Below, one piece after another: positions 1 to 64,000 of a stretch of DNA of 64,000 nt; within the stretch, counting starts at the first letter, position 1, and every line of letters begins with the position of its first letter. This stretch comes from Iocasia fonsfrigidae (GTDB lineage Bacteria; Bacillota; Halanaerobiia; Halanaerobiales; DTU029). Made by a program: the position numbers and the translations under genes. Under the pieces are notes generated by a model, which worked only from the letters and a program-made list of their open reading frames with translations, was not told the origin of the DNA and did not search any database. The stretch is from assembly GCF_017751145.1 (NCBI RefSeq), contig NZ_CP046640.1:2646137-2710136 (forward strand). Direction: 5' to 3'.

Positions 1-351
1 ATGGCAATAGAAAAAAGAGGCTATCCCAGACCTCCATTACATAGTGATGTCAAAAGTGGATTTGTTTTATTATTTGAAGATAAACCTGATTTTTCTATCA
101 AAGAAATCGAACAGGAAGTCAAAGAACATATTAAAAAAAATGAAAAAGTAAGCTATGTTGATGACAAACATATTAAAATAGGAGATTTTAAGTATCTATG
201 TACAGGACCAAGAATACATTTGCATAGAACTGGAGAACTTGAAGGATATAGATTATTACCAGAATTTAAAATTGATACCAAGCAAAATCTCTTTTTACTG
301 ACTGGTTTTGTCGGAACAGAACACAGTCAATTTAAATTAAGTACCTTTTAA
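1..351 (+). CDS. hypothetical protein, possibly 5'-truncated
   Basis: I do not recognise this 116-residue protein. The window opens exactly on its ATG, so the true start may lie upstream. The first half is rich in Lys and Glu and looks helical (about residues 30-50). The second half looks beta-rich and carries the motif CTGPRIHLHRTGELEG near residues 67-82. There is no signal peptide, membrane segment or metal-binding cluster. It is the only plus-strand gene I can support, and it is convergent with the DUF4387 gene across a 335-base gap, so it is probably not part of the catabolic cluster. Confidence 0.55.
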   Translation: MAIEKRGYPRPPLHSDVKSGFVLLFEDKPDFSIKEIEQEVKEHIKKNEKVSYVDDKHIKIGDFKYLCTGPRIHLHRTGELEGYRLLPEFKIDTKQNLFLLTGFVGTEHSQFKLSTF

Positions 352-686
352 ATATTGTTTATTTCCTCCTTTGAGCAATATGCTTTCACCCCATCTCTAT
401 AGAGGTCATTACCATCATTGATTACTGTCTGGCCGCATGACAGTTAAACAGCTACTGGTAATGAGGCTAGCTGCTACAATCTCATCTTTATTTATCTGCC
501 TCATTAAAATCATCTCTTCTCAACATAGTTACCTATGAAATTACTGTTCAAATAATACAAATACATATTATAGAGGAGTAATATATACAATGATTTAGAT
601 TACAACTCTACTATAATTATAAAAAAATCACATTTATATCTTCTCCTCTAATTTGAATTGTTTATTTAAAAAACATTCGGTTAAAT
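352..686. other. intergenic region with nested inverted repeats
   Basis: No gene is seen between the two convergent genes. CATTACCA at 407-414 pairs with TGGTAATG at 456-463 and encloses a second stem, CTGTC (425-429) with GACAG (439-443), so a small folded RNA or decayed structured element is possible. Two ribosome-binding-like stretches lead into start codons that stop almost at once: minus strand ATG-TGA at 628-633, and plus strand ATG-ATT-TAG close to 590. I see no typical intrinsic terminator with a U-tract for either gene. Confidence 0.4.
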
Positions 687-1001
687 CTATATCTCAATAC
701 TAAGTAAAGGGACATGTTGTTGAGCACCATATACATCCCTTTCACCAGGGGCTCCTGCAGATAATGGCCGTACTATCGTGATTTTCACGGCACGAGCTGG
801 TTCAAAAAAAATTATAGAACTTATTTGGTCCTTTTCTATACCATAGAGTCGACTAATTAAATTTTTATTAATTAACTTGTTTTCTTTAACTCTTTCATAA
901 ATTTTTCTATCTTTAAATATTATATCAAAAGTTAATTCATAGGGGCCAGCGTTTTTACTTCTAATTACTTCTGCATACTCAATTATTGGTTTACCCATCA
1001 T
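687..1001 (-). CDS. DUF4387 domain protein, partner of the DUF1446 protein
   Basis: A small protein of about 104 residues that matches my memory of the DUF4387 family: an IRSKNAGPYELTFDI core near the N-terminus and YGAQQHVPLL at the C-terminus. No reaction is established for it. A TTG start 12 bases upstream is possible, but the GGGGGAG ribosome site sits correctly for the paired ATGs at 1001 and 998. It overlaps the end of the DUF1446 gene by about 10 bases, which indicates translational coupling and probably a complex. The pair follows methylaspartate ammonia-lyase, so a role late in the mesaconate/citramalate branch is inferred only. Confidence 0.75.
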   Translation of the reverse strand: MMGKPIIEYAEVIRSKNAGPYELTFDIIFKDRKIYERVKENKLINKNLISRLYGIEKDQISSIIFFEPARAVKITIVRPLSAGAPGERDVYGAQQHVPLLSIEI

Positions 1002-2367
1002 TTTCTCCCCCAACTTTAATAATTTCCAAAGGAAAAGCCTCTACTGGATTATCTATTTCCAGTAAATGATTGATATTAAACTGATATACTTCCCCAGTCT
1101 TTATATCAGATGGTGAGTAGGGAAACGCTAAATTACCTGCTGTTGCAATTCTTCCATCATAACCATAATGTAGCATAGCTGAACGAGTAAAACTACAAAT
1201 GGTATTAGCCAACTCCTGGGTTAATGCTATAGCCTCAATTATTATTCCCAATTCATGGGACAATAGTTTTGATTTTGGTTCAAGATCCCCCATTACTCCA
1301 TTTTTTCCATAGACTCTGAAAAAAAGTTGATAATCTTCCGCCTTTATATTAGCAAAATTTTCCTTAGCCATTTCTTTAACATCAGCAATAATTGAATCAA
1401 TTTGCTCTATCATAATAGGGTCCCTAGTACCAGCAATAGAAATCGTTCTATAACCAATCATCTTAGCCCCTTCAAGTTTTATAGTATATTTTTCATTTTT
1501 GACAAAGCGGCTGCCCTTTACTTCAACCCGTCTATTGTCTATTTGTTTAAATTTAGTTTCTCTTAAATCTATTATCCCTCCAGGACCTAATAATTCATAG
1601 GGATTACTTTTTTCATAAAGGGTATGAGCAGCTACAGAAGTTTCCGTACATTTTCGTTTTTTATTTAAAGGTTCTAATATAAACGAATCTTTACTTAATA
1701 TCCCTAACATACAATCACTACCACTACCAGGATCAGCAGCAATACTAGCACATTCTAATATTTTCCCCATATGCAGTGATAACCCTTCCGGAAAACCTGC
1801 TTTAACTGCCGGTGCCGCAAAAACAGTGGGGTCATATGCCCTTCCTGCTAAAATTACATCTACTTCCCTGTCAAGGGCTTTTATAATTGGTTCTATTCCC
1901 ATTTGTCCAACAATTCTAGTCGAACTTATGATCTCATTGAGATCTAATGGTGCTACTGGATATAAAGGTTCTATATTACCTCTATTATATTGATCGACTA
2001 TATAATCTTTATCAAACTCAGCATTAATTAAAGCAACAGTTAAGTTCAGTCCTTCTTTTTGAGCTATTTCTACTACAATATCCTTACACCATTCAAGATG
2101 CGGCCTTCCACCTGAACCACCTGCAGTACCAACTAGAACAGGAATATTTAATTCTTTAGCAGCTTTAATCATTATCCTTAAATCCCTTTTTACAGCTTCT
2201 CGGTCAGTAAAAGAATTTCCCGAACCCAAATAATAAGGACCCGGATCAGTTGAACCAGCATCAACTGCTATAATATCTGGCTTGTATTTTAAACCTCGAT
2301 TAAATGATTCTAAAGGAAAACCATATCCTAAAATCGCTGTTGGTGCTAAAACTCTTATTTCTTCCAT
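991..2367 (-). CDS. DUF1446 / AtuA-like protein
   Basis: 458 residues of the acyclic-terpene-utilisation AtuA-like (DUF1446) family. Recognition rests on the N-terminal VDAGSTDPGPYYLGSG segment (about 35-50), the GTAGGSGGRPHLEW loop (about 80-94) and the ILAGRAYDPTVFAAPA segment. No membrane segment or signal is seen. The family has no firmly assigned reaction; members occur in terpenoid and acyl-CoA catabolism and beside methylaspartate genes. It lies six bases downstream of the methylaspartate ammonia-lyase stop and overlaps the DUF4387 gene. I infer that it acts on a product of mesaconate. Confidence 0.8.
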   Translation of the reverse strand: MEEIRVLAPTAILGYGFPLESFNRGLKYKPDIIAVDAGSTDPGPYYLGSGNSFTDREAVKRDLRIMIKAAKELNIPVLVGTAGGSGGRPHLEWCKDIVVEIAQKEGLNLTVALINAEFDKDYIVDQYNRGNIEPLYPVAPLDLNEIISSTRIVGQMGIEPIIKALDREVDVILAGRAYDPTVFAAPAVKAGFPEGLSLHMGKILECASIAADPGSGSDCMLGILSKDSFILEPLNKKRKCTETSVAAHTLYEKSNPYELLGPGGIIDLRETKFKQIDNRRVEVKGSRFVKNEKYTIKLEGAKMIGYRTISIAGTRDPIMIEQIDSIIADVKEMAKENFANIKAEDYQLFFRVYGKNGVMGDLEPKSKLLSHELGIIIEAIALTQELANTICSFTRSAMLHYGYDGRIATAGNLAFPYSPSDIKTGEVYQFNINHLLEIDNPVEAFPLEIIKVGGENDG

Positions 2368-2372
2368 TATAT

Positions 2373-3626
2373 TTAGACCCCCTGACTATCTTTATATTTT
2401 AAAAGAGTTAGAATACGTTGCATTTCATTATAAACAATCATTAAACCTTCATCAACTCCCATGCCTGGTTTAGCAAGAACTTGATTTGGCCTGGTTGCTA
2501 AAGCTATATCAGTACAAATCTGGGCAGAACGATCTGTTTCATTACAGGTTCCCCCCTGGTAAGCCCCTATACCATGTTGTTTACAATATAGGACAGCTTC
2601 TATTATATTATTTATTCCTCCCAGGTCAGGGGTTTTAATTTGAACCATATCAGCGGCTTCAGCATCAACAAAATCTTTTATATCTTCCAGAGAGTTGCAC
2701 CATTCATCAGCGACAATTTCCACACTACTATTAGATTCTTTTAAGCTATTTCTTAAAAGCTTTAAACTCTTTATCTGTTCTGTTTTACTGCCTGCATCAA
2801 CAGGTCCTTCTATCCTTATCTTAAAAGGAGAGGATACTTTTTCTAAATCAAGCAAATAATCTACCATTTCTTCTAAATTATTATTAAATGCTAAACCAAT
2901 AGTTCCATAAACATCCACATGAAAAATAGGTTCATAGTTTTCATCACCTATCTTTTTAATTCTCTCCTTCAACCATTTAATATAACCCAGTAGTTTTTCA
3001 CCATGTTTCCCAAGTTTTGCATCAACATTATTTATTAAACCATGAGGTAAAACATCAGCATGTTTAATAATAATTTTATCTGCATTCAAATATCTGTCAT
3101 CACCAGTCTGACAAAAAATAGGTATCGGTTTTAAAATGCTTTTTAGACCATACTCTTGAAGGACAACTTCTGTTCTGGTACAATATTTTGCCTTAGCAAC
3201 TGCATCAAGAAGGGCCTGAGTAACACCATATCGAATAGCGGTATGTAGTTTACAGCCATTTTTAGAATAATTATCAACTAATTCTGCCAAGGATTTAAAA
3301 CTTTTTAAATCCTTACCAATCAATAAATGGGCAATTTCTTTATTAATTATAGAGATAAATTCCTTGGCCAGAAACAAAGGGTCTCTTCCACCTGTTCCAG
3401 AATATTGGACAGCAGCACAATCACCATATGCAACTTGGCCATCATCAAGAATAAGCATAATTGAAATTGATTCACCCGCCTGCCTAATATTACTAAAACC
3501 AGGGGTTTCAATTTTTCCATAGTATGTTGCACCATCTTCAACTGCATTATTTTTAATCGCTGCCTGGTCATCAAAGAAAAAACCTGTCAACCCTGGGGAA
3601 GCAATTACATTTTTAATTTGTTTCAT
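2373..3626 (-). CDS. mal: methylaspartate ammonia-lyase
   Basis: Converts (2S,3S)-3-methylaspartate to mesaconate and ammonia (EC 4.3.1.2), the second step of the methylaspartate route of glutamate fermentation. It is an enolase-superfamily protein of 417 residues, the usual length. The metal ligands and catalytic residues known from the Clostridium tetanomorphum enzyme appear here: Asp238 in HVDVYG, Glu273 in RIEGP, Asp307 in VADEW, the base Lys331 in QIKTPDLGG, and His195 in VLPHGL. It is soluble and needs Mg2+. It lies 42 bases after glmE, so it is cotranscribed with the mutase that makes its substrate. Confidence 0.97.
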   Translation of the reverse strand: MKQIKNVIASPGLTGFFFDDQAAIKNNAVEDGATYYGKIETPGFSNIRQAGESISIMLILDDGQVAYGDCAAVQYSGTGGRDPLFLAKEFISIINKEIAHLLIGKDLKSFKSLAELVDNYSKNGCKLHTAIRYGVTQALLDAVAKAKYCTRTEVVLQEYGLKSILKPIPIFCQTGDDRYLNADKIIIKHADVLPHGLINNVDAKLGKHGEKLLGYIKWLKERIKKIGDENYEPIFHVDVYGTIGLAFNNNLEEMVDYLLDLEKVSSPFKIRIEGPVDAGSKTEQIKSLKLLRNSLKESNSSVEIVADEWCNSLEDIKDFVDAEAADMVQIKTPDLGGINNIIEAVLYCKQHGIGAYQGGTCNETDRSAQICTDIALATRPNQVLAKPGMGVDEGLMIVYNEMQRILTLLKYKDSQGV

Positions 3627-3668
3627 AATTCACCTCAATTTATTATAAATTTAAATTGAAAATCAGGA

Positions 3669-5120
3669 TTACTTAGGTCTTCCCACTAACATACCTTTAC
3701 TAATAGCATAAATATCATCAACAACCATTTGAAAACTTACATCACGTTCTTCATAAAATCCGCGTTCCTTTAGTTTATCAGCATGAAAATCTTTTATCTT
3801 ATTATCAAAAGGAAGATTCCCGGTATTAAGAAAGCGAACTGCTCCTTTATTATCACGAGCTGGTAAAATTTTTCCTGAATTATATTGGCTAGGGGCAAAA
3901 GGAATATCTAAAACACCGGCCTCAAATGCTCTTACTATACCAACTGCCCAATCACCATCACCCAGTTCCTTAACTTTACTTAAAATAGCAATAGTTTCTT
4001 CAATAATTATTTCCCTTTCAATATCCATGTTTTTGGTTTGTTCTATACTCTGGTCTCTAAGCATATTTATAATCTGTCTAGTTGTTTTTAGACCTGAGGC
4101 ATTTGCTTCTTTTGTTGGTATACCCAGTGCTTCATGAGGCGATTTTACTATAACTTTTGTGGCTTTGCTTAAAGCAGAAGCAGTTGCCCCCCATGATATT
4201 ACTGCAAAAGCCTTCGCCTCATCCTGTGGAAAACCACCCATCCACTGATGAAACACTGTAGTTATCTCAATATCATCATAACCTTCATCACATATATATT
4301 TCTCAGCAAGTTCTTTTAAACTCTGAATAGCTGCAATATCTTGAATAAGATTACCGTTCTGACCATATCCTAAACTCACATATTTAACACCCTGTTTTAC
4401 TGCTAATAAAGCTTCTAAAATAGCTACACTATGGGATATAGCCGGGGGTACCAATGTTCCAGTAAGGGGGCCAAAAGGTTCACGATTAATTTTTATACCG
4501 TGTTCATAATAATATCCAACTAATCTATCAACATATTGCCAGTATTGAATAGTATCTTCTAATGATACTTTCTTAGCATAAGGAATATTATATGATATAG
4601 CTCCACCTTCAAAATCTGTAAATCCACCAGCTAATGTTATTTCTGCTAATAATCTAGCATCAGGAGTGCCATGTCGCACTTCTACTGGAGCATCAATAGC
4701 TTCAATAATCTTACGACACTCCTTAACCCCATAATTTACAGCAGGAAAACCATTTAACATAGAACGTCGGGTTTCATAGCTTTCTTTAATCCCCTGTTCT
4801 GCTTCTTGATATTGATTTTGCCTAGTATAACTATCTATTGTTGTAGGTAAAAGATCAGCTTCCCCTTTTTCCAATAAAAATTTGAGAAGATCAATATGTG
4901 CTTCAACCAGAGCTACACCAGCCCTAGGTTGTATTAGGGTTTTATTGTTGTTTTTAGCATCAATTAATTTATTTACCATTATCTTATTCTCTGGCATATT
5001 TTTATGGAATTCTACTGCTTCATTAATGTCAACCTCTTTACCAGTTGACCAGCTTTTCAAGACTTCTTGACGTTCTTTAAGAAAAAGTTCTTTATCAATC
5101 TTCTTATTCTTAACCTGCAT
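3669..5120 (-). CDS. glmE: methylaspartate (glutamate) mutase, large subunit E
   Basis: The catalytic subunit of adenosylcobalamin-dependent glutamate mutase (EC 5.4.99.1), which rearranges L-glutamate to 3-methylaspartate. At 483 residues it has the family length and is a TIM-barrel type protein throughout, with conserved stretches such as RHGTPDARLLAEITLAGG and FGPLTGTLVPPAI. The small subunit GlmS supplies most of the cobalamin-binding fold. The start has a good GGAGGGGGA ribosome site. The gene lies 17 bases after glmL and leads into mal, the usual mutS-mutL-mutE-mal order. Function depends on cobalamin, which is made from genes further along this window. Confidence 0.97.
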   Translation of the reverse strand: MQVKNKKIDKELFLKERQEVLKSWSTGKEVDINEAVEFHKNMPENKIMVNKLIDAKNNNKTLIQPRAGVALVEAHIDLLKFLLEKGEADLLPTTIDSYTRQNQYQEAEQGIKESYETRRSMLNGFPAVNYGVKECRKIIEAIDAPVEVRHGTPDARLLAEITLAGGFTDFEGGAISYNIPYAKKVSLEDTIQYWQYVDRLVGYYYEHGIKINREPFGPLTGTLVPPAISHSVAILEALLAVKQGVKYVSLGYGQNGNLIQDIAAIQSLKELAEKYICDEGYDDIEITTVFHQWMGGFPQDEAKAFAVISWGATASALSKATKVIVKSPHEALGIPTKEANASGLKTTRQIINMLRDQSIEQTKNMDIEREIIIEETIAILSKVKELGDGDWAVGIVRAFEAGVLDIPFAPSQYNSGKILPARDNKGAVRFLNTGNLPFDNKIKDFHADKLKERGFYEERDVSFQMVVDDIYAISKGMLVGRPK

Positions 5121-5137
5121 TTAATCCCCCTCCAAAC

Positions 5138-6529
5138 TTAAATTTTTTCTAGATAATTTTTCATGATTTTTATACTTACTTTTGGTTCTAATTCTGCTAA
5201 TAAACCAGCCGCTGCCATAAGGTATTTTGAATCCTTTAAAATAACAGGACCTATTGGCGCTAACAACTCAGAATTATCCTGATTAGAATATAAAGCACCT
5301 TCTAAAATAAAGGCCGGATTTTCATTTTTGACAATTATCCCCCCAGTACCTATAAGATATTTTATTTTAGTTAAATCTTTGCCCTCCTGAATATAACTAG
5401 GACCTAGTGGAGTATATACAGTTTTCAAATGCCCTACATGTCTACTGACAGCAATACAACTAGCATTACGACCGAATATATTATCTAATACCCTTTCTTT
5501 TTCATTATTCGGTATAAATTCAGTTTCACTTCTACGATGCTTAATCATCTCTTTATATTTATCAGCAGAAATATTATAGCCTTTTTTATTTAGTTCTAAT
5601 CTGACTTTTTCTTCACCAATAGTCTCTGCTAAAGAGAGAACACTATAACGCATACCTAAATCACCTTCAACTGTCCTTTTGGCATATGGTTCCTCAAGAC
5701 CACGCCAACTAACACCAGCCTTTTCAGGTTTACCATTAGCAACAGAATGAACATCTGTTGTAGCTCCTCCAATGTCAATTACCATTAATTTCCCTAAACC
5801 CTCTTCTTCTTCACAACCGTCAGCTAATACTTCAGCTGCTTTGAGTACCGCTGCCGGTGTAGGCATTATAATACCATCTATAAATTCATTTACTCTATTT
5901 AAACCACGAGCATATATAATTTTATCTAAAAATATTTTTCTAATCAGTTCTTGAGTTGGTTTAATATTTAATTCCTCTAGGTTTGGCATTACATTTTCTT
6001 TTATATAAAATTCTTTACCAGCTCTCTTAAATATTTTTTTAATCCTTTCACTTGCGACCCTGTTGCCAGCAACAATAATAGCTTGTGATAAAGAACTTTC
6101 TGCTATCTTTTGAGCATTATCTATGATAACTTCGGTATTACCTCCATCTGTACCACCTGCTAGCAGAATAATATCTGCCTTTAATTCTATTATCTCAACT
6201 ATATCTTTTTCTGTTAATTGATAGCTATATGTCTTTAAAACCCTACTTCCAGCCCCCAAAGCCGCCCGTCTAGCTGCTTCAGCTGTAAGTTCAGGTACCA
6301 ATCCAATAGCAATTATTTTCAAACCACCAGCAGCACTACTACAGGCCAACTTATATTCAGCCCTTTCCCAGCCATTAATATCTTTCAGAGCCTTTTTTAA
6401 ACCAATATTTATATCAGTTTCAACTGTTGTATAAGCCTGACTATTATTGAGTACTCTTGCCCTATCAATATCAAGTAATGTTGTTTTGGTATAAGTACTA
6501 CCTATATCAATTAACAAAGCTGTCCTCAT
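5138..6529 (-). CDS. glmL: glutamate mutase accessory ATPase GlmL
   Basis: A 463-residue ASKHA-type ATPase (MutL/GlmL family). Phosphate-binding motifs are visible at residues 8-16 (DIGSTYTKT) and again in [14 protein letters not shown] near the middle. Genes of this family sit between the two mutase subunits and are thought to reactivate or maintain the holoenzyme, by analogy with diol dehydratase reactivase. That role is accepted by context more than by direct proof. The ATG overlaps the glmS stop as ATGA (6526-6529), so the two are translationally coupled. It should not be confused with DNA mismatch-repair MutL. Confidence 0.95.
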
Positions 6530-6960
6530 TTTTTATCACCTTTAGATAATTTCAGATCCTCTAAAAGATCATTTATTGATACACCGGGAAGTGTTCCAGG
6601 TGGATAAACCCTATCAAATCCCATATTTTTAAATAACTTTTCTGTTTCTTGCCAATTTTGCTTACCAATAACCAAATTTCCACCTACATAAATAAGAATA
6701 TCTCCTATCCCTGCTTCACAACATTTATTACGCAAACCACGGCAATCCATTTCCCCATGCCCATATAAGGATGAAACCCAAATTGCATCTGCTCCTGTCT
6801 CAATAGCTGCCTGAACAAATTCTTTTTGTGAAGCCATAACCCCAATATTTATAACCTTAAAATCAGCTTCCCTTAAAGCATATTCTAATATTTGATTACC
6901 AATAGCGTGAACATCAGCCCCTATAACCCCGAGTACAACTGTACCCTTTTTACTTATCAT
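6526..6960 (-). CDS. glmS: methylaspartate mutase, cobalamin-binding subunit S
   Basis: 144 residues, close to the usual size of this small subunit. The B12-binding signature DxHxxG is present as Asp16-Val-His18-Ala-Ile-Gly21; His18 is expected to replace dimethylbenzimidazole as the lower axial ligand of cobalt. A GGN loop late in the protein (YVGGNLVIG) fits the nucleotide-loop binding part of the Rossmann-like fold. It joins GlmE to form the active mutase. It is the first gene of the glm-mal group, 155 bases after dctM, with no terminator visible between them. Confidence 0.96.
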
Positions 6961-7005
6961 TAATCTATGCCCCCTTATACATATCTTACTTAAAAAATAT
7001 ATATC

Positions 7006-7100
7006 TTATAAGCTTTCCATTATTTGTTCAATACTTTTTTTAACTGCTGCCTCTGGCTCCAAAAAATAACTCGATCAGTAATTTCAATGGGGTGAAACAT
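7006..7100 (-). pseudogene. possible short frameshifted ORF between dctM and glmS
   Basis: An ATG at 7100 has a good GGAG site eight bases upstream and opens a 26-codon frame that ends at 7020. If a run of six T in the coding strand were one base longer, the frame would continue as LEPEAAVKKSIEQIMESL and stop at 7006. The joined 31-residue product looks like ordinary protein sequence. It could be a decayed short gene, a sequencing error in a homopolymer, or chance. I cannot name a family. Confidence 0.25.
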
Positions 7101-7115
7101 TGTTATACTCCTTTT

Positions 7116-8399
7116 TTATGAAATACTTGGTAACCAGGTAATAATAGAAGGGAATAATATTACTAAAAAAACAATTAACATCATAACTAATAAATAAGAC
7201 CAGATAATTCTATAAGTTCTTGATACTGGTATTTTTGCAATACCACAATTTATACATACTAACAATGATACTGGAGGACTTATAGTCCCTATAAGTGCAG
7301 TCATTACCAGTACTACACCTAATTGTATCGGATCTATACCAACAAATGTACCCACTTTATATAAAGGAGCGGCTAACATAACTAATAATGGATTAGTATC
7401 TATGGCCATTCCCAAAATAAATACTATAACTGCCATTAAGAAAAGTATTCCAGTTGGATTATTGGTAATTGATAAGATAAAGCCAGTCAATTTTTGAGCA
7501 AAAAATTGACGAACAAGAATCTCTGAAAAAACTGTCGTAATAGAAATAATAAGCAAGATAACTGTTGTGGAATATAGAGTACTCTTTAATGCGTCAATAA
7601 TTTTAACTATCGTAAGTTCACGATAAATCAAACCAGATATAATTAAAGCGGACAGACATGCCAATATACCTGATTCAGTAGGGGTTACTACCCCAAAAAC
7701 CAGACCTAAAACAATAAACAATGGTACTATCATAGCTGGAGAGCTTTGTATAAAAGAAGTAATAATTTCTTTAAATGAAGCCCTTTTTTGACGATATGGT
7801 TGATATCCCCTCTTCATAACCCAGTAATGAGTAATACCCATCAATGCTATACCCAAAATAACTCCTGGGATAGCACCACCAATAAATAAATCTGCTACTG
7901 AGGTTTCTGTCAAAATTGCATAGATAATCATCAATACACTAGGAGGAATAATTGGTCCAATACAGGATGATGTTGCAGTAACAACAACACTTAAATCATC
8001 ATCATACCCATCTTCTTTCATAGCTGGTATTAGTAGTCCTCCGATTGCAGCACTATCTGCTGTAACAGTCCCCTGAACACCAGAAAAAAATATGCTGGCT
8101 AAAATATTAACATGGGCAAGCCCTCCTTTTAGGTGTCCAATTAAAGAACTAGAAAAATTAATAATTCTTTTTATTATACTGCCTTTAGATAACAATTCAG
8201 CAGCAAGTAGAAAAAATGGGATCGAAGCTAAAGTAACAGAATCTATTCCCTTAAACATTCTACTGGGTAAAATAGTCAAATTAACAAAATCATTATTTAT
8301 AATAATCCAGATTGCTGAAATCCCAACACTATAGACAATTGGTACCCCAATAAAAATTAAAAACAACATAATTACAAATAATATTGGAATTACTCCCAT
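7116..8399 (-). CDS. dctM: TRAP transporter large permease DctM
   Basis: 427 residues, strongly hydrophobic throughout, with roughly a dozen membrane segments. It is the DctM subunit of a TRAP (tripartite ATP-independent periplasmic) transporter, which imports a carboxylate-type solute using an ion gradient. Family marks include GVPIVYSVG at the N-terminus, the GPIIPPSVLMI segment near the middle and IGTISPPVS near the C-terminus. It follows dctQ after 39 bases. Position between a deglycase module and glutamate mutase suggests that it imports a glutamate-related or glycated amino acid, but the substrate cannot be read from the sequence. Confidence 0.93.
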   Translation of the reverse strand: MGVIPILFVIMLFLIFIGVPIVYSVGISAIWIIINNDFVNLTILPSRMFKGIDSVTLASIPFFLLAAELLSKGSIIKRIINFSSSLIGHLKGGLAHVNILASIFFSGVQGTVTADSAAIGGLLIPAMKEDGYDDDLSVVVTATSSCIGPIIPPSVLMIIYAILTETSVADLFIGGAIPGVILGIALMGITHYWVMKRGYQPYRQKRASFKEIITSFIQSSPAMIVPLFIVLGLVFGVVTPTESGILACLSALIISGLIYRELTIVKIIDALKSTLYSTTVILLIISITTVFSEILVRQFFAQKLTGFILSITNNPTGILFLMAVIVFILGMAIDTNPLLVMLAAPLYKVGTFVGIDPIQLGVVLVMTALIGTISPPVSLLVCINCGIAKIPVSRTYRIIWSYLLVMMLIVFLVILFPSIITWLPSIS

Positions 8400-8438
8400 A
8401 TTATATCCCCCTTTAAATTAGTTACTATGTTTAAAAAA

Positions 8439-8936
8439 TCAATCACTGTTCTCCGAAACTTTTTTTATTTTTTTAAATATCATTAATATTCTCTCAACAA
8501 AAAGCAAGGTAAGACCTATCGGTATTACCAAATATACCATACCCATTTTAAGCCAGGAAATAGAATCTGTACGATAAAGCATGGTAACTGGTATATATTT
8601 AAAAGATGACCATATTACTATAATAGCAAAACACAGGGCAAGTACATCAATAAAAATATCAAAATATAATTTCTTTTTCTCATTTAGTTTATTTGGAAAA
8701 ATATCTACCCTGAAATGAGCATCACCTCTATCGGCAAGGGGCCAGAGCAGAAAAGCAATCCATATAAATGAATATCTAGTAAGTTCTTCCACCCAAATAA
8801 TAGAACCAGCAATATTAGTATAGCGAAAAAAAATATTTAGAGATTGAAAAAAAATAACACAAACAAATAACATTACAGAAACTATTTCCAATAGACATTT
8901 GGAAATTCTATAATATTTTTCAATCCTATTTTCCAT
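8439..8936 (-). CDS. dctQ: TRAP transporter small permease DctQ
   Basis: 165 residues with four predicted membrane segments, the normal form of the DctQ subunit. The motif VEELTRYSFIWIAFL in the second segment is typical of the family. With DctM it forms the membrane part of the TRAP transporter. The ribosome site AAAGGTGG precedes the ATG. A GC-rich hairpin lies just upstream, between dctP and this gene, and probably lowers its expression relative to the binding protein. Confidence 0.92.
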   Translation of the reverse strand: MENRIEKYYRISKCLLEIVSVMLFVCVIFFQSLNIFFRYTNIAGSIIWVEELTRYSFIWIAFLLWPLADRGDAHFRVDIFPNKLNEKKKLYFDIFIDVLALCFAIIVIWSSFKYIPVTMLYRTDSISWLKMGMVYLVIPIGLTLLFVERILMIFKKIKKVSENSD

Positions 8937-8962
8937 AAATATAATACCACCTTTTTCTTAAA

Positions 8963-8987
8963 GGTCCGGATTTTATAGCCGGACCCT
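8963..8987 (-). terminator. intercistronic hairpin between dctP and dctQ
   Basis: GGTCCGG and CCGGACC form a perfect seven-base GC-rich stem around a short AT loop. It lies directly after the dctP stop and ahead of the dctQ ribosome site. On the minus strand it is followed by only TTTAAG, so it is at most a weak terminator. A partial terminator or 3' stabiliser that raises dctP transcript above dctQM is a likely role. Confidence 0.55.
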
Positions 8988-9008
8988 TAATTTTTATTTT
9001 ACAAATTA

Positions 9009-10040
9009 CTATAACTGCTTTCTCCCAGTAGTTTTTTCTACATATTTTAACCATTTTGTATAAAAATCATATACATCTTTACCTTTTTCCTTCATAAAAT
9101 CATCACGGAACCCAAATAGTTTCTTATCTATATCACCATCAACAGAAATATCACCTTTATCATACCATGTTACTCCATCTTCAATCATTTTTGATTTTGC
9201 CTGTTCATATGTTTTTTTAGCTTCTTCCAGATTAACTATTTCTGCATCTTGAATTGTTTCTATAAAAATTTCCTGTAAATCTTTAGGTAGCCTTTCATAA
9301 AACTTTGTACTTGTAACCGTCCAAGTAGTAGCATGAATTATTTTTAAATCCCAGTAGGCTTGAAGAACTTCCTGCCAATTTGGTTGAACTGCAATAGAGG
9401 GAGCAATTAAGGCACCTTCAACCAAACCCTGTTGAAATGCTATATAAGCCTCTGAATAAGCTAATGGTACAGGAATGGCTCCAAATAGCTTAGTAAGATT
9501 TACTGAATAATCACTATTAACAGCTCTAAATTTCTCATTTTTGATGTCACTTAAAGAATCAAATGGTTCCTTATACATAATCCCTGTAAAATCTGTTGCA
9601 TCTACTCCAACAAGCATAAAACCCTTTTCTGCCGCAACCTCTTGAAATTGGGGAAAATAACCCCTGATAACTTTCCTTACCTCAGCTGAATCCTTCCAAC
9701 CATAACCAGGTAGTTCTCCAACATTAAGTTCTGGTACATAGTGATATAATACACCACCTGCTCCTGGCATTAAATCAATATCCCCCAATAAAATACCCTC
9801 TAATAGTTCTTTTTCACCACCAATCGAACCATCAAAAAATAATTCACACCTAAATCTGCCGTTACTTCTTTCTTCAAGTTCTTTAGCTATCCATTTCATC
9901 TTTTGGCCAAAATGATGGTTTTCATAATAAGAAGTGGCCATCCTGACCCTGATAGGCTTCTCATCAGCTTGTACCACAACACCTATGACTAATGTCAAAA
10001 CAAAAATTGCAGTTAAACAAATAATCATACTTTTTTTCAT
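9009..10040 (-). CDS. dctP: TRAP transporter substrate-binding protein DctP
   Basis: 343 residues. The N-terminus is a classical signal peptide with a hydrophobic stretch ending near QADEK; there is no lipobox cysteine, so a soluble periplasmic protein is expected, which needs a periplasm and fits a diderm cell. Family marks are RVRMATSYYENHHFGQKMKW and the later KFRAVNSDYSVNLTKLFGAIPVPL segment, whose Arg normally binds the carboxylate of the substrate. The ATG has an excellent AAGGAGG site. It heads the dctPQM group after the kinase gene. Confidence 0.94.
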   Translation of the reverse strand: MKKSMIICLTAIFVLTLVIGVVVQADEKPIRVRMATSYYENHHFGQKMKWIAKELEERSNGRFRCELFFDGSIGGEKELLEGILLGDIDLMPGAGGVLYHYVPELNVGELPGYGWKDSAEVRKVIRGYFPQFQEVAAEKGFMLVGVDATDFTGIMYKEPFDSLSDIKNEKFRAVNSDYSVNLTKLFGAIPVPLAYSEAYIAFQQGLVEGALIAPSIAVQPNWQEVLQAYWDLKIIHATTWTVTSTKFYERLPKDLQEIFIETIQDAEIVNLEEAKKTYEQAKSKMIEDGVTWYDKGDISVDGDIDKKLFGFRDDFMKEKGKDVYDFYTKWLKYVEKTTGRKQL

Positions 10041-10133
10041 TGTAAATTTCCTCCTTATTAGTTATTTTCTTTGTTATTAGCAAACCTATCTAACCTCTAA
10101 TCTTCTAACCACTTTTCACCCCCTCTCCATTAT

Positions 10134-10970
10134 TTATTTCAACCCAGGAATTTTCTGATAAACATGTTTATAACCAAAGCTCCCTTTATGAAGGCAGCTT
10201 TCTGCAGCAAATTTGGTAGCTTCTTTCATTGATGTTTCTATTTGTTTTTCTTGTAACCTACATATCAAATAATTGCTAATATAAGCATCTCCCCCACCCA
10301 TAGTATCCAGAGGTTTAATTTTTTCCGCAGGGACATGTATTAAATCACCATTTACTAGAGCATATGAGCCATTTGATCCATTAGTAATGACCAATTCTGT
10401 TCCATGTAAGCTTGTCCATTTTCTTAAGAATTTAATTATGTCTTTTTCCTCCCTACCAGACCAGGAAAAGAAAGCATAATCAACCCAAGGCAATACCTCG
10501 TCTATTATTTGTGGACTAAACTTATTTGAAAAATCATATGAAATTTTACATCCTAAATTATTTAAATCAGATAAATAAATTTCTATTTTACTATAAATAC
10601 TGCTATGGATTAAATCATAATCATTCAAAAAATCCAAATCTTCCTTTTCGATCTTTAAGCTTTGAGAAGTAGAGGGATCACTTTTTATAAAAACCCTATC
10701 ATTTTTCTCGTGTCTAACAAAAGTATAAGCGTTTTCTTTTTCATTAAACCTAATTCTTTGAAGATTAACTCCTTCATTTTGCAATGCTTGACTTAATATT
10801 TTCCCATTTTCATCTTTTCCCAAGACACCAATATAACTAGCTTCGACCCCTAATCTTTGAGCAAAAACAGAGAAATTCACACAATTTCCTCCCGGGAAAC
10901 CTTCTTTACTGTCAATATAAATATCAACAGTATTATCCCCTACACCGGCAACCTTTATAGCATTACTCAT
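10134..10970 (-). CDS. frlD: PfkB-family sugar kinase, FrlD-like (fructosamine 6-kinase)
   Basis: 278 residues of the ribokinase/PfkB family, most like fructoselysine 6-kinase FrlD. The N-terminal substrate-binding stretch FPGGNCVNFSVFAQRLG (25-41) is the FrlD form. The C-terminal anion-hole motif is MGGGDAY, with catalytic Asp at 228 in place of the common GAGD. It would phosphorylate an Amadori compound (fructose-amino acid) at C6 in the cytoplasm, making the substrate of the SIS deglycase encoded at 11932. The amine partner is unknown; the neighbouring glutamate genes suggest it may not be lysine. It lies 27 bases after the GntR gene. Confidence 0.8.
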   Translation of the reverse strand: MSNAIKVAGVGDNTVDIYIDSKEGFPGGNCVNFSVFAQRLGVEASYIGVLGKDENGKILSQALQNEGVNLQRIRFNEKENAYTFVRHEKNDRVFIKSDPSTSQSLKIEKEDLDFLNDYDLIHSSIYSKIEIYLSDLNNLGCKISYDFSNKFSPQIIDEVLPWVDYAFFSWSGREEKDIIKFLRKWTSLHGTELVITNGSNGSYALVNGDLIHVPAEKIKPLDTMGGGDAYISNYLICRLQEKQIETSMKEATKFAAESCLHKGSFGYKHVYQKIPGLK

Positions 10971-10997
10971 AATTATTACTCTCTGCCCCCATTATAC

Positions 10998-11711
10998 TTA
11001 TACTTTAAATCTAAAACGATCTCCCTTAAATACAGTTTTCACATATTCAATAGAACGATTATCATCTGTATAAATTGCTCCTGTTAATAAAAACAGTGGT
11101 TCACCTACACTAATATTTAAATGTTTAGCCTCAAATTCATTACACTTTATTATCTCCAGGGTTTTTTCCGATTTTCCTGGATTTACATTGTATTCCTCTT
11201 CTAAGAATTTATATAGTGAGCCTATGTTGATATTAGCTTCTAAAACAAGGGGATAACTTTCATATGGTATATATGATTTTTCAATAGCAACAGGTTCCTT
11301 ATCTAAAAACCTTAACCTCTGAATAGCTATAACTTCAGCGTTTTTCTCAACCTGTAAAAACTTACAGATAGTAGGGCTTGGCTCCATAAGTTCTTTACTT
11401 AATACCTTGGCCCCTGGAATAAATCCCTTTTCACTCATCCGCTTACTAAAACTATTAACTGTAATCAGTTCCCTTTCAATCTTAGGAACAGCAACAAAAG
11501 TCCCTTTCCCCTGTTTTCTAATTAATATGTCATCATCCACCAAATCTTGTATTGCTTTCCTTACAGTAATTCTACTTACTCCATACTTTTTCGTTAAATA
11601 GGCTTCAGTTGGAATTTGGTCTCCAGGTTTTAATTCATTCCTCTCAATTTTAGTAGTAATTATCTCCCTCAATTGCACATAAAGTGGTTCTACACCTGAT
11701 TGTTTTAACAT
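10998..11711 (-). CDS. GntR-family transcriptional regulator with UTRA domain (FrlR-like)
   Basis: 237 residues. A winged helix-turn-helix occupies about residues 8-75 (YGVSRITVRKAIQDL is the recognition region) and a UTRA ligand-binding domain fills about 95-230. This is the HutC/FrlR subfamily, whose members bind phosphorylated sugars or amino-acid breakdown products and release operator DNA. Because it sits between the deglycase and the kinase, a 6-phospho-fructosamine is a sensible inducer. It has its own candidate promoter at 11756-11784 and a good AGGAGGAG ribosome site. Confidence 0.88.
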   Translation of the reverse strand: MLKQSGVEPLYVQLREIITTKIERNELKPGDQIPTEAYLTKKYGVSRITVRKAIQDLVDDDILIRKQGKGTFVAVPKIERELITVNSFSKRMSEKGFIPGAKVLSKELMEPSPTICKFLQVEKNAEVIAIQRLRFLDKEPVAIEKSYIPYESYPLVLEANINIGSLYKFLEEEYNVNPGKSEKTLEIIKCNEFEAKHLNISVGEPLFLLTGAIYTDDNRSIEYVKTVFKGDRFRFKV

Positions 11712-11755
11712 AATTATTCTCCTCCTAAACTTTAATTTGAAAATTACTTAATTAA

Positions 11756-11784
11756 ATATTATCATATCTCTTTATCCATAACAA
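11756..11784 (-). promoter_or_regulatory. candidate promoter for the gntR-frlD-dctPQM unit
   Basis: TTGTTA (11779-11784) and TAATAT (11756-11761) on the minus strand are spaced by exactly 17 bases and lie 45 bases upstream of the regulator start. No terminator separates this from the deglycase gene, so read-through from the hyu promoter is also likely. Confidence 0.4.
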
Positions 11785-11931
11785 TTCTTTACGATATAAT
11801 TCATCTCTATTTGTTCTATTAAGTTATATGTTGTCTTTATTGTTTTTCGTTTTATACTTTTTTATTATTACTAAATATTAGGAGGAGATAATTAGTTACA
11901 AATTAAGGTTTTTATACTATCAATTGATATA

Positions 11932-12960
11932 TTATTCCCAGATATAACCTGTTCCTTCTTTACCCATATTTCTTCTAATATCTAAATTATGACCAGTTTT
12001 TTCTTCAAGTGCCCAGGCATATATTGTTAGTGCAGGCCATAGTAAAAAAGGTGTTAAATATTCTTTTACTAAACTAGAATTACCAGAATACACATCAAGG
12101 GCATCAACAAAATAATAATTAGCCTTTTTATATGCTAAGTATTCTTCAATCCTACGAACATAATCTGATTGCTTATCTCCTGCAGCAAACAGAAGAAAGT
12201 AATGATTATCATCAACTACTTCTAAAGGTCCATGAAAAAAATTGCATGCGTTTAATACAGAAGCATCCTTCCATTGCATCTCCATCAATTTACAGTTTCC
12301 AAAAGCAAAAGCAGCTCCCATAGTTGGTCCTGAACCTATTGTATATATCATATCTTTGTCTGCACAATCTTCCGCAAATTTGAGAGCCCCATCTTTATAA
12401 AGCTGATGTGCTTCTTCTAATAATTCGGGTAATTCGAATAATCCTTCCTTCAGTTCTTCAGGCAATGGATTTTCCATTACTTCAGCAACAGCAAAAGTAA
12501 TAATCGACAAAAATAGTAATTTTAATTCTGACATCTGCTCGCCATCAGGATATTGAAAATGTAAGTCAGCAATCTGAGCTATTTTAGACTCTTCATTACT
12601 GGAAATAGCCAATAATTTTGCTTTTTGATCTTTTGATTTTTTTAATGAATTATATACTTCAGCAGTATTACCTGAATGAGACATCCCGATTACTAGACTA
12701 TTTTCATCTATCGTTATGGGAATTTTACGGTCATATTCCCCTGCTTGATAGACATTACAATTAATATTTTTAATTAAACCAGCAAAAATATATTTTATTG
12801 TTAGCATTTGGGAATAATTAGCCCCACAACCAACTAAATTTATATTTTTGAAATCCCTTGAAACCACCTTTTTTATTTTTTGAACTATTTCCTGATAACC
12901 CTTTAATACCATTTTGAGATTTTTTTTATAGTTAATATCCAAATTCCGCATATTAATCAT
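11932..12960 (-). CDS. frlB: SIS-domain sugar-phosphate deglycase, FrlB/FraB-like
   Basis: 342 residues with two SIS domains (roughly 25-170 and 185-330). The protein lines up with fructoselysine-6-phosphate deglycase FrlB: IGMSHSGNTAEV for phosphosugar binding and FFHGPLEVV for the active site. A Glu and His 16 residues apart (Glu227 in LMEMQW, His243 in FFHGP) match the catalytic pair known from the related FraB. It would cleave a 6-phospho-fructosamine to glucose 6-phosphate and a free amino acid. Specificity (Lys, Asn or Glu conjugate) cannot be told from the sequence. It lies 17 bases after hyuB. Confidence 0.82.
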   Translation of the reverse strand: MINMRNLDINYKKNLKMVLKGYQEIVQKIKKVVSRDFKNINLVGCGANYSQMLTIKYIFAGLIKNINCNVYQAGEYDRKIPITIDENSLVIGMSHSGNTAEVYNSLKKSKDQKAKLLAISSNEESKIAQIADLHFQYPDGEQMSELKLLFLSIITFAVAEVMENPLPEELKEGLFELPELLEEAHQLYKDGALKFAEDCADKDMIYTIGSGPTMGAAFAFGNCKLMEMQWKDASVLNACNFFHGPLEVVDDNHYFLLFAAGDKQSDYVRRIEEYLAYKKANYYFVDALDVYSGNSSLVKEYLTPFLLWPALTIYAWALEEKTGHNLDIRRNMGKEGTGYIWE

Positions 12961-12977
12961 CTCCTCAACTATATGTT

Positions 12978-14657
12978 TTAGTTTAATTCCAAATTATAAT
13001 ACTTTTTTGCGTTTTCTGGTGAGATTTTATCTTCAATATAATCCTTGATTACTTTTTCTTTCTTTCTATCTTTAGGATCCCCATATCCTCCAGAGCCAGG
13101 GGTTTGAACACTAATAACATCACCTTTGTTAAGTTTTTCATCCGAAGTTTTAGAACCTAATTTCACTTTCTTATCTGCATAAATATGATAATATGCACCA
13201 CTTTTACCAGAATGGCCTCCCTTTAATCCCCAGGGGGCAATTTCCTGTCTATCTGCTAGGGCAGAAAAAGTTATATTATCTGCCAATGTTTTTATGTCTC
13301 TTCTAATACCTAAACCTCCTCGATATTTACCTGCACCACCAGAATCTTTTCTTAGAGAATACCTTTCAACCATTAAAGGATATTCTATTTCTAATGCCTC
13401 TATGGGCAAATTAGAAGTATTTGTCAGATGAACCTGAACCCCATTCATACCATCTAAACTACTACTTGCCCCTAGTCCACCTCCTATGGTCTCTAGGTAA
13501 ACAAAAAATTCATTTGTCCTAGGGTCTATACCGGAAAAAGTTGCAGTTGTACAAGCACTATTACATGCAGCTATAACCCTTTGAGGAATAGCATCTGCCA
13601 TAGCACCCAAAATAACATCTACCACCCTCATACAGGTATCTATCCGTTCCCCCACAGGTGCTGGAGATACTGAATTTATTATTAATCCATCTGGAACAAT
13701 AACATCAAACACTCTATAAATACCCGAATTAGATGGTATATCAGAATCTATGAGGGCTTTTAATGAGTAAAACACTGTTGCTAAAAGACCATTCATCGTT
13801 ACATTTATAGGACCATCTACCTGTTGGCTGGATTTAGAGAAATCAAAAGTAATATGATCTTGTTTTACAGTAATCTCCACCTCTATAGGAATCGGTTCGT
13901 AATTTATACCATCATTATCCATGTAGTCTTTAAAACTATATATCCCATCTGGCACTTTATTAATAGCCGTTTTTAATCGTTTTTCAGTATAATCTAATAA
14001 TTCCTTTGTATATATCTTAAAATCTTCTCCATATTTTTTATATACATCTAAAATTCTACTAACACCTACTTTATTTGCAGCAACCTGTGCCTGCAAATCA
14101 CCTGTTCTTTCTTCTGGTGTACGACAATTAATTAGAATCATATCTCGTATTTCTTTAATTATCTCACCTTTTTTACAAAACCTAACTGGTAATATCCTAA
14201 TACCCTCCTGAAAGATACTTACTGCGTCTCCTGAAGTACTGCCAGGCACTTTCCCGCCTACATCTGAATGATGAGCAATATTAGCAACCCAAGCAATTAA
14301 CTTATTTTTTGAAAATACTGGAGCAGCTACAGTAATATCTGGCAGATGAGTTCCTCCACCAGTATAAGGGTCATTTGCTATAAACATATCTCCAGCTTCC
14401 AGTTCATTCCTGGGGTATTTTTTATATATTTCTTCGATTATTGTAAGCATTGAACCTAAATGCATAGGTATATGTTCAGCTTGAGCAACCATATTTCCCC
14501 CTGCATCAAAAATCGCTGTAGAGCAGTCCTTCCTCTCTTTAATGTTACTTGAGTAGGCACTCCTGATAAGAGCCGCTCCCATTTCTTCTGCTACTGAAAG
14601 AAGTAAATTACCAATAATCTCTATTGTTACTGGGTCTGCATTATTTTTTTTGCTCAT
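12978..14657 (-). CDS. hyuB: hydantoinase/oxoprolinase family, subunit B
   Basis: 559 residues, the normal length of the HyuB subunit. Characteristic stretches include MGAALIRSAYSSNIKERKDCS, DMFIANDPYTGGGTHLPDI and the Gly-rich C-terminal TPGSGGYGDP. HyuA and HyuB together form ATP-dependent amidohydrolases that open cyclic amides such as hydantoins or 5-oxoproline. Here the neighbouring glutamate mutase favours a substrate that yields glutamate, for example 5-oxoproline, but this is inference. The gene overlaps hyuA by 17 bases, consistent with a fixed subunit ratio. Confidence 0.9.
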   Translation of the reverse strand: MSKKNNADPVTIEIIGNLLLSVAEEMGAALIRSAYSSNIKERKDCSTAIFDAGGNMVAQAEHIPMHLGSMLTIIEEIYKKYPRNELEAGDMFIANDPYTGGGTHLPDITVAAPVFSKNKLIAWVANIAHHSDVGGKVPGSTSGDAVSIFQEGIRILPVRFCKKGEIIKEIRDMILINCRTPEERTGDLQAQVAANKVGVSRILDVYKKYGEDFKIYTKELLDYTEKRLKTAINKVPDGIYSFKDYMDNDGINYEPIPIEVEITVKQDHITFDFSKSSQQVDGPINVTMNGLLATVFYSLKALIDSDIPSNSGIYRVFDVIVPDGLIINSVSPAPVGERIDTCMRVVDVILGAMADAIPQRVIAACNSACTTATFSGIDPRTNEFFVYLETIGGGLGASSSLDGMNGVQVHLTNTSNLPIEALEIEYPLMVERYSLRKDSGGAGKYRGGLGIRRDIKTLADNITFSALADRQEIAPWGLKGGHSGKSGAYYHIYADKKVKLGSKTSDEKLNKGDVISVQTPGSGGYGDPKDRKKEKVIKDYIEDKISPENAKKYYNLELN

Positions 14658-16725
14658 TTTCTACACCCCCATAGTTTAAATTAATATTTAAATACTCATC
14701 AACATTAGCATTCCAGCCTGGGTTGATTAGAATTGTGGTATCCATTTGTTCAACTACCGCAGGCCCAAATATTTCATGACCAGCATCAAGATCATCTCTT
14801 GTATAAATCGGGCACTCTACAAACCCTTTATTTTCATCAAAATAAACCTGCCTATTAGCATTAGGAATTGGTGGATTAAGAGAATCTTTTATAGGATATT
14901 TGGGCATATCTGGTTTGGGAGTTTTTCCAATGGCATTGACCCTATAATTTATCAATTCTATCGGCTGATTCTCATCAAAATATCCATAATTTTTCATATG
15001 CTCTTTATGAAATTGACCCTTAATATCATTGAGGATTTCTTCGTCTAATTTTTCCTCTGGAATAGCAAGTTGAAGTTCATAATTTTGCCTCTTATATCTT
15101 GCATCAATAGTAAGAATATACTCCCGGTTTTCTTCAAAAATCCCTTCTTTATCTAACATTTTCTTTCCTTGAGAAATCATCTTACTAAATATCTCATTTA
15201 TTTCTTTAATATTATTTTTTTCTGCCAACATGATTTTGGATTTTACATAATCATATTTTATATCAGCTACCAGTAAACCAATAGAACAGAAAATTCCTGG
15301 TGAAGAAGGTATTATTATTTCTTTAATTCCCAATTCTTTAGCTACTGCGCAGGCATGCAGAGAACCAGCACCTCCAAAAGAAACAAGAGCAAATTCACGG
15401 GGGTCATAACCACGCTCAACTGAAATAACCCTAATTGCACGTACCATATTAGAATTCACAACAGCAATAATACCAGCTGCTGCCTCAACTGGATTCATCT
15501 TAGTTAAAGATGACAAATGATCTTTAATAGATTTTTCTGCCAAATCAGCCCTGATCTCCATTCTACCCCCAAGTATATACTCAGGATTAAGTCGGCCTAA
15601 TACTACATTTGCATCTGTGACAGTAGGCTTTTCTCCACCTTTATTATAAGCAGCTGGCCCTGGTTTTGCACCTGCACTTTGGGGACCAACTTTAAGTGCT
15701 CCACCTCCATCTAACCAGGCAATACTTCCTCCACCAGCACCAATTGTATCAATATCAATCATTGGTGTTTTTACAGGAAATCCATTTATCTTTCTATCTG
15801 TCGATAAAACAAACTCACCATTTTCTATTAGACTAACATCTGCACTAGTTCCACCCATATCAAATGTAATAATATTTTTTACACCACACAACTGAGCAAC
15901 ATGGTTTGCAGCTATAACTCCAGCACTAGGACCTGATACAGCGGTACGTATAGGACTATCAATGGTTTCCGAAATCGAAATAATACTCCCATTCGATTGT
16001 GTGACATATGGTTCTACTTTAATTCCCATATCTTTTATAGAATTATTAAAATTATTAACATAAGATTTCATAATTGGCCCTAAATATGCATTAAGTACTG
16101 TTGTGCTCATTCGTGGGTATTCCCGAAACTCAGGGACTAAATTGTGTGATGCTGAAACATATATATCTGGATATAATTCCTTTATTATTTCTACAATTTT
16201 TTTCTCATGAATAGGATTGAGATAAGAGAAAAGAGTACAAACTGCAACAGATTCAGCCCCTTTCTCTTTTAGTACTTTTACTATATTTCCTACCTCTTTT
16301 TCTTCTAAAGGACTATATATGTCCCCATTATAAAGAAGTCTTTCACTAACTTCGTGATTCCAACCACTTGGTATAAGCATTTCAGGTTTCTGTATAAAAT
16401 AATTATATAAACCTGGCCTTGTTTGATCTCCAATTTCTAAAAGATCCTTAAATCCTTTTGTAGTTATTAAAGCTGTTTTTGCTCCAGTTCTTTCTATTAA
16501 CGTATTGGTTGCTACAGTTGTACCATGGGCGAGATAGGTTACTTGACTATAATCAACATTATTTGTTTTTAATACTTCATCTATTCCTTCTACTATAGCT
16601 AAAGAAGGATCATCTACTGTTGAACGAACTTTTAAGATATTAAGCTCTTTTTTTTCAACATTTAATAAGGAAATGTCTGTAAAAGTTCCTCCAACATCAA
16701 CCCCTATCATATACTTCAACTTCAT
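14641..16725 (-). CDS. hyuA: hydantoinase/oxoprolinase family, subunit A
   Basis: 694 residues. An ASKHA-type ATP-binding motif DVGGTFTD lies at 10-17, followed by the Hydantoinase_A core with ITFDMGGTSADVSL and IGAGGGSIAW, and a C-terminal domain with PAVVEQMDTTILINPG. It is the ATP-using subunit that phosphorylates the cyclic amide before HyuB hydrolyses it. N-methylhydantoinase, acetone carboxylase and 5-oxoprolinase all belong to this superfamily, so the substrate is uncertain. It is the first gene of the catabolic cluster; a long AT-rich leader lies upstream. Confidence 0.9.
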   Translation of the reverse strand: MKLKYMIGVDVGGTFTDISLLNVEKKELNILKVRSTVDDPSLAIVEGIDEVLKTNNVDYSQVTYLAHGTTVATNTLIERTGAKTALITTKGFKDLLEIGDQTRPGLYNYFIQKPEMLIPSGWNHEVSERLLYNGDIYSPLEEKEVGNIVKVLKEKGAESVAVCTLFSYLNPIHEKKIVEIIKELYPDIYVSASHNLVPEFREYPRMSTTVLNAYLGPIMKSYVNNFNNSIKDMGIKVEPYVTQSNGSIISISETIDSPIRTAVSGPSAGVIAANHVAQLCGVKNIITFDMGGTSADVSLIENGEFVLSTDRKINGFPVKTPMIDIDTIGAGGGSIAWLDGGGALKVGPQSAGAKPGPAAYNKGGEKPTVTDANVVLGRLNPEYILGGRMEIRADLAEKSIKDHLSSLTKMNPVEAAAGIIAVVNSNMVRAIRVISVERGYDPREFALVSFGGAGSLHACAVAKELGIKEIIIPSSPGIFCSIGLLVADIKYDYVKSKIMLAEKNNIKEINEIFSKMISQGKKMLDKEGIFEENREYILTIDARYKRQNYELQLAIPEEKLDEEILNDIKGQFHKEHMKNYGYFDENQPIELINYRVNAIGKTPKPDMPKYPIKDSLNPPIPNANRQVYFDENKGFVECPIYTRDDLDAGHEIFGPAVVEQMDTTILINPGWNANVDEYLNINLNYGGVENEQKK

Positions 16726-17057
16726 TACCTCCTTAATTAATTAACATAAAACAAAAATATTAAAATTTTTTAGTATTAATATAATTTATATTATTCCATT
16801 TTCACCCCCTTTTTTATCATTTAAAAAATTAAAATTATTTAATACGTTATATAATGTTATATATTGTTCTATAATATTTATTCGGTGCTAATCATAAAAA
16901 TCCTCTTTTTTTTTAAAAAAAAATTATAATTTTTTAAAAATTAATATAAATGAATGGTTATTATCTAATGCTAATTTTTAGATATCAAGCTTAATGTATA
17001 AGAACTAAAGTGCTGACTTAGTGTAATAATTAATTATGAAAAACCCTAATATAATAA
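16726..17057 (-). promoter_or_regulatory. leader and promoter region of the hyuA cluster
   Basis: A very AT-rich, gene-free stretch. A weak promoter candidate is TTATAG (16869-16874) with TATAAC (16846-16851), 17 apart. The sequence GTTATATATTGT (16856-16867) lies in its spacer and is repeated with one change at 11823-11834 ahead of gntR, so it may be an operator. Two very short ORFs with good ribosome sites lie here: a five-codon one (16878-16895) and ATG-GAA-TAA (16791-16799) after a GGGGGTG site. Confidence 0.35.
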
Positions 17058-17113
17058 AAACTCCTTATTTTTAGGTTAGAAATGAAATATCATGACCTAA
17101 AAATAAGGAGTTT
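17058..17113. terminator. bidirectional intrinsic terminator after cobC
   Basis: A perfect 19-base inverted repeat (17058-17076 with 17095-17113) around an 18-base loop, with A-runs on the left and T-runs on the right, works on either strand. It closes the cblT-cblS-cobU-cobS-cobC unit and separates it from the hyuA promoter region. Confidence 0.85.
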
Positions 17114-17171
17114 ACTTATCTATTAATTATTTTTCTAAATTATATTTAATAATAAATTTCCTCTAGAAAAC

Positions 17172-17783
17172 TCATAATTTACCACTACAACAATTTAAAG
17201 AAGATAAAATAAATTCACCATCATAGTACTTTACAATAGTAATTGCACAGTGAACTACCTCGATCTTCCAGTAATAATCTACTGACATATTCAAAATATA
17301 TGTCAATAAGGCGCGGATAACACCCCCATGGGTTACCAGCACAAGATTATTTCCCTGATTCTCCTGACAAATCTCCTCCACCTGGGATATTACCCTGGTC
17401 TGGAGTTCCAGCAGGCTTTCTCCCCCAGGTGGGATAATTTCCCCAGGATTTTCAGACCATTTTTTTAAATGAACTGGATATTCCCTTTCAATCTCCTGGT
17501 ATTTCAAACCCTCCCATTGACCAAAATCTATCTCCCGCAGGGCAGGCATGGTCTTCAGTTCTATATCCTGATGATATTGAGCAATTTTTTCCGCAGTAAC
17601 AGCTGCTCTTTGTAAATCACTGGAAAAAATCCCATCAATATTCTCATCTGCTAATTGACTTGCAACACTTAAAGCCTGGGAAATTCCTGTTTTATTTAAG
17701 GGAATATCACACTGCCCCTGATATTTATGGGCAAAATTCCAGTCAGTCTGACCATGTCTGATTAGAAATAATTTCTTTCCCAT
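17172..17783 (-). CDS. cobC: histidine phosphatase, probable alpha-ribazole-5'-phosphate phosphatase
   Basis: 203 residues of the phosphoglycerate-mutase-like phosphatase family. The catalytic RHG lies at residues 9-11 (LIRHGQTDWN), the acid Glu is in LREIDFGQWEG near 83-94, and the second His is in LVTHGGV. As CobC it would remove the 5'-phosphate from alpha-ribazole phosphate or from adenosylcobalamin 5'-phosphate, the last step of nucleotide-loop assembly. The general family is certain; the B12 role follows from being the last gene of the cobU-cobS group, 15 bases after cobS. Confidence 0.85.
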   Translation of the reverse strand: MGKKLFLIRHGQTDWNFAHKYQGQCDIPLNKTGISQALSVASQLADENIDGIFSSDLQRAAVTAEKIAQYHQDIELKTMPALREIDFGQWEGLKYQEIEREYPVHLKKWSENPGEIIPPGGESLLELQTRVISQVEEICQENQGNNLVLVTHGGVIRALLTYILNMSVDYYWKIEVVHCAITIVKYYDGEFILSSLNCCSGKL

Positions 17784-17798
17784 AAAGCCCCCCTCGTT

Positions 17799-18566
17799 TT
17801 AGATGACTATTAAGCGATTTGCAGCTAGAAAAGAAAGTAAAACCAATATCTCACTAATCTCTATAACTGCCCCATAGACATCACCAGTTAACCCATCAAT
17901 TAACTTTACAACATAATTAAGAAAAATACTTATTACTAGATAAGTAAAAACAAAGATTATTATTGTTATATAAATAGGGAAAGAAAAAACATATAAAATA
18001 ACTATAAAATAAATTAATAAATATATCCCTGCAGTAATGGCCTCTTTATATGTTAAATAAGACTTAATTTCCTTAGCAAATTTACTGGAAACAGCCAGGG
18101 GATAATTATAGGCAGCCACCACAGCCATAAACCGGCTGATCGCAGGCATTAAAAGAAATATGGGTGTCCTGAAATCATCAGTTAATTCCATAAATAAGTT
18201 ATATTTAAGTATTAAAAGTAGGATTATTGCTACTGCCCCAAAAGAACCAATTAGACTATCATGCATAATATTTAGTATTTTTTCTTTCTCCCGACAGCTA
18301 AAAATACCATCAATTGTATCAATAAAACCATCCAGATGCAGTCCACCAGTTAAATAGATTAAAAAAACTAAAAGTAAAATGTTTCGTATGCTGAAAGGTA
18401 GACTTAGGGAAAAAAGGTAATCCAGTAAAATTAATATCAAACCAATAATAGCTCCCACCATAGGGTAAAAATTCATTGCCCTGGACGGTAGTCTATCATT
18501 GTATTCAATCTTTATTATTATGGGCAGCCTGGTAAGAAAACTCAAAGCAAAAAAAAAGGCTGTCAT
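17799..18566 (-). CDS. cobS: adenosylcobinamide-GDP ribazoletransferase (cobalamin synthase)
   Basis: 255 residues, an integral membrane protein with about six or seven hydrophobic segments. It joins adenosylcobinamide-GDP with alpha-ribazole or its phosphate (EC 2.7.8.26). The family motif TGGLHLDGFIDTIDGIFSC, carrying the metal-binding acidic residues, is seen near residues 73-91. The ATG overlaps the cobU stop as ATGA, so the two are translated together. A FLTRLP motif at the N-terminus is also typical. Confidence 0.95.
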   Translation of the reverse strand: MTAFFFALSFLTRLPIIIKIEYNDRLPSRAMNFYPMVGAIIGLILILLDYLFSLSLPFSIRNILLLVFLIYLTGGLHLDGFIDTIDGIFSCREKEKILNIMHDSLIGSFGAVAIILLLILKYNLFMELTDDFRTPIFLLMPAISRFMAVVAAYNYPLAVSSKFAKEIKSYLTYKEAITAGIYLLIYFIVILYVFSFPIYITIIIFVFTYLVISIFLNYVVKLIDGLTGDVYGAVIEISEILVLLSFLAANRLIVI

Positions 18567-19147
18567 ATAAGTTCATCTCCCTGTATTTTAAATTTATTTA
18601 AATTTCTCATGCCAATTTCCTTTATTTCAACTGGTAAACCTGCTATACAGAGATATACTTCATCGGCCTCGCTGGCTATTAATTGATTAATCCTCCCTGC
18701 TATATCACGAAATTCCCTACCTAACTTTGAAACTGGTACTACACCAGAACCAAGTTCGTTACTAACAATTATCAGGTCAATATTCTTTTCCCGGGTAATA
18801 TTAATAACCCCCTCCAACTCTTCCACAATAATAGCTTCTTCATGACAGGAGGGATTATCATTTCCCTTTAATAAAATATTAGAAATATATATTGTTAAAC
18901 AGTCAAGGAGAACAACTTGACCAGCTGGAAATGATAAAAAAACATCCTGGAGTTTATAGGCTTCTTCAATTGTCTGCCAGGTTTTAGGCCTTGCTTCCTG
19001 ATGTTTCTTGATCCTTTTAGACATTTCCTGGTCAACCGCCTCTGCTGTCGCCAGATAACTTACCATGTCACGACCCTTTTGGTAGGCTATTTTTTCAGCA
19101 AAAGTACTCTTCCCACTCCTTGCCCCACCCAGTACTAAAGTAATCAC
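18563..19147 (-). CDS. cobU: adenosylcobinamide kinase / adenosylcobinamide-phosphate guanylyltransferase
   Basis: 194 residues, a complete bifunctional CobU. The P-loop GGARSGKS is at residues 7-14, and the segment LLDCLTIYISN with its Asp-Cys is the guanylyl-acceptor region; the conserved His (KKHQEARP near 47-54) that takes the GMP is also present. It phosphorylates adenosylcobinamide and then activates it with GTP, making the substrate of CobS. It lies 28 bases after cblS and overlaps cobS by four bases. Confidence 0.95.
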   Translation of the reverse strand: MITLVLGGARSGKSTFAEKIAYQKGRDMVSYLATAEAVDQEMSKRIKKHQEARPKTWQTIEEAYKLQDVFLSFPAGQVVLLDCLTIYISNILLKGNDNPSCHEEAIIVEELEGVINITREKNIDLIIVSNELGSGVVPVSKLGREFRDIAGRINQLIASEADEVYLCIAGLPVEIKEIGMRNLNKFKIQGDELI

Positions 19148-19175
19148 TCCTACCCCTCCTTTTCCTATGTACTGC

Positions 19176-19940
19176 TTAAAACTCTGCTAGCTCCCCAATA
19201 ATTGTCAGAGGCTTAGCTATTGCTGCCTTTAAGGGGGCAAATAAATCCTTTTCTACGGCAGTCAGTAAAGAAGTAGCCGGGCCGGCAGATTTCTGTAAAT
19301 CTAGCTCACTATCATCTCTCAACTTGAGTCTCAACCCTACTGACCTGGCCAGGATACCTGCCTCATAGGCCAATCCCTTTGAACCAACAGGGATTATTTC
19401 ATGAACACCTCTAAACCCAAGTAGTTGCTGCAAAACTGGGAGATCTGCAACTTTTTCCTGATTAGCCAGCACCTCTTCCCCAACCATTGGTAAACCAACA
19501 GCTATTAATATATCACCAGGCTGTCCAGCAGCTATTTTTATTTTATCCCTATTAACCCTTCCCAGTACAGTAACACCAATACCAGTTTGAGAGGTTTCAA
19601 TATTCTCTTCTGTACTCCCATTAACTGCTATCTGGCTGTCCAGGCCTATCCTCTTAAGCTCTCCTTTGATACCATTTAATATTTCTTCACCAGTAGGATT
19701 ATATTCTACTGCCAGGGCATCTACAATACTAAGTGGCTCTGCAGCAACACTTATAACCTCCATTAAAGCAACCCGGGCTGTAAAGGCACCGATAAGTTCA
19801 GCAGGAACCTTTATCCGATCATGTTTTTTAGGCCCAATACCACCAGCAGAATCACAGGCAATCACTAAAAAATTATCTTTATCCAGTTCTATTAGATTTA
19901 TATCCCGTTCCATTTTTTGAAATGCCTTAATTTTTTTCAT
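19176..19940 (-). CDS. cblS: probable alpha-ribazole kinase CblS (AIR-synthase-like)
   Basis: 254 residues resembling the PurM/ThiL (AIR synthase) fold: an N-terminal ATP-binding half with VIACDSAGGIGPKKHD, and a Gly-rich C-terminal half with AAGQPGDILIAVGLPMVGEE. A gene of this kind next to an ECF S-component and ahead of cobU/cobS is the CblT-CblS arrangement described in Listeria and Geobacillus, where CblS phosphorylates salvaged alpha-ribazole. It overlaps cblT by 14 bases. A thiamin-monophosphate-kinase-like activity on another substrate is the alternative, less likely given the riboswitch and neighbours. Confidence 0.75.
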   Translation of the reverse strand: MKKIKAFQKMERDINLIELDKDNFLVIACDSAGGIGPKKHDRIKVPAELIGAFTARVALMEVISVAAEPLSIVDALAVEYNPTGEEILNGIKGELKRIGLDSQIAVNGSTEENIETSQTGIGVTVLGRVNRDKIKIAAGQPGDILIAVGLPMVGEEVLANQEKVADLPVLQQLLGFRGVHEIIPVGSKGLAYEAGILARSVGLRLKLRDDSELDLQKSAGPATSLLTAVEKDLFAPLKAAIAKPLTIIGELAEF

Positions 19941-20442
19941 GATAGCTGCCTTGATTTCTTAGTTTCTTTAAATTAATCCTTTCTCCCAATATTTTATGAA
20001 TCACTACTGCCAGAACTACATTAACAGCCGAACCCAGTAATAACGGAATGAACATTGATAAGAAAAAATGATACCCCAAAAAAGGTATCAATACTGCATC
20101 AAGTACTATACCATTTAAAATAATTGCTACCACAGCAGCCAGTAAAGAATTAGCCTTATTATATAGATATGCAAAAACCAAACCGCAAACACCCATTAAA
20201 ACAGCAATCCCCAAGTGGAGCATTCCCAGAGGGAATCCACTCTTCATCGCAGAAAGCAGATGCCCCAGAAATAAAACTATACTACCACTACCCCCACCAA
20301 ATATCATTGATGCCAGATAGCCTGGTGCTGAATCAAAAGCAACAGTACCAATTGGGCTAGGGATAATTATATAAGCCCCTACTGCACTTAAGGCTATCAT
20401 CAATGCCAGTAAAACAATCCTTTTTATATTATTTTGACTCAT
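19927..20442 (-). CDS. cblT: ECF transporter S-component, probable alpha-ribazole transporter CblT
   Basis: 171 residues with about five or six membrane segments. It has the size and pattern of an ECF-type substrate-binding (S) subunit. No EcfA or EcfT genes are in the window, so it must share a general energising module. It is the first gene behind a cobalamin riboswitch and is coupled to cblS, which points to alpha-ribazole as the substrate and to repression when B12 is plentiful. An AGGAGGAG ribosome site precedes the ATG. Confidence 0.78.
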   Translation of the reverse strand: MSQNNIKRIVLLALMIALSAVGAYIIIPSPIGTVAFDSAPGYLASMIFGGGSGSIVLFLGHLLSAMKSGFPLGMLHLGIAVLMGVCGLVFAYLYNKANSLLAAVVAIILNGIVLDAVLIPFLGYHFFLSMFIPLLLGSAVNVVLAVVIHKILGERINLKKLRNQGSYHEKN

Positions 20443-20449
20443 ATGTACT

Positions 20450-20497
20450 CCTCCTTGATTTTATTATAATCTTTAATAGCATCTACCAGCAAAGAGG
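20450..20497 (-). promoter_or_regulatory. possible Shine-Dalgarno-sequestering hairpin before cblT
   Basis: On the minus-strand RNA, CCUCUUUG (20490-20497) can pair completely, with one G-U pair, to CAAGGAGG (20450-20457), the cblT ribosome site. The region between the riboswitch and cblT shows no U-tract terminator, so control of translation through this pairing is plausible. The loop is 32 bases and the pairing is untested. Confidence 0.4.
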
Positions 20498-20554
20498 TAA
20501 TTTATGAAGAGTCAAAAACTATTCTCATAAGACCACTTCCCTCCGAAGATTCTA

Positions 20555-20712
20555 GTATTAGGTAAGTCTCCTGACTCGGCTTCATTTTACTCCCTGGCCT
20601 TTCCAGTTTTCCAGTGGCCATAATTAGGTTTCATCTGCCTCACAGTAGCGGGGGCTGTGCCGGATTTTCACCGAACTTCCTTGTTACGCTGTAACCAAAC
20701 AGCACCTAATAC
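20555..20712 (-). promoter_or_regulatory. cobalamin riboswitch upstream of cblT
   Basis: All standard marks of the cobalamin riboswitch are present on the minus strand: a closing stem GTATTAGGT/ACCTAATAC (20704-20712 with 20555-20563), the GGTGAAAATCCGGCACAGCC core, CCCCCGCTACTGTGA, GCCACTGG, and a B12-box-like AGTCAGGAGACTTACC at the 3' end. It should repress the cblT-cblS-cobUSC unit when adenosylcobalamin is bound. Confidence 0.95.
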
Positions 20713-20850
20713 GTTAAAAACCCCTTCTCATCTCGAGAAGAAGCTACACCCTTATCATATACGAAAAATAATAATTGATTTCTGAACAAATAGATTAAAC
20801 AAATCTATTCAGAATATTTACAGGTTGATTTTATCTATTCAATTGTCTAT

Positions 20851-20879
20851 ATAATAACAATTATAACCTGACCTGTCAA
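20851..20879 (-). promoter_or_regulatory. sigma-70 type promoter of the cblT unit
   Basis: A consensus -35 TTGACA (20874-20879) and -10 TATTAT (20851-20856) are spaced by 17 bases on the minus strand. Transcription would begin near 20843, about 130 bases before the riboswitch aptamer. The promoter lies directly after the GNAT gene. Confidence 0.75.
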
Positions 20880-20899
20880 TTAGCTTTTTTCATGATATT

Positions 20900-21502
20900 C
20901 TATTTTTTCAACATCGACCAGTGTGGGATATTAATACCAGGCACCAAATCTTCAGAAATAAGCTCAAAACCAAATCCCTCATAAATCTTTACATTTTTAA
21001 AACTATGTGTTTCCAGGTAACAGGGCTGACCCTTTTTTTCAGCTGTTTTTAACATTGGATACATCAGTTTACTTCCAAAACCCTGTCCCTGTTTCTCAGG
21101 GTCAACCCCAAGTAATATTACGTATTGATGAGGACCTATAACCTTTTCCTGGTGTATTTTCAAAGAAAAATTATTAAATTCATTAAGCTTTTTCCCGGCA
21201 TCTGACCCTAATTTAACAAGTGACAAAGCCCCAGACCTTAAAGAACGAAAAAGATTAAAATGATAATCTTTAAAACTAGAAAATAATAGTATCCCTTCAA
21301 TTTCGGAGGAAGAACCATATGCCTTTCCATAGAGTACTGCGTATTTAATAAGAAACCTAAGAAAAATCTCTATATTTTCCATATTATGTTTTTCCCCTAA
21401 AATACATTTAAACATAGGGTAGTCATAAAAAGCCTTTGCTAACACTTGGGCACTCTTATCAAGGTCTTTCTTACTTAATTTATACAGTTTATCAAGATTC
21501 AT
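20900..21502 (-). CDS. GNAT-family N-acetyltransferase
   Basis: 200 residues with a C-terminal GNAT acetyl-CoA-binding core: VILLGVDPEKQGQGFGSKLM (about 128-147) contains the pyrophosphate-binding Q-x-x-G-x-G/A signature, and YLETHSFKNVKIYEGFGFEL is the closing strand. The N-terminal part is helical. The acceptor is unknown. It sits 181 bases after cobD, between the two cobalamin units, and no terminator is seen in front of it, so it may be read from the cobalamin operon. A role in B12 metabolism is not shown. Confidence 0.82.
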   Translation of the reverse strand: MNLDKLYKLSKKDLDKSAQVLAKAFYDYPMFKCILGEKHNMENIEIFLRFLIKYAVLYGKAYGSSSEIEGILLFSSFKDYHFNLFRSLRSGALSLVKLGSDAGKKLNEFNNFSLKIHQEKVIGPHQYVILLGVDPEKQGQGFGSKLMYPMLKTAEKKGQPCYLETHSFKNVKIYEGFGFELISEDLVPGINIPHWSMLKK

Positions 21503-21683
21503 TACTATGCACCCCGTTACTATTTTTTTTCAGAAAAAACCTATTATTCTCAATGTTGCTTCAAGGCTGTCATTATGCATAAATTTTTCTCAGTCTATTC
21601 TATAACATTCCCTATAAATCTCTTTTTTCCTACTAATAATAAATTATATGTCTAGAAAAAAGTAAAAATAACACTAAACAAAA

Positions 21684-22787
21684 TTAAGAAACCCAGATTC
21701 CATACTTCCCAGAATATAGTTTCTTCAGTTTCTTCAAAAGAATTTTATTATCCTGTCGACTCTTAACTGCTACTCTGATAAAATCCTTTCCTAACCCTCG
21801 ATAACTCTTACAATTCCTAATAAGAATACCCTCCTCAGCCAGCAAATCGGTTAATTCATCTGCATTATATTTCCCCTTTGAAAGATCAATAAATATAAAA
21901 TTTGCAGTCGGTTGATAGACTATAAAGTCTCTTATCTTACATAAACCCTGATAGAGGTAATCCCTTTCTATAGCCATCTTCTTCCTGCTTAAATTATAAT
22001 AGTCCTCATCCTCAAAAATAAGTTCCCCAGCTAACTGGGCCAAATAATTAACTGACCAAGGGTCACGGGCCATTTCCATCTCTTTGATTATCTTCTCATT
22101 TCCTATCCCATAACCCAATCTCAAACCAGGTATAGCATACAATTTAGTTAATGAACGCAGCACAAAGAGCCTCTCATAGTCCTTAACCAGTTTCACAACT
22201 GTATAATCAGCAGGTTGGTCAATAAAATTGATAAAGGCTTCATCAATGAAAAGGAAAACGCCCTGTTTAACAGCATAATCCAGTAAATCAATTATTTTAT
22301 GCCTTGCCAATAGTTGACCTGTAGGGTTATTAGGATTACAGAGAAACAAAAGTTCAACTCCATTTATCTCTTCTTTAATCCTGGAAGCTTCCGGTATAAA
22401 AGAATTATCCCTGGACAGGTTAAAGTGTTTTACTTTAGCACCAATACTCTTGACAGCCAATTCATATTCAGAAAAAGTTGGTTCTACTACCAGAGCAGTA
22501 GCTGGTTTTATTACTTTAACAAACTGATAGATAAGATCAACAGCCCCATTACCGGCAATCACATTATTATAATCTACCCCTATCTTAGCTGCAACAATCT
22601 CCTTAAAACTAACTGCAGCTGGTTCTGGATAGTGTACCAACCGATGAAGGTTATCCCTGATACCCTCAACAACTATCTCTGGTATCCCCAGAAAATTTAT
22701 ATTAGCACTAAAATCAATAATAGAGTCTTTATTTAAACCATATTTTTTAACTGCTGCTGCTATATTTCCTCCATGATAGTGTTCCAT
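21684..22787 (-). CDS. cobD: L-threonine-O-3-phosphate decarboxylase
   Basis: 367 residues, a fold-type I PLP enzyme close to histidinol-phosphate aminotransferase. The N-terminal EHYHGGNIAAAVKKYGL is the CobD form, and the PLP lysine lies in RSLTKLYAIPGLRLGYG. It decarboxylates threonine phosphate to (R)-1-amino-2-propanol phosphate, the aminopropanol linker of cobalamin (EC 4.1.1.81). It follows pduX by six bases, so the kinase and decarboxylase that make and use threonine phosphate are adjacent. The name follows Salmonella usage, not Pseudomonas usage. Confidence 0.93.
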   Translation of the reverse strand: MEHYHGGNIAAAVKKYGLNKDSIIDFSANINFLGIPEIVVEGIRDNLHRLVHYPEPAAVSFKEIVAAKIGVDYNNVIAGNGAVDLIYQFVKVIKPATALVVEPTFSEYELAVKSIGAKVKHFNLSRDNSFIPEASRIKEEINGVELLFLCNPNNPTGQLLARHKIIDLLDYAVKQGVFLFIDEAFINFIDQPADYTVVKLVKDYERLFVLRSLTKLYAIPGLRLGYGIGNEKIIKEMEMARDPWSVNYLAQLAGELIFEDEDYYNLSRKKMAIERDYLYQGLCKIRDFIVYQPTANFIFIDLSKGKYNADELTDLLAEEGILIRNCKSYRGLGKDFIRVAVKSRQDNKILLKKLKKLYSGKYGIWVS

Positions 22788-22793
22788 ACTATT

Positions 22794-23681
22794 TTATTTA
22801 CTCCCTTCTATTCCCCCCGAAATTATTGCTGCCCTCCTGATGTACTTTAGGTACGGTATCTCCCGGGATATTATAGAGATTAATTTTTCTTCAGGGTATT
22901 GTTTGTTAACTAAAACCCCCATTAAAGTACCACTATGAGCAATATTTACACCATAAACCCCATTCTCTCCTCTTATAATCCCTAAAAGTTGCTCCAGACC
23001 TTTTTTGTATAATATATCCTGATGGGCCTTACTGCTTAGGCTTGCTCCCTCTCCAATAAGTTCAGGTTTATTTTTTTTAATCCCTTTTTCAATTAGATTC
23101 AAAGCCTGTCTTACCAATCCTTCTTTTGAATAATTTAAAAAACCAAGGTCTTCTCTCTGATTAAAAATAGTAGAATCCACTTTCCCCATTTCTGTAAATA
23201 TTAAAATATCTAGCAATGGTGCTTCCCCCAGGTATCTGGCTAGTTTTCCTTCCCGGTGATCAAAAAGCTGCAGCCCCGGCAGAAAAATGCTGTCAGTCGG
23301 TTCAATCCCCAGGGCAATTTCTTTAATCAGCTGATTATCAATTGGATAATCCAGGGCCAGCATAACTCCGGCCGCTGCAGCCGTAATATCTGCTGTACTA
23401 CTGGCCATTCCCTTACCTACCAGTAAGTCGGACTCTATCTTCACCCTGGCCCCAAGACCATCCTGTTTCAAATAAATCAGTGTCTTTTGCACAGCCTCAA
23501 CAAGCCTGGGGACATATTTATTTACTTTAATTCCTTGATATAAAGGACTTAATTCTACTGTTACCTGGCTATAGAGATTGATAGGACAGGAAACCAGAAA
23601 ATCCTGACCGGCAATACTCCCCTGTACCAGTTCACCACAACTACCCGGCACCCTGATTGTAGCCTGTCTACTCATCACCAA
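22794..23681 (-). CDS. pduX: L-threonine kinase (GHMP family)
   Basis: 295 residues of the GHMP kinase family. The motif VPGSCGELVQG at residues 11-21 is the hallmark of PduX, and the ATP-binding loop GKGMASSTADI is near residues 89-99. It makes L-threonine phosphate for CobD in aminopropanol linker synthesis or corrinoid salvage. Although named for the pdu operon, here it lies in the cobalamin biosynthesis unit between cbiB and cobD. The 3' end is six bases from cobD. Confidence 0.92.
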   Translation of the reverse strand: MVMSRQATIRVPGSCGELVQGSIAGQDFLVSCPINLYSQVTVELSPLYQGIKVNKYVPRLVEAVQKTLIYLKQDGLGARVKIESDLLVGKGMASSTADITAAAAGVMLALDYPIDNQLIKEIALGIEPTDSIFLPGLQLFDHREGKLARYLGEAPLLDILIFTEMGKVDSTIFNQREDLGFLNYSKEGLVRQALNLIEKGIKKNKPELIGEGASLSSKAHQDILYKKGLEQLLGIIRGENGVYGVNIAHSGTLMGVLVNKQYPEEKLISIISREIPYLKYIRRAAIISGGIEGSK

Positions 23682-24015
23682 TCCCCCAGCCTTTCCTGTA
23701 ATTATTATTCTGAATAAAGTGGCCTATCGGCCATCCAGACTAAATCACTAATTATTAATTTTTTCTTAGAACCACTTTTCACTCAAAGTTAACTACCCAT
23801 TATAATAAACCAGACCAATATATTTACTGGACGACTCTAGAAATTGTCTGGAGGCATGGAACTTGGCCTCGATGGCCTGATACTGCAACCTTAAACTGTT
23901 CTTGTACGCTCTGTTTAAATACGGAGTGCCCGTGGTGCACGACAAGGGAAACAAATATATCTGTCGGTCTTTAAAGTTATCCACAACAACCTATTGTGCA
24001 AATCACGTAATTTTA
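23682..24015. other. intergenic region between cbiB and pduX with a possible gene remnant
   Basis: A 334-base gap inside an otherwise tight operon. Its middle part is richer in G and C than the surroundings. A 63-codon minus-strand frame (23793-23984) reads like real protein, with LRLQYQAIEAKFHASRQFLE as its most protein-like stretch, but I recognise no family. It may be the end of a decayed inserted gene or mobile element. No cobalamin riboswitch or strong terminator is seen here. Confidence 0.3.
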
Positions 24016-24984
24016 TTAAACAAAAACAATAACAACCATTACTATCAACAAAAAAATTATTATACTTACATAGATCATCCTATTAACAATTTTTATATCC
24101 TGCCGCTTAAACTCCCTCAGTTTATCACCTAAATAGGCCCTGAAACTGGCCTGACCGTGGTAATAATTTATTCCGCCAAGCCTTATCCCCAGTGCTCCAG
24201 CAACTGCCCCTTCAGGATAACCTGCATTAAGACTGGGGTGTTTAGCCGCATCCCTAAACATAATCTGACAAGAACGCATTAAGTTTTGACCTGTAAGACC
24301 TGCAGCCAGACAAAGACAAATCCCAGTAATCCTGGCCGGAATCAGGTTGACTAAATCATCCAGTCTAGCAGCTGCCCACCCATAATACCTGTACCTATCA
24401 TTTTTATAACCCAGCATAGAATCAAGTGTATTAACCGCTTTATAAGTCATAGCCAGTGGGACACCCCCCAGTAAGTAAAAAAAGATAGGGGCCAGGATAC
24501 CATCTGAAGTGTTTTCAGCCAGGGTCTCAATAGCCGCCCTGACTACCCCTTCTTCCTTTAAACTGTCACAATCCCGTCCAACAATCTTATTGACGGCCTC
24601 TCTCGCCAAACTAAGCTTATCCTGTTCAAGGAGCCCATAAATCTGATTGCCAGCCTGTACTAGTCCCTTAATAGCAATTGTTGACTGTAATAAGTAGATA
24701 CTAAGAATAATGCCGACAATATAATGAAGGCCATAAAAAAATTCAATTATAAAATAAGTCCCCAAATATGTAAAAACAATTACTATTAACACCTCTGAGA
24801 TACCGGCAATCCTTTGTGCTCCAGGACTTTTGGCCAGAATCCTAAAAATTCTTTCCAGTAAGGATATTAATCTGCCTATATACACAACAGGGTGAGTTAT
24901 CCATAAAGGGTCTCCTATAATTAAATCAATTATAATAGCCATTATTAAAAACAAGAAATAATCTATGATTATCACCTCACCCAA
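24016..24984 (-). CDS. cbiB: adenosylcobinamide-phosphate synthase
   Basis: 322 residues, an integral membrane protein with several hydrophobic segments. Family marks are DLIIGDPLWITHPVVYIG near the N-terminus, ETLAENTSDGILAPIFF and KAVNTLDSMLGYKN in the middle, and HPSLNAGYPEGAVAGALGIRLGG near the C-terminus. It attaches aminopropanol (phosphate) to adenosylcobyric acid. The start is probably TTG at 24984 or GTG at 24975; both overlap or abut the cobyric acid synthase stop, so translation is coupled. Confidence 0.94.
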   Translation of the reverse strand: MGEVIIIDYFLFLIMAIIIDLIIGDPLWITHPVVYIGRLISLLERIFRILAKSPGAQRIAGISEVLIVIVFTYLGTYFIIEFFYGLHYIVGIILSIYLLQSTIAIKGLVQAGNQIYGLLEQDKLSLAREAVNKIVGRDCDSLKEEGVVRAAIETLAENTSDGILAPIFFYLLGGVPLAMTYKAVNTLDSMLGYKNDRYRYYGWAAARLDDLVNLIPARITGICLCLAAGLTGQNLMRSCQIMFRDAAKHPSLNAGYPEGAVAGALGIRLGGINYYHGQASFRAYLGDKLREFKRQDIKIVNRMIYVSIIIFLLIVMVVIVFV

Positions 24985-26494
24985 AAATTACCCTGTCCAG
25001 TTTTGCTCTTACTATATTTTTTTCCAACAGGTCAGCAAATCTATCATAGGCATCTTCCCGCAGACGCCGGGAAGATATATACTGGCTGCTTAAAGGGCGT
25101 AAACCCTTTTTTGCCCTTAGATAATTGATGAAAAACCTTCGGAATCGGTCATTATCAAATATCCCATGGAGATAAGTACCCCAGACCAGACCATCATCAC
25201 TTATCAAACCATCATCGAAACTCTCTCCCTTATCTCCCCAGGGCATAATCTTCAGCAACTGATTTTGATCACTATCAATACGACCCCTCCCGTGGTGGAT
25301 CTCATAGCCTGTTAGCACCTCACCCTGTAAATCTTTAAAAAAAGAAATATCAGTATTTATACTGGCTTTAACCTGTCTGCTTATCTTTTCCCCAGCATAA
25401 ACTGTTTCCATTTCCAGAAGACCCAGTCCAGCAACAACTTCTTCACTGGATTCAACATGTGCAGGGTCAATAACCCTTCTCCCCAGCATCTGATAACCAC
25501 CACAAATACCAAGCACCGGTATCCCCTGTCTGTACTTTTGCCTGATGACCTCAATATAACCCTGACTGTAGAGATATTGTAGATCCTCTATAGTATTCTT
25601 GCTGCCGGGAATAATAATTAAGTCTGGTTCACCTATCTCAGATAGCTCCCGTAAATACCTTACCCTGGTTTCAGGTTCAGCAGCCAGCAGGTCAAAATCA
25701 GTAAAATTAGAAATGTGGGGTAGATATAGAATTACAATATCAAGCTGGTAATCAGTATCACCCTGGATATCCTGGGCAAGACTGTCTTCTTCGGGTATCT
25801 TAATATCTTTCAAATAAGGGATAACACCCAGGACTGGTTTGCCGGTATATTTTTCAATAAAGTCTATCCCTCCTTCAAAACGGGCCTGGTCCCCGCGAAA
25901 TTTATTAATTATAATTCCCTTTACCCGCTCCCTCTCCTCCTGAGTAAGTAATTCCAGGGTACCTACAATCGAGGCAAAAACCCCTCCTTTATCAATATCA
26001 GCTACCAGGATTACCGGGGCATCTATCATTTCAGCTATTTTCATATTAACCAGGTCATATTCCCGCAGATTAATTTCAGCAGGACTCCCTGCCCCTTCCA
26101 TAACAATAATTTCCCACTCTTCGACCAGCCTTTGCAGGGACTCCTCAATCGCCTCTAAGGATTTTCCCTGGTCTGAAAAATACTCTTTAGCCTTTATATT
26201 CTTTACTGCCTGGCCATGAATAATGAGCTGGGAATTATCATCCTGATTGGGCTTTAATAAGACTGGATTCATATCAACAGTTGCTACTACCCTGGCTGCC
26301 TCAGCCTGTACAGCCTGGGCCCTGCCAATTTCACCACCATCCCTGGTAATAAAAGAATTTAAAGCCATATTCTGTGATTTGAAAGGTGCCACCTGGTAAC
26401 CATCACGAACCAGCAAACGACAGAGACCTGCTGTAATGACACTTTTGCCCACATCAGAACCTGTTCCCTGTATCATAATAGATTTAGCAGTCAT
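24977..26494 (-). CDS. cbiP: cobyric acid synthase, copy 1
   Basis: 505 residues, full length. The N-terminal synthetase domain begins with the P-loop GTGSDVGKS (10-18). The C-terminal glutamine amidotransferase domain has the nucleophile Cys in VLGICGGYQMLG and the His in GTYLHGIFD. It amidates positions b, d, e and g of adenosylcobyrinic acid a,c-diamide using glutamine and ATP (EC 6.3.5.10). All key residues are intact. A second full-length copy lies directly upstream, which is unusual. It overlaps cbiB by eight bases. Confidence 0.95.
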   Translation of the reverse strand: MTAKSIMIQGTGSDVGKSVITAGLCRLLVRDGYQVAPFKSQNMALNSFITRDGGEIGRAQAVQAEAARVVATVDMNPVLLKPNQDDNSQLIIHGQAVKNIKAKEYFSDQGKSLEAIEESLQRLVEEWEIIVMEGAGSPAEINLREYDLVNMKIAEMIDAPVILVADIDKGGVFASIVGTLELLTQEERERVKGIIINKFRGDQARFEGGIDFIEKYTGKPVLGVIPYLKDIKIPEEDSLAQDIQGDTDYQLDIVILYLPHISNFTDFDLLAAEPETRVRYLRELSEIGEPDLIIIPGSKNTIEDLQYLYSQGYIEVIRQKYRQGIPVLGICGGYQMLGRRVIDPAHVESSEEVVAGLGLLEMETVYAGEKISRQVKASINTDISFFKDLQGEVLTGYEIHHGRGRIDSDQNQLLKIMPWGDKGESFDDGLISDDGLVWGTYLHGIFDNDRFRRFFINYLRAKKGLRPLSSQYISSRRLREDAYDRFADLLEKNIVRAKLDRVIFG

Positions 26495-26528
26495 ATCTTA
26501 CACCCTCATCTAACAAATTATAAGATTC

Positions 26529-26640
26529 TGTTCGAAAAGTATCAGTATATACCGCCGGGGATTATCTATCCCTTCACTCAACGGTAACACCTTAACTTCG
26601 TTCAGGGATAGATAATCCCCTATATATATTTTTTCGAACA
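26529..26640. repeat. long inverted repeat between the two cobyric acid synthase genes
   Basis: An outer perfect ten-base repeat (TGTTCGAAAA 26529-26538, TTTTCGAACA 26631-26640) and an inner perfect 17-base repeat (26557-26573 with 26604-26620) make a 112-base hairpin-capable element. The right arm runs into the end of cobyric acid synthase copy 2 and supplies its last codons and stop. It looks like a small non-coding insertion (MITE-like) or a strong mRNA hairpin. It lacks a clear U-tract on the minus strand. Confidence 0.8.
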
Positions 26641-28188
26641 CATACTATAAATAAGATCCATATCAAGACTATCCTCTACAATATCAGCCAGTTGATCATA
26701 ATCAGCAATCAGACCCTTTTGATAAGAAAGACTACGCTTGATAGGAGCCAATCCCTTTCTCAACCTCAAATTATTAAGTAAAGTATTGCGTAATATATCA
26801 TTATTAAATAAACCATGGAGATAAGTCCCAAAGTGCAGTCTATTCTCAGACAGACTTCCATCTTCTATTTTAACACATTTATCTGAACGAGAAAAAATAT
26901 TAAAGATGAAACTTTTATTCCCTTGCTCAGTATAAGAACTCTCTCCCATATGAATTTCATAAGCTGTCATCTCCTCACCTTCAAGTCCCTGCAATAATAA
27001 AGGCCCTCCCCTGCTTATAGCTTTAACCTGATGGGTTGTTTTTTCTGCTAAAAAATTTGTTTTAATAGGCAGTAAACCTAAACCCCTTATTTCTTCCCTT
27101 TCACCCTCAGTATGGTAGGGGTCATATAAAAACTGGCCCATCATTTGATAGCCACCACAAATTCCTATTACCGGGACACCCTTTCTGGCCGAAAACTGAA
27201 TCTCTTGAGCCAGACCCTTGTTTTTTATATATTCCAGATCAGAGGTAGTACTCTTGGTTCCAGGGATTATAATTAAGTCAAGCCCCCTAACTTGAAGAGG
27301 AGTACTTACATATGTTAAAGAAACATCCTTAGCTAATGATAGTGGAGAAAAATCAGTAAAATTGGACATATGTGGCAGTTGAATTATCCCAATTTTTAGG
27401 TCTCTCTGTTCAGTAGATTTACCTCCTTGTAATTGCAAGGAAGCTGAATCCTCCTCTGGCAGCCTAATATCTTTCAAATACGGGATTACCCCCAGGACTG
27501 GTTTACCGGTATATTCTTCCAGGAAATCTAGCCCGGGTTTAAGCAGGTCAAAATCACCGCGGAAGCGGTTAATTATCAACCCCTTAACTAGTTCCCGTTC
27601 TTCTTTTTCCATTAAACGTAGGGTGCCAACCAGAGCGGCCAGGGCACCTCCCCTAGCTACATCTGTTACCAGGATCACAGGGCTCTTAAATAAAGCTGCT
27701 ACCTTCATATTAGCCAGGTCCCAGTCTTTAACATTAATCTCAACAGGGCTCCCGGCACCCTCCATTACTACAATATCATTATTTTCCCTGAGTTTATTTA
27801 AGGCCAACTCTATGTTTTTTAGAGCCATTCTCATGTATTTACTATCTTTTTGCTGTCCCATCTCACCAATAGGTTTGCCTCTCACTATTACCTGACTTAA
27901 TCCATTTCCTTTCGGTTTAACAAGAATAGGCTGCATATCCACTACAGGTTCTACTCCTGCTGCCTCAGCTTGTATTACCTGGGCAATACCAATTTCTCCG
28001 CCTCCAGCTGTAACAGCCGAGTTCAGTGACATATTCCAGGACTTAAAAGGGGCTACCTTAAAATTATTGCGAGCAAATATCCGGCAGAGAGCAGTGGCAA
28101 CCATACTTTTCCCGACATCTGAGGCTGTTCCCTGAATCATAATAGTCTTATTATCTATAAGCAGCTTATTATTTTCCTCTTTGATCAT
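26620..28188 (-). CDS. cbiP: cobyric acid synthase, copy 2
   Basis: 522 residues, full length and intact. It has the P-loop GTASDVGKS (21-29), the amidotransferase Cys in VIGICGGYQMMG and the His in GTYLHGLFN. It is clearly related to copy 1 but diverged, for example KSWNMSLNSAVTAGG here versus KSQNMALNSFITRDG there, so the duplication is not recent or one copy was acquired. Residues CSKKYI at its C-terminus and the TAG stop come from the inverted repeat at 26529-26640. It overlaps the cbiD end by 20 bases. The copies may differ in substrate, or one may be redundant. Confidence 0.94.
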   Translation of the reverse strand: MIKEENNKLLIDNKTIMIQGTASDVGKSMVATALCRIFARNNFKVAPFKSWNMSLNSAVTAGGGEIGIAQVIQAEAAGVEPVVDMQPILVKPKGNGLSQVIVRGKPIGEMGQQKDSKYMRMALKNIELALNKLRENNDIVVMEGAGSPVEINVKDWDLANMKVAALFKSPVILVTDVARGGALAALVGTLRLMEKEERELVKGLIINRFRGDFDLLKPGLDFLEEYTGKPVLGVIPYLKDIRLPEEDSASLQLQGGKSTEQRDLKIGIIQLPHMSNFTDFSPLSLAKDVSLTYVSTPLQVRGLDLIIIPGTKSTTSDLEYIKNKGLAQEIQFSARKGVPVIGICGGYQMMGQFLYDPYHTEGEREEIRGLGLLPIKTNFLAEKTTHQVKAISRGGPLLLQGLEGEEMTAYEIHMGESSYTEQGNKSFIFNIFSRSDKCVKIEDGSLSENRLHFGTYLHGLFNNDILRNTLLNNLRLRKGLAPIKRSLSYQKGLIADYDQLADIVEDSLDMDLIYSMCSKKYI

Positions 28189-29266
28189 AAGTACCCAGTA
28201 CCCCTTCCTCCAGAGTAAATATAATGCTTTTAAGCCCCATTCCCTCTTCCCTTAAATACTCTTTTATTCTGATAACTACCCGTTCAGCCAACAGATCAAA
28301 GACAGCTACCAACCCGGCCTCTATAATAATCCCTACAGCCTCAGCTGATGTATTACTACTGAGAATACAACAGATCGTCTCTCTATCTCCACCTAATGCT
28401 GCAGTATAAGCAGCTATAATCTCCAGACGGGCATCAGCTACCTTACTATGAGTATTAAAAATACCCCCGGCAAGTTTAACTATCTTTCCTAAATGACCCA
28501 AAATAATAACCCTCTTTATCTTTAAACGCTGACACTCCCTGAGCATGTAGCCAGCAAAATTACTCATTCTCACTACCTCTTTAGGCTGATACCCCAATTT
28601 GACAGCCATTTCCCGGCCATAATTGCCAAAGACCAATACCACCTGGTCCCCACCTTCAACCACAAGCTGTTTTAATTCAAGGGCCAGAGATTCCTGATAG
28701 GCCTTTTTGGACATGGGCTCAACAATCCCGCTTGTCCCCAGGATAGAGATGCCCCCGACAATCCCCAGCCTGGGATTAAAGGTCTTCTGTGCCACCTCTT
28801 CACCCCCAGGCACCTCTATCATTACTTTGGCACCACTGCCCTCAGGTAAAACAGAGCTAACTGCTTCTTTAATCATTTTCTCAGGGACAGGATTAATGGC
28901 AGCTTTACCCACTGGAACAGATAAGCCCGGTTTAGTTACCCGACCTACCCCCTGTCCACCACTTAATTCGATTCCTGTACTAATCTCTTCAACCCGGGCA
29001 GCGATTTCCATTCCATCAGTTAGATCAGGGTCATCACCAGCATCTTTTTCTACAAAAACCCTGACAAAACCCTCACCATATTCCACCGCCTTCAAAGGAA
29101 TATTTAATTCTATTCCTGCTGGGGTCTTGATTTGTACTTGCTCAGGTTCTTGACCGGTAAATAGAATAAGAGCAGCACCTTTAGCAGCAGCTGCTGCTGC
29201 ACTACCTGTCGTAAAGCCCCTCCTATATCTCTTGCCATTGATTGTTACATAAGACTCAAAGACCAT
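28169..29266 (-). CDS. cbiD: cobalt-precorrin-5B (C1)-methyltransferase
   Basis: 365 residues of the CbiD family, which methylates C1 of the ring in the anaerobic pathway and is unrelated to the other methyltransferases. Family marks are RGFTTGSAAAAAAKGA (about 16-31), the GDDPDLTDG stretch (about 77-85), ILGTSGIVEPMS in the middle and GHLGKIVKLAGGIFNTHSK near residue 255-275. It lies six bases after cbiC. Its presence, with CbiG and CbiK, shows the oxygen-independent route. Confidence 0.96.
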   Translation of the reverse strand: MVFESYVTINGKRYRRGFTTGSAAAAAAKGAALILFTGQEPEQVQIKTPAGIELNIPLKAVEYGEGFVRVFVEKDAGDDPDLTDGMEIAARVEEISTGIELSGGQGVGRVTKPGLSVPVGKAAINPVPEKMIKEAVSSVLPEGSGAKVMIEVPGGEEVAQKTFNPRLGIVGGISILGTSGIVEPMSKKAYQESLALELKQLVVEGGDQVVLVFGNYGREMAVKLGYQPKEVVRMSNFAGYMLRECQRLKIKRVIILGHLGKIVKLAGGIFNTHSKVADARLEIIAAYTAALGGDRETICCILSSNTSAEAVGIIIEAGLVAVFDLLAERVVIRIKEYLREEGMGLKSIIFTLEEGVLGTYDQRGK

Positions 29267-29272
29267 TTAAAA

Positions 29273-29905
29273 TCAACTCCACTGCCCCTGGATTAAATAT
29301 AAAATTGCATTTAAAGCAGCAGCAGCTACCGGGCTACCGCCCTTACGGCCTTTGACTGTAATATAGGGGAATTTGCTTTTCGCCAGTTCTTCTTTAGCCT
29401 CCCTGGCTCCCACAAACCCAACAGGGGTGCCAATTATTAAATCAAGCTCAGCCTGCCCAGCCCTAAGCAGATTAATTAATTCAAAAAGGGCTGTCGGGGC
29501 ATTACCGATTAGAAAGATTCGGTTATCTTTATCCCTGACTGCCTTCCTCATCGCCATCATTGACCTGGTAATCCCCTTTTCTTTAGCCGCTAAAGCTACA
29601 TCTTGATCACCTATATAGGTCTTAACCTCAGCACCTAGAAAGGAAAGTATTCTTTTATTAACCCCGGCCTTGACCATTGAAACATCTGTTACCACATTTG
29701 CCCCCTTTTTTAGTGAGCTAACAGCCTTTTTCACAGCCCCGGGGGCTATAGTAATCAAACGGGCAAACTCAAGGTCAGCTGTGGCATGAACTACCCGTTT
29801 AATCACCGCCTCTTCTTCTGGGGGACAAAACAGTTCCCCCAGTTCTTCCTTGATTATCGCCATACTCTTTTCTTCTATTGCCTGTGGGTCTTTAATATCT
29901 ATCAA
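29273..29905 (-). CDS. cbiC: cobalt-precorrin-8 methylmutase
   Basis: 210 residues, normal length. CbiC/CobH moves the methyl group from C11 to C12 to give cobyrinic acid. The active-site His lies in VVHATADLEFARL (about 48-60); further marks are TDVSMVKAGVNKR and the C-terminal GTPVGFVGAREAKEEL, followed by KGRKGGSPVAAAALNA. It lies 12 bases after cobO and six bases before cbiD, inside a tight operon. Confidence 0.96.
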   Translation of the reverse strand: MIDIKDPQAIEEKSMAIIKEELGELFCPPEEEAVIKRVVHATADLEFARLITIAPGAVKKAVSSLKKGANVVTDVSMVKAGVNKRILSFLGAEVKTYIGDQDVALAAKEKGITRSMMAMRKAVRDKDNRIFLIGNAPTALFELINLLRAGQAELDLIIGTPVGFVGAREAKEELAKSKFPYITVKGRKGGSPVAAAALNAILYLIQGQWS

Positions 29906-29917
29906 GGTCTATCCCCC

Positions 29918-30430
29918 TTATTTTTCAATACCTATTCTGGCCTGAATACCCTGTTGATAGTAATGCTTTACTTCTTCCATGCTGGTAACCAGGTCAGCTA
30001 TTTTTATTAGACCTTCTTCAGCCATCCTTCCTGTTATTACAACTTCAACACCATCAGCCCGATTTTGTAGCACCTCTATCAGTTCTTCAAGAGAAAAGAG
30101 TTTATAATAAACCGCTATATTGGCCTCATCCATTACTACCAGTTGATAGTCCCCGGATTGTAAAATATCACTCATCTCTGCCAGGCCCTGACGGGCTACC
30201 ATAATATCTTCTTCAGCAGGCTCATTTCTGATAAAACAATCTCGTCCATATTGCTTAACAACTACATTATCTAATTTCTTTAAAGCCTTAATCTCACTGT
30301 ACTCTTCACCTTTAACAAACTGCCCAAAAAAAACCTTAAATCCTGCCCCTACTGCCCTGATAGTTAAACCAATAGCAGCTGTTGTCTTCCCTTTTCCATT
30401 ACCTGTATAAACATGAATCTTTCCCTTCAT
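29918..30430 (-). CDS. cobO: cob(I)yrinic acid a,c-diamide adenosyltransferase, CobO/BtuR type
   Basis: 170 residues. The N-terminal P-loop GNGKGKTTAAIGL (10-22) is the CobO/BtuR signature, and VVMDEANIAVYY carries the Walker B-like acidic residue. It transfers the adenosyl group from ATP to cobalt(I) corrinoids (EC 2.5.1.17), needed before the amidations by CbiP. A second, unrelated PduO-type adenosyltransferase is encoded at 43682-44245 for the microcompartment, so both biosynthetic and repair enzymes are present. Confidence 0.95.
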   Translation of the reverse strand: MKGKIHVYTGNGKGKTTAAIGLTIRAVGAGFKVFFGQFVKGEEYSEIKALKKLDNVVVKQYGRDCFIRNEPAEEDIMVARQGLAEMSDILQSGDYQLVVMDEANIAVYYKLFSLEELIEVLQNRADGVEVVITGRMAEEGLIKIADLVTSMEEVKHYYQQGIQARIGIEK

Positions 30431-30445
30431 CTTGAATACCCCCTA

Positions 30446-31810
30446 TTATTTCTTATATAGTAAGGCCCTACGCAAAAAATTACTGGCAATCCCAGGATTA
30501 CTGGCAAAATGGAGATGGACATAACTGGCCAGCAGATTATTAGTAGGGCTATAACCCTCCAGCCTTCCATCACTAAGCCGGTAAGTTTTTTTGACACCTG
30601 ATGTCAGATTATTTAACCTGGAATAATGAAAGACATGCCCCCTGGCCTTTTCATTACTATTTAAGATAAGATTACTGTTAAGTGTTGTTAACTCCACATA
30701 ACCCATCTCCTGTAGTGAACCCTGCATTTCAACCTTGCCTGGAATAAGACCTAGCATCTGGTAGGCATTCCCTTTAAAATCAATAATCTCCTGACTTAGA
30801 TACATTAAACCACCACATTCAGCATAAAGAGGCATACCAGCCTGAGCTTTTTCCCTTATATCATTTTTCATATCTTGATTAGCTGCCAGTTCCTCCAGAA
30901 AACTCTCCGGGAAACCACCTCCCAGATAGATACCGTCCAGCTCAGGCAATTTTTTATCCTGCATAGGACTAAAATAGATTAATTCTGCCCCCAGCTTTGC
31001 TAATAAATCCAGATTGTATTGATAATAGAAATTAAAGGCCTGGTCATACGCTATACCTATTTTAACATTAAATTCCCTCTCCTGTGAATATAATCTATGT
31101 TTATTAACCTTTATTTTTCTACAGTCTGCAGATAATTTTATTAATTTATCAAGGTCCAACTGTTTTTCAATAAGCTGAATTAACTGCTTAATAAAAAACT
31201 TCGATTCCCCACTTTCATGGATAGGGACAAGTCCCAGGTGTCTTTCCGGGAGTTCCAGTCCCTTTTGACGGGGGAGATATCCTAGAATCTCCAGCTCAGG
31301 CATTTTCTCTACTACTGCCTCTTTGATTAGAGTATAATGGCGTTCACTGGCAATATTATTAAAGATTACTCCCTTTAGATTAAGTCCAGGGTCATAATTC
31401 TTATAGCCATAGATTAGCGCAGCTGCACTCTGGGCCATTTTTTGAGCATCTACAACCAAGACAAGCGGCGTCTGAAGTATCCCGGCAATCTCAGCCGTAC
31501 TGCTTACCCCGGTCTTGCCCTTACCATCAAAAAGACCCATTACACCTTCTATAATACTAATATCAGCCCCTGCTGAACTATTACTATATAACTCCTTTAC
31601 CCCATCACAACCCAGGAAATAACTGTCCAGGTTATAGGAGTTGTTTCCTGTAAAGAGGGTATGAAAACCAGGGTCAATATAATCAGGGCCAACCTTATAA
31701 GGCTGTACCTGATATCCCCTCCGGCTAAGGGCAGCCATTATCCCCAGTGAGATAGTAGTCTTACCTACACCACTTTTGGTTCCAGCAATAAGCAGTCTTT
31801 TCTCCTTCAT
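30446..31810 (-). CDS. cbiA: cobyrinate a,c-diamide synthase
   Basis: 454 residues from the ATG at 31810, which has a GAGGAGGTG ribosome site seven bases away; a longer reading to 31828 adds six residues and lacks such a site. The P-loop GTKSGVGKTTIS opens the protein and the amidotransferase Cys is in PLYAECGGLMYLS. It amidates the a and c side chains using glutamine and ATP (EC 6.3.5.11). It overlaps the end of cbiG by 50 bases in another frame, an unusually long overlap for this operon. Confidence 0.95.
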   Translation of the reverse strand: MKEKRLLIAGTKSGVGKTTISLGIMAALSRRGYQVQPYKVGPDYIDPGFHTLFTGNNSYNLDSYFLGCDGVKELYSNSSAGADISIIEGVMGLFDGKGKTGVSSTAEIAGILQTPLVLVVDAQKMAQSAAALIYGYKNYDPGLNLKGVIFNNIASERHYTLIKEAVVEKMPELEILGYLPRQKGLELPERHLGLVPIHESGESKFFIKQLIQLIEKQLDLDKLIKLSADCRKIKVNKHRLYSQEREFNVKIGIAYDQAFNFYYQYNLDLLAKLGAELIYFSPMQDKKLPELDGIYLGGGFPESFLEELAANQDMKNDIREKAQAGMPLYAECGGLMYLSQEIIDFKGNAYQMLGLIPGKVEMQGSLQEMGYVELTTLNSNLILNSNEKARGHVFHYSRLNNLTSGVKKTYRLSDGRLEGYSPTNNLLASYVHLHFASNPGIASNFLRRALLYKK

Positions 31811-32879
31811 CAAGCACCACCTCCTCAACTACTGCTATGGTTACTCTACTAAATTTTGTTTTTTCCAGTATTAATTTCCCTGTTTTAGAACTCAATAGGG
31901 CAGCTGGTTCACAGACACCAGGTACCCCGATCATTTTTTCCACAAATTCTGAACTGCTGATATTTAAATCAGCCTTTTTTATCTCTTCCCTTTTAATTAT
32001 ATCAATCTCCAAAGAGTTCTCAACCGCATAGGCGATTAATCCGCTCTCATCTTCTTTTAAATCAATCGTAGCTAATTTCTTAATACTCTCTCTCTTTATA
32101 TTTACGATATTTAGAGCAGCATCTATAGCTTTAGTAATCTCTGAAACTGTCACACCCCTCCGGCAGCCAATACCAATTATGATATTCCGAGGGATAAGTT
32201 GTAGATAATTACTATCAATGCTAAACTGCCTATTACTGATAATAAGTGGGAAACCACTCTGGGTAGTCCTGGTATTTAAATCTGAAAGGGGGAAAAACTC
32301 AATATTATCACTGTGAACAGAATTAATTTTATGGTCTGTGAAGATATTAAGCAGTCTGTTATTTACAATAGCAGCATTAGCCAGTTTCAAATTTTGAAAG
32401 GGCTCAATACTAGCATTGATTCTTTTAGCCAGCAGGTCAATAGCTGGCTTACCTTGACAATCTGTAGCAGTAGTAATAACTGCTGTAGAATCGAGTATTT
32501 CAGCTATTTTTTCTGTTAATTCATTAGCCCCTCCTAAATGTCCAGCAAGAGTACTGATGACATGTCGACCAGTCTCATCAATAGTTACTACCGCGGGGTC
32601 CACCCTTTTATCCTTTAGAAAAGGGGCAATTACCCTCACCACTATTCCCAGGGCCATAATATAGATTATTTTATTATATCTCTTAAACAAACTTGCTGTC
32701 AGGTCTTTTAAAGATGAATTATAATAATTTGCCTCTTTTTCACAAATCATATTATCCCTAGATTCTTTTAATTTGTATGGAAAATACAGGTCAACACCTT
32801 CTAAAGAATTGCTAATCTTAAAGGCCAGCTCTTTTCCCCCAACAGTTAAAGTCACTACTGCTGTCCTTTCTTTAAGCAT
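31761..32879 (-). CDS. cbiG: cobalt-precorrin-5A hydrolase
   Basis: 372 residues. CbiG opens the delta-lactone of cobalt-precorrin-5A and releases acetaldehyde (EC 3.7.1.12), a step specific to the anaerobic pathway. Marks are GIVVRVIAPFLKDKRVDPAVV (about 77-97, read in two parts here), ISTLAGHLGGANELT and the C-terminal IIIGIGCRRGVTVSEI. The C-terminal 17 or so residues overlap the cbiA start region. The start overlaps the cbiJ stop by eight bases. Confidence 0.94.
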   Translation of the reverse strand: MLKERTAVVTLTVGGKELAFKISNSLEGVDLYFPYKLKESRDNMICEKEANYYNSSLKDLTASLFKRYNKIIYIMALGIVVRVIAPFLKDKRVDPAVVTIDETGRHVISTLAGHLGGANELTEKIAEILDSTAVITTATDCQGKPAIDLLAKRINASIEPFQNLKLANAAIVNNRLLNIFTDHKINSVHSDNIEFFPLSDLNTRTTQSGFPLIISNRQFSIDSNYLQLIPRNIIIGIGCRRGVTVSEITKAIDAALNIVNIKRESIKKLATIDLKEDESGLIAYAVENSLEIDIIKREEIKKADLNISSSEFVEKMIGVPGVCEPAALLSSKTGKLILEKTKFSRVTIAVVEEVVLDEGEKTAYCWNQKWCR

Positions 32880-33651
32880 GACTACTCCCCTTCCATTTGA
32901 TACAATGGGTAATTAATTTTTCAATATCACTAAAAACATAGGGATAATCCAGAACAGGTCTTTTGATAATAATTACCGGTATCCCCAGATCAAGGGCAGC
33001 TGTAATCTTGGTATCCAGACCACCTGTCTTACCACTTGCTTTACTAACCAGGACATCTGCCTTATACTCCTCCAGTAAGGCCCTGTTGAGTTTAGATGTA
33101 AAAGGGCCCTGTACTGCTATCAAGTTAGCTGGTGTAAAACCTATTTCTTCAGCCTTTTTAATAAATCTCCAGTCAGGTAAAACCCTAGTCACCAGTCTAT
33201 CTCTCCAGTTTTCAAGCCCGTTAGTAAAATAATGGAGCTTATTACTGCCGATAGTAAGGAATATCCGCTTAAATTGAGCAGCCACTGTCACTGCTTCCTG
33301 GTAGTCCTCAACAGCCAGGATATATTCTGAGGGATAAATACTTAAATCCAGCTCTTCCCTTTCATAACGCCAGTAAGTAATAGACATTTCTTGGCTCACT
33401 AGCAGGACATTTCTGGATACATTTACAGCAAAGGGATGGGTAGCATCAATAATCAAATCAATTCCATATCTATTAATTAAATCCCTCATATCCCTTGGCT
33501 CCAGTCTCTTTTTTATCACCTTGACCCCTGTAGCAGCCAATCGTTTCTCAGTATATTCCCTTACTACAGATACTATTAAACTTAAGCCCTTTTTCTGTAA
33601 ACTATCAATTATCTCAAAACTGTCCCCTGTCCCGGCCAGTACCCAGATCAT
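32872..33651 (-). CDS. cbiJ: cobalt-precorrin-6A reductase
   Basis: 259 residues of the CbiJ/CobK family, which reduces the ring with NAD(P)H (EC 1.3.1.106). The nucleotide-binding start WVLAGTGDSFEI and the stretch IDATHPFAVNVSRN (about 89-102) are typical, as is VSKASGKTGGLDTKI near residues 204-218. It overlaps cbiH by four bases and cbiG by eight, so the three are translated together. Confidence 0.94.
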   Translation of the reverse strand: MIWVLAGTGDSFEIIDSLQKKGLSLIVSVVREYTEKRLAATGVKVIKKRLEPRDMRDLINRYGIDLIIDATHPFAVNVSRNVLLVSQEMSITYWRYEREELDLSIYPSEYILAVEDYQEAVTVAAQFKRIFLTIGSNKLHYFTNGLENWRDRLVTRVLPDWRFIKKAEEIGFTPANLIAVQGPFTSKLNRALLEEYKADVLVSKASGKTGGLDTKITAALDLGIPVIIIKRPVLDYPYVFSDIEKLITHCIKWKGSSHA

Positions 33652-34391
33652 AGTCGATATCCCCTTGGTGTAATCATTTTATCAGCACTAAGATATGTCT
33701 GTGAATTACCGATAATAACAGTAGTCAACATATCGATCTCTTCCACCGGCATATTAGCTAAATTTGTAATTCTTTTCTCTTCCTCACTTCTCCCTATCTG
33801 GCGTACAATACCTACCGGTGTATCAGCCACACGTTGATTTAGAAATATTTTTTGAGCAGCCTTTATCTGTTCAACCCGCCGGCTGCTCCGGGGATTATAC
33901 AGGACAGTAATAAAATCTGCTGCAGCTGCCCCGGTAAGCCTTTTTTTAATTACTTCCCAGGGTGTTAAAATATCACTCAAACTGATAACAGCATAATCAT
34001 GCATTAAAGGCGCCCCCAGCAAAGCAGCTGCAGCATTGGCAGCAGTAATTCCTGCTATAATTTCAACATCAACCTTATAATTTCCTTTGTCAATCAATTC
34101 CAAAATAAGACCGGCCATACCATATACACCTGGGTCACCACTGCTGATAACAGCTACCTTTTTACCCTGTTCAGCCATCTGGATAGCCTTAACTGCCCTT
34201 TCTTTCTCCTGCCTCATACCGCTTAGATAAACCTCTTGATTTCCAGAGATTAATTCCTCTATTAATTTTATATAGGTTTTATACCCGATAATAATATCCA
34301 CCTGCTGTAAAATTTGATAAGCCTGCCGGCTCATTCCTGCCAGACTCCCGGGCCCAATACCTACCACAAAAAGTTGATTACCACTCCCCAT
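33648..34391 (-). CDS. cbiH: cobalt-precorrin-3B (C17)-methyltransferase
   Basis: 247 residues of the tetrapyrrole methyltransferase family. The SAM-binding loop VGIGPGSLAGMS is at about 10-21, the second loop ISSGDPGVYGMAGL at about 83-96, and IIAGITAANAAAALLGAPLMHDY is the CbiH/CobJ form of the third motif. It methylates C17 with ring contraction (EC 2.1.1.131 or its cobalt counterpart). It overlaps cbiJ by four bases and lies 26 bases after the cbiF-cbiK fusion. Confidence 0.94.
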   Translation of the reverse strand: MGSGNQLFVVGIGPGSLAGMSRQAYQILQQVDIIIGYKTYIKLIEELISGNQEVYLSGMRQEKERAVKAIQMAEQGKKVAVISSGDPGVYGMAGLILELIDKGNYKVDVEIIAGITAANAAAALLGAPLMHDYAVISLSDILTPWEVIKKRLTGAAAADFITVLYNPRSSRRVEQIKAAQKIFLNQRVADTPVGIVRQIGRSEEEKRITNLANMPVEEIDMLTTVIIGNSQTYLSADKMITPRGYRL

Positions 34392-34417
34392 GTTATCACT
34401 CCCTGACTAAACACATA

Positions 34418-35941
34418 TCACTTAATTTCCTTTATCTTAGCAATATATTGCTGCTGTATCGACTCATACTCTCCCATACCGGACAGGTAAATCTCAACCT
34501 CAAAACCCTCCTGTTCCAGTTTGCTTTTCCAGCTGTCTTCCTCATCACTGGCCATATCATTTTGAGCATGTTCCCCTGCCACCAGCATCAAGGGAGCCAG
34601 ATAAACCTTCTTTATATTATCTCTTTTTAGAAACTTAATTACCTGAGTAATCTCTGGGTAACCTTCCACAGTAGCAACATAATAATTTGCTAGACCTTTA
34701 TCTTTAAAGGTATAATCAAGACAGGCATAGGCAGAATTAGCAAAATGTTCTGTGCCATGCCCCATTAATACTACGGCTTCACCTTTAGCTGGTTCCGGAA
34801 GTTCTTTTTTTAAGGCCTTAACTGTCTTAAAGTAGTCTCCCTTATCTGTTAGGAGTGGTTTGCCGACCTTCATATCTTTAAATAATCCCCTGTAATTATT
34901 AGCTATCTCAAGCAAATCATGATACTCACTACCATTTATGATATGGAGTGGTTGAATAATAATCTCCTGATAACTATCACTATAAAGCTCTTTTAAGGCC
35001 TCTTCAGGACTATTTACTTTTATTCCATCCCTTTTCTGCAGGATATCTATTATCATCCCGGAAGTAAAAGCCCTTTTTATATCATAATCAGTAAATTCTG
35101 CAGCAATTCTATCCTCACAGGCCTCAATTGTTTTTTCCCTTGTTCCGGCATAACTTGTTCCAAAACTAACTACTAGAATGGCCTTTTTAACCTTTTCTCC
35201 TACCCGATAGGCATGACTAAACCCTTGATCATAAAGTTTGGAACGGGAATAATCACAATCAAGGAAATCACCGACTAAAATCATAGCCGTCTTTTTGATA
35301 CCAGCTTCCTTTACTTTGACTGCAATATTGGACAATTTTCCTCGAATAATAATTTCATCAGGCCATGATGCCCTGGCTACTACGATAATAGGGGTATCCT
35401 CTGGATAACCCTCTAATAGCTCAGCAACAACCCCTTCGATCATTTGAATACTTAAAAAGATAGCCATTGATGCCCTGTGTGAGGCCAACTCAGCTATTTT
35501 TTCCCTATCCGGGACAGGGGTTCTCCCCCCTCTTCTAGTAAGAATAACAGTCTGAGAAACATCTGGCAGGGTAAATTCCCTTCCCACAGCTGCTGCAGCC
35601 GCCAGAAAAGAACTAACACCGGGAATAATCTTATACTCAATATTCTTTTTACGCAATATATCAATCTGTTCCTGGATAGCTCCATATAAAGAAGGATCAC
35701 CTGTATGGAGCCTAACGACTGTTTTACCTTCTACTACTGCCTTTTCGATTAGCCTAATTACCTCTTCTAAATTCATCACTGCACTATTATAGGCCTCTGC
35801 TTCTGGACAAAATTTTAAAATCTCAGGATTAACCAGTGAACCAGTATAGATAACAAGGTCTGCCTTTTCCAGAGCCTTTTTCCCTCTAATAGTTATTAAC
35901 TTCGGGTCACCAGCACCTGCCCCCACATAATATACCTGCAT
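34418..35941 (-). CDS. cbiFK: fusion of cobalt-precorrin-4 methyltransferase (CbiF) and sirohydrochlorin cobaltochelatase (CbiK)
   Basis: 507 residues from the ATG at 35941, which has a GGAGGTGG ribosome site; an upstream ATG at 35992 adds 17 residues without one. The N-terminal half (to about 240) is CbiF: YYVGAGAGDPKLIT, LHTGDPSLYGA and TRRGGRTPVP. The C-terminal half, from about residue 250 (ILVVSFGTSYAGTREKTI), is CbiK, with metal-binding His residues in QPLHIINGSEYHD and MLVAGEHAQND. It joins cobalt insertion with the C11 methylation several steps later. It is the first gene behind the second riboswitch. Confidence 0.95.
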   Translation of the reverse strand: MQVYYVGAGAGDPKLITIRGKKALEKADLVIYTGSLVNPEILKFCPEAEAYNSAVMNLEEVIRLIEKAVVEGKTVVRLHTGDPSLYGAIQEQIDILRKKNIEYKIIPGVSSFLAAAAAVGREFTLPDVSQTVILTRRGGRTPVPDREKIAELASHRASMAIFLSIQMIEGVVAELLEGYPEDTPIIVVARASWPDEIIIRGKLSNIAVKVKEAGIKKTAMILVGDFLDCDYSRSKLYDQGFSHAYRVGEKVKKAILVVSFGTSYAGTREKTIEACEDRIAAEFTDYDIKRAFTSGMIIDILQKRDGIKVNSPEEALKELYSDSYQEIIIQPLHIINGSEYHDLLEIANNYRGLFKDMKVGKPLLTDKGDYFKTVKALKKELPEPAKGEAVVLMGHGTEHFANSAYACLDYTFKDKGLANYYVATVEGYPEITQVIKFLKRDNIKKVYLAPLMLVAGEHAQNDMASDEEDSWKSKLEQEGFEVEIYLSGMGEYESIQQQYIAKIKEIK

Positions 35942-36020
35942 TAGACCACCTCCAATAATTTCTCCATAATCAAAATTAACTAAACTAATCATTATATCTA
36001 TTCATTAATAATATGTATAA

Positions 36021-36044
36021 AAACTACCTTTAAAAAGGCAGTTT
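36021..36044 (-). terminator. second, weaker hairpin in the cbiFK leader
   Basis: On the minus strand AAACTGCCTT pairs with AAGGTAGTTT, using one G-U pair, and ends in a run of five T partly inside the stem. It may be a second attenuator or an anti-terminator partner of the hairpin at 36133-36156, with which it shares AAGGTAG. Confidence 0.4.
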
Positions 36045-36123
36045 AGGATAATCACATTTAATATAAAAAATTAATTAGTATACTAAAATATTAAGAACCG
36101 AATTAAAAATAATAGTATCAGAA

Positions 36124-36156
36124 CAAAAAAAATCTACCTTTTCCAATAAAGGTAGA
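36124..36156 (-). terminator. intrinsic terminator of the cobalamin riboswitch leader
   Basis: A perfect nine-base stem (36133-36141 with 36148-36156, TCTACCTTT/AAAGGTAGA) with a six-base loop is followed on the minus strand by eight T. It lies about 130 bases after the aptamer and 180 before cbiFK, so premature termination when B12 is bound is the likely control. Confidence 0.8.
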
Positions 36157-36288
36157 AAAATAACTATGTCTGAAATATTTTTATAAGACATCAAACTAAT
36201 ATCTTGTAAAACATCTGATGATTAGCAGTATATCAAACACGAGCTATCCTTCGCTACCTCTAATACCGGAGGAAAATACGAAGTACTC

Positions 36289-36441
36289 AATAATGGCAGG
36301 TCTTCTGGCTTCAACCTATTTAAGATATATACCCTTCCCACCTAAAAGCAGTGGAATATATATAAAGAAAATTACAGGTTGTTACAGCTGCGGCTACAGC
36401 AACGGTTTCTCACCGTTTTCCCTATTTAATTAACCATTATT
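36289..36441 (-). promoter_or_regulatory. cobalamin riboswitch upstream of cbiFK
   Basis: The minus strand reads through the conserved parts in order: closing stem AATAATGG/CCATTATT (36434-36441 with 36289-36296), GGGAAAACGGTGAGAAACCG, GCTGTAGCCGCAGCTGTAAC, CCACTGC, GGTGGGAAGG, and the B12 box AAGCCAGAAGACCTGCC. The plus-strand ORF that crosses it is not real. Confidence 0.93.
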
Positions 36442-36538
36442 AGAACTCTTTTATCTGTTTAATTGTAGATAATATTTATATAAATAAACCCCCTGTTTAA
36501 TCTTAATTAAAAGATACAAACTTGTTAAATTCAAATCT

Positions 36539-36567
36539 ATTATAATACAATTTTTAATGGATATCAA
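36539..36567 (-). promoter_or_regulatory. sigma-70 type promoter of the cbiFK operon
   Basis: TTGATA (36562-36567) and TATAAT (36539-36544) on the minus strand are 17 bases apart. It lies between the end of pduV and the riboswitch, so the cobalamin operon has its own start. No strong terminator is seen after pduV, so some read-through from pdu is possible. Confidence 0.75.
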
Positions 36568-36671
36568 CTAAAAAAACCAATGGTTACCAATAGTTCTATC
36601 ATTCCACCCTACTAGCAGGTACAATTTTAATATAAACAAGTTGGATATAAATCATCCTTTAGAAATTTATA

Positions 36672-37121
36672 TTATATCTTTAAATATCTTCTTAACTCAT
36701 CAATCCCTGTTCCCTCTAGAGAACTTGTTTCTATTATAGAGGAAACCCCTGACTGCCAGAGCATATTCCTGGCTTTATTTATATCACTATTTTTAATATC
36801 TACTTTTGTTATAATACCTATCACCTTCTTAGCAAATGTACTGGCAAAACCCGGAGGTATAAAGGACTGTTCTGCTGTAGCATCTATAACTAGACCAATA
36901 AGATCAGCATCAACAGAGGCTGATATCAGTGCGATATTATAGTTTTTATTTTCAAGATACTCTCCTGGAGTATCAATAGTAATTGGTGAATATTGAAGGG
37001 TCTGTGTCCTTTTATCATTTTTGGAATACCCTTTCCCCTGTAAAACTTTTATAAGTGTAGACTTCCCTGTTTTTGAGCCACCAATCAACATAATTTTTTT
37101 CATCTGCTTACCAGCAATCAT
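36672..37121 (-). CDS. pduV: EutP/PduV family small GTPase-like protein
   Basis: 149 residues with a Ras-like P-loop GGSKTGKST (about 14-22), IDTPGEY as the switch II region, and ITKVDIK as the NKxD-type specificity motif. PduV associates with the microcompartment and has been linked to its movement in the cell. The ATG at 37121 overlaps the pduU stop as ATGA; a second ATG at 37103 (MKKIML) is also possible. It is the last gene of the pdu operon. Confidence 0.9.
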
Positions 37122-37462
37122 GACCTAGTTATCCCTACAACACTAAAACCTAATATGTTTTCTAACAAATTTAATATATCTTGAAAAGCTGCTTCTACAC
37201 TTGATACAGAACCACTAATAACCAGAGACCCACTAAATCTATCCACAAAACCAATTTTAATATTAGCGGCTTTATCAGCAGTATCGGCAGCAATTATAGC
37301 TGCTTCACTGGGAGTTATGGTCATAATTCCTAATGCTTCATGATTTGAATCTAAACCAATCTTTTTGTAAATATCTTCACCAGGATGGGCAATCAAATGT
37401 ACCAGGGTAACCTGTTTACCCGGTACATATTCCTGGATAACCCGCTGTTTTTCTCCGACCAT
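37118..37462 (-). CDS. pduU: microcompartment shell protein PduU (EutS-like, permuted BMC domain)
   Basis: 114 residues from the ATG at 37462, which sits six bases after GGAGGAG; the ATG at 37477 overlaps that ribosome site and is rejected. The N-terminal [21 protein letters not shown] is typical of EutS/PduU, whose circularly permuted BMC fold forms hexamers with a beta-barrel cap on the pore. It is a minor shell protein that may anchor PduV, its neighbour. The two genes overlap by four bases. Confidence 0.93.
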
Positions 37463-37504
37463 GTTTATCTCCTCCATTTTGGTGACAAACGAAACGTCCC
37501 CCTG

Positions 37505-38737
37505 TCATGAATTTAATACATCTTCAATAACTTTTCTTATTTTATTTTTAATAATTTTTTTAGCTTCTCTTGCTATGACAAGTTCCTCATTTGTAGGTAT
37601 AACATATACTTTAACCCTTGAATTAGCAGCACTAATTTCAGCCTCTTGACCCCTTAAATTATTCTTTTCTGATGAGAGCTCAATTCCAAAATAATCCATG
37701 TTACTCAATATTTTTTCTCTCACATTAATTGCATTTTCACCTATACCAGCTGTAAATATTATTACATCTATTCCACCCATTAGGGCAGCATAAGAACCAA
37801 TATATTTTTTTACACGACGGCAGAAAATTTCCAGGGCAAGTTCTGCTCGTTTATTGCCAGATTTAGCAGCTTCTGAAAGATCCCTGAAATCATTGCTTAT
37901 ACTTGATATACCCAGAACACCACTCTCTTTATTTAAAATACTATCAATATCTTCAATCGTTAAATTTCTTTCTTTCATAATATATGGTATTATCCCAGGG
38001 TCAAGATCACCAGACCTGGTTCCCATAGCTACTCCTTCCAGTGGAGTAAATCCCATACTAGTATCTATTACTTGACCCTGATTAATTGCCGCTATACTAG
38101 CTCCATTTCCTAAATGACAACTTATGATCCTAAGTTGATTATAATCTCTATTAATTAATTCAGCGGCTTTTTCAGAAACATACTTATGTGAAGTTCCATG
38201 AAAACCATATCTACGGACCCCATTCTCTTGATACCAGGCATAGGGTACAGCATAGAGAAAGGATTCTTCTGACATTGACTGATGGAAGGCAGTATCAAAA
38301 ACCCCTACATCAGGTGTATCTGGCATTAATCTTTGACTTACTTTAATTCCAATTAAATTGGCAGGATTATGTAAAGGAGCCAGTTTAATATTTTCTTCAA
38401 GCGCTTTACAGACCTCATTATTTATTAAAACTGAACCTGAAAATTTTTCTCCGCCATGAACTACTCTATGTCCAACAACATTGATCTCATCCATGTTTTT
38501 TATTACACCATGGCTTTTATCTTGTAATATCTCCAGAACCATTTCGATTGCCTGACTATGGTCAGCAATTTTTTCTTCTATCGCCAACTCTTTACCTGTC
38601 TGTAATTCATATTTTAGTATTGAAATACCTTCTCCAATTTTCTCAACAAGTCCTTTGGCTAAAACAGTCTCCCCTTGCATCTCTATTAATTGATATTTTA
38701 AGGAAGAACTGCCACAGTTAAGTACCAGTACTTTCAC
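37505..38737 (-). CDS. pduW: acetate/propionate kinase
   Basis: 410 residues of the acetokinase family. The ATP-binding start VLNCGSSSLKYQLI, the stretch GHRVVHGGEKFSGS, TAFHQSMSE and the GFHGTSHKYVSEKA segment are all present, as is HLGNGASIAAI. It makes ATP and propionate from propionyl phosphate, completing the oxidative branch of propanediol fermentation. Position inside pdu favours PduW, though it may also serve as the cell's acetate kinase. It lies 42 bases before pduU. Confidence 0.94.
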   Translation of the reverse strand: MKVLVLNCGSSSLKYQLIEMQGETVLAKGLVEKIGEGISILKYELQTGKELAIEEKIADHSQAIEMVLEILQDKSHGVIKNMDEINVVGHRVVHGGEKFSGSVLINNEVCKALEENIKLAPLHNPANLIGIKVSQRLMPDTPDVGVFDTAFHQSMSEESFLYAVPYAWYQENGVRRYGFHGTSHKYVSEKAAELINRDYNQLRIISCHLGNGASIAAINQGQVIDTSMGFTPLEGVAMGTRSGDLDPGIIPYIMKERNLTIEDIDSILNKESGVLGISSISNDFRDLSEAAKSGNKRAELALEIFCRRVKKYIGSYAALMGGIDVIIFTAGIGENAINVREKILSNMDYFGIELSSEKNNLRGQEAEISAANSRVKVYVIPTNEELVIAREAKKIIKNKIRKVIEDVLNS

Positions 38738-38765
38738 AGCTATCTATCCCTTTCTTATTGTAAAT

Positions 38766-39908
38766 TTAGTAAGCTTCTTTTAAAATTTTTAATATATCAT
38801 TTTTTTTGACAGGACGTGGATTACTGTTTAACATTAACTTTTCCTCCATTGTTAAATTAACCAATTCATCAAAACTATCCCTTGGTACCCCTAATTGACT
38901 TAATGTTGTTGACAAACCAATATCTTCAATCAATTTCTTAATCTCTTCTACTGACTGATATGCAGCTTCCATCTCTGTCATTTCAGAAATACTAATACCT
39001 AACAATTCTGCTATATAGGCAAATTTTGGGGGATTAGAAATAATATTATATTTCATTACATGTGGTAAAAGAAGTGTGTTGACCATCCCATGTGGTATCT
39101 TAAACTTACCTCCTAATGGATGAGCTATGGCATGTACTAATCCCAACCCACAGTTAGTTAAGGAAATCCCTCCAAATAAACTGGCTAGAGACATCCCCTC
39201 TCTTGCTTTCATATTACTACCATTTCCTACCGCTGGCCTTAGAAATTTCCTTACTAGTTCTATTCCTTTAGTTGCAATCATCTCAAAGGGTAAAACAGCG
39301 TTCTGGGAAACATATGATTCTATACAATGACTTAGTGCATCCATACCACCAATAGCAGTTAGGTATTGGGGAAGTGATTTCGTTAATTCTGGATCTACTA
39401 TTGTTAGATCTGGTGCCAAGCTTTCGTCCATAGCAGTAAATTTCCTTTTAGAGTTTTCATCTGTAATTACTATCGCCTTGGTTACTTCACTACCTGAACC
39501 AGAAGTTGTGGGTATGGTGAATAAAGGTAGGTTTTTATTTTTGAGCCCTTTGTTTAGCTTTTGGCTCAAAAAAGTTGTCCTAATAGCCTTGGCAGTATCT
39601 ATAGGGCTACCCCCTCCTACTGCTATAAGACCCTCAATTTCATTCTCCAGGGCAAAAGCTAAACCTTCATTTACTATAGCAAGGGTTGGGTCTGGTTTAA
39701 CCTTATCAAAAATAAAATAATTAATATGCTCTTCATCCATCACTTTTGTGATTTGCGAAAGTATCCCAGCATCTATAATCCCATGATCTACTACTATCAT
39801 AATTTTATTGATATTAAATAAATAGATTGACTCAGAAAGTTCTTGTATCATTCCTCTACCAAACTTAATCTTTGTTTTTATCTGAAATTCAAAATTAAAT
39901 GGATTCAT
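38766..39908 (-). CDS. pduQ: iron-containing alcohol dehydrogenase (1-propanol dehydrogenase)
   Basis: 380 residues of the Fe-dependent alcohol dehydrogenase family. GGGSPIDTAKAI is the NAD-binding loop, TIPTTSGSGSEVT follows, and the metal His residues lie in DALSHCIES, HAIAHPLGGKFKIPHG. It reduces propionaldehyde to 1-propanol inside the compartment and regenerates NAD+ for PduP. It is placed after pduT and before pduW, as in canonical pdu operons apart from small order changes. Confidence 0.92.
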   Translation of the reverse strand: MNPFNFEFQIKTKIKFGRGMIQELSESIYLFNINKIMIVVDHGIIDAGILSQITKVMDEEHINYFIFDKVKPDPTLAIVNEGLAFALENEIEGLIAVGGGSPIDTAKAIRTTFLSQKLNKGLKNKNLPLFTIPTTSGSGSEVTKAIVITDENSKRKFTAMDESLAPDLTIVDPELTKSLPQYLTAIGGMDALSHCIESYVSQNAVLPFEMIATKGIELVRKFLRPAVGNGSNMKAREGMSLASLFGGISLTNCGLGLVHAIAHPLGGKFKIPHGMVNTLLLPHVMKYNIISNPPKFAYIAELLGISISEMTEMEAAYQSVEEIKKLIEDIGLSTTLSQLGVPRDSFDELVNLTMEEKLMLNSNPRPVKKNDILKILKEAY

Positions 39909-39923
39909 TACTACATCCCTTTC

Positions 39924-40472
39924 CTATAATAATGTTTTAAATAGTTCTTTGTCAGGAGAAGAAATGAGAACCTTATTATATAACATACCATCATTTTTAC
40001 TTAAAACTGCCCCTGCATTAAGAGCCTGTTCCACTGCACTTACATCACCAGTAAAACTTACAAATGCCTTTCCCCCAAGTCCTGTCCCCAATCTCAGCTG
40101 AATTAAATCAACCTGAGCTGCTTTAGCTACAGCATCAGCCCCCTTAATAGCACTTGCAATACTAAAATATTCCAGTACACCTACTGCATTAACCCTGGTA
40201 ATTTCGGTTGTAGCATTTATAGCCTTTAAAAGCTGATGATGAATACGTGAAATAAGCATGTCATTAACTACAAATGGATTTCCTGCTTTCACACCTGCTG
40301 CAAGTGAAGATTTTACAGCACTGATATCCCCTGAGATTAAGATTGTATATTTACCTGGACAGGTGGGCTGGGCCAGAATCAATTCAACATCTGCAGCCTT
40401 TTTCATAACATCAGCTGTTTTTATTCCCTGGCTAATAGAATTAAACTCCAGCAAACCTATTGTAGTAATCAT
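39924..40472 (-). CDS. pduT: microcompartment shell protein PduT (tandem BMC)
   Basis: 182 residues made of two BMC domains (about 4-85 and 96-178). The conserved Cys38 in TCPGKYTIL matches the residue that holds a 4Fe-4S cluster at the threefold pore of PduT trimers. It may pass electrons or clusters through the shell to PduS. The ATG lies in the last codons of pduS (overlap of four bases), so the two likely partners are coupled. Confidence 0.94.
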   Translation of the reverse strand: MITTIGLLEFNSISQGIKTADVMKKAADVELILAQPTCPGKYTILISGDISAVKSSLAAGVKAGNPFVVNDMLISRIHHQLLKAINATTEITRVNAVGVLEYFSIASAIKGADAVAKAAQVDLIQLRLGTGLGGKAFVSFTGDVSAVEQALNAGAVLSKNDGMLYNKVLISSPDKELFKTLL

Positions 40473-41806
40473 AAAACCCCTCCAGAACTTTTACTTATAA
40501 TAACTTCTTTCTGATTTGCAGATACAACTACACCACTAAGACTGGCATGTATATTAGCACTAAGGGCATTGTTTACAGCTTTACCTATTAGATCTCCCTT
40601 TTTTACTATCTGCCCTTCTTTTACTACTAATTCTGCTGGTACCCCAATGTGCTGGTCTAGTGGGATTTTGACTTCCATGACCCTTATGTCTATTTTTTCC
40701 TCTAGTAATTGATGTTCATATTTGGCAAGATTAAGTCGTGAAACTTGCCTTTCCGTCGGAATCTTTCTATATTCTCGCATAAGATGGGAACTATAGTCGC
40801 CTCGTCCACCATCATATTTTTCAGCTATTTTGTTTTTTAAATAACTATTTACCCTCCTGGGTGATAAACCCATCGGACAGGCATAAAGTTCACAAACACC
40901 ACATTCACAACATAACTGAGCTAATTTAAATATCTCTACTGATTCTGAATAAACTAAGGCCCGCATTATTCGATGTGGCTCAAGATGATGACCAATTAAA
41001 AACCTGGGGCATAACTCGGTACAAGACCTACACTGAATACAGGCAGCTTTAGCCTGGCTTTTTATATGTTCTATCTCCTGCTGGCTGCGTTGTATGACAT
41101 AATGATCTTTAGGAAGTACAATTACTGCTCCATCAGTCTTAGAAATAACCGCTTTTTCTATTTCTTTTTTTTCCGTAAGTTTTTTCCCCATCATTGGACC
41201 ACCAATAATCACAGCATAATCCTCCAGAACACTTTCTCCTGCTGCTCTGATACATTCAGTTATCAAAGTACCAATAGGGACTTTTACTATCCGGGGCTTT
41301 TTTACCTCCCCTAATACAGAAACATATTTCTCAATTATTACCTTGTCTTGAAGTGCTTGATAAACATTATAAAGGGTACCTACGTTCGTTACTACTGCTC
41401 CAACCTGAAGTGGTATTCCACCCTCTGGAACTGTTCGACCAGTTATCTCATAAACCAAAATCTGTTCATCTCCAGCAGGATAAAAACTATCCATTAAAAA
41501 AAACTCAATATTAGCTTTAGTTTCAGTTACTACCCTTTGTAGAGCAAGTATTTCTCTTTTATATTTTTCTTTTAAAGCAAAGAATATTTTCTCAACACCA
41601 AGAATATAGGCTACTTCTTTTAATGCTGTTATTATCTCTTCTGGAAAAGTACGCATTAGAAACTTATCTGTCTGTAATAATGGCTCACATTCAGCTCCAT
41701 TAATGATTAGATATTCTGTTTTACAGTCATATTTGAGATGAGTTGGAAAACCAGCTCCACCTGCCCCTACTACTCCAGCTTCAAATATCTTATCAATAAG
41801 GCCCAT
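40469..41806 (-). CDS. pduS: cobalamin reductase PduS
   Basis: 445 residues, related to RnfC. The N-terminal VGAGGAGFPTHLKYD is a flavin/NADH-binding loop; two 4Fe-4S clusters are indicated by CIQCRSCTELCP and CCECGVCELYACP in the last third, followed by a C-terminal biotinyl-like/SLBB part. It reduces cob(III)alamin to the lower states needed by the PduO adenosyltransferase inside the compartment. It is coupled to pduT. Confidence 0.94.
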   Translation of the reverse strand: MGLIDKIFEAGVVGAGGAGFPTHLKYDCKTEYLIINGAECEPLLQTDKFLMRTFPEEIITALKEVAYILGVEKIFFALKEKYKREILALQRVVTETKANIEFFLMDSFYPAGDEQILVYEITGRTVPEGGIPLQVGAVVTNVGTLYNVYQALQDKVIIEKYVSVLGEVKKPRIVKVPIGTLITECIRAAGESVLEDYAVIIGGPMMGKKLTEKKEIEKAVISKTDGAVIVLPKDHYVIQRSQQEIEHIKSQAKAACIQCRSCTELCPRFLIGHHLEPHRIMRALVYSESVEIFKLAQLCCECGVCELYACPMGLSPRRVNSYLKNKIAEKYDGGRGDYSSHLMREYRKIPTERQVSRLNLAKYEHQLLEEKIDIRVMEVKIPLDQHIGVPAELVVKEGQIVKKGDLIGKAVNNALSANIHASLSGVVVSANQKEVIISKSSGGVL

Positions 41807-41836
41807 AAAAAACTCCTTCCCATTTAAACCATTTCA

Positions 41837-43240
41837 TTATATAATGGAAAATCCATCTACCAAGACACATCTTCTCCTTCTTGTAAATGTTCTAGCTGAG
41901 GTAAGTCCTTCTCCTGTAGGACCAGCAATAGTAAATGTTGCATGTCCTTCTCCTCCAACACCTATTCCAGCATAAGAAGGTGCATTTTTAACATAAATTG
42001 TTGTTTCTATTTTTTTAGCAAAACAAGTCAGGTTATCAACATTTTTAGAATGAATTGCTGCTGTGTGTCTATTGCCATGTTCAACCTCTACTGCTAATTT
42101 AACTGCTGTATTAAAATCCTCTACTCTAACCAGCGGAATAACTGGCATCAATTGTTCTTTTTGTACAAAAGGGTGATTAAAATCCACATCAACTACTATC
42201 AATCTTAAATTGCCCTTTGCTTTTAACCCAGCTTGTTCCATAATATATGAGGCGTCTTTACCTACCATATCTTTATTGATTGAACCATCTTCATTTAAAA
42301 CTATCTTTTCTAATGCTGCTGGATCCTTAACTAACTGAGCTTTGTCTTCAGTCATATATTTAAGTAAATCATCAGCAATCTCTTTAACAGCCATTATTAC
42401 CTTTTCAGATGTACATGGTAGGTTATTATCAAAACTCGCTCCCTTAATAATATCTACAGCCGCTTTTTTAAGATCAGCAGTTCTATCTACAATAACTGGG
42501 GGATTACCTGCACCTGCTCCAATAGCCTTTTTGCCTGAAGATAGTGCTGCTTTAACCACTCCAGGCCCTCCTGTAGCAACCACCATAATAATCCGTTCAT
42601 CTTTCATACAAGATTCTACGGTTTGAATAGTAGGTTCTTTGACAGCAGTCAATAAATATGAAGGTCCACCTGCTGCTACAATGGCTTTATTTAATAACTT
42701 AATAGTAAGCTTGGAAACATTTTTAGCCCTAGGATGTGGGTTAAAAACAACAGCATTTCCTGCTGCCAGCATTCCTATAGCATTGCAAATAATTGTCTCT
42801 GTTGGATTAGTAACAGGAGCTATCGAACATATTACTCCAAAAGGTGCTTGTTCAATTACCGTTAACCCATCTCTCCCACTATAGGCCTCAGTCTTCAAGT
42901 CTTCTGTACCTGGTGTTTTTTCAACAGCCATCCTATTTTTAATTATCTTATCAGCAACCCTACCCATCTCACTCTCTTCACAGGCTTTCTGGGCAAGTTC
43001 TTCAAGGTGTTGTCCCATTTCTTTTCTCATTGCTGCAATTAGTGTTTCTCTTTCTTGCAGAGAAAAATTGGCTTGATATTCCTTTTGAGCTCTCCGGGCA
43101 GCTGTAATAGCTTCTTCCATAGAATCATAAATACCTAATTCTTTATCTGATTCTTTTTGACTAGAAGAATAGTCCTGTTCATTAAATTCCTGCAAAACCT
43201 CTTTTACTATTTCATTAAGTTCCTCTGTATTAATATTCAT
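41837..43240 (-). CDS. pduP: CoA-acylating propionaldehyde dehydrogenase
   Basis: 467 residues of the aldehyde dehydrogenase superfamily. The catalytic Cys276 is in NNLPCTSEK; GAGAGNPPVIVD is the typical PduP/EutE core. The first 18 residues (NTEELNEIVKEVLQEF) form an amphipathic helix followed by a polar linker, the usual encapsulation peptide that targets the enzyme into the compartment. It converts propionaldehyde and CoA to propionyl-CoA with NAD+. Confidence 0.96.
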   Translation of the reverse strand: MNINTEELNEIVKEVLQEFNEQDYSSSQKESDKELGIYDSMEEAITAARRAQKEYQANFSLQERETLIAAMRKEMGQHLEELAQKACEESEMGRVADKIIKNRMAVEKTPGTEDLKTEAYSGRDGLTVIEQAPFGVICSIAPVTNPTETIICNAIGMLAAGNAVVFNPHPRAKNVSKLTIKLLNKAIVAAGGPSYLLTAVKEPTIQTVESCMKDERIIMVVATGGPGVVKAALSSGKKAIGAGAGNPPVIVDRTADLKKAAVDIIKGASFDNNLPCTSEKVIMAVKEIADDLLKYMTEDKAQLVKDPAALEKIVLNEDGSINKDMVGKDASYIMEQAGLKAKGNLRLIVVDVDFNHPFVQKEQLMPVIPLVRVEDFNTAVKLAVEVEHGNRHTAAIHSKNVDNLTCFAKKIETTIYVKNAPSYAGIGVGGEGHATFTIAGPTGEGLTSARTFTRRRRCVLVDGFSII

Positions 43241-43262
43241 TCTAATCCCTCCTATTTAGATA

Positions 43263-43685
43263 CTAAGTAGTAGTAAATCTATTATTAAAATATTTAACCC
43301 CTGCTTCAGCAACCTGAATATCCTGTTCAACATTTCCTCCACTTACCCCCACAGCACCTATCATCTTACCTTGAGAAATTAGAGGAATTCCACCTCCAAA
43401 AATAACTATATTTGAACATGAATTCTCTAACCCATAAAGTTCGCCCTCAGGCCCGGCTAAATTAGCTAATTTAGCTGTAGACATTTTTAAGGCATAAGCC
43501 GTATAAGCCTTTTTAGGGGCTAATTCAATACTTATCGGTAGTGCTTCATCCATCTTCTTTAAGCAAATCAACTGACCATCAAATCCAATGACAGCAATCA
43601 CCATTGGAATATTAATCTTCTTGGCCATTACAATACATTCTTCTATAATTTTTTCTGCCATAGAAAGGGAAATTATCATCATCAC
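43263..43685 (-). CDS. GlcG/HbpS-type protein, equivalent of the PduO C-terminal domain
   Basis: 140 residues of the GlcG/HbpS-like (DUF336) family, seen in GFDGQLICLKKMDEALPISIELAPKKAYTA read as two pieces and in IVIFGGGIPLI and GAVGVSGG. In Salmonella this domain is fused to the PduO adenosyltransferase and can bind haem; here it is a separate gene. It overlaps the adenosyltransferase gene by four bases (ATGA), which keeps the two functionally linked. Its exact role is not established. Confidence 0.85.
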   Translation of the reverse strand: MMMIISLSMAEKIIEECIVMAKKINIPMVIAVIGFDGQLICLKKMDEALPISIELAPKKAYTAYALKMSTAKLANLAGPEGELYGLENSCSNIVIFGGGIPLISQGKMIGAVGVSGGNVEQDIQVAEAGVKYFNNRFTTT

Positions 43686-44245
43686 TTCTCCTCATTTTGC
43701 AAAATACTTCTTACCTTATAAGTAACAGATTTAATAATAAATCTTCTATCTGCTACTCGACTCATCATAAATAATAGATCAGAAAGTCTATTTATATATT
43801 TCAATAATTTAATATCAAAGTGAATATTTTTAATTTCCTGGGTCATAATAATCTTTCGTTCCGCCCTTCTGATAATAGTCCTGACAATATCTAAAAGACT
43901 GCCCAGCTCACTATCTCCTGGTATTATAAAGCCTTTAATTGAAACCTCTTTTTCAAGTTCCTCTATCTTTTCTTCCAGAAAATCAACATCCTTCTGCTGG
44001 ATTATTTCAGTAGGTTTTTTACTTAAAGAGGCCAATTGGGCACCTACAACAAAAAGCTTATGCTGAATTGATAAGATCAAACTATTCAGATCAGAATATT
44101 TGTTTTTAACCCTGGCTAAACCCAACCAGGAATTAGCCTCATCAATTACACCATAAGCCTCAACCTGAATATCACTCTTTTTTAACCTTTCTCCACTAAA
44201 AAGATCGGTACTTCCTTTATCTCCGCGTCTGGTATGAATTGACAT
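43682..44245 (-). CDS. pduO: PduO-type ATP:cob(I)alamin adenosyltransferase
   Basis: 187 residues, a trimeric helical-bundle adenosyltransferase unrelated to CobO. The N-terminal ATP-binding TRRGDKGSTDLFSGE (about 5-19) and the later IIRRAERKI and YINRLSDLLFMMSR segments are diagnostic. It restores adenosylcobalamin for the diol dehydratase after PduS reduction. Only the catalytic domain is present, with the C-terminal domain in the next gene. Confidence 0.94.
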   Translation of the reverse strand: MSIHTRRGDKGSTDLFSGERLKKSDIQVEAYGVIDEANSWLGLARVKNKYSDLNSLILSIQHKLFVVGAQLASLSKKPTEIIQQKDVDFLEEKIEELEKEVSIKGFIIPGDSELGSLLDIVRTIIRRAERKIIMTQEIKNIHFDIKLLKYINRLSDLLFMMSRVADRRFIIKSVTYKVRSILQNEEK

Positions 44246-44257
44246 GGCATTACCTCC

Positions 44258-44533
44258 CTAATATGTATCTTCATCAATTTCAATTTGATCAATAATCCCT
44301 ACAATAGCAAGATCAACTGGAGAATCCTTAAAAGCCCCTGTTTTTCGAACACTGCTGCCTTTAGTCACCAGAACTCTTTCTCCATTACCTGCCCCTACAC
44401 AATCTACAGCAATTTTACAGTTTTCCTTATTAAATTCTTGATAAAGGGGACAGATAACCAAAAGCTTGCTTCCTAGCAAACCCTCATCCTTTTGGGTTGC
44501 AACTACATTACCAACTACTCTTGCTGCATACAT
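44258..44533 (-). CDS. pduN: microcompartment vertex protein PduN (BMC-P)
   Basis: 91 residues of the EutN/CcmL pentamer family, which closes the vertices of the shell. The N-terminal ARVVGNVVATQKDEGLLGSKLL and the loop DCVGAGNGERVLVTKGSS are typical. The start overlaps the pduM stop by 19 bases. Low copy number relative to BMC-H proteins is expected. Confidence 0.95.
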   Translation of the reverse strand: MYAARVVGNVVATQKDEGLLGSKLLVICPLYQEFNKENCKIAVDCVGAGNGERVLVTKGSSVRKTGAFKDSPVDLAIVGIIDQIEIDEDTY

Positions 44534-45282
44534 ATAATCAACCCCTTGCTTGCTGCCAGTTCTCTGGCATATGGTGTAATAATTGTATCTGTCTTCACCA
44601 AAATTTTCTTATTACTACTATCCAGTTTATTAATATCAGAATAAGTCAATAGACTTTTATCAAGAAAAACACTATTAGGGAGGGATGAATTAGTATTTCC
44701 AGAAAATATATACTCAACTTCAACAGTTAATTTACTAACATCTACCAAACAAATCCCATAATCTCGTAATAATGCTAGATATTCCTTGTTTTTGTTCAAA
44801 ACTGCTTGAGGAATATGATCTACACCCAGTTTCATTAAAACTGGGTCTGTCAGGTCAGCAGCATTTTGGGCCGCCACCACAGGTGTTCCTATTAAGATAG
44901 CCTTAAAAATTATATTAGTAGCTAGGGTATCTGTCATATGTGAAGCAATCTTAGCAGCAGAATTTCTTGTTAAAACAGGCACTAAAACCAAATCAAAATT
45001 ATTTAAGTGGGTAAATATATCTTTCTCTGCTATTTTATCTATTGCTAAAATATCTTTTAATAGTTGAATATCGAGAATTTCCTTAGCTGTTTCAGATAAT
45101 ACTATCTCCCATTCTATCTCAAATAAGCGGTCTAGCTGTTTTATCTGTGCCAGACTTTTTTTAAAACCAATTTCCCCTCCAGTATAAACAATTAAAACCC
45201 TTTTTTTATCTTTAATACCTTTAAGACCTTCTATTAGTTCCAAAACAATTGTTTTAATAAGTTCTTTACTTACCTCAACCAT
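44515..45282 (-). CDS. pduM: PduM-like protein with an extra N-terminal flavoprotein-like domain
   Basis: 255 residues. The C-terminal part (about 165-255), including ITPYARELAASKGLIICMQQE, resembles the end of Salmonella PduM, and the gene holds the PduM place between pduL and pduN. The first part (about 25-150) is a Rossmann-like fold resembling flavoprotein decarboxylases, with IVYTGGEIGFKKS and LVPVLTRNSAAKIA; enteric PduM is only about 160 residues. The N-terminal VSKELIKTIVLELIEGL looks like an encapsulation helix. PduM is needed for compartment structure; the extra domain's role is unknown. Confidence 0.7.
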   Translation of the reverse strand: MVEVSKELIKTIVLELIEGLKGIKDKKRVLIVYTGGEIGFKKSLAQIKQLDRLFEIEWEIVLSETAKEILDIQLLKDILAIDKIAEKDIFTHLNNFDLVLVPVLTRNSAAKIASHMTDTLATNIIFKAILIGTPVVAAQNAADLTDPVLMKLGVDHIPQAVLNKNKEYLALLRDYGICLVDVSKLTVEVEYIFSGNTNSSLPNSVFLDKSLLTYSDINKLDSSNKKILVKTDTIITPYARELAASKGLIICMQQE

Positions 45283-45288
45283 AGTTAA

Positions 45289-45297
45289 CCCCCCCCC
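45289..45297 (-). promoter_or_regulatory. G9 tract forming the pduM ribosome-binding site
   Basis: Nine consecutive G on the minus strand end six bases ahead of the pduM ATG and make up its Shine-Dalgarno site. Such a homopolymer can slip and change spacing. It is the longest G run I saw in the window. Confidence 0.6.
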
Positions 45298-45312
45298 TTT
45301 TATTCCACATAA

Positions 45313-46137
45313 TTAACAATTCATGGCAATACCTAGTGGAGTAACTAAGAGTGGATGAAAAGGCTTAACTACCTCTAAACCAGTACTTTGAGCCAGAACC
45401 TTTTCTATCCCCTTCACATTACTGGTACCTCCGACCAGATAGATTGTTTTTGCATCATAATTAGAAATATGTTTATTAATAATGGTGGCAATTTTTTCAA
45501 TTACCGGGGTTATTAAAATAGCTATCTTAGATTCTTGTGTTGAATCCTTTTTCATTTTTTCCGCTTCTGCAAAACTTATCTTATAATTGCCAGCAATAAC
45601 TAAACTTAAATGAGTACCCCCAGTCGGCTCATCAGCAGTATATAGTGATTCTCCATTTTTAAGTATAGAAATTCCGGTTGTACCACCACCAATATCTACC
45701 ACAATACCATCTTTTATTCCAAGCACAGTAGCTGCAGCAGAAGGCTCATCAACAACATTACTTACTTCAAAACCAGAACTCTGTACAACATTTTTAAAAG
45801 TATCAATATCCCTTGCACCAGTCCCCGGAGGAACAGCAGTAGCAGCAATTTCAATCTCTCTACCCAGGACACTTTCCATTTTCTTTTTCATTTCTTTGAT
45901 AATATTTATAGCACCAATATAATCTACTACTAATCCATCACGCACAACAGTCCCAGGAGTACTAAATCCTAAGATAGGATTATTACTATCATCAACAGCG
46001 GTTAACACTAAATTTGCTGTACCCAGGTCAACCCCTACCCTTATTTCCCCAGATTGTTTTATAACCTTAGGTTTGTCCTCAATTAATTGAGCCAGTGTCT
46101 TTAATTTTTTATTAGCTTCTTCTATACTTTGATACAT
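45313..46137 (-). CDS. eutJ: EutJ-like chaperone/ATPase
   Basis: 274 residues from the ATG at 46137, preceded by an AAGGGGG site; a longer frame to 46218 would overlap pduL and adds an unlikely hydrophobic start. It is an Hsp70-like ASKHA protein: VGVDLGTANLVLTAVD, VVDEPSAAATVLG and VVDIGGGTTGISIL. EutJ is a presumed chaperone of ethanolamine operons; here it is in a pdu operon that already carries the PduGH reactivase. Its role may be assembly of enzymes or the shell. Confidence 0.9.
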   Translation of the reverse strand: MYQSIEEANKKLKTLAQLIEDKPKVIKQSGEIRVGVDLGTANLVLTAVDDSNNPILGFSTPGTVVRDGLVVDYIGAINIIKEMKKKMESVLGREIEIAATAVPPGTGARDIDTFKNVVQSSGFEVSNVVDEPSAAATVLGIKDGIVVDIGGGTTGISILKNGESLYTADEPTGGTHLSLVIAGNYKISFAEAEKMKKDSTQESKIAILITPVIEKIATIINKHISNYDAKTIYLVGGTSNVKGIEKVLAQSTGLEVVKPFHPLLVTPLGIAMNC

Positions 46138-46162
46138 GTAAAACCCCCTTTTGCTGATGAAT

Positions 46163-46819
46163 TTATTTGTATATTTCCACCAGATTATCATTTTGGAGAT
46201 TGGCAGCATTAGCTTCATCTATATCAATGTGTAATTCATAATCAAAATCATCCCTCACCCTGATAAGTACTTTCTCAAATATCAAAGACCTATTTCCCAC
46301 AGTTTTAACATTAACACTTTCTTTGTCTTTAACACCCAAAATTCGAGCAATTTGAGAAGGCATATGAATATGTCTTTTAGCACATATTAATCCCTGCGAT
46401 AATTGTATTTTATTACAGGGACCAACAACTTCAATGCCGGGAGTATCCTCTAATTCTCCTGATTGACGTAAAGGGACCTTGACACCTAATTTATAACTAT
46501 CACTTAATAATACTTCTACCTGGCTATGAGTTCTAATTGGTCCCAGAATACGTACTTTATCAAAACTACCCTTAGGGCCTATAATCTTTACCGTTTCTTT
46601 AGCAGCAAATTGTTTCCCTATTAAATATCTATAAGGTGTAAGTGAATAATCCCTTCCAAAAAGTCTAGCTAGGTCTCCCTGAGATAAATGTATATGTCTG
46701 TTAGATATACCTACTGGAACTTTTTTTTCTCTAGCATATATAATGGATAGACATTTTTTGCTTATTTGTTCAATTATCTCCTGTTTATCTCCTTTATCCA
46801 ATCTCTTCACCCCATTCAA
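46163..46819 (-). CDS. pduL: phosphate propanoyltransferase
   Basis: 218 residues of the PduL family, which converts propionyl-CoA and phosphate to propionyl phosphate and recycles CoA inside the compartment. The two zinc-binding motifs are GISNRHIHLSQGDLARLFG and ICAKRHIHMPSQIA. The N-terminal extension of about 30 residues, with a helix KQEIIEQISKKCLSIIY, probably serves for encapsulation. It sits behind a hairpin that follows pduJ. Confidence 0.95.
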   Translation of the reverse strand: MNGVKRLDKGDKQEIIEQISKKCLSIIYAREKKVPVGISNRHIHLSQGDLARLFGRDYSLTPYRYLIGKQFAAKETVKIIGPKGSFDKVRILGPIRTHSQVEVLLSDSYKLGVKVPLRQSGELEDTPGIEVVGPCNKIQLSQGLICAKRHIHMPSQIARILGVKDKESVNVKTVGNRSLIFEKVLIRVRDDFDYELHIDIDEANAANLQNDNLVEIYK

Positions 46820-46824
46820 AATAT

Positions 46825-46864
46825 AAATTCCCCTTCCTCTTTCTATATAGAGAAAGGGGAATTT
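46825..46864 (-). terminator. intercistronic hairpin between pduJ and pduL
   Basis: AAATTCCCC (46825-46833) pairs with GGGGAATTT (46856-46864), and the paired arms continue inward through CTTTC/GAAAG. No U-tract follows on the minus strand. It probably protects the shell-gene transcript upstream or lowers downstream expression rather than stopping transcription. Confidence 0.6.
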
Positions 46865-46879
46865 TAGCTGCCGGCCAGT

Positions 46880-47182
46880 TTATAGCATCTCTTTACCCTC
46901 AGTAGTATTACTATCTGGTAAAATCTTTTCAATATCTGTATGTGGTCTAGGAATAACATGAACTGATACTAACTCCCCAACCCTCTGAGCTGCAGCTGCC
47001 CCTGCATCAGTAGCTGCTTTTGTTGCACCAACATCACCACGAACCATAACTGTAACATAGCCAGAACCAATCTTTTCACACCCTACTAATTTAACATTAG
47101 CCGCTTTAACCATTGCATCAGCAGCTTCAATACTAGCAACCAGTCCAATCGTTTCTATTAAACCAAGTGCTTCACCATTCAT
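46880..47182 (-). CDS. pduJ: major microcompartment shell protein PduJ (BMC-H)
   Basis: 100 residues, a single BMC domain nearly identical in its first 87 residues to the PduA protein encoded at 54038. The pore loop KIGSG is conserved, and LVGC replaces LVGY next to it. It forms hexamers that tile the shell facets. The C-terminal tail [11 protein letters not shown] is longer than in PduA. A hairpin follows the stop. Confidence 0.95.
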
Positions 47183-47208
47183 TACTCATTCCTCCCTCAT
47201 TTTTTTTA

Positions 47209-47844
47209 TTATTCATCACCTATTATTTCATCATAGTGAATACAATTAACCCTTAAATCACCTTTACGGCGAGGACAATCAGGATCACCACACAAGTTAC
47301 AAATCTCTCCCTGGTCATTTTGATCTTCTTCATTTTCAGCTTCTTCATCTGCTATTTCTTTGTTTTCAAATCCTATTTCCTTCTTCTCATTATTTTCTCG
47401 GTCAACTTTGACTGTTTTACCTATTTCTGCTTCATCATCACCTGATTCTTTATCTTCATTAACTTCTTTCTTTGCTTGTTCTAGCAAATTATCTTCTAAT
47501 ACTGGGGTGGGCTGCACTGAATTTAAAACTCCTTTTGTACTAGCAGCATTATTTTCTAAACCAACTGTTTCCCTAGTTTCAATTATTTGTTTAAGACTAT
47601 CATGTGGTCTTGGTATTACATCTATTGACCTGACAGAATTCACCCTATCTGCTGCTATTTGGGCTGCATCAACCGCTGCTTTTACTGCAGACACCTTACC
47701 TGTAATCTTAACTGTAACTAAGCCACCACGACTAATTTCATAACCCAACAACTCAATATTAGCAGCCTTTAAAGCTACATCACTTGCTTCAATTGCTGCA
47801 CTTAACCCTACAGTCTCAATTAATCCAACTGTCCTTTTTAACAT
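47209..47844 (-). CDS. pduK: microcompartment shell protein PduK with acidic, Cys-rich tail
   Basis: 211 residues. Residues 1-90 form a BMC domain (VGLIETVGLSAAIEASDVALKA). A long, strongly acidic linker (about 95-180) leads to four Cys at 182, 185, 190 and 201 (CNLCGDPDCP and NC), enough to bind zinc or an Fe-S cluster. PduK proteins are minor shell components with extensions of unknown role. It follows pduH after 32 bases. Confidence 0.92.
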   Translation of the reverse strand: MLKRTVGLIETVGLSAAIEASDVALKAANIELLGYEISRGGLVTVKITGKVSAVKAAVDAAQIAADRVNSVRSIDVIPRPHDSLKQIIETRETVGLENNAASTKGVLNSVQPTPVLEDNLLEQAKKEVNEDKESGDDEAEIGKTVKVDRENNEKKEIGFENKEIADEEAENEEDQNDQGEICNLCGDPDCPRRKGDLRVNCIHYDEIIGDE

Positions 47845-47876
47845 GCTCCCTCCCTCCCTTTTATACTATAAATTGT

Positions 47877-48389
47877 TTAGTTTTTGATTTTCTCACTAAT
47901 AATCTTTGTTATTAAATCAGACAAATACTTTACTGTTTGTGGAGAAAAATTACTTTCCTTAATACTTTTTTCACAATCATCCACAGCTTCCTTATTCCTC
48001 TCTTCTTTTTTAAGATGACTATTAAAATAACTTTTGAAAGGCAGTCCTCTAATAGGCAAACCCTTTACTAATCTGGCTGCATTACTGCCAATTATTTTGG
48101 CTTTAAAATCTGAATCAACAGTTTCTTCAAAAAAAGGTTCATTTTCTCCAAGTTTACTTAACTGAAGTACTATTTTATTTTCTGAACCCAAGCCGATACC
48201 TACATCAAGGGGGGAAGCCTGGGCGGCTTCATAAGCTAAGGCTTGGGGAGGAAAACCTTCCTTAATAAATAAATAAAAAGGTAAACCTTCTTCCTCTAAA
48301 CCATAACAAAGTTGTTTTAATAGTCTACTATCTTGATAAGAAGATTCAACCCCTATAAAGATAGCTGGCCTATCTTTTTTACTATTCAT
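47877..48389 (-). CDS. pduH: diol dehydratase reactivase, small subunit
   Basis: 170 residues from the ATG at 48389, which overlaps the last A of the pduG stop (TAATG); an upstream GTG at 48404 is less likely. It is related to the medium subunit of the dehydratase, the basis of the subunit-swap mechanism that ejects damaged cobalamin. Marks are LLKQLCYGLEEEGLPF, the ASPLDVGIGLGSENKIVL segment and RLVKGLPIRGLPF. It acts with PduG. Confidence 0.93.
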   Translation of the reverse strand: MNSKKDRPAIFIGVESSYQDSRLLKQLCYGLEEEGLPFYLFIKEGFPPQALAYEAAQASPLDVGIGLGSENKIVLQLSKLGENEPFFEETVDSDFKAKIIGSNAARLVKGLPIRGLPFKSYFNSHLKKEERNKEAVDDCEKSIKESNFSPQTVKYLSDLITKIISEKIKN

Positions 48390-50221
48390 TAGAGACCACC
48401 ACACTCTTCTTCCAGATAGGAAAGAACTAAACCTGTAGCAACAGCATTCCTAGGTCCCATTATTCCCCGTATATTTCCCCGACCACCAACAACTCCAAAT
48501 TCTGATAACCTATTTGAGATTAACATGGGTATTTCAAAATCAAGGGCTGACCCACCAACCATTACCACAAAATCTATATCCCGAATATTACCAGTGGGTA
48601 TAATTCTTTTTAATGCCCTTTCAGAATTGCGGATAAAAACATCGTGTTTTGCTTCTCTCCTAACCTGACGTATTTTATCAAGTGAATGGTCTGTAGGAAT
48701 AGGTATCATATCATCATCAACTAAAATCACAACCCGGGAAAACAATTCAGGAGCTAAGGGTTTATCAAAAAATTTGACAGTACCATCTTCATGTCTGATA
48801 TGAAAAACACTTTCAACTTTGGCCAGGGGATTCATTTTAATTATTTCTGCTAATTTAAAGTCAGCTAAACCTAGCTCAATATTAATTAACATTGAGACCA
48901 TATCACCAGCCCCTGCCAGATGGGTAGTATATATTTTATCATTACTGGTTACCATCGCAGCATCTGTAGACCCACCACCCATATCTAAAATCACAAAGGG
49001 TTTATCAGTACCAGGGGTAGTTAAAGCCCCTTTTATGGCCATATTGGCCTCAATACCAGCAATTACTACCCTTATACCCGTCTCTTCCTGTAGTTTATCG
49101 GCAATTTTTTTCATAGGTAATTGACTTGTTTTTACCATGGCAGCCAGACCTACAGCATTTTCCATTGCATATTCCTCAGCCAGACCTCCGCGAATCTCTT
49201 TCGGGACAAATGTATTAACAGCCAGAACATCTTTAATTTTAATATCTCTTAAGTGCTGGCCTGTAACCTCCCCCATAGTATTTCTAACCCTATCTAACAT
49301 ACCACCAACATTAGTACCAGACTCGCCCTGTACATCACTCACCGGTTGTATTTTTTCAACAGACTCCATTATTTCATCGGCACCCTGCTCTATATCAATT
49401 TCTGACTTACTCTTTTCACCAAAAACCACTAATTTGCCAGCAGGAATTCTCTTTTCTTTAACATCTCCCTGTGGGGTTCGAATAACTACCGCTGAACGAT
49501 TACCTATTAAAGACCTGGCCACAGGAAAAATATGTTTAGTGTCTTCAGCATCAAGGTTAAAAATAGTAGCAATACCATAAGGATTAGCCAATTCTTTAAT
49601 TGTCCCACCCGGTCTAGCAACTTCAACAGCTGCCTTTTTATTTAAAGGAACCTTATCAATATATTTAACTTCATCTACTATTGGAATCTGTTTTTTGATT
49701 CGATTTGCTATCAAAACAGCATCATCTTTTTGAACAATTGCCCCATTTATGTTTATTCTTTGAGCAAAGGCCCTATTTATTTCCTCAGCTGCTTTAGCAA
49801 AATCTACTTGCTCTGGTATAATCAAAATAACTTCATCACTAGTTGAACACTTGTCAATATCTGTAATATTAACAGTTTCACCAACACCTAAACCCAGCCC
49901 TCCTGGTGTCCAGGGGTCATGTCCAATCATAGTTGACTCGGTAATTATTGTTTCTGTAATAGTTTCCATGGCTACATCACCAATAACAGGAGTTGCTTCA
50001 TTGATTCTAATTAAATCAATATCCTGATATGATAAATTAACCTTTTCCACTGCATTTGCTAAGGCCTTTAATATACCTTCAACATTTTTAATAGTACCCT
50101 TTAATCCTGTAGTTTTATGGATACCATGTGAAATAAAGTCTATTTCTTTATCTTTTATAATTTCACCTATAGCAACCTCGGTTGTAGAATTACCAATATC
50201 AACCCCGACAAGATATCTCAT
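48389..50221 (-). CDS. pduG: diol dehydratase reactivase, large subunit
   Basis: 610 residues, normal length. Hsp70-like ATPase motifs are at residues 6-17 (GVDIGNSTTEVA) and in VILDMGGGSTDAAMV. It uses ATP to release inactive cobalamin from diol dehydratase or glycerol dehydratase. A glycerol-type reactivase (DhaF) has the same signature, so the gene alone does not decide between diol and glycerol. It overlaps pduH by one or a few bases. Confidence 0.95.
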   Translation of the reverse strand: MRYLVGVDIGNSTTEVAIGEIIKDKEIDFISHGIHKTTGLKGTIKNVEGILKALANAVEKVNLSYQDIDLIRINEATPVIGDVAMETITETIITESTMIGHDPWTPGGLGLGVGETVNITDIDKCSTSDEVILIIPEQVDFAKAAEEINRAFAQRININGAIVQKDDAVLIANRIKKQIPIVDEVKYIDKVPLNKKAAVEVARPGGTIKELANPYGIATIFNLDAEDTKHIFPVARSLIGNRSAVVIRTPQGDVKEKRIPAGKLVVFGEKSKSEIDIEQGADEIMESVEKIQPVSDVQGESGTNVGGMLDRVRNTMGEVTGQHLRDIKIKDVLAVNTFVPKEIRGGLAEEYAMENAVGLAAMVKTSQLPMKKIADKLQEETGIRVVIAGIEANMAIKGALTTPGTDKPFVILDMGGGSTDAAMVTSNDKIYTTHLAGAGDMVSMLINIELGLADFKLAEIIKMNPLAKVESVFHIRHEDGTVKFFDKPLAPELFSRVVILVDDDMIPIPTDHSLDKIRQVRREAKHDVFIRNSERALKRIIPTGNIRDIDFVVMVGGSALDFEIPMLISNRLSEFGVVGGRGNIRGIMGPRNAVATGLVLSYLEEECGGL

Positions 50222-50251
50222 ATTTCCACCTACCTATTTTAAACCAATTGA

Positions 50252-50764
50252 CTACCTATCACCCCGAAGTCGTTTTCTTTTTTCATAAATTTCCGCAGCT
50301 TCACGGACAAACCCTGCATTTACCTTAGCACCATATTTTTCTTCTAATTCATCAGCAATTTCCAACAATTCTCCTTTAGTAGAACGATAAGGGCGTAAAG
50401 CATTATATATTTCCAGGATTCTTTCATCAGATATTTTTGTTAATTCCGCTGCACGCTCTAAGTTTCTGGCAAACTGTTCTCTATTTACTTTTCTGGCAAT
50501 CTTAGCCTGGTTCTTTAAAGTCTCAACAGTAATTCTAAGTTCTGAACCATCTATTTCACCAGAAAGTATCTTTTCCAGGGTAAGCTCATCAAGGGTCTTG
50601 CCTGATGGTGTTTTTACAAGATCAGGCCTTTTCTTACCTAAAGGATAATCCTCCAATTTAATATCTCCAGAATCAACTTGATTAGTTCCATTGGAATTCA
50701 TATCTCCCAGGTCCAGATTATTAACAACATTACGTACAATAGATTCAATCATATCCTTATCCAT
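50252..50764 (-). CDS. pduE: propanediol dehydratase, small subunit
   Basis: 170 residues. The C-terminal part (about 45-165) contains DYPLGKKRPDLVKTPSGK and NREQFARNLERAAELTKI, typical of the gamma subunit. The N-terminal IESIVRNVVNNL helix with a flexible Gly/Asn-rich linker resembles an encapsulation peptide. It forms an alpha2-beta2-gamma2 enzyme with PduC and PduD. Confidence 0.95.
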   Translation of the reverse strand: MDKDMIESIVRNVVNNLDLGDMNSNGTNQVDSGDIKLEDYPLGKKRPDLVKTPSGKTLDELTLEKILSGEIDGSELRITVETLKNQAKIARKVNREQFARNLERAAELTKISDERILEIYNALRPYRSTKGELLEIADELEEKYGAKVNAGFVREAAEIYEKRKRLRGDR

Positions 50765-50787
50765 TTATTACACCTCCTGATATGTAC

Positions 50788-51459
50788 TTATTTAAATTCT
50801 ACTTTAAGTTCAACCACTCTCTTTTGGGGCTCAAGGCATTTAACCTCTTTATTATATAGAACAGCGGAAATAGCCTGATATTTGGGTCTAGCCATCTGGT
50901 CATTTTTGGTAGGAACAGGATCAGGGTTTTCCCCTTTAGCATAACGGGCAGCATTCTTTCCGATTGCCCTATATGTCTCCAAATCAATCAGTGGTGCCTG
51001 TGGGAAAAGTTCAAGATTATCTAATGGATTAAGGTCTTTCTGATGAATTAAAATAGTACCCTTTGACTGTAAGCCGATCGCAATACCTGAACCGCTTAAT
51101 TGGGCTGCTCTTTTACCCATAAAACCTACATCAGCCACATCATAAAATTTTACTACCCTTGTCTTTAAACCTTCTTCCTCAATACCAGCCATTAATTCCC
51201 TCAGTATATCAGCATGTTCTTGTTTAATCATAGTTTTGCTTAATCTATTACCAAAAGCCGGACCAACTCCAATGACTACTTCATCACTATTTTGACCAGC
51301 TTTGGCGGGTCCCATTTCTTCCAGCTTTAGTTTAGTCCCCTTTGTTTGTATTGTTGATACTAAAGTCTGGCTTTTGGAACTTGAACCTGCTGGCTCATTA
51401 GACATACCCTGTAAGACATCAACAACCAGTTGTCGTAATTCTTCTTCCTTTATCTGCAT
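50788..51459 (-). CDS. pduD: propanediol dehydratase, medium subunit
   Basis: 223 residues. The first 18 residues (EEELRQLVVDVLQGM) are the encapsulation helix known to carry the dehydratase into the compartment, followed by a Ser-rich linker. The core has VVIGVGPAFGNRLSKTMIKQEH and FPQAPLIDLETYRAIG. It binds adenosylcobalamin with PduC. A good ribosome site lies before the ATG. Confidence 0.95.
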   Translation of the reverse strand: MQIKEEELRQLVVDVLQGMSNEPAGSSSKSQTLVSTIQTKGTKLKLEEMGPAKAGQNSDEVVIGVGPAFGNRLSKTMIKQEHADILRELMAGIEEEGLKTRVVKFYDVADVGFMGKRAAQLSGSGIAIGLQSKGTILIHQKDLNPLDNLELFPQAPLIDLETYRAIGKNAARYAKGENPDPVPTKNDQMARPKYQAISAVLYNKEVKCLEPQKRVVELKVEFK

Positions 51460-51483
51460 TATGACACCTCCCCATATCTAAAA

Positions 51484-53154
51484 TTATTCACCAATCTCTT
51501 TAGGATCAAGAGCCAGTCTGATATCTTTAAGTTTAGACCATAGTTCCTCACTTATTCTATACCCCGTACCAGGCCCTGCATAATCATTTTTATTATTAAC
51601 AGCACTTATACAGTTAAAATTTTCATCAAAAATTGCTGCGGTATGGAGATAATCTCCAGAGATCCTTTGTTTAAGCAAATTAAATAAACTCTCAGCGACA
51701 TCTTCAAATCCATTTTGGGCCAGTGCCTTGACAATTTCAACACCAGTAATACCCTCATTCATAAATTCTTCAATTCCACGAAAATCTGCTCTAACATCCC
51801 TGTCTGGTACATCTTTACTGCCATGGGCATAAGTTACTGCTTCCACTTCTTCATCAGTAATCTCCGGCATACCGATCTCTGCAAAAACAGCTTGAAGTGC
51901 TCTAGCTGCTTTATTTCTTACCCTAATTACCTCTTCTTCTTCAACCGGTAAGAGCCCACCATCTACTTTGAGATCCCGTTGTAGTGCCAGATAATCATCA
52001 TAATCATCAACATCATGGGTTGAACCAGCAAACATATTATCATAGTTTGGTTCAGCAGCATATCCAGAAAAAATAAAATCAGTTCCTGGTAAGAATTCAA
52101 TTAACATCCTGGCTGTTCTCCTAGTTCTGGAATGAGTAAATGTTTGGTCATTACCAGAAGCACATTCTAGGTCAAGCAACATAGCAATAAGATTTTCAGC
52201 CAAGACAGTCCTAATTCCATTGGGGACTGCACCAGGAATCCCTATACAGCTAATAGAACCATTTTGAATACCCTGAACACCAGCACCTTTAGTTATATAA
52301 AGACACCTGGTTTCAAGATAAAGCATAGATTGACCATCCGCAAAACCCATCTGTACTTCAGAACCACTACCTGAAGTATAGCGCATTTTTAGTCCGCGAG
52401 AGGCATAAGCAGAGGCTAAAAAGCTTTTAGACCATGGTGTATCATCACCATCGACAAATACCTGTTCGGTTCCATAAACAGATACTGTCTCAGCATAAGC
52501 GGTAAAACCACGCATCCCTAAATCAAGTTCAGTTGCCTCTTCTACCGAACATTGGCTCAGAATACCAGGTCTACCAGTCTGGGAACCAACCAACAAAGCA
52601 ATAGCATTTGAGGGGGCATACCTGGTAATACCTACTGTAGTCTCCTCTTCATCAAAACCACGGAGTGCTGCTTCAGCTGCATCAGCAGCAATCAAAGCTG
52701 GATGATCCTTTACATTGGTAACATGGCATTGATTTGATGGTGTTTTACGGGCGCGCATTTTCTGAACCGCCATCATCATTTCAACCACATTCAGATAACT
52801 TACCACTTCAACGATTTTAGCAGGTGTCATCCCTAAAACTAATTTAGTAATTTCTTCTCTCGGGACATGAAAATCAACAATTTTGTGAGCAAGTTCCTGA
52901 GAATCCATAGCCATAACATCTTCAACCATATCCAAATCTAATGTATAATTTATAATAAAACTATCAAGCATATCAAAGTCTTCTTTTCTCTTGCCATCTA
53001 GCTCAACAACCTCACCATTTTCTATTTTAATACCTGGTTGAGGGTCTTGTGGGCCATTCATAGCAATTAAGCCAACTTCCGGCCATTCCTTAACAAAGCC
53101 ATCCTTACTAATTGGTCTTTGTTCTAATACTTCAAATCTCTTGGATCTTTTCAA
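51484..53154 (-). CDS. pduC: B12-dependent propanediol dehydratase, large subunit
   Basis: 556 residues, close to the usual 554. It is the catalytic TIM barrel that turns 1,2-propanediol into propionaldehyde (EC 4.2.1.28) with adenosylcobalamin and K+. Conserved stretches include KRFEVLEQRPISKDGFV at the N-terminus, GSQTGRPGILSQCSVEEATEL and SGSGSEVQMGFADGQSMLYL in the barrel. Glycerol is also a possible substrate. It lies 25 bases upstream of pduD. Confidence 0.97.
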   Translation of the reverse strand: MKRSKRFEVLEQRPISKDGFVKEWPEVGLIAMNGPQDPQPGIKIENGEVVELDGKRKEDFDMLDSFIINYTLDLDMVEDVMAMDSQELAHKIVDFHVPREEITKLVLGMTPAKIVEVVSYLNVVEMMMAVQKMRARKTPSNQCHVTNVKDHPALIAADAAEAALRGFDEEETTVGITRYAPSNAIALLVGSQTGRPGILSQCSVEEATELDLGMRGFTAYAETVSVYGTEQVFVDGDDTPWSKSFLASAYASRGLKMRYTSGSGSEVQMGFADGQSMLYLETRCLYITKGAGVQGIQNGSISCIGIPGAVPNGIRTVLAENLIAMLLDLECASGNDQTFTHSRTRRTARMLIEFLPGTDFIFSGYAAEPNYDNMFAGSTHDVDDYDDYLALQRDLKVDGGLLPVEEEEVIRVRNKAARALQAVFAEIGMPEITDEEVEAVTYAHGSKDVPDRDVRADFRGIEEFMNEGITGVEIVKALAQNGFEDVAESLFNLLKQRISGDYLHTAAIFDENFNCISAVNNKNDYAGPGTGYRISEELWSKLKDIRLALDPKEIGE

Positions 53155-53204
53155 ACCCTTCCCTCCCTTGAATTACATTTTCTATATTTGATATGAGTTA
53201 AAAA

Positions 53205-54014
53205 TTAAATATAGGGTTTAGTAACAGATTCAGGTTTATTACCAAGACTGGTAAGCAACTTCATTCCAACTTCACGAGCGGCAATAATAGACTGACGAAC
53301 CGCACCAGAATCACCACTAAAACCAAGAATAGACTCATTAGTAAAGCTTGTCCCTTCAGAAGGACTTGAATAACAAACTACATCTACAGTAGCTGCCTTA
53401 ACAGCTACATCTGCCATAATAACACCAATTGCAGCAGGTGCCCCAACTGTAATACCAAAGGATTTACCCACAGGTGCATCAAAGGCTTTATTTAAGGCCT
53501 CACTAGCTCTGGCTGTATATTGAAACTCGACATGCCCAGCAGTATTAGTGTAAACATCACCAAAAGTACGTTCCAGGTCTTCAAGAGATACCTGAACAGC
53601 CCTCCTAGCATCAGAAACCTCTTCTGCTCCAAAGATAATTAAGGAACCATGTCCGGCTCCACCCTCAGTATCACGGGGGAGCTCAATTTTTACAATCTCT
53701 GTATTAGATGCCTTTACAGCTTCATCTGCAGCATAAATCTGGGGACCAGCACCGGTCCTACCACCAAAGATTCCTATAGAACGAAACTTTGGGTCAATAC
53801 CCATCAATTCTCTTAATTGAGGATCAACATTTGCGATTACAATACCAATACTATTCCCTCTACCAGTTCCAACGAATTCAGTTATCTCTTGTGCTAGAGC
53901 CATATTCATTTCACCACCTTTATTATGATCAAGCTTTTCGTTTTCTTCCCTTCCGTTAGCTTGAAGACGGTTCATAACTTCAGCGACTAACGCATCGACC
54001 TTATTTCCTTCCAT
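53205..54014 (-). CDS. pduB: microcompartment shell protein PduB/PduB' (tandem BMC, trimer)
   Basis: 269 residues with two BMC domains after an N-terminal extension. The helix KVDALVAEVMNRLQ at residues 5-18 resembles an encapsulation peptide and, in Salmonella, links the shell to the core. An internal ATG at codon 38 (53903), with another at codon 36 (53909) and a GGTGGTG site at 53912-53918, gives the shorter PduB' exactly as in Salmonella. Confidence 0.95.
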   Translation of the reverse strand: MEGNKVDALVAEVMNRLQANGREENEKLDHNKGGEMNMALAQEITEFVGTGRGNSIGIVIANVDPQLRELMGIDPKFRSIGIFGGRTGAGPQIYAADEAVKASNTEIVKIELPRDTEGGAGHGSLIIFGAEEVSDARRAVQVSLEDLERTFGDVYTNTAGHVEFQYTARASEALNKAFDAPVGKSFGITVGAPAAIGVIMADVAVKAATVDVVCYSSPSEGTSFTNESILGFSGDSGAVRQSIIAAREVGMKLLTSLGNKPESVTKPYI

Positions 54015-54037
54015 TACTGCTTCCCCCTTAGATAATT

Positions 54038-54310
54038 TTATTCTGGTAGAATTTTACTGATATCAGTATGTGGACGCGGAATTACATGAACAGATACTAA
54101 TTCTCCTACTTTCTTGGCAGCAGCGGCACCTGCATCTGTAGCTGCCTTGGTAGCTCCAACATCCCCCCTAACCATAACAGTTACATAGCCAGAACCAATC
54201 TTCTCATAGCCAACCAATTTAACATTGGCAGCTTTAACCATTGCATCCGCTGCCTCGATAGAACCGACAAGGCCTATAGTCTCAACTAAACCTAAAGCTT
54301 CACGTTGCAT
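54038..54310 (-). CDS. pduA: major microcompartment shell protein PduA (BMC-H)
   Basis: 90 residues, a single BMC domain with the KIGSG pore loop, thought to pass 1,2-propanediol and hold back propionaldehyde. It is the first gene of the pdu operon. It has an AAAGGGGGTG ribosome site. It is almost identical in protein to PduJ, but many codons differ, so the two are old, selected copies. Confidence 0.96.
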
Positions 54311-54505
54311 TTTTACACCCCCTTTCCAAAAAAAATATTAAAAATAATGATTGCAAATTAATTATTAGCACTGTTTTTAATAACTAATGACTCTTCCATA
54401 ATAGACTTTTTACATAATTGTATAATTGTTTATTTCTTAATATTTTTATTTCTCCAATATCCTTATGATTGCCTTTGAAAGATTTTGCCTAAAGTATGTA
54501 AAAAA
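54311..54505 (-). promoter_or_regulatory. promoter region of the pdu operon
   Basis: AT-rich, no gene. A weak promoter candidate is TTATAC (54420-54425) with TATTAT (54398-54403), 16 apart on the minus strand, which would suit an activator-dependent start. Repeats of CAATTAT around 54410-54430 could be sites for the AraC-type regulator encoded just upstream. Confidence 0.35.
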
Positions 54506-54553
54506 AGTTTTATTTGTAATGTTGGTAATTTTCTTAATATTACAAATAAAACT
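54506..54553 (-). terminator. intrinsic terminator after the response regulator gene
   Basis: A perfect 15-base inverted repeat (54506-54520 with 54539-54553) is followed on the minus strand by a run of T. It ends the kinase-regulator transcript, so pdu must start from its own promoter. Confidence 0.8.
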
Positions 54554-54654
54554 CACCTGTATTTTCTTCTTCTAATCTTGTATTTTTTTGTCATCAAAAA
54601 ATAATATTCAACTCTTAAAATAAATTTTCTAAAAATTAAATAGTATAATACCAT

Positions 54655-56271
54655 TTAATTTCTAAATTGCGAAGGTGACATTCCACAATGTTTTTTAAAA
54701 ACTTTACTAAAATAACCAGGCTCATTATAGCCCACTTCCTGAGCTATTTGTGAAATGTTTTCATTTCCATTTTTTAATCTCCTCTTGGCCTCATCAAGCC
54801 GCACTTTCGTAATATATTCCACAAATGTACAACCCATTTCTTCCTTAAATAATCTACTAAAATAATGTTCACTTAAATTTGCCTCTTCAGCAACTTCATA
54901 AAGGCTAATATTATGTTCAAAATTATTCTTGACATAATCTACCCCCTTATACACAGCCTTCTTTTTAAGGGAATCCTCCCTCTCATTTATTTTTTCTATA
55001 AGTAATTGTAAGAATTTATTTAACCAGGTTTTTAAGGCAATTGCAGAATCAATCTCTAATAATTTACGTGTATAGGTAAAATTCAATGATGAAATTTCTT
55101 TAAACTTTGCCCCTGCCTCTACTGCTGCCCTAGAAAGTATACCTAGTAATTCAATCAAACGTGCTTTTACAACTATAGAATTACAATTGTCATCTATGGC
55201 CCACTCCTGAAAAAATTTGTCTATAAGCAAATTAATATCAGCAACCCCTTTAGCAAATTTTATACCTTCTATCAGCTTTTTTTCTACTAAATAGGGATAT
55301 CTCCCTTCTTCATAATCCACATTATTTATATCTTCAAAATGTACTACAGCATTATTACCAATAAATAGATATTGACGAAGAGCAGTTAACGCCTCATAGT
55401 AAGACTTGCTTAACATCCTTGGATCACTGTAGTACTTTCCAATTGCTATAGTTACAGTAAAGGCGGTTTTATCTGCAATATCTTTTCTTATTTTATCAGC
55501 TAATTTTTTCAGCCATTCTCTGATACTCATATTTTCAACACTTGCAGAGCCAAAATATAAAATCAAGATCTTATCACTATTGATAGGTACTACCATTAAT
55601 GATGAATGAAGCTTCTCATACTCTTCAAGCACACTGAAAATTTCCCTTTTTAGGATTTGCCTTTTTACTTCATTATTAGACTGAGTCATTTGAGCAAATT
55701 CATCTATATCCACTATCATTACTACTGAGGGCATTTCTGTTACATTAAATAATTCAGACCTGGCTTTTATCTCTTCAAGGGTATTTATTCTTTCAAAAAT
55801 AAGGTCTAAAACAAAGAAAATTTTAATATAGGGCATTACCATTGCAAGTTTATCCTTCATCAACTGTTGTTTTTTTAATTCAACCCTGGTTTTTTCTATT
55901 TGTTTTATTAACTTTAGTACAATTTCCATAACTTTCTGCGGTCTAACAGGTTTTAATAAATAATCATTGATACCCAATTTTAAAGCCTGCTGTACATAAT
56001 CAAACTCATCATAGGCGGTAAGAATAATAAATTTGACATCAGGCAATTCTTTTTTTATATTTTTTATTGATTTTAATCCATTCATTTTAGGCATTTTTAC
56101 ATCCATAAAAATGATATCTGGTTTGGTCTCTCTAGCAACTTTAATTGCATCTTTACCATTACCCGATTCCCCTACTATTTTAACATTATTAAGCTCATTT
56201 CTATCTTCAAGAATAATCCTCAATGCTTTACGTTCAAGATACTCATCATCAACCACAAGTACTTTATACAT
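54655..56271 (-). CDS. two-component response regulator, YesN/AraC type
   Basis: 538 residues. The receiver domain (1-125) has the acidic pair VVDDE and the phospho-acceptor Asp57 in IIFMDVKMP, with Lys in LLKPVRP. A central region of about 300 residues resembles other YesN-type regulators. The C-terminal AraC DNA-binding domain (about 435-538) has SEHYFSRLFKEEMG and NISQIAQEVGYNEPGYFSKVFKK. It should act with the kinase upstream to switch on pdu and perhaps cobalamin genes. Confidence 0.93.
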   Translation of the reverse strand: MYKVLVVDDEYLERKALRIILEDRNELNNVKIVGESGNGKDAIKVARETKPDIIFMDVKMPKMNGLKSIKNIKKELPDVKFIILTAYDEFDYVQQALKLGINDYLLKPVRPQKVMEIVLKLIKQIEKTRVELKKQQLMKDKLAMVMPYIKIFFVLDLIFERINTLEEIKARSELFNVTEMPSVVMIVDIDEFAQMTQSNNEVKRQILKREIFSVLEEYEKLHSSLMVVPINSDKILILYFGSASVENMSIREWLKKLADKIRKDIADKTAFTVTIAIGKYYSDPRMLSKSYYEALTALRQYLFIGNNAVVHFEDINNVDYEEGRYPYLVEKKLIEGIKFAKGVADINLLIDKFFQEWAIDDNCNSIVVKARLIELLGILSRAAVEAGAKFKEISSLNFTYTRKLLEIDSAIALKTWLNKFLQLLIEKINEREDSLKKKAVYKGVDYVKNNFEHNISLYEVAEEANLSEHYFSRLFKEEMGCTFVEYITKVRLDEAKRRLKNGNENISQIAQEVGYNEPGYFSKVFKKHCGMSPSQFRN

Positions 56272-56309
56272 AAAAATCCCCCTCTTAAATGATACATATT
56301 GAGTTTAAA

Positions 56310-57509
56310 CTAAAAATTATCTCTAGGAATAATAATATTCACTATCATGCCCTTACCAGGCTCACTATCTATATCTAAACCATATTCTTCACCAAAAATG
56401 TATTTTAAACGTTTGTGAACATTATGTATACCAATACCAGTGACATGGCTTTTATTTGTTTCCTCTTCTTCTTCATAAAAAAGTAATTTCTTTATTTTAT
56501 TGCGACTCATACCGATTCCATTATCTTTAACCATAATTATTACTTTATCATTTTTGCTATAACCCTTGATACTCACTTTACCTTTTTCTTGCATCTTAAG
56601 TCCATGGATTATAGCATTTTCAACAATAGGTTGAATAGTTAAGACTGGTATATTTATATTTTTAATTTCATCTGCAAAATCTAAGGTAAACTTATAATTA
56701 TCGCCGAAACGTTTCTTTTGAATAGTTAAATAATCCCTAATACAATCCATTTCTTCTTGCAATTTTACCATTTCCCCAGCATTACGCAAACTATAACGCA
56801 AAAGATCTGATAAAGCATAGACAACTTCTTCGGTTTCTTTAGCGTTTTCTATTAAAGCAAGCCGGGCAATTGAATTAAGTACATTAAATAAAAAATGGGG
56901 ATTAACCTGGGATTGAAGTATTTTTAATTCTTTTGTACGCAAATACTGCTCTAATTCCCTCCGATTCCTAGTCTCTTCAAGTAATTCCTGTTGATATATA
57001 TTAACAAGACCCATTTCAGCTATATAGTTGGCGGTTATAGACAAAAATTCAGCTGCAGCCATTACTTTGCTTTTGGGAATAACTTCAAGTTTTTCTATTT
57101 TTTTATTTAAAATCTTTTGCTCTAGGTCAAGATTTTTAGTTTTTTCCTTTATTCTCATTAATGATTCCTGATAATTATCTTCTTCAAGTAACACCTGACC
57201 ACATAAAATTGTTCCAATAAAACGATTTTCTACTATTATAGGTGCTGCAATATCAGTTAATCCAAAAGGGCATTGATAAATATGGGGATGTCCAGTTTCC
57301 AACGCATTAATACCACCCTGTGCATCAGACATTTTACAGCGCTGAAATCCTGCTCTACATGTTCTAATAATATGACACAAATCGGTAAACCTGCTTTCTT
57401 TAGTAACAGGAATACCTTCTCTGTTTACAAGAACAGAAGATAATCCTGTTGCCTCAGCAAATTTGTCTTGAATACTTTGCAAGATATCAACATTAATAAC
57501 CTCACTCAA
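56310..57509 (-). CDS. PocR-domain sensor histidine kinase (LytS/YesM type)
   Basis: 399 residues from a TTG start. Residues 8-165 form a PocR ligand-binding domain with Cys45, Cys51, Cys58 and Cys80, the type that senses 1,2-propanediol-like compounds. The kinase region has the phospho-acceptor His205 in QVNPHFLFNVLNS and a C-terminal ATPase with NAIIHGLK and DNGIGMSR. There are no membrane segments, so sensing is cytoplasmic. An upstream ATA at 57527 has the better-placed GGAGG site and may be the real start. Confidence 0.92.
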   Translation of the reverse strand: MSEVINVDILQSIQDKFAEATGLSSVLVNREGIPVTKESRFTDLCHIIRTCRAGFQRCKMSDAQGGINALETGHPHIYQCPFGLTDIAAPIIVENRFIGTILCGQVLLEEDNYQESLMRIKEKTKNLDLEQKILNKKIEKLEVIPKSKVMAAAEFLSITANYIAEMGLVNIYQQELLEETRNRRELEQYLRTKELKILQSQVNPHFLFNVLNSIARLALIENAKETEEVVYALSDLLRYSLRNAGEMVKLQEEMDCIRDYLTIQKKRFGDNYKFTLDFADEIKNINIPVLTIQPIVENAIIHGLKMQEKGKVSIKGYSKNDKVIIMVKDNGIGMSRNKIKKLLFYEEEEETNKSHVTGIGIHNVHKRLKYIFGEEYGLDIDSEPGKGMIVNIIIPRDNF

Positions 57510-57585
57510 TTTGTAATTGTCTTTTATTTAGCACACCTCCAATTTAATAACATAAATAAAGACAAAAATCACTATTTATTACGTA

Positions 57586-57614
57586 AATATAACATAAGAT
57601 GTCTTAATTTTCAA
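57586..57614 (-). promoter_or_regulatory. promoter of the pocR-kinase/response-regulator unit
   Basis: TTGAAA (57609-57614) and TATATT (57586-57591), 17 apart on the minus strand, with a TG one base upstream of the -10 (extended -10). Transcription would begin about 60-70 bases before the kinase. The rest of 57510-57736 holds no gene. Confidence 0.65.
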
Positions 57615-57736
57615 GTTAGTCAATCTAAAAAACTGGAGGTTATAAAATATAAAGGAAATTATTACCCTTGATAAATTTTAAAAAAACAAATAAATCTTAA
57701 AATTTTACTTATAACTTATTTTTATAATTTATCTTT

Positions 57737-57835
57737 TCAATAAACTGACTGAAGTATTTCATATTTATCCATCCCTGATAAATAAACTTCTACCTCAAAA
57801 CCCTCTCTTTTAAAGGCAGTTTCCCTGTTTACTAA
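57737..57835 (-). pseudogene. cbiK: remnant of a cbiK gene (last ~30 codons)
   Basis: In the frame ending at the TGA at 57737-57739 the minus strand reads FKREGFEVEVYLSGMDKYEI, matching the C-terminus of the CbiK half of the fusion protein at 34418 (EGFEVEIYLSGMGEYESI). Nothing upstream of this match remains; the frame instead runs into the end of cbiL. This is the tail of a lost separate cbiK. Confidence 0.88.
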
Positions 57836-58526
57836 TTAGTAAAGAAAGATACTCTATCTCATCCACCTTTAGTGAATCAAGGTCTCTAATATGTATTTCT
57901 CTCTCCAGACCACACCTACTTATTATCACAGCATTGTCTTTTAGCTCCATCCTCTCGAGGAGTTCATATACCTGCTGATAATTCCTAGATAACTTCATCA
58001 CAACAACATTATCAAAGATATTAAAAATATCCTCTAGTTCGTTTTCATCCACCTTAGATAGTAACGCAATGTTCTCATCGTTTTCAGCCAGAGGCAGATT
58101 ACAACTAGCTGTACAGGCATTAATGGAACTTATACCTGGTACTGTCTCAACCCTAAGATTAACAAGGAGTTTATTTAAGCTATTTAAGATATAGATATAG
58201 GTACTATAGAGCAAAGGATCACCTATCGTTATAAAAGCCAGGTCTTTGCCCTTTTTTAATTCTTTACTCATTTTTATAGCTGCCTTATCCCAAGCCTGAT
58301 TCAAATCAGGCTGCTTATATGTCATGGGGAAATACAGCTTTATTATTCTCCCTGCACAATCAATTTCTTTACTGATAATACTAAAAGCCAGACTTTCTTT
58401 ATCCTTCCCGGTCTGTGGCACACAGATATAGTCAACCTGTTTGAGAACCTTGACTGCTTTTAATGTTAATAATTCAGGGTCTCCAGGACCAACCCCGACA
58501 CCATATAATTTACCTTGCACAATCAT
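57810..58526 (-). CDS. cbiL: cobalt-precorrin-2 (C20)-methyltransferase
   Basis: 238 residues of the tetrapyrrole methyltransferase family. GVGVGPGDPELLTLKAVKVL opens the SAM-binding fold, ITIGDPLLYSTYIYIL is the second loop and VPGISSINACTASCNLPLAE the CbiL-specific third. It methylates C20 early in the corrin pathway. Its last eight or so residues (ISKQGNCL) and its stop are read out of frame from the cbiK remnant, so the natural C-terminus may have been lost. The start overlaps the cbiT stop by four bases. Confidence 0.94.
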   Translation of the reverse strand: MIVQGKLYGVGVGPGDPELLTLKAVKVLKQVDYICVPQTGKDKESLAFSIISKEIDCAGRIIKLYFPMTYKQPDLNQAWDKAAIKMSKELKKGKDLAFITIGDPLLYSTYIYILNSLNKLLVNLRVETVPGISSINACTASCNLPLAENDENIALLSKVDENELEDIFNIFDNVVVMKLSRNYQQVYELLERMELKDNAVIISRCGLEREIHIRDLDSLKVDEIEYLSLLISKQGNCL

Positions 58527-59113
58527 TCCCTCTTTGCTGCACTAATAATATAAACTGGATTGAGGGCAGCAAACATATGATAATCAGCGACTTTCTTTGT
58601 CCTGGTCACTGCAATATGGCATATATCCACTTGGTACTGCAAACCCCCTAAATATTCTATAGCCTGATTAAGTGTATTGATAGTTACTGCAGTTATGACA
58701 ATCCTTCCCCTCTTTTTTAATTTCTTGTTAATTATCTTTAATATTTCCTGAAGATTACCACCACTCCCACCAACTATTACCCGGTCAGGGGCAGGCAAAC
58801 TAGCTAAGACCTCAGAGGCCTCACCTGGAACAAATTCTATATTATCCAGACCAAAATTAGCTGCATTTTCTTTAATTAAACTAAGAGCCTCTTCTTTTCT
58901 CTCCACAGCATAGATAACACCTTCTCCTACCTGAAAAGCAGCCTCAATCGAGATACTCCCTGTGCCAGCACCAATATCAAAGACTATCTGTCCAGGTTTT
59001 AACCTTAATTTAGCAATTACAACTGCCCTTATCTCTTCTTTAGTCATAGGAACATTTCCCCGTATAAATAGGTCATCAGGTATTCCAGCTGTTTTATAAT
59101 CCCATTTTGCCAT
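58523..59113 (-). CDS. cbiT: cobalt-precorrin-6B (C15)-methyltransferase, decarboxylating
   Basis: 196 residues with a Rossmann-type SAM-binding fold: VFDIGAGTGSISIEAA (about 44-59) is motif I and DRVIVGGSGGNLQEILK motif IV. It methylates C15 and removes the acetate carboxyl at C12. With the separate CbiE it does the work of the aerobic fusion CobL. It overlaps cbiE by 20 bases and cbiL by four. Confidence 0.94.
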   Translation of the reverse strand: MAKWDYKTAGIPDDLFIRGNVPMTKEEIRAVVIAKLRLKPGQIVFDIGAGTGSISIEAAFQVGEGVIYAVERKEEALSLIKENAANFGLDNIEFVPGEASEVLASLPAPDRVIVGGSGGNLQEILKIINKKLKKRGRIVITAVTINTLNQAIEYLGGLQYQVDICHIAVTRTKKVADYHMFAALNPVYIISAAKRE

Positions 59114-59732
59114 TTAAAATCACCATCACTGTTAATTTTGCAAAATTATATTCTGTCAGTTCCTGCAGACTACCCCTGACAATCCTTTCCTCAGGATAGG
59201 AGAGGTTTTCAAAGACTACAGCCTGTCTATTTGCTATACCCTGCTTAAGTAAAAATGAGGAAATCTGATCAGGAGGAAATTTACTGTCTGTAAATAAACC
59301 CACTTTATCATTTGTCCTGACTTCCCTTAAAAATTTTTCCCTATTATTTTTACCATGTAGACTGCTAATTTTCAGATCATGCCAATTTAATTTTATCCTG
59401 GCCGAAGCCAGTTGTAGAGAACTTATTCCTGGAATAACCTCTAATAACTCTTGAGCTATCTCTTTTTTTAAGTAATTCATCATACTGTACAGTCCAGGGT
59501 CACCAGAAACCAGCACTGAAATACATTTTTTTTGATAATTGGCTAGAATATAATCCCTGATTTTCTCTAACTCAGCTGTAATCTGAATCTTTTCTTTATC
59601 CAGCTCAGCAAACATTTCTAAAGCCCGCTTTCCAGCAATCAGTACATCTGAACTGGCAATAATATCTTTTGTGATTTTTAATAAATAATCACGATGACCA
59701 GGGCCAATCCCCAATACATATATTTTATTCAT
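59094..59732 (-). CDS. cbiE: cobalt-precorrin-7 (C5)-methyltransferase
   Basis: 212 residues from the ATG at 59732; a longer frame to 59783 overlaps a promoter-like sequence and lacks a ribosome site. The SAM-binding start IYVLGIGPGHRDYLL, SVLVSGDPGLYSMM and VIPGISSLQLASARI are the three methyltransferase motifs, in the CbiE form. It methylates C5. It is the first of cbiE-cbiT-cbiL. Confidence 0.93.
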   Translation of the reverse strand: MNKIYVLGIGPGHRDYLLKITKDIIASSDVLIAGKRALEMFAELDKEKIQITAELEKIRDYILANYQKKCISVLVSGDPGLYSMMNYLKKEIAQELLEVIPGISSLQLASARIKLNWHDLKISSLHGKNNREKFLREVRTNDKVGLFTDSKFPPDQISSFLLKQGIANRQAVVFENLSYPEERIVRGSLQELTEYNFAKLTVMVILNGKMGL

Positions 59733-59756
59733 CAATAATCCCCTTTTTTGATAAAC

Positions 59757-59785
59757 TATATAAGTAGCACTTAAATATTGCACAA
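59757..59785 (-). promoter_or_regulatory. candidate promoter of cbiE-cbiT-cbiL
   Basis: TTGTGC (59780-59785) and TATATA (59757-59762) lie 17 bases apart on the minus strand, between the receptor gene and the cbiE ATG. It would let cbiETL be expressed apart from the uptake genes. Confidence 0.4.
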
Positions 59786-59801
59786 TTGAGTATTTTTAAA
59801 C

Positions 59802-61634
59802 TTAGAATCTCTTACTAAGTTCTATCACATAATTCCGTCCTGGCATCTCACTAGTTCCATTAGTTGTATATTCCCGATCAAGCAAGTTATTAATCTTTAA
59901 TGATAAATCTGTATCTTTAACTATCTCTTTACTTAGACTCCAATCAACAACAAAATAAGCATCTATCATCTCACTCCCATCAGCTTTGCTTCCTACAAAT
60001 CTACAATCTACACTACTACTAATATCTTGCTCTTGATAAGCCAACCCTAAATTAGCTGTATGATATGGTTTACCATCTAATTGTTCATCATTCTCTTCGT
60101 CTCTAGCATCTAAATAGGTATAATTAAAATTTGTCGAAAAACTATCATTTAATTCTTTAAGCAAGCTCACTTCAAACCCTGTAATCCTCACTGAATTAAT
60201 ATTGGTTTTAGTCTTCACTTTAGAGTATTTGCCATCTATATACTCATAAGTTGTTAAATAATCTATCAAATCATCAACATCCCTTTTAAATAAGCTCAAT
60301 TCTGTTTTTAATCCCTTGTCTAAATACCTTAGACCAGTTTCATATACTATAGCAATCTCTGGGTCTAAATCCGGATTACCAACATAATAAGCCGAGCTCA
60401 TCTTAGATTGTGGGAGATATAATTCGCTATATGATGGAGCCCGATAAGCCTTCCCTACTGCAGTATACCAGTTAACTCTTGAATTAAAATTATAAACCGT
60501 TCCTAGTTTAGGACTGAATTCAGAACCGTATTCTTCATGATTATCATAACGACAACCTAAATTAAACTTTAATCTATCATTTATCTTAAACGCATCTTGA
60601 ATAAATAAGGCTTGATTCAGATTATCATGTTTTAAATAAGTATCACTATCAATCTCACTCTGTACAAACTCTAAACCATAAGTAATAATATGTTGTTGAT
60701 AATAATTGGTATGATCATAATTTATTCCTAAATCTCTAGTATTATGTTCCTTATCTTTTTTAAAATCTGTATTATCGTGTTGGTTATGATAAACAACTAC
60801 ACTATGCTCATTACTATCAGTCTGTTTTTTCCACTGAAGATTCAAGTTAAAATCTTCATCATTATGATAAGGCTCATTAGCATTATAATCATTAATATCA
60901 GTGTCCATATCAGTATATCTTAAAGATATATTAATTTTAGAAAACTGATCTAATTGGTAATTAAATTTAGTAAAAATATTACTTTGCTTTAATTTATCAC
61001 TACCATCTTCAGCATAACCATCTGTTTCTCTTTTCTTAACCATTATATTATACCCTAACTTATTTGTTCTCCCACTATGTCCTAAATAATACTCCCGCAT
61101 ATCATAAGATCCATAAGCTAATTTTACATTAGTAATTGGTTCCTGACTACCACTCTTAGTAATAATATTAATTACTCCCCCTAAAGCATTAGCACCATAT
61201 AAGGCAGAAGCAGGACTTTTGACTATTTCTATTCTTTCAATCTGCTCAGCAGGAATTTTGGCTAAATTCCCTATATTATTCTTGGCCCAATTACTAGGTT
61301 GACCGTCAATTAAAACTAAAACCTGATTAGTATTTGCACCACGAATAGAAACTTGTTTTGAACCATTAAGACTTCTATATTCAAAATTTATTCCTGGAAT
61401 ACCCTTTAATAATTCACCTGCATCACTAACATTCTTTCTCTCTATCTCTTCTTGATTTATTACTTCTATACTTACCGCAGCCTCTGATAACTTTTCTTGA
61501 TATTTAGAAGCAGTCACTATAACCTCATCTAAAGTTAAAATATTTTCTTTATCTATCTCCTCAGCCATAACAACTGGTACTACCACATTAATTATTAACA
61601 AAAAAAACAAAAACACTGCTACTTTTCTATTCAT
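59802..61634 (-). CDS. btuB: TonB-dependent outer-membrane receptor, probable corrinoid receptor
   Basis: 610 residues from the ATG at 61634, which has an AAAGGAG site. A signal peptide (about 1-24) precedes a TonB-box-like LDEVIVTASK, then a plug domain (VSIRGANTNQVLVLIDGQP, RIEIVKSPASALYGANALGG) and a beta-barrel ending in the terminal Phe required for outer-membrane insertion (ELSKRF). Neighbouring btuFCD and cbi genes point to a corrinoid substrate. It shows that the cell has an outer membrane, unusual among Firmicutes. Confidence 0.9.
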   Translation of the reverse strand: MNRKVAVFLFFLLIINVVVPVVMAEEIDKENILTLDEVIVTASKYQEKLSEAAVSIEVINQEEIERKNVSDAGELLKGIPGINFEYRSLNGSKQVSIRGANTNQVLVLIDGQPSNWAKNNIGNLAKIPAEQIERIEIVKSPASALYGANALGGVINIITKSGSQEPITNVKLAYGSYDMREYYLGHSGRTNKLGYNIMVKKRETDGYAEDGSDKLKQSNIFTKFNYQLDQFSKINISLRYTDMDTDINDYNANEPYHNDEDFNLNLQWKKQTDSNEHSVVVYHNQHDNTDFKKDKEHNTRDLGINYDHTNYYQQHIITYGLEFVQSEIDSDTYLKHDNLNQALFIQDAFKINDRLKFNLGCRYDNHEEYGSEFSPKLGTVYNFNSRVNWYTAVGKAYRAPSYSELYLPQSKMSSAYYVGNPDLDPEIAIVYETGLRYLDKGLKTELSLFKRDVDDLIDYLTTYEYIDGKYSKVKTKTNINSVRITGFEVSLLKELNDSFSTNFNYTYLDARDEENDEQLDGKPYHTANLGLAYQEQDISSSVDCRFVGSKADGSEMIDAYFVVDWSLSKEIVKDTDLSLKINNLLDREYTTNGTSEMPGRNYVIELSKRF

Positions 61635-61711
61635 TTTCTCCATCTCCTTTAAAGATAAAATCATAATCTTTTTCTAAAAATATATAGCTATACCTAGAAT
61701 ATTTTGGTAGT

Positions 61712-62485
61712 TCAAAAAATTCCAGTATCCCGAGGAATGATATATTTACCCTGACTAGTGTTTATTATTTCTACCTCTAGATTATATATATCCTTTATAT
61801 TCTCTGAACTAAGTACTTCTTCAGGAGATCCCTCTTTATAAAAACCATCTTTTCCCATCAAAAATACCTTATCTGAAAATCTATTCGCTAAATTAAGATC
61901 ATGTAATACCACTACGACAGCTTTACTTTCTTGATATACAAGACTCCGAAGATTACTGATTACTTCTAGTTGATGATTTATATCAAGACTAGATGTAGGT
62001 TCATCAAGAAAAAGGATATTAGGTTCCTGAGCCAGGGCACGGGCAATAGCTACTTTTTGTTTTTCTCCTCCACTCAGGGTGTTAATTTCTCTTTCAGCCA
62101 GATGCATAATCTTAAATTTATTTAGAATAGACTCTACAATCGCTTCATCATTTGCTGATACCTTCCATTTGATATAAGGTCTCCTGCCCAATAGGATCAT
62201 TTCATAAACTGTCATACTAAAACTAATAGCCTGCTTCTGCGGAACATAAGCCAGATTTTTAGCTAGTGTCCGTGAATTCATGCTGACTATTTCCTTACCA
62301 TTTAAATAAACAACCCCATGCTTAGGCTTATATATATTACATAAACATTTAAGCAAAGTAGACTTACCAATCCCATTGGGCCCAACAATACTTGTCAGTT
62401 GCCCTGATTTTATTTCCAAATTGATTTTTTTAATCACATCATCTTTATTATAAGCAAAATATAAATCTTGACATTTAATATCCAT
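61712..62485 (-). CDS. btuD: corrinoid/iron-siderophore ABC transporter ATP-binding protein
   Basis: 257 residues of the FecE/BtuD family. Walker A is GPNGIGKST (about 36-44), the signature is LSGGEKQ and Walker B is ILFLDEPTS, followed by the H-loop in VVLHDLNLA. It energises import through the permease encoded upstream. Iron-chelate transporters look the same; the B12 assignment comes from its place next to the receptor and the cbi genes. Confidence 0.9.
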   Translation of the reverse strand: MDIKCQDLYFAYNKDDVIKKINLEIKSGQLTSIVGPNGIGKSTLLKCLCNIYKPKHGVVYLNGKEIVSMNSRTLAKNLAYVPQKQAISFSMTVYEMILLGRRPYIKWKVSANDEAIVESILNKFKIMHLAEREINTLSGGEKQKVAIARALAQEPNILFLDEPTSSLDINHQLEVISNLRSLVYQESKAVVVVLHDLNLANRFSDKVFLMGKDGFYKEGSPEEVLSSENIKDIYNLEVEIINTSQGKYIIPRDTGIF

Positions 62486-62549
62486 ATTCTATAACCCTTA
62501 TCCCCTGAATTTACTTCAAAAGAGAATAAACCTCCCCTTACTCTAATTT

Positions 62550-63632
62550 TCAAAAATAATCACTTTTTCTTCTAATTAAAATATAAAGAAAAAATGGAGC
62601 TCCACATATAGAGGTGATTATGCCTATAGGTAATTCTGTAGGATTAATAATTAACCTGGCTGCTGTATCAGCTAGTACCAGAATAATTGCTCCCATTAGT
62701 CCCGATGCAATAATTAAAAATCTATTATCATTTCCAAATATCATCCTACAAACATGAGGTGCAAGTAGACCAACAAATCCAATAATACCAGTAAAAGCCA
62801 CCACACAACTTGTTAATAAAGCTGTAATAAAACTCCCCTTTCTCCGCAATGTTTTTACATCTATTCCTAAATTTTTAGCCACCTCTTCACCAGCGTTTAA
62901 TGTATTAATGTCCCAGGCTAATTTAATTAAAAATATAAAACAAATTATCATAATTGGTGTCAGTATTAAAACATCAATCCATTCTGCTCGATATAGACCA
63001 CCCATCAACCAGATAGTTAATTCAGCAAGTTGCTCATGATTAGAAGTATATTTTAGAAAAGATATTCCTGCTGAAAAGAGATAGCTTAAAGCTACCCCGG
63101 CCAGAATCAAAGTGGCTGCTCCACCTTTTTTTAAAGATGATATCACATTAATTAAAATAATACTCAAAATACCCATTACAAAAGCCCCCATTATTATTAT
63201 CCAGGAACCATATTGAACCATCATTTCTGTACCAAGGATATAATTTCCCAAAACAATAGCCATCCCTGCCCCTAAAGCCGAAGCTGAAGAAACACCTAAT
63301 GTATAGGGACTAGCTAGGGGGTTGCGTAATAATGACTGCATAACAGTACCATTAGCCCCTAATGATAAACCAGTAATTAACCCCAATAATACTCGAGGTA
63401 ATCTGATTTTTAATATTATTCCTTGATCAAAATTTGTATAATTACCAAGAGTAATCCCTGTTATTTTTTGTAATATAACCCCATAAACATCTTTCATAGT
63501 TATATCAGCAACCCCCAGGGTTATAGAATAACCTAAAACTAACAGCAAAATCACAGCCATTAAAATTAACAGCAATACCCTTTTAGCTATTATCCTAGAA
63601 TATAAACTCTTACTTAATTTAGTATTAAACAC
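62550..63632 (-). CDS. btuC: corrinoid/iron-siderophore ABC transporter permease
   Basis: 360 residues, about ten membrane segments, of the FecCD/BtuC family. Marks are KIRLPRVLLGLITGLSLGANG, LRNPLASPYTLGVSSASALGAG and FVGLLAPHVCRMIFGNDNR near the C-terminus, the last forming the contact to the ATPase. It works with the ATPase at 61712 and the binding protein at the window edge. Confidence 0.9.
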   Translation of the reverse strand: MFNTKLSKSLYSRIIAKRVLLLILMAVILLLVLGYSITLGVADITMKDVYGVILQKITGITLGNYTNFDQGIILKIRLPRVLLGLITGLSLGANGTVMQSLLRNPLASPYTLGVSSASALGAGMAIVLGNYILGTEMMVQYGSWIIIMGAFVMGILSIILINVISSLKKGGAATLILAGVALSYLFSAGISFLKYTSNHEQLAELTIWLMGGLYRAEWIDVLILTPIMIICFIFLIKLAWDINTLNAGEEVAKNLGIDVKTLRRKGSFITALLTSCVVAFTGIIGFVGLLAPHVCRMIFGNDNRFLIIASGLMGAIILVLADTAARLIINPTELPIGIITSICGAPFFLYILIRRKSDYF

Positions 63633-63654
63633 TTTTTCCCCCTATTTGTTCAGA

Positions 63655-64000
63655 CTAATATTCTGGAAATATTAATTGTTTATTATCATCAATACTTATC
63701 CTAAAAAACTTATTCATTAAATCTGCATATACTGCTTGTGGTTCAATATCGGCAAACAATTCAGGGTGAGCAAGTTTAGCATAATATAAGTCTCCAACTA
63801 CCGAAGGCAACCCACTATTTACAAGCCAGGTCATTACATATACCCTGTCATTCTTAACAGCTGATGTATTTTTAAGACCTGTTCTGTTGATTATTTCCTT
63901 CCAAGACTCTTTCATTTCTTCATTAGAAACTCCAGGACTTTCCATCCTAATTATTAATTCTGGATTTTCTTGAATTACATACTCACTGGAAACCTCAGGA
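63655..64000 (-). CDS. btuF: periplasmic binding protein of the corrinoid/iron ABC transporter, partial
   Basis: The C-terminal part only; the frame stays open to the window edge, so the start lies outside. The visible part has NPELIIRMESPGVSNEEMKE and NDRVYVMTWLVNSGLPSVV, typical of the C-terminal lobe of the BtuF/FepB binding-protein family. It is the first transporter gene of the btuF-btuC-btuD-btuB order. Confidence 0.85.
   Translation of the reverse strand, partial: PEVSSEYVIQENPELIIRMESPGVSNEEMKESWKEIINRTGLKNTSAVKNDRVYVMTWLVNSGLPSVVGDLYYAKLAHPELFADIEPQAVYADLMNKFFRISIDDNKQLIFPEY

Follow-up and report, generated by a model that had tools for sequence, protein, structure and literature searches.

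Tandem cobyric acid synthase genes in Iocasia fonsfrigidae: an ordinary enzyme and a diverged paralogue with a seemingly altered substrate site

The described systems closest to the genes considered here are cobyric acid synthase itself (CbiP/CobQ), the a,c-diamide synthase CbiA/CobB, dethiobiotin synthetase, which carboxylates a diamine, and the lipid II amidotransferase MurT/GatD, in which MurT is a relative of the Mur ligases. MurT/GatD is described as having two subunits and a peptidoglycan substrate (PMC6085368, PMC5871853), and a further related system is cobamide remodelling by CbiZ or by DUF71-B12, the latter predicted to function in that process (PMC3541065). Against this background we analysed a locus with two adjacent cobyric acid synthase genes. 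No description of a W-type (defined below) or tandem CbiP was found in the literature searched, which lay mostly outside subscription journals.

The gene pair and its neighbourhood

The window, by which we mean the whole 64,000-nucleotide stretch of the I. fonsfrigidae genome that was analysed, carries all the features described here on its minus strand. An ordinary (Q-type) cobyric acid synthase of 505 aa, CbiP-A (24977-26494), and a W-type paralogue of 522 aa, CbiP-B (26620-28188), are complete open reading frames lying side by side; the former has the loop PFKSQNMALNS and the latter PFKSWNMSLNS, the Trp51 codon of CbiP-B being at 28036-28038 (CbiP-A has Gln at this position, as do 115 of the 123 ordinary CbiPs). 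Both proteins exceed the curated cut-offs of TIGR00313 (566.8 bits for CbiP-A and 523.0 for CbiP-B; cut-off 309.9) and NF001989 (640.2 and 593.2 bits; cut-off 273), both contain the CbiA-type nucleotide-binding and GATase_3 Pfam domains, and both have the P-loop Lys and the Cys and His of the glutamine amidotransferase (GATase) domain. Across 496 aligned columns their identity is 47%. The first-pass annotation had described two intact, clearly diverged copies that keep these three catalytic features, and this description stands on every point.

Upstream, the CbiD gene (28169-29266; TIGR00312, 411.4 bits) shares 20 bases with the beginning of CbiP-B; downstream, the last 8 bases of CbiP-A fall within the CbiB gene (24016-24984; TIGR00380 match). 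The same gene run includes CbiA, the a,c-diamide synthase (30446-31828; TIGR00379, 525.6 bits), and is headed by a cobalamin riboswitch (36278-36453; RF00174, 89.9 bits). A second cobalamin riboswitch (20544-20724; RF00174, 105.9 bits) heads the nucleotide-loop genes, and further ring genes (CbiL, CbiT and CbiE) form a second cluster at 57810-59783. Between CbiP-B and CbiP-A lies an inverted repeat (26557-26620) with perfectly matching 17-bp arms and a loop of 30 nt, whose first base on the minus strand is the final base of the CbiP-B stop codon; the 153 nt spanning it have a predicted fold of -51.2 kcal/mol (z -5.9).

The 3.93 Mb single-contig genome gave four family matches, the two above cut-off being CbiP-A and CbiP-B. 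The expectation that cobyric acid synthase is normally single was borne out, since a CbiP match at E 1e-60 or better was found in 179 of 299 phylum genomes and two copies in just 18 of the 179. In one genome (G212) the two copies, both Gln-type, are on different contigs, and in two others (G150 and G220) the second copy was not found within the genome stretches read; two genomes with CbiP matches within the class (G035 and G036) were left out of the A/B assignment.

Distribution, age and sequence of the two branches

A full-length B-then-A tandem is present in 22 of 59 class genomes, with shortened copies in two more, and also in six genomes from three other families. Its order is fixed and its spacing mostly tight; in G032/G033 both copies are shortened together, and likewise both in G138/G268. 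An exact-motif pattern search for the W-type protein found it in 18 of 398 phylum genomes, 12 from the class and 6 from elsewhere in the phylum. Beyond the phylum, none was seen among the best 80 of 317 loci in a species-genome scan with CbiP-B as query, a weak test because it uses six exact peptide patterns and may omit near relatives. In a 53-row tree the W-type proteins (17 rows, support 90/97) and the A-type proteins (15 rows, 85/82) each fall on one side of a branch, both supports being short of the tool's star. Recent duplication is ruled out by the occurrence of the two branches in common across several families. A first tree, in which A and B were sisters (joint support 100/99), pointed to a duplication at the root of the class, a reading dropped after the pairs of the three other families were added: in the enlarged 53-row tree the sister relationship is gone and the deep order is weak (58/91), which implies that the pair either predates the class or travelled as one block. 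By this phylogeny, then, the CbiP pair is judged to be ancient, with two separately conserved branches. The first-pass annotation had raised the case of tandem copies that are common and recent throughout the clade; common they are, and recent they are not.

As a yardstick of our own we used the 115 columns in which a residue is at least 90% conserved among the 123 ordinary CbiPs. A change is seen in the majority of the 28 A-type proteins at none of these columns, and in the majority of the 35 W-type proteins at seven, these being raw counts from an alignment that includes many close relatives and from which 16 shortened proteins were excluded. CbiP-B is therefore assigned to a variant branch on the strength of its descent, and the seven changes make it less likely to be a cobyric acid synthase in function. 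All seven lie in the ATP/corrinoid (synthetase) domain (WIN_A positions 41 to 196). One of them, column 41 (Gln/Trp), itself defines the W-type set, and in the tree-defined clades this column is Trp in 26/26 B and Gln in 22/22 A proteins; in eight ordinary Clostridium CbiPs the Gln position is Leu or Met. Four others (columns 58, 76, 80 and 196) are partly relaxed in A too, where 64-82% keep the ordinary residue; among W-type proteins almost half still have it at columns 58 and 196. That one copy might have a changed substrate had been proposed in the first pass; the majority departures, found in B alone and in the synthetase domain only, agree with this, so that the substrate site of CbiP-B seems altered and the changed residues presumably contact the substrate.

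The catalytic residues tell of continued constraint. All W-type (35/35) and A-type (28/28) proteins have the P-loop Lys and the Cys and His of the GATase domain, and Leu45 is found in all 35 full-length W-type proteins and in none of the 16 shortened forms; because Cys, His and Leu45 are all retained, the full-length W-type proteins look to have been selected for glutamine use. Identity is similar in A-A (0.583) and B-B (0.557) comparisons and the two are correlated (r 0.92; 91 pairs, 14 genomes), which puts B under about as much constraint as A.

Genomes with B alone and the possible roles of CbiP-B

Seven class genomes have B without A, and CbiA, CbiD and CbiL are each found in 0/7 of them, a distribution that fits the earlier suggestion of service under other conditions. 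Counting the two in which the copies are shortened, the class has 24 A+B genomes, all of them with CbiA. DUF71 is present in 7/7 B-only genomes vs 0/24 A+B genomes. The DUF71-B12 motif ENGE[FY]H was found in five of the six B-only loci read, the sixth having EEGEFH. In these loci B adjoins CobU, and CbiB where the contig shows it, with one exception (L241); five B-only genomes have CbiB and two (G043 and G044) gave no CbiB match. The single B of f7 and of G015 occupies the usual CbiP place next to CobU and CbiB. As five of the seven B-only genomes belong to one genus they represent about three lineages, so the link with salvage rests on some three independent losses of A, and with an equal chance of losing either copy three of three would be expected one time in eight. 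The genome of the window, when searched, had neither DUF71 nor CbiZ matches, yet has CbiP-B. A CbiA match (1e-60) is missing in 27 of the 179 CbiP genomes, including G015, G041 and G059, the last of which has the A+B pair. All 14 ordinary CbiPs read from CbiA-less genomes keep Gln; Trp is thus dispensable for salvage in itself and was ruled out as its general signature.

An old conserved branch with a seemingly changed site, kept alone in some relatives, probably has its own job. Our preferred reading, held tentatively and at somewhat short of an even chance, is that CbiP-A makes cobyric acid de novo and that CbiP-B is a glutamine-dependent amidotransferase of corrinoids with an altered acceptor site, its substrates most likely being corrinoids from salvage or remodelling, ahead of CbiB. 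Starting from the CbiA product, adenosylcobyrinic acid a,c-diamide, CbiP-A would amidate side chains b, d, e and g. The same two-step chemistry would persist in CbiP-B, where ATP phosphorylates a corrinoid carboxylate and ammonia, supplied by its own GATase domain, displaces the phosphate. Its acceptor site may have been rebuilt, for the most part in the post-Lys loop, where W replaces Q, at the turn where MNP has become MQP, and at the sites of Tyr105 and Leu143. Separable from the de novo route, it would amidate free carboxylates of salvaged or remodelled corrinoids (or, alternatively, a late intermediate) just ahead of the attachment of aminopropanol phosphate by CbiB. A more specific version, which we regard as doubtful, would make the W-type CbiP an undescribed repair enzyme that re-amidates corrinoids whose b, d, e or g carboxylates are free, as might result from deamidation or from over-hydrolysis in remodelling; a re-amidation step of this kind was not found in the salvage schemes within the parts of the literature covered.

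Other readings have to be set against the same evidence. During de novo synthesis the two copies could share out side chains b, d, e and g, each amidating some of the four, with an intermediate perhaps passed between the adjacent, co-translated proteins. The fixed order and mostly tight spacing of the tandem, the location of both copies in one riboswitch-headed gene run and their joint shortening in G032/G033 and in G138/G268 are all in keeping with this, and as the amidations of the ordinary enzyme have been termed sequential and dissociative (title of reference 131 in PMC7242693) intermediates could pass between enzymes. However, the seven genomes that keep B lack A together with CbiA, CbiD and CbiL, and since in each of the 115 conserved columns most A-type proteins are unchanged, there is no sign that A has a reduced task compared with an ordinary CbiP; we consider such a division rather unlikely. 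Equally unlikely in our estimation is that the copies are redundant and serve dosage, B drifting with reaction and substrate unchanged. The high scores of both proteins, the position of the single B of f7 and G015 in the usual CbiP place and the variability of column 41 in eight ordinary CbiPs would suit drift, but two branches have been maintained side by side across several families, change is one-sided (7 vs 0 of 115 columns) and confined to the synthetase domain, and B-B identity is near that of A-A.

That B instead activates the f propionate for CbiB, as an acyl phosphate for aminopropanol attachment and without amidating, we judge improbable. B adjoins CbiB in several B-only loci, the form of B in G009 has no GATase domain and there is a likeness between the synthetase half and dethiobiotin synthetase (1dbs, Z 19.3), but the GATase Cys, His and Leu45 are kept in all 35 full-length W-type proteins and CbiB functions without CbiP-B in other organisms. 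For B as a chance duplicate with no selected function we found no supporting point, and the catalytic residues (35/35), the retention of B alone in the B-only genomes and its presence in several families make this by far the least credible of the readings.

If B has its own substrate, as the preferred reading holds, the annotation 'cobyric acid synthase' conceals a second corrinoid amidation activity and the B-only genomes may wrongly be credited with the conversion of the a,c-diamide to cobyric acid. The question why corrinoid salvagers retain amidation genes would be touched as well, cbiA/cobB being reported in 46% of the precursor salvagers of one data set (PMC6461909). A natural A/B pair with few diagnostic residues is in itself an experiment on side-chain choice in multi-site amidases.

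Structure and comparison with known systems

The predicted model of CbiP-B has a mean pLDDT of 89.3. No solved CbiP/CobQ structure was found by sequence, the CbiP-B query alone giving 0 matches; profile searches of solved structures returned GatD chains, other glutaminases, CTP synthase, dethiobiotin synthetases and weak, chance-like matches. Two of the GatD chains are labelled 'Cobyric acid synthase', although their titles in the fold search name them GatD.

With CbiZ/DUF71-B12 remodelling the common ground is the DUF71 of the seven B-only genomes and the DUF71-B12-type motif of six loci; the difference is that no specialised CbiP is proposed there, CbiP being named once, in a figure legend, in the part of the source covered (PMC3541065). 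The GATase domain of B has the fold of its counterpart in MurT/GatD (9sqj, Z 20.3; 6fqb, Z 20.2), and the synthetase half that of dethiobiotin synthetase (1dbs, as above; 1dts, Z 18.9), which differs in having no GATase domain; in a profile alignment the changed Gln aligns to a two-residue insertion right after the Lys-Pro of dethiobiotin synthetase. CbiA/CobB shares the two-domain design and reaction type of B, but B falls below the cut-offs for CbiA/CobB (TIGR00379, 64.9 vs 261.4 bits; NF002204, 63.7 vs 254 bits), as it does for the Ni-sirohydrochlorin a,c-diamide synthase CfbB (50.5 vs 560 bits), and the true CbiA is separately encoded. With CbiP/CobQ (TIGR00313, NF001989) A and B share domain order, P-loop, GATase Cys/His and above-cut-off scores. 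Most W-type proteins depart from these enzymes in the seven conserved columns, one of the changes being the Trp that replaces Gln in the post-Lys loop, and B stands on a separate branch, paired with A in the loci read save in the seven class genomes that lack A, CbiA, CbiD and CbiL.

The tandem pair and its gene run

The first-pass annotation had placed two cobyric acid synthase genes side by side, and this is borne out: the open reading frames match its coordinates and both products exceed the curated cobyric acid synthase cut-offs. CbiP-A (24977-26494, minus strand) and CbiP-B (26620-28188, minus strand) are 47% identical, and no third match above cut-off was found in the whole genome (3.93 Mb, one contig). 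A cobalamin riboswitch (36278-36453) heads the gene run with both copies, the order from upstream to downstream being CbiF-CbiK fusion, CbiH, CbiJ, CbiG, CbiA, CobA, CbiC, CbiD, CbiP-B, CbiP-A, CbiB, PduX and CobD; a second riboswitch (20544-20724) is followed by CblT-like, CblS-like, CobU, CobS and CobC genes. The names CobA, CbiC, CbiH, PduX, CobD, CblS, CblT, CobU, CobS and CobC are presumed from the translations rather than from a family search; the CblS-like protein gave only weak family-search matches. As CbiL, CbiT and CbiE are present in a second cluster (57810-59783), the ring pathway of this genome looks complete. CbiF and the cobaltochelatase CbiK form one 524-aa fusion protein (34418-35992), and a CbiFK-like protein of ~508-514 aa occurs in several related loci.

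Between the two copies lies an inverted repeat (26557-26620) whose 17-bp arms match perfectly around a 30-nt loop; it sits within a larger imperfect palindrome, and folding here is far stronger than in shuffles (z -5.9). The window holds no second copy, and among the fetched loci a looser form was found solely in those of this same place. The repeat could set the B:A ratio or could be an insertion scar.

Distribution and retention of the two types

A CbiP match was found in 39 of the 59 genomes of the class. Reading of the loci gave a full-length B-A tandem in 22 genomes, shortened A and B (~286 aa) in G032 and G033, the latter carrying one more short copy on a separate contig, and the B type without A in G015, in G041-G045 (G045 has two, each on its own contig) and, in shortened form, in G009. 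Six of the remaining eight were read and all are ordinary, G035 and G036 being left out of the assignment. In a phylum sample of 299 genomes, 179 have CbiP, with one match in 161 and two in 18 (threshold 1e-60). A nucleotide pattern for the Trp loop that marks the B type (W-type) hit 18 of 398 phylum genomes, of which 12 belong to the class and six lie outside it (G059, G244, G286, G209, G230, G316); all six of the latter carry the tandem with the Trp copy upstream of the Gln copy. In a careful 53-row tree, whose deep branching order is weak, 17 W-type rows fall on one side of a branch (support 90/97) and 15 Gln partners on one side of another (85/82). Because the two types form separate branches and the tandem also occurs outside the class, the pair is old, either older than the class or transferred as a unit.

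CbiA was matched in all 24 genomes with both types (22 full-length, two shortened), of which G040, G052 and G056 lack CbiD and CbiL yet retain CbiA and A, and G014 lacks a CbiL match alone. In the seven B-only genomes no match was obtained for CbiA, CbiD or CbiL; CbiB was matched in five, the exceptions being G043 and G044. DUF71 (PF01902) was found in nine of the 59 class genomes, namely all seven B-only genomes and two that lack a CbiP match, G029 and G005. The motif of the DUF71-B12 type, given as ENGE[FY]H in PMC3541065, is present in five of six B-only loci (all but G044 examined; G015 reads EEGEFH) and in G029. The DUF71 gene of G041 adjoins a cobA-like gene, and the DUF71 neighbours in G015 and G009 have no recognised B12 link; CbiZ occurs in one of the 59 (G008). 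Fisher's test gave p = 3.8e-7 each for CbiA and DUF71, a value that ignores relatedness, the seven B-only genomes representing about three lineages. Ordinary CbiP also occurs without CbiA, a CbiA match (1e-60) being absent from 27 of the 179 CbiP genomes (G015, G041 and G059 among the 27). This, together with G059, which has the tandem pair, counts against a simple story. Six genomes (G040, G052, G056, G016, G007, G037) have CbiA and CbiP with no CbiD or CbiL match, which suggests salvage of cobyrinic-acid-level corrinoids.

The presumed acceptor loop and probable glutamine use

The alignment comprised 186 full-length proteins: 35 of the W-type, a set chosen by its Trp at position 41 (CbiP-A numbering), 28 A-type partners and 123 ordinary CbiPs. 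Among 115 columns with at least 90% agreement in ordinary CbiPs, the A-type majority departs in none and the W-type majority in seven: 41 (Q to W, circular here as it defines the set), 58, 76 (N to Q), 80, 105, 143 and 196. In tree-defined clades position 41 is Trp in 26/26 B and Gln in 22/22 A. The A type keeps the ordinary residue at 41, 105 and 143 in 28/28, and is itself partly relaxed at 58, 76, 80 and 196 (64-82% kept). All seven columns lie within the synthetase domain but outside its P-loop, and the GATase domain contains none of them. Retention of the P-loop Lys, and of the Cys and His of the GATase domain, is complete in the W-type proteins (35/35). The Gln/Trp site is two residues past the Lys of PFK(S/A/G)(Q/W)NM; in a profile alignment this Lys falls on a dethiobiotin synthetase Lys, and the next residues form a short insertion. 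As background, that Lys is catalytic in dethiobiotin synthetase, and the corresponding loop of CbiA influences which carboxylates are amidated. Leu or Met replaces the loop Gln in ordinary CbiPs of Clostridium loci L079, L082, L094, L095, L096, L103, L104 and L111.

Shortened CbiPs without a GATase domain account for 16 rows (265-322 aa, one cut by a contig end, four Pfam-checked) from 11 genomes of eight families. They lie at L133:8639-10355, L134:5177-6872, L135:2-799, L136:7745-8602, L229:7527-8459, L230:7685-8533, L231:7855-8724, L232:5388-6299, L233:6547-7434, L234:7142-7984, L235:1490-3237 and L236:6656-8418. At L133 the following genes overlap or abut, so there is no room between them for the missing glutaminase half, and the CbiA of the same locus retains its GATase_3 domain. 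Leu45 of the Gln/Trp loop is missing in 16/16 shortened rows and present in 183/186 full-length proteins, from which we infer that it serves the GATase side, as a contact or in the ammonia path; its retention in 35/35 W-type proteins argues that these would use glutamine. In two f69 genomes the protein paired with the shortened W-type form (L235:1490-2296, L236:7609-8418) has lost both the PFK-QN loop and the Lys of the P-loop, and has the look of a remnant that is inactive or regulatory.

Proposed roles of the two copies

CbiP amidates b, d, e and g, f carrying the aminopropanol; of the propionamides, b, d and e are the chemically more labile. We use b, d, e, g here; PMC7242693, a source on the cobalamin pathway, prints b, d, e, f. 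CbiP-A has the features of a cobyric acid synthase that is unmodified and goes with CbiA, and CbiP-B looks like an active glutamine-dependent amidotransferase with a changed acceptor site. The job of B looks to outlive de novo synthesis where the latter has been lost: B then stands beside CobU and, in most cases, CbiB, and the genome encodes a predicted remodelling protein (PMC3541065 and PMC6461909 give background on DUF71-B12 and on corrinoid salvager classes, respectively). Its simplest substrate would be a corrinoid with at least one free side-chain carboxylate, a and c being already amidated, which would reach the cell from outside or come out of remodelling.

A and B might instead divide the labour inside de novo synthesis, which would suit their shared gene run; with B persisting in genomes that have no CbiA, CbiD or CbiL match, we consider this unlikely. 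Plain redundancy, which would suit the scores of both copies above the cut-offs but not the seven W-type departures, seems equally unlikely. Across 14 genomes (91 pairs), A-A and B-B identities are close (0.583 and 0.557, r 0.92), so B is under constraint similar to that on A.

The predicted structure of B (mean pLDDT 89.3) has both expected halves. In the synthetase half the fold resembles that of dethiobiotin synthetase (1dbs, Z 19.3, 3.2 A over 216 residues); the glutaminase half has a GATase fold like that of GatD (9sqj, Z 20.3, 3.5 A over 222 residues).
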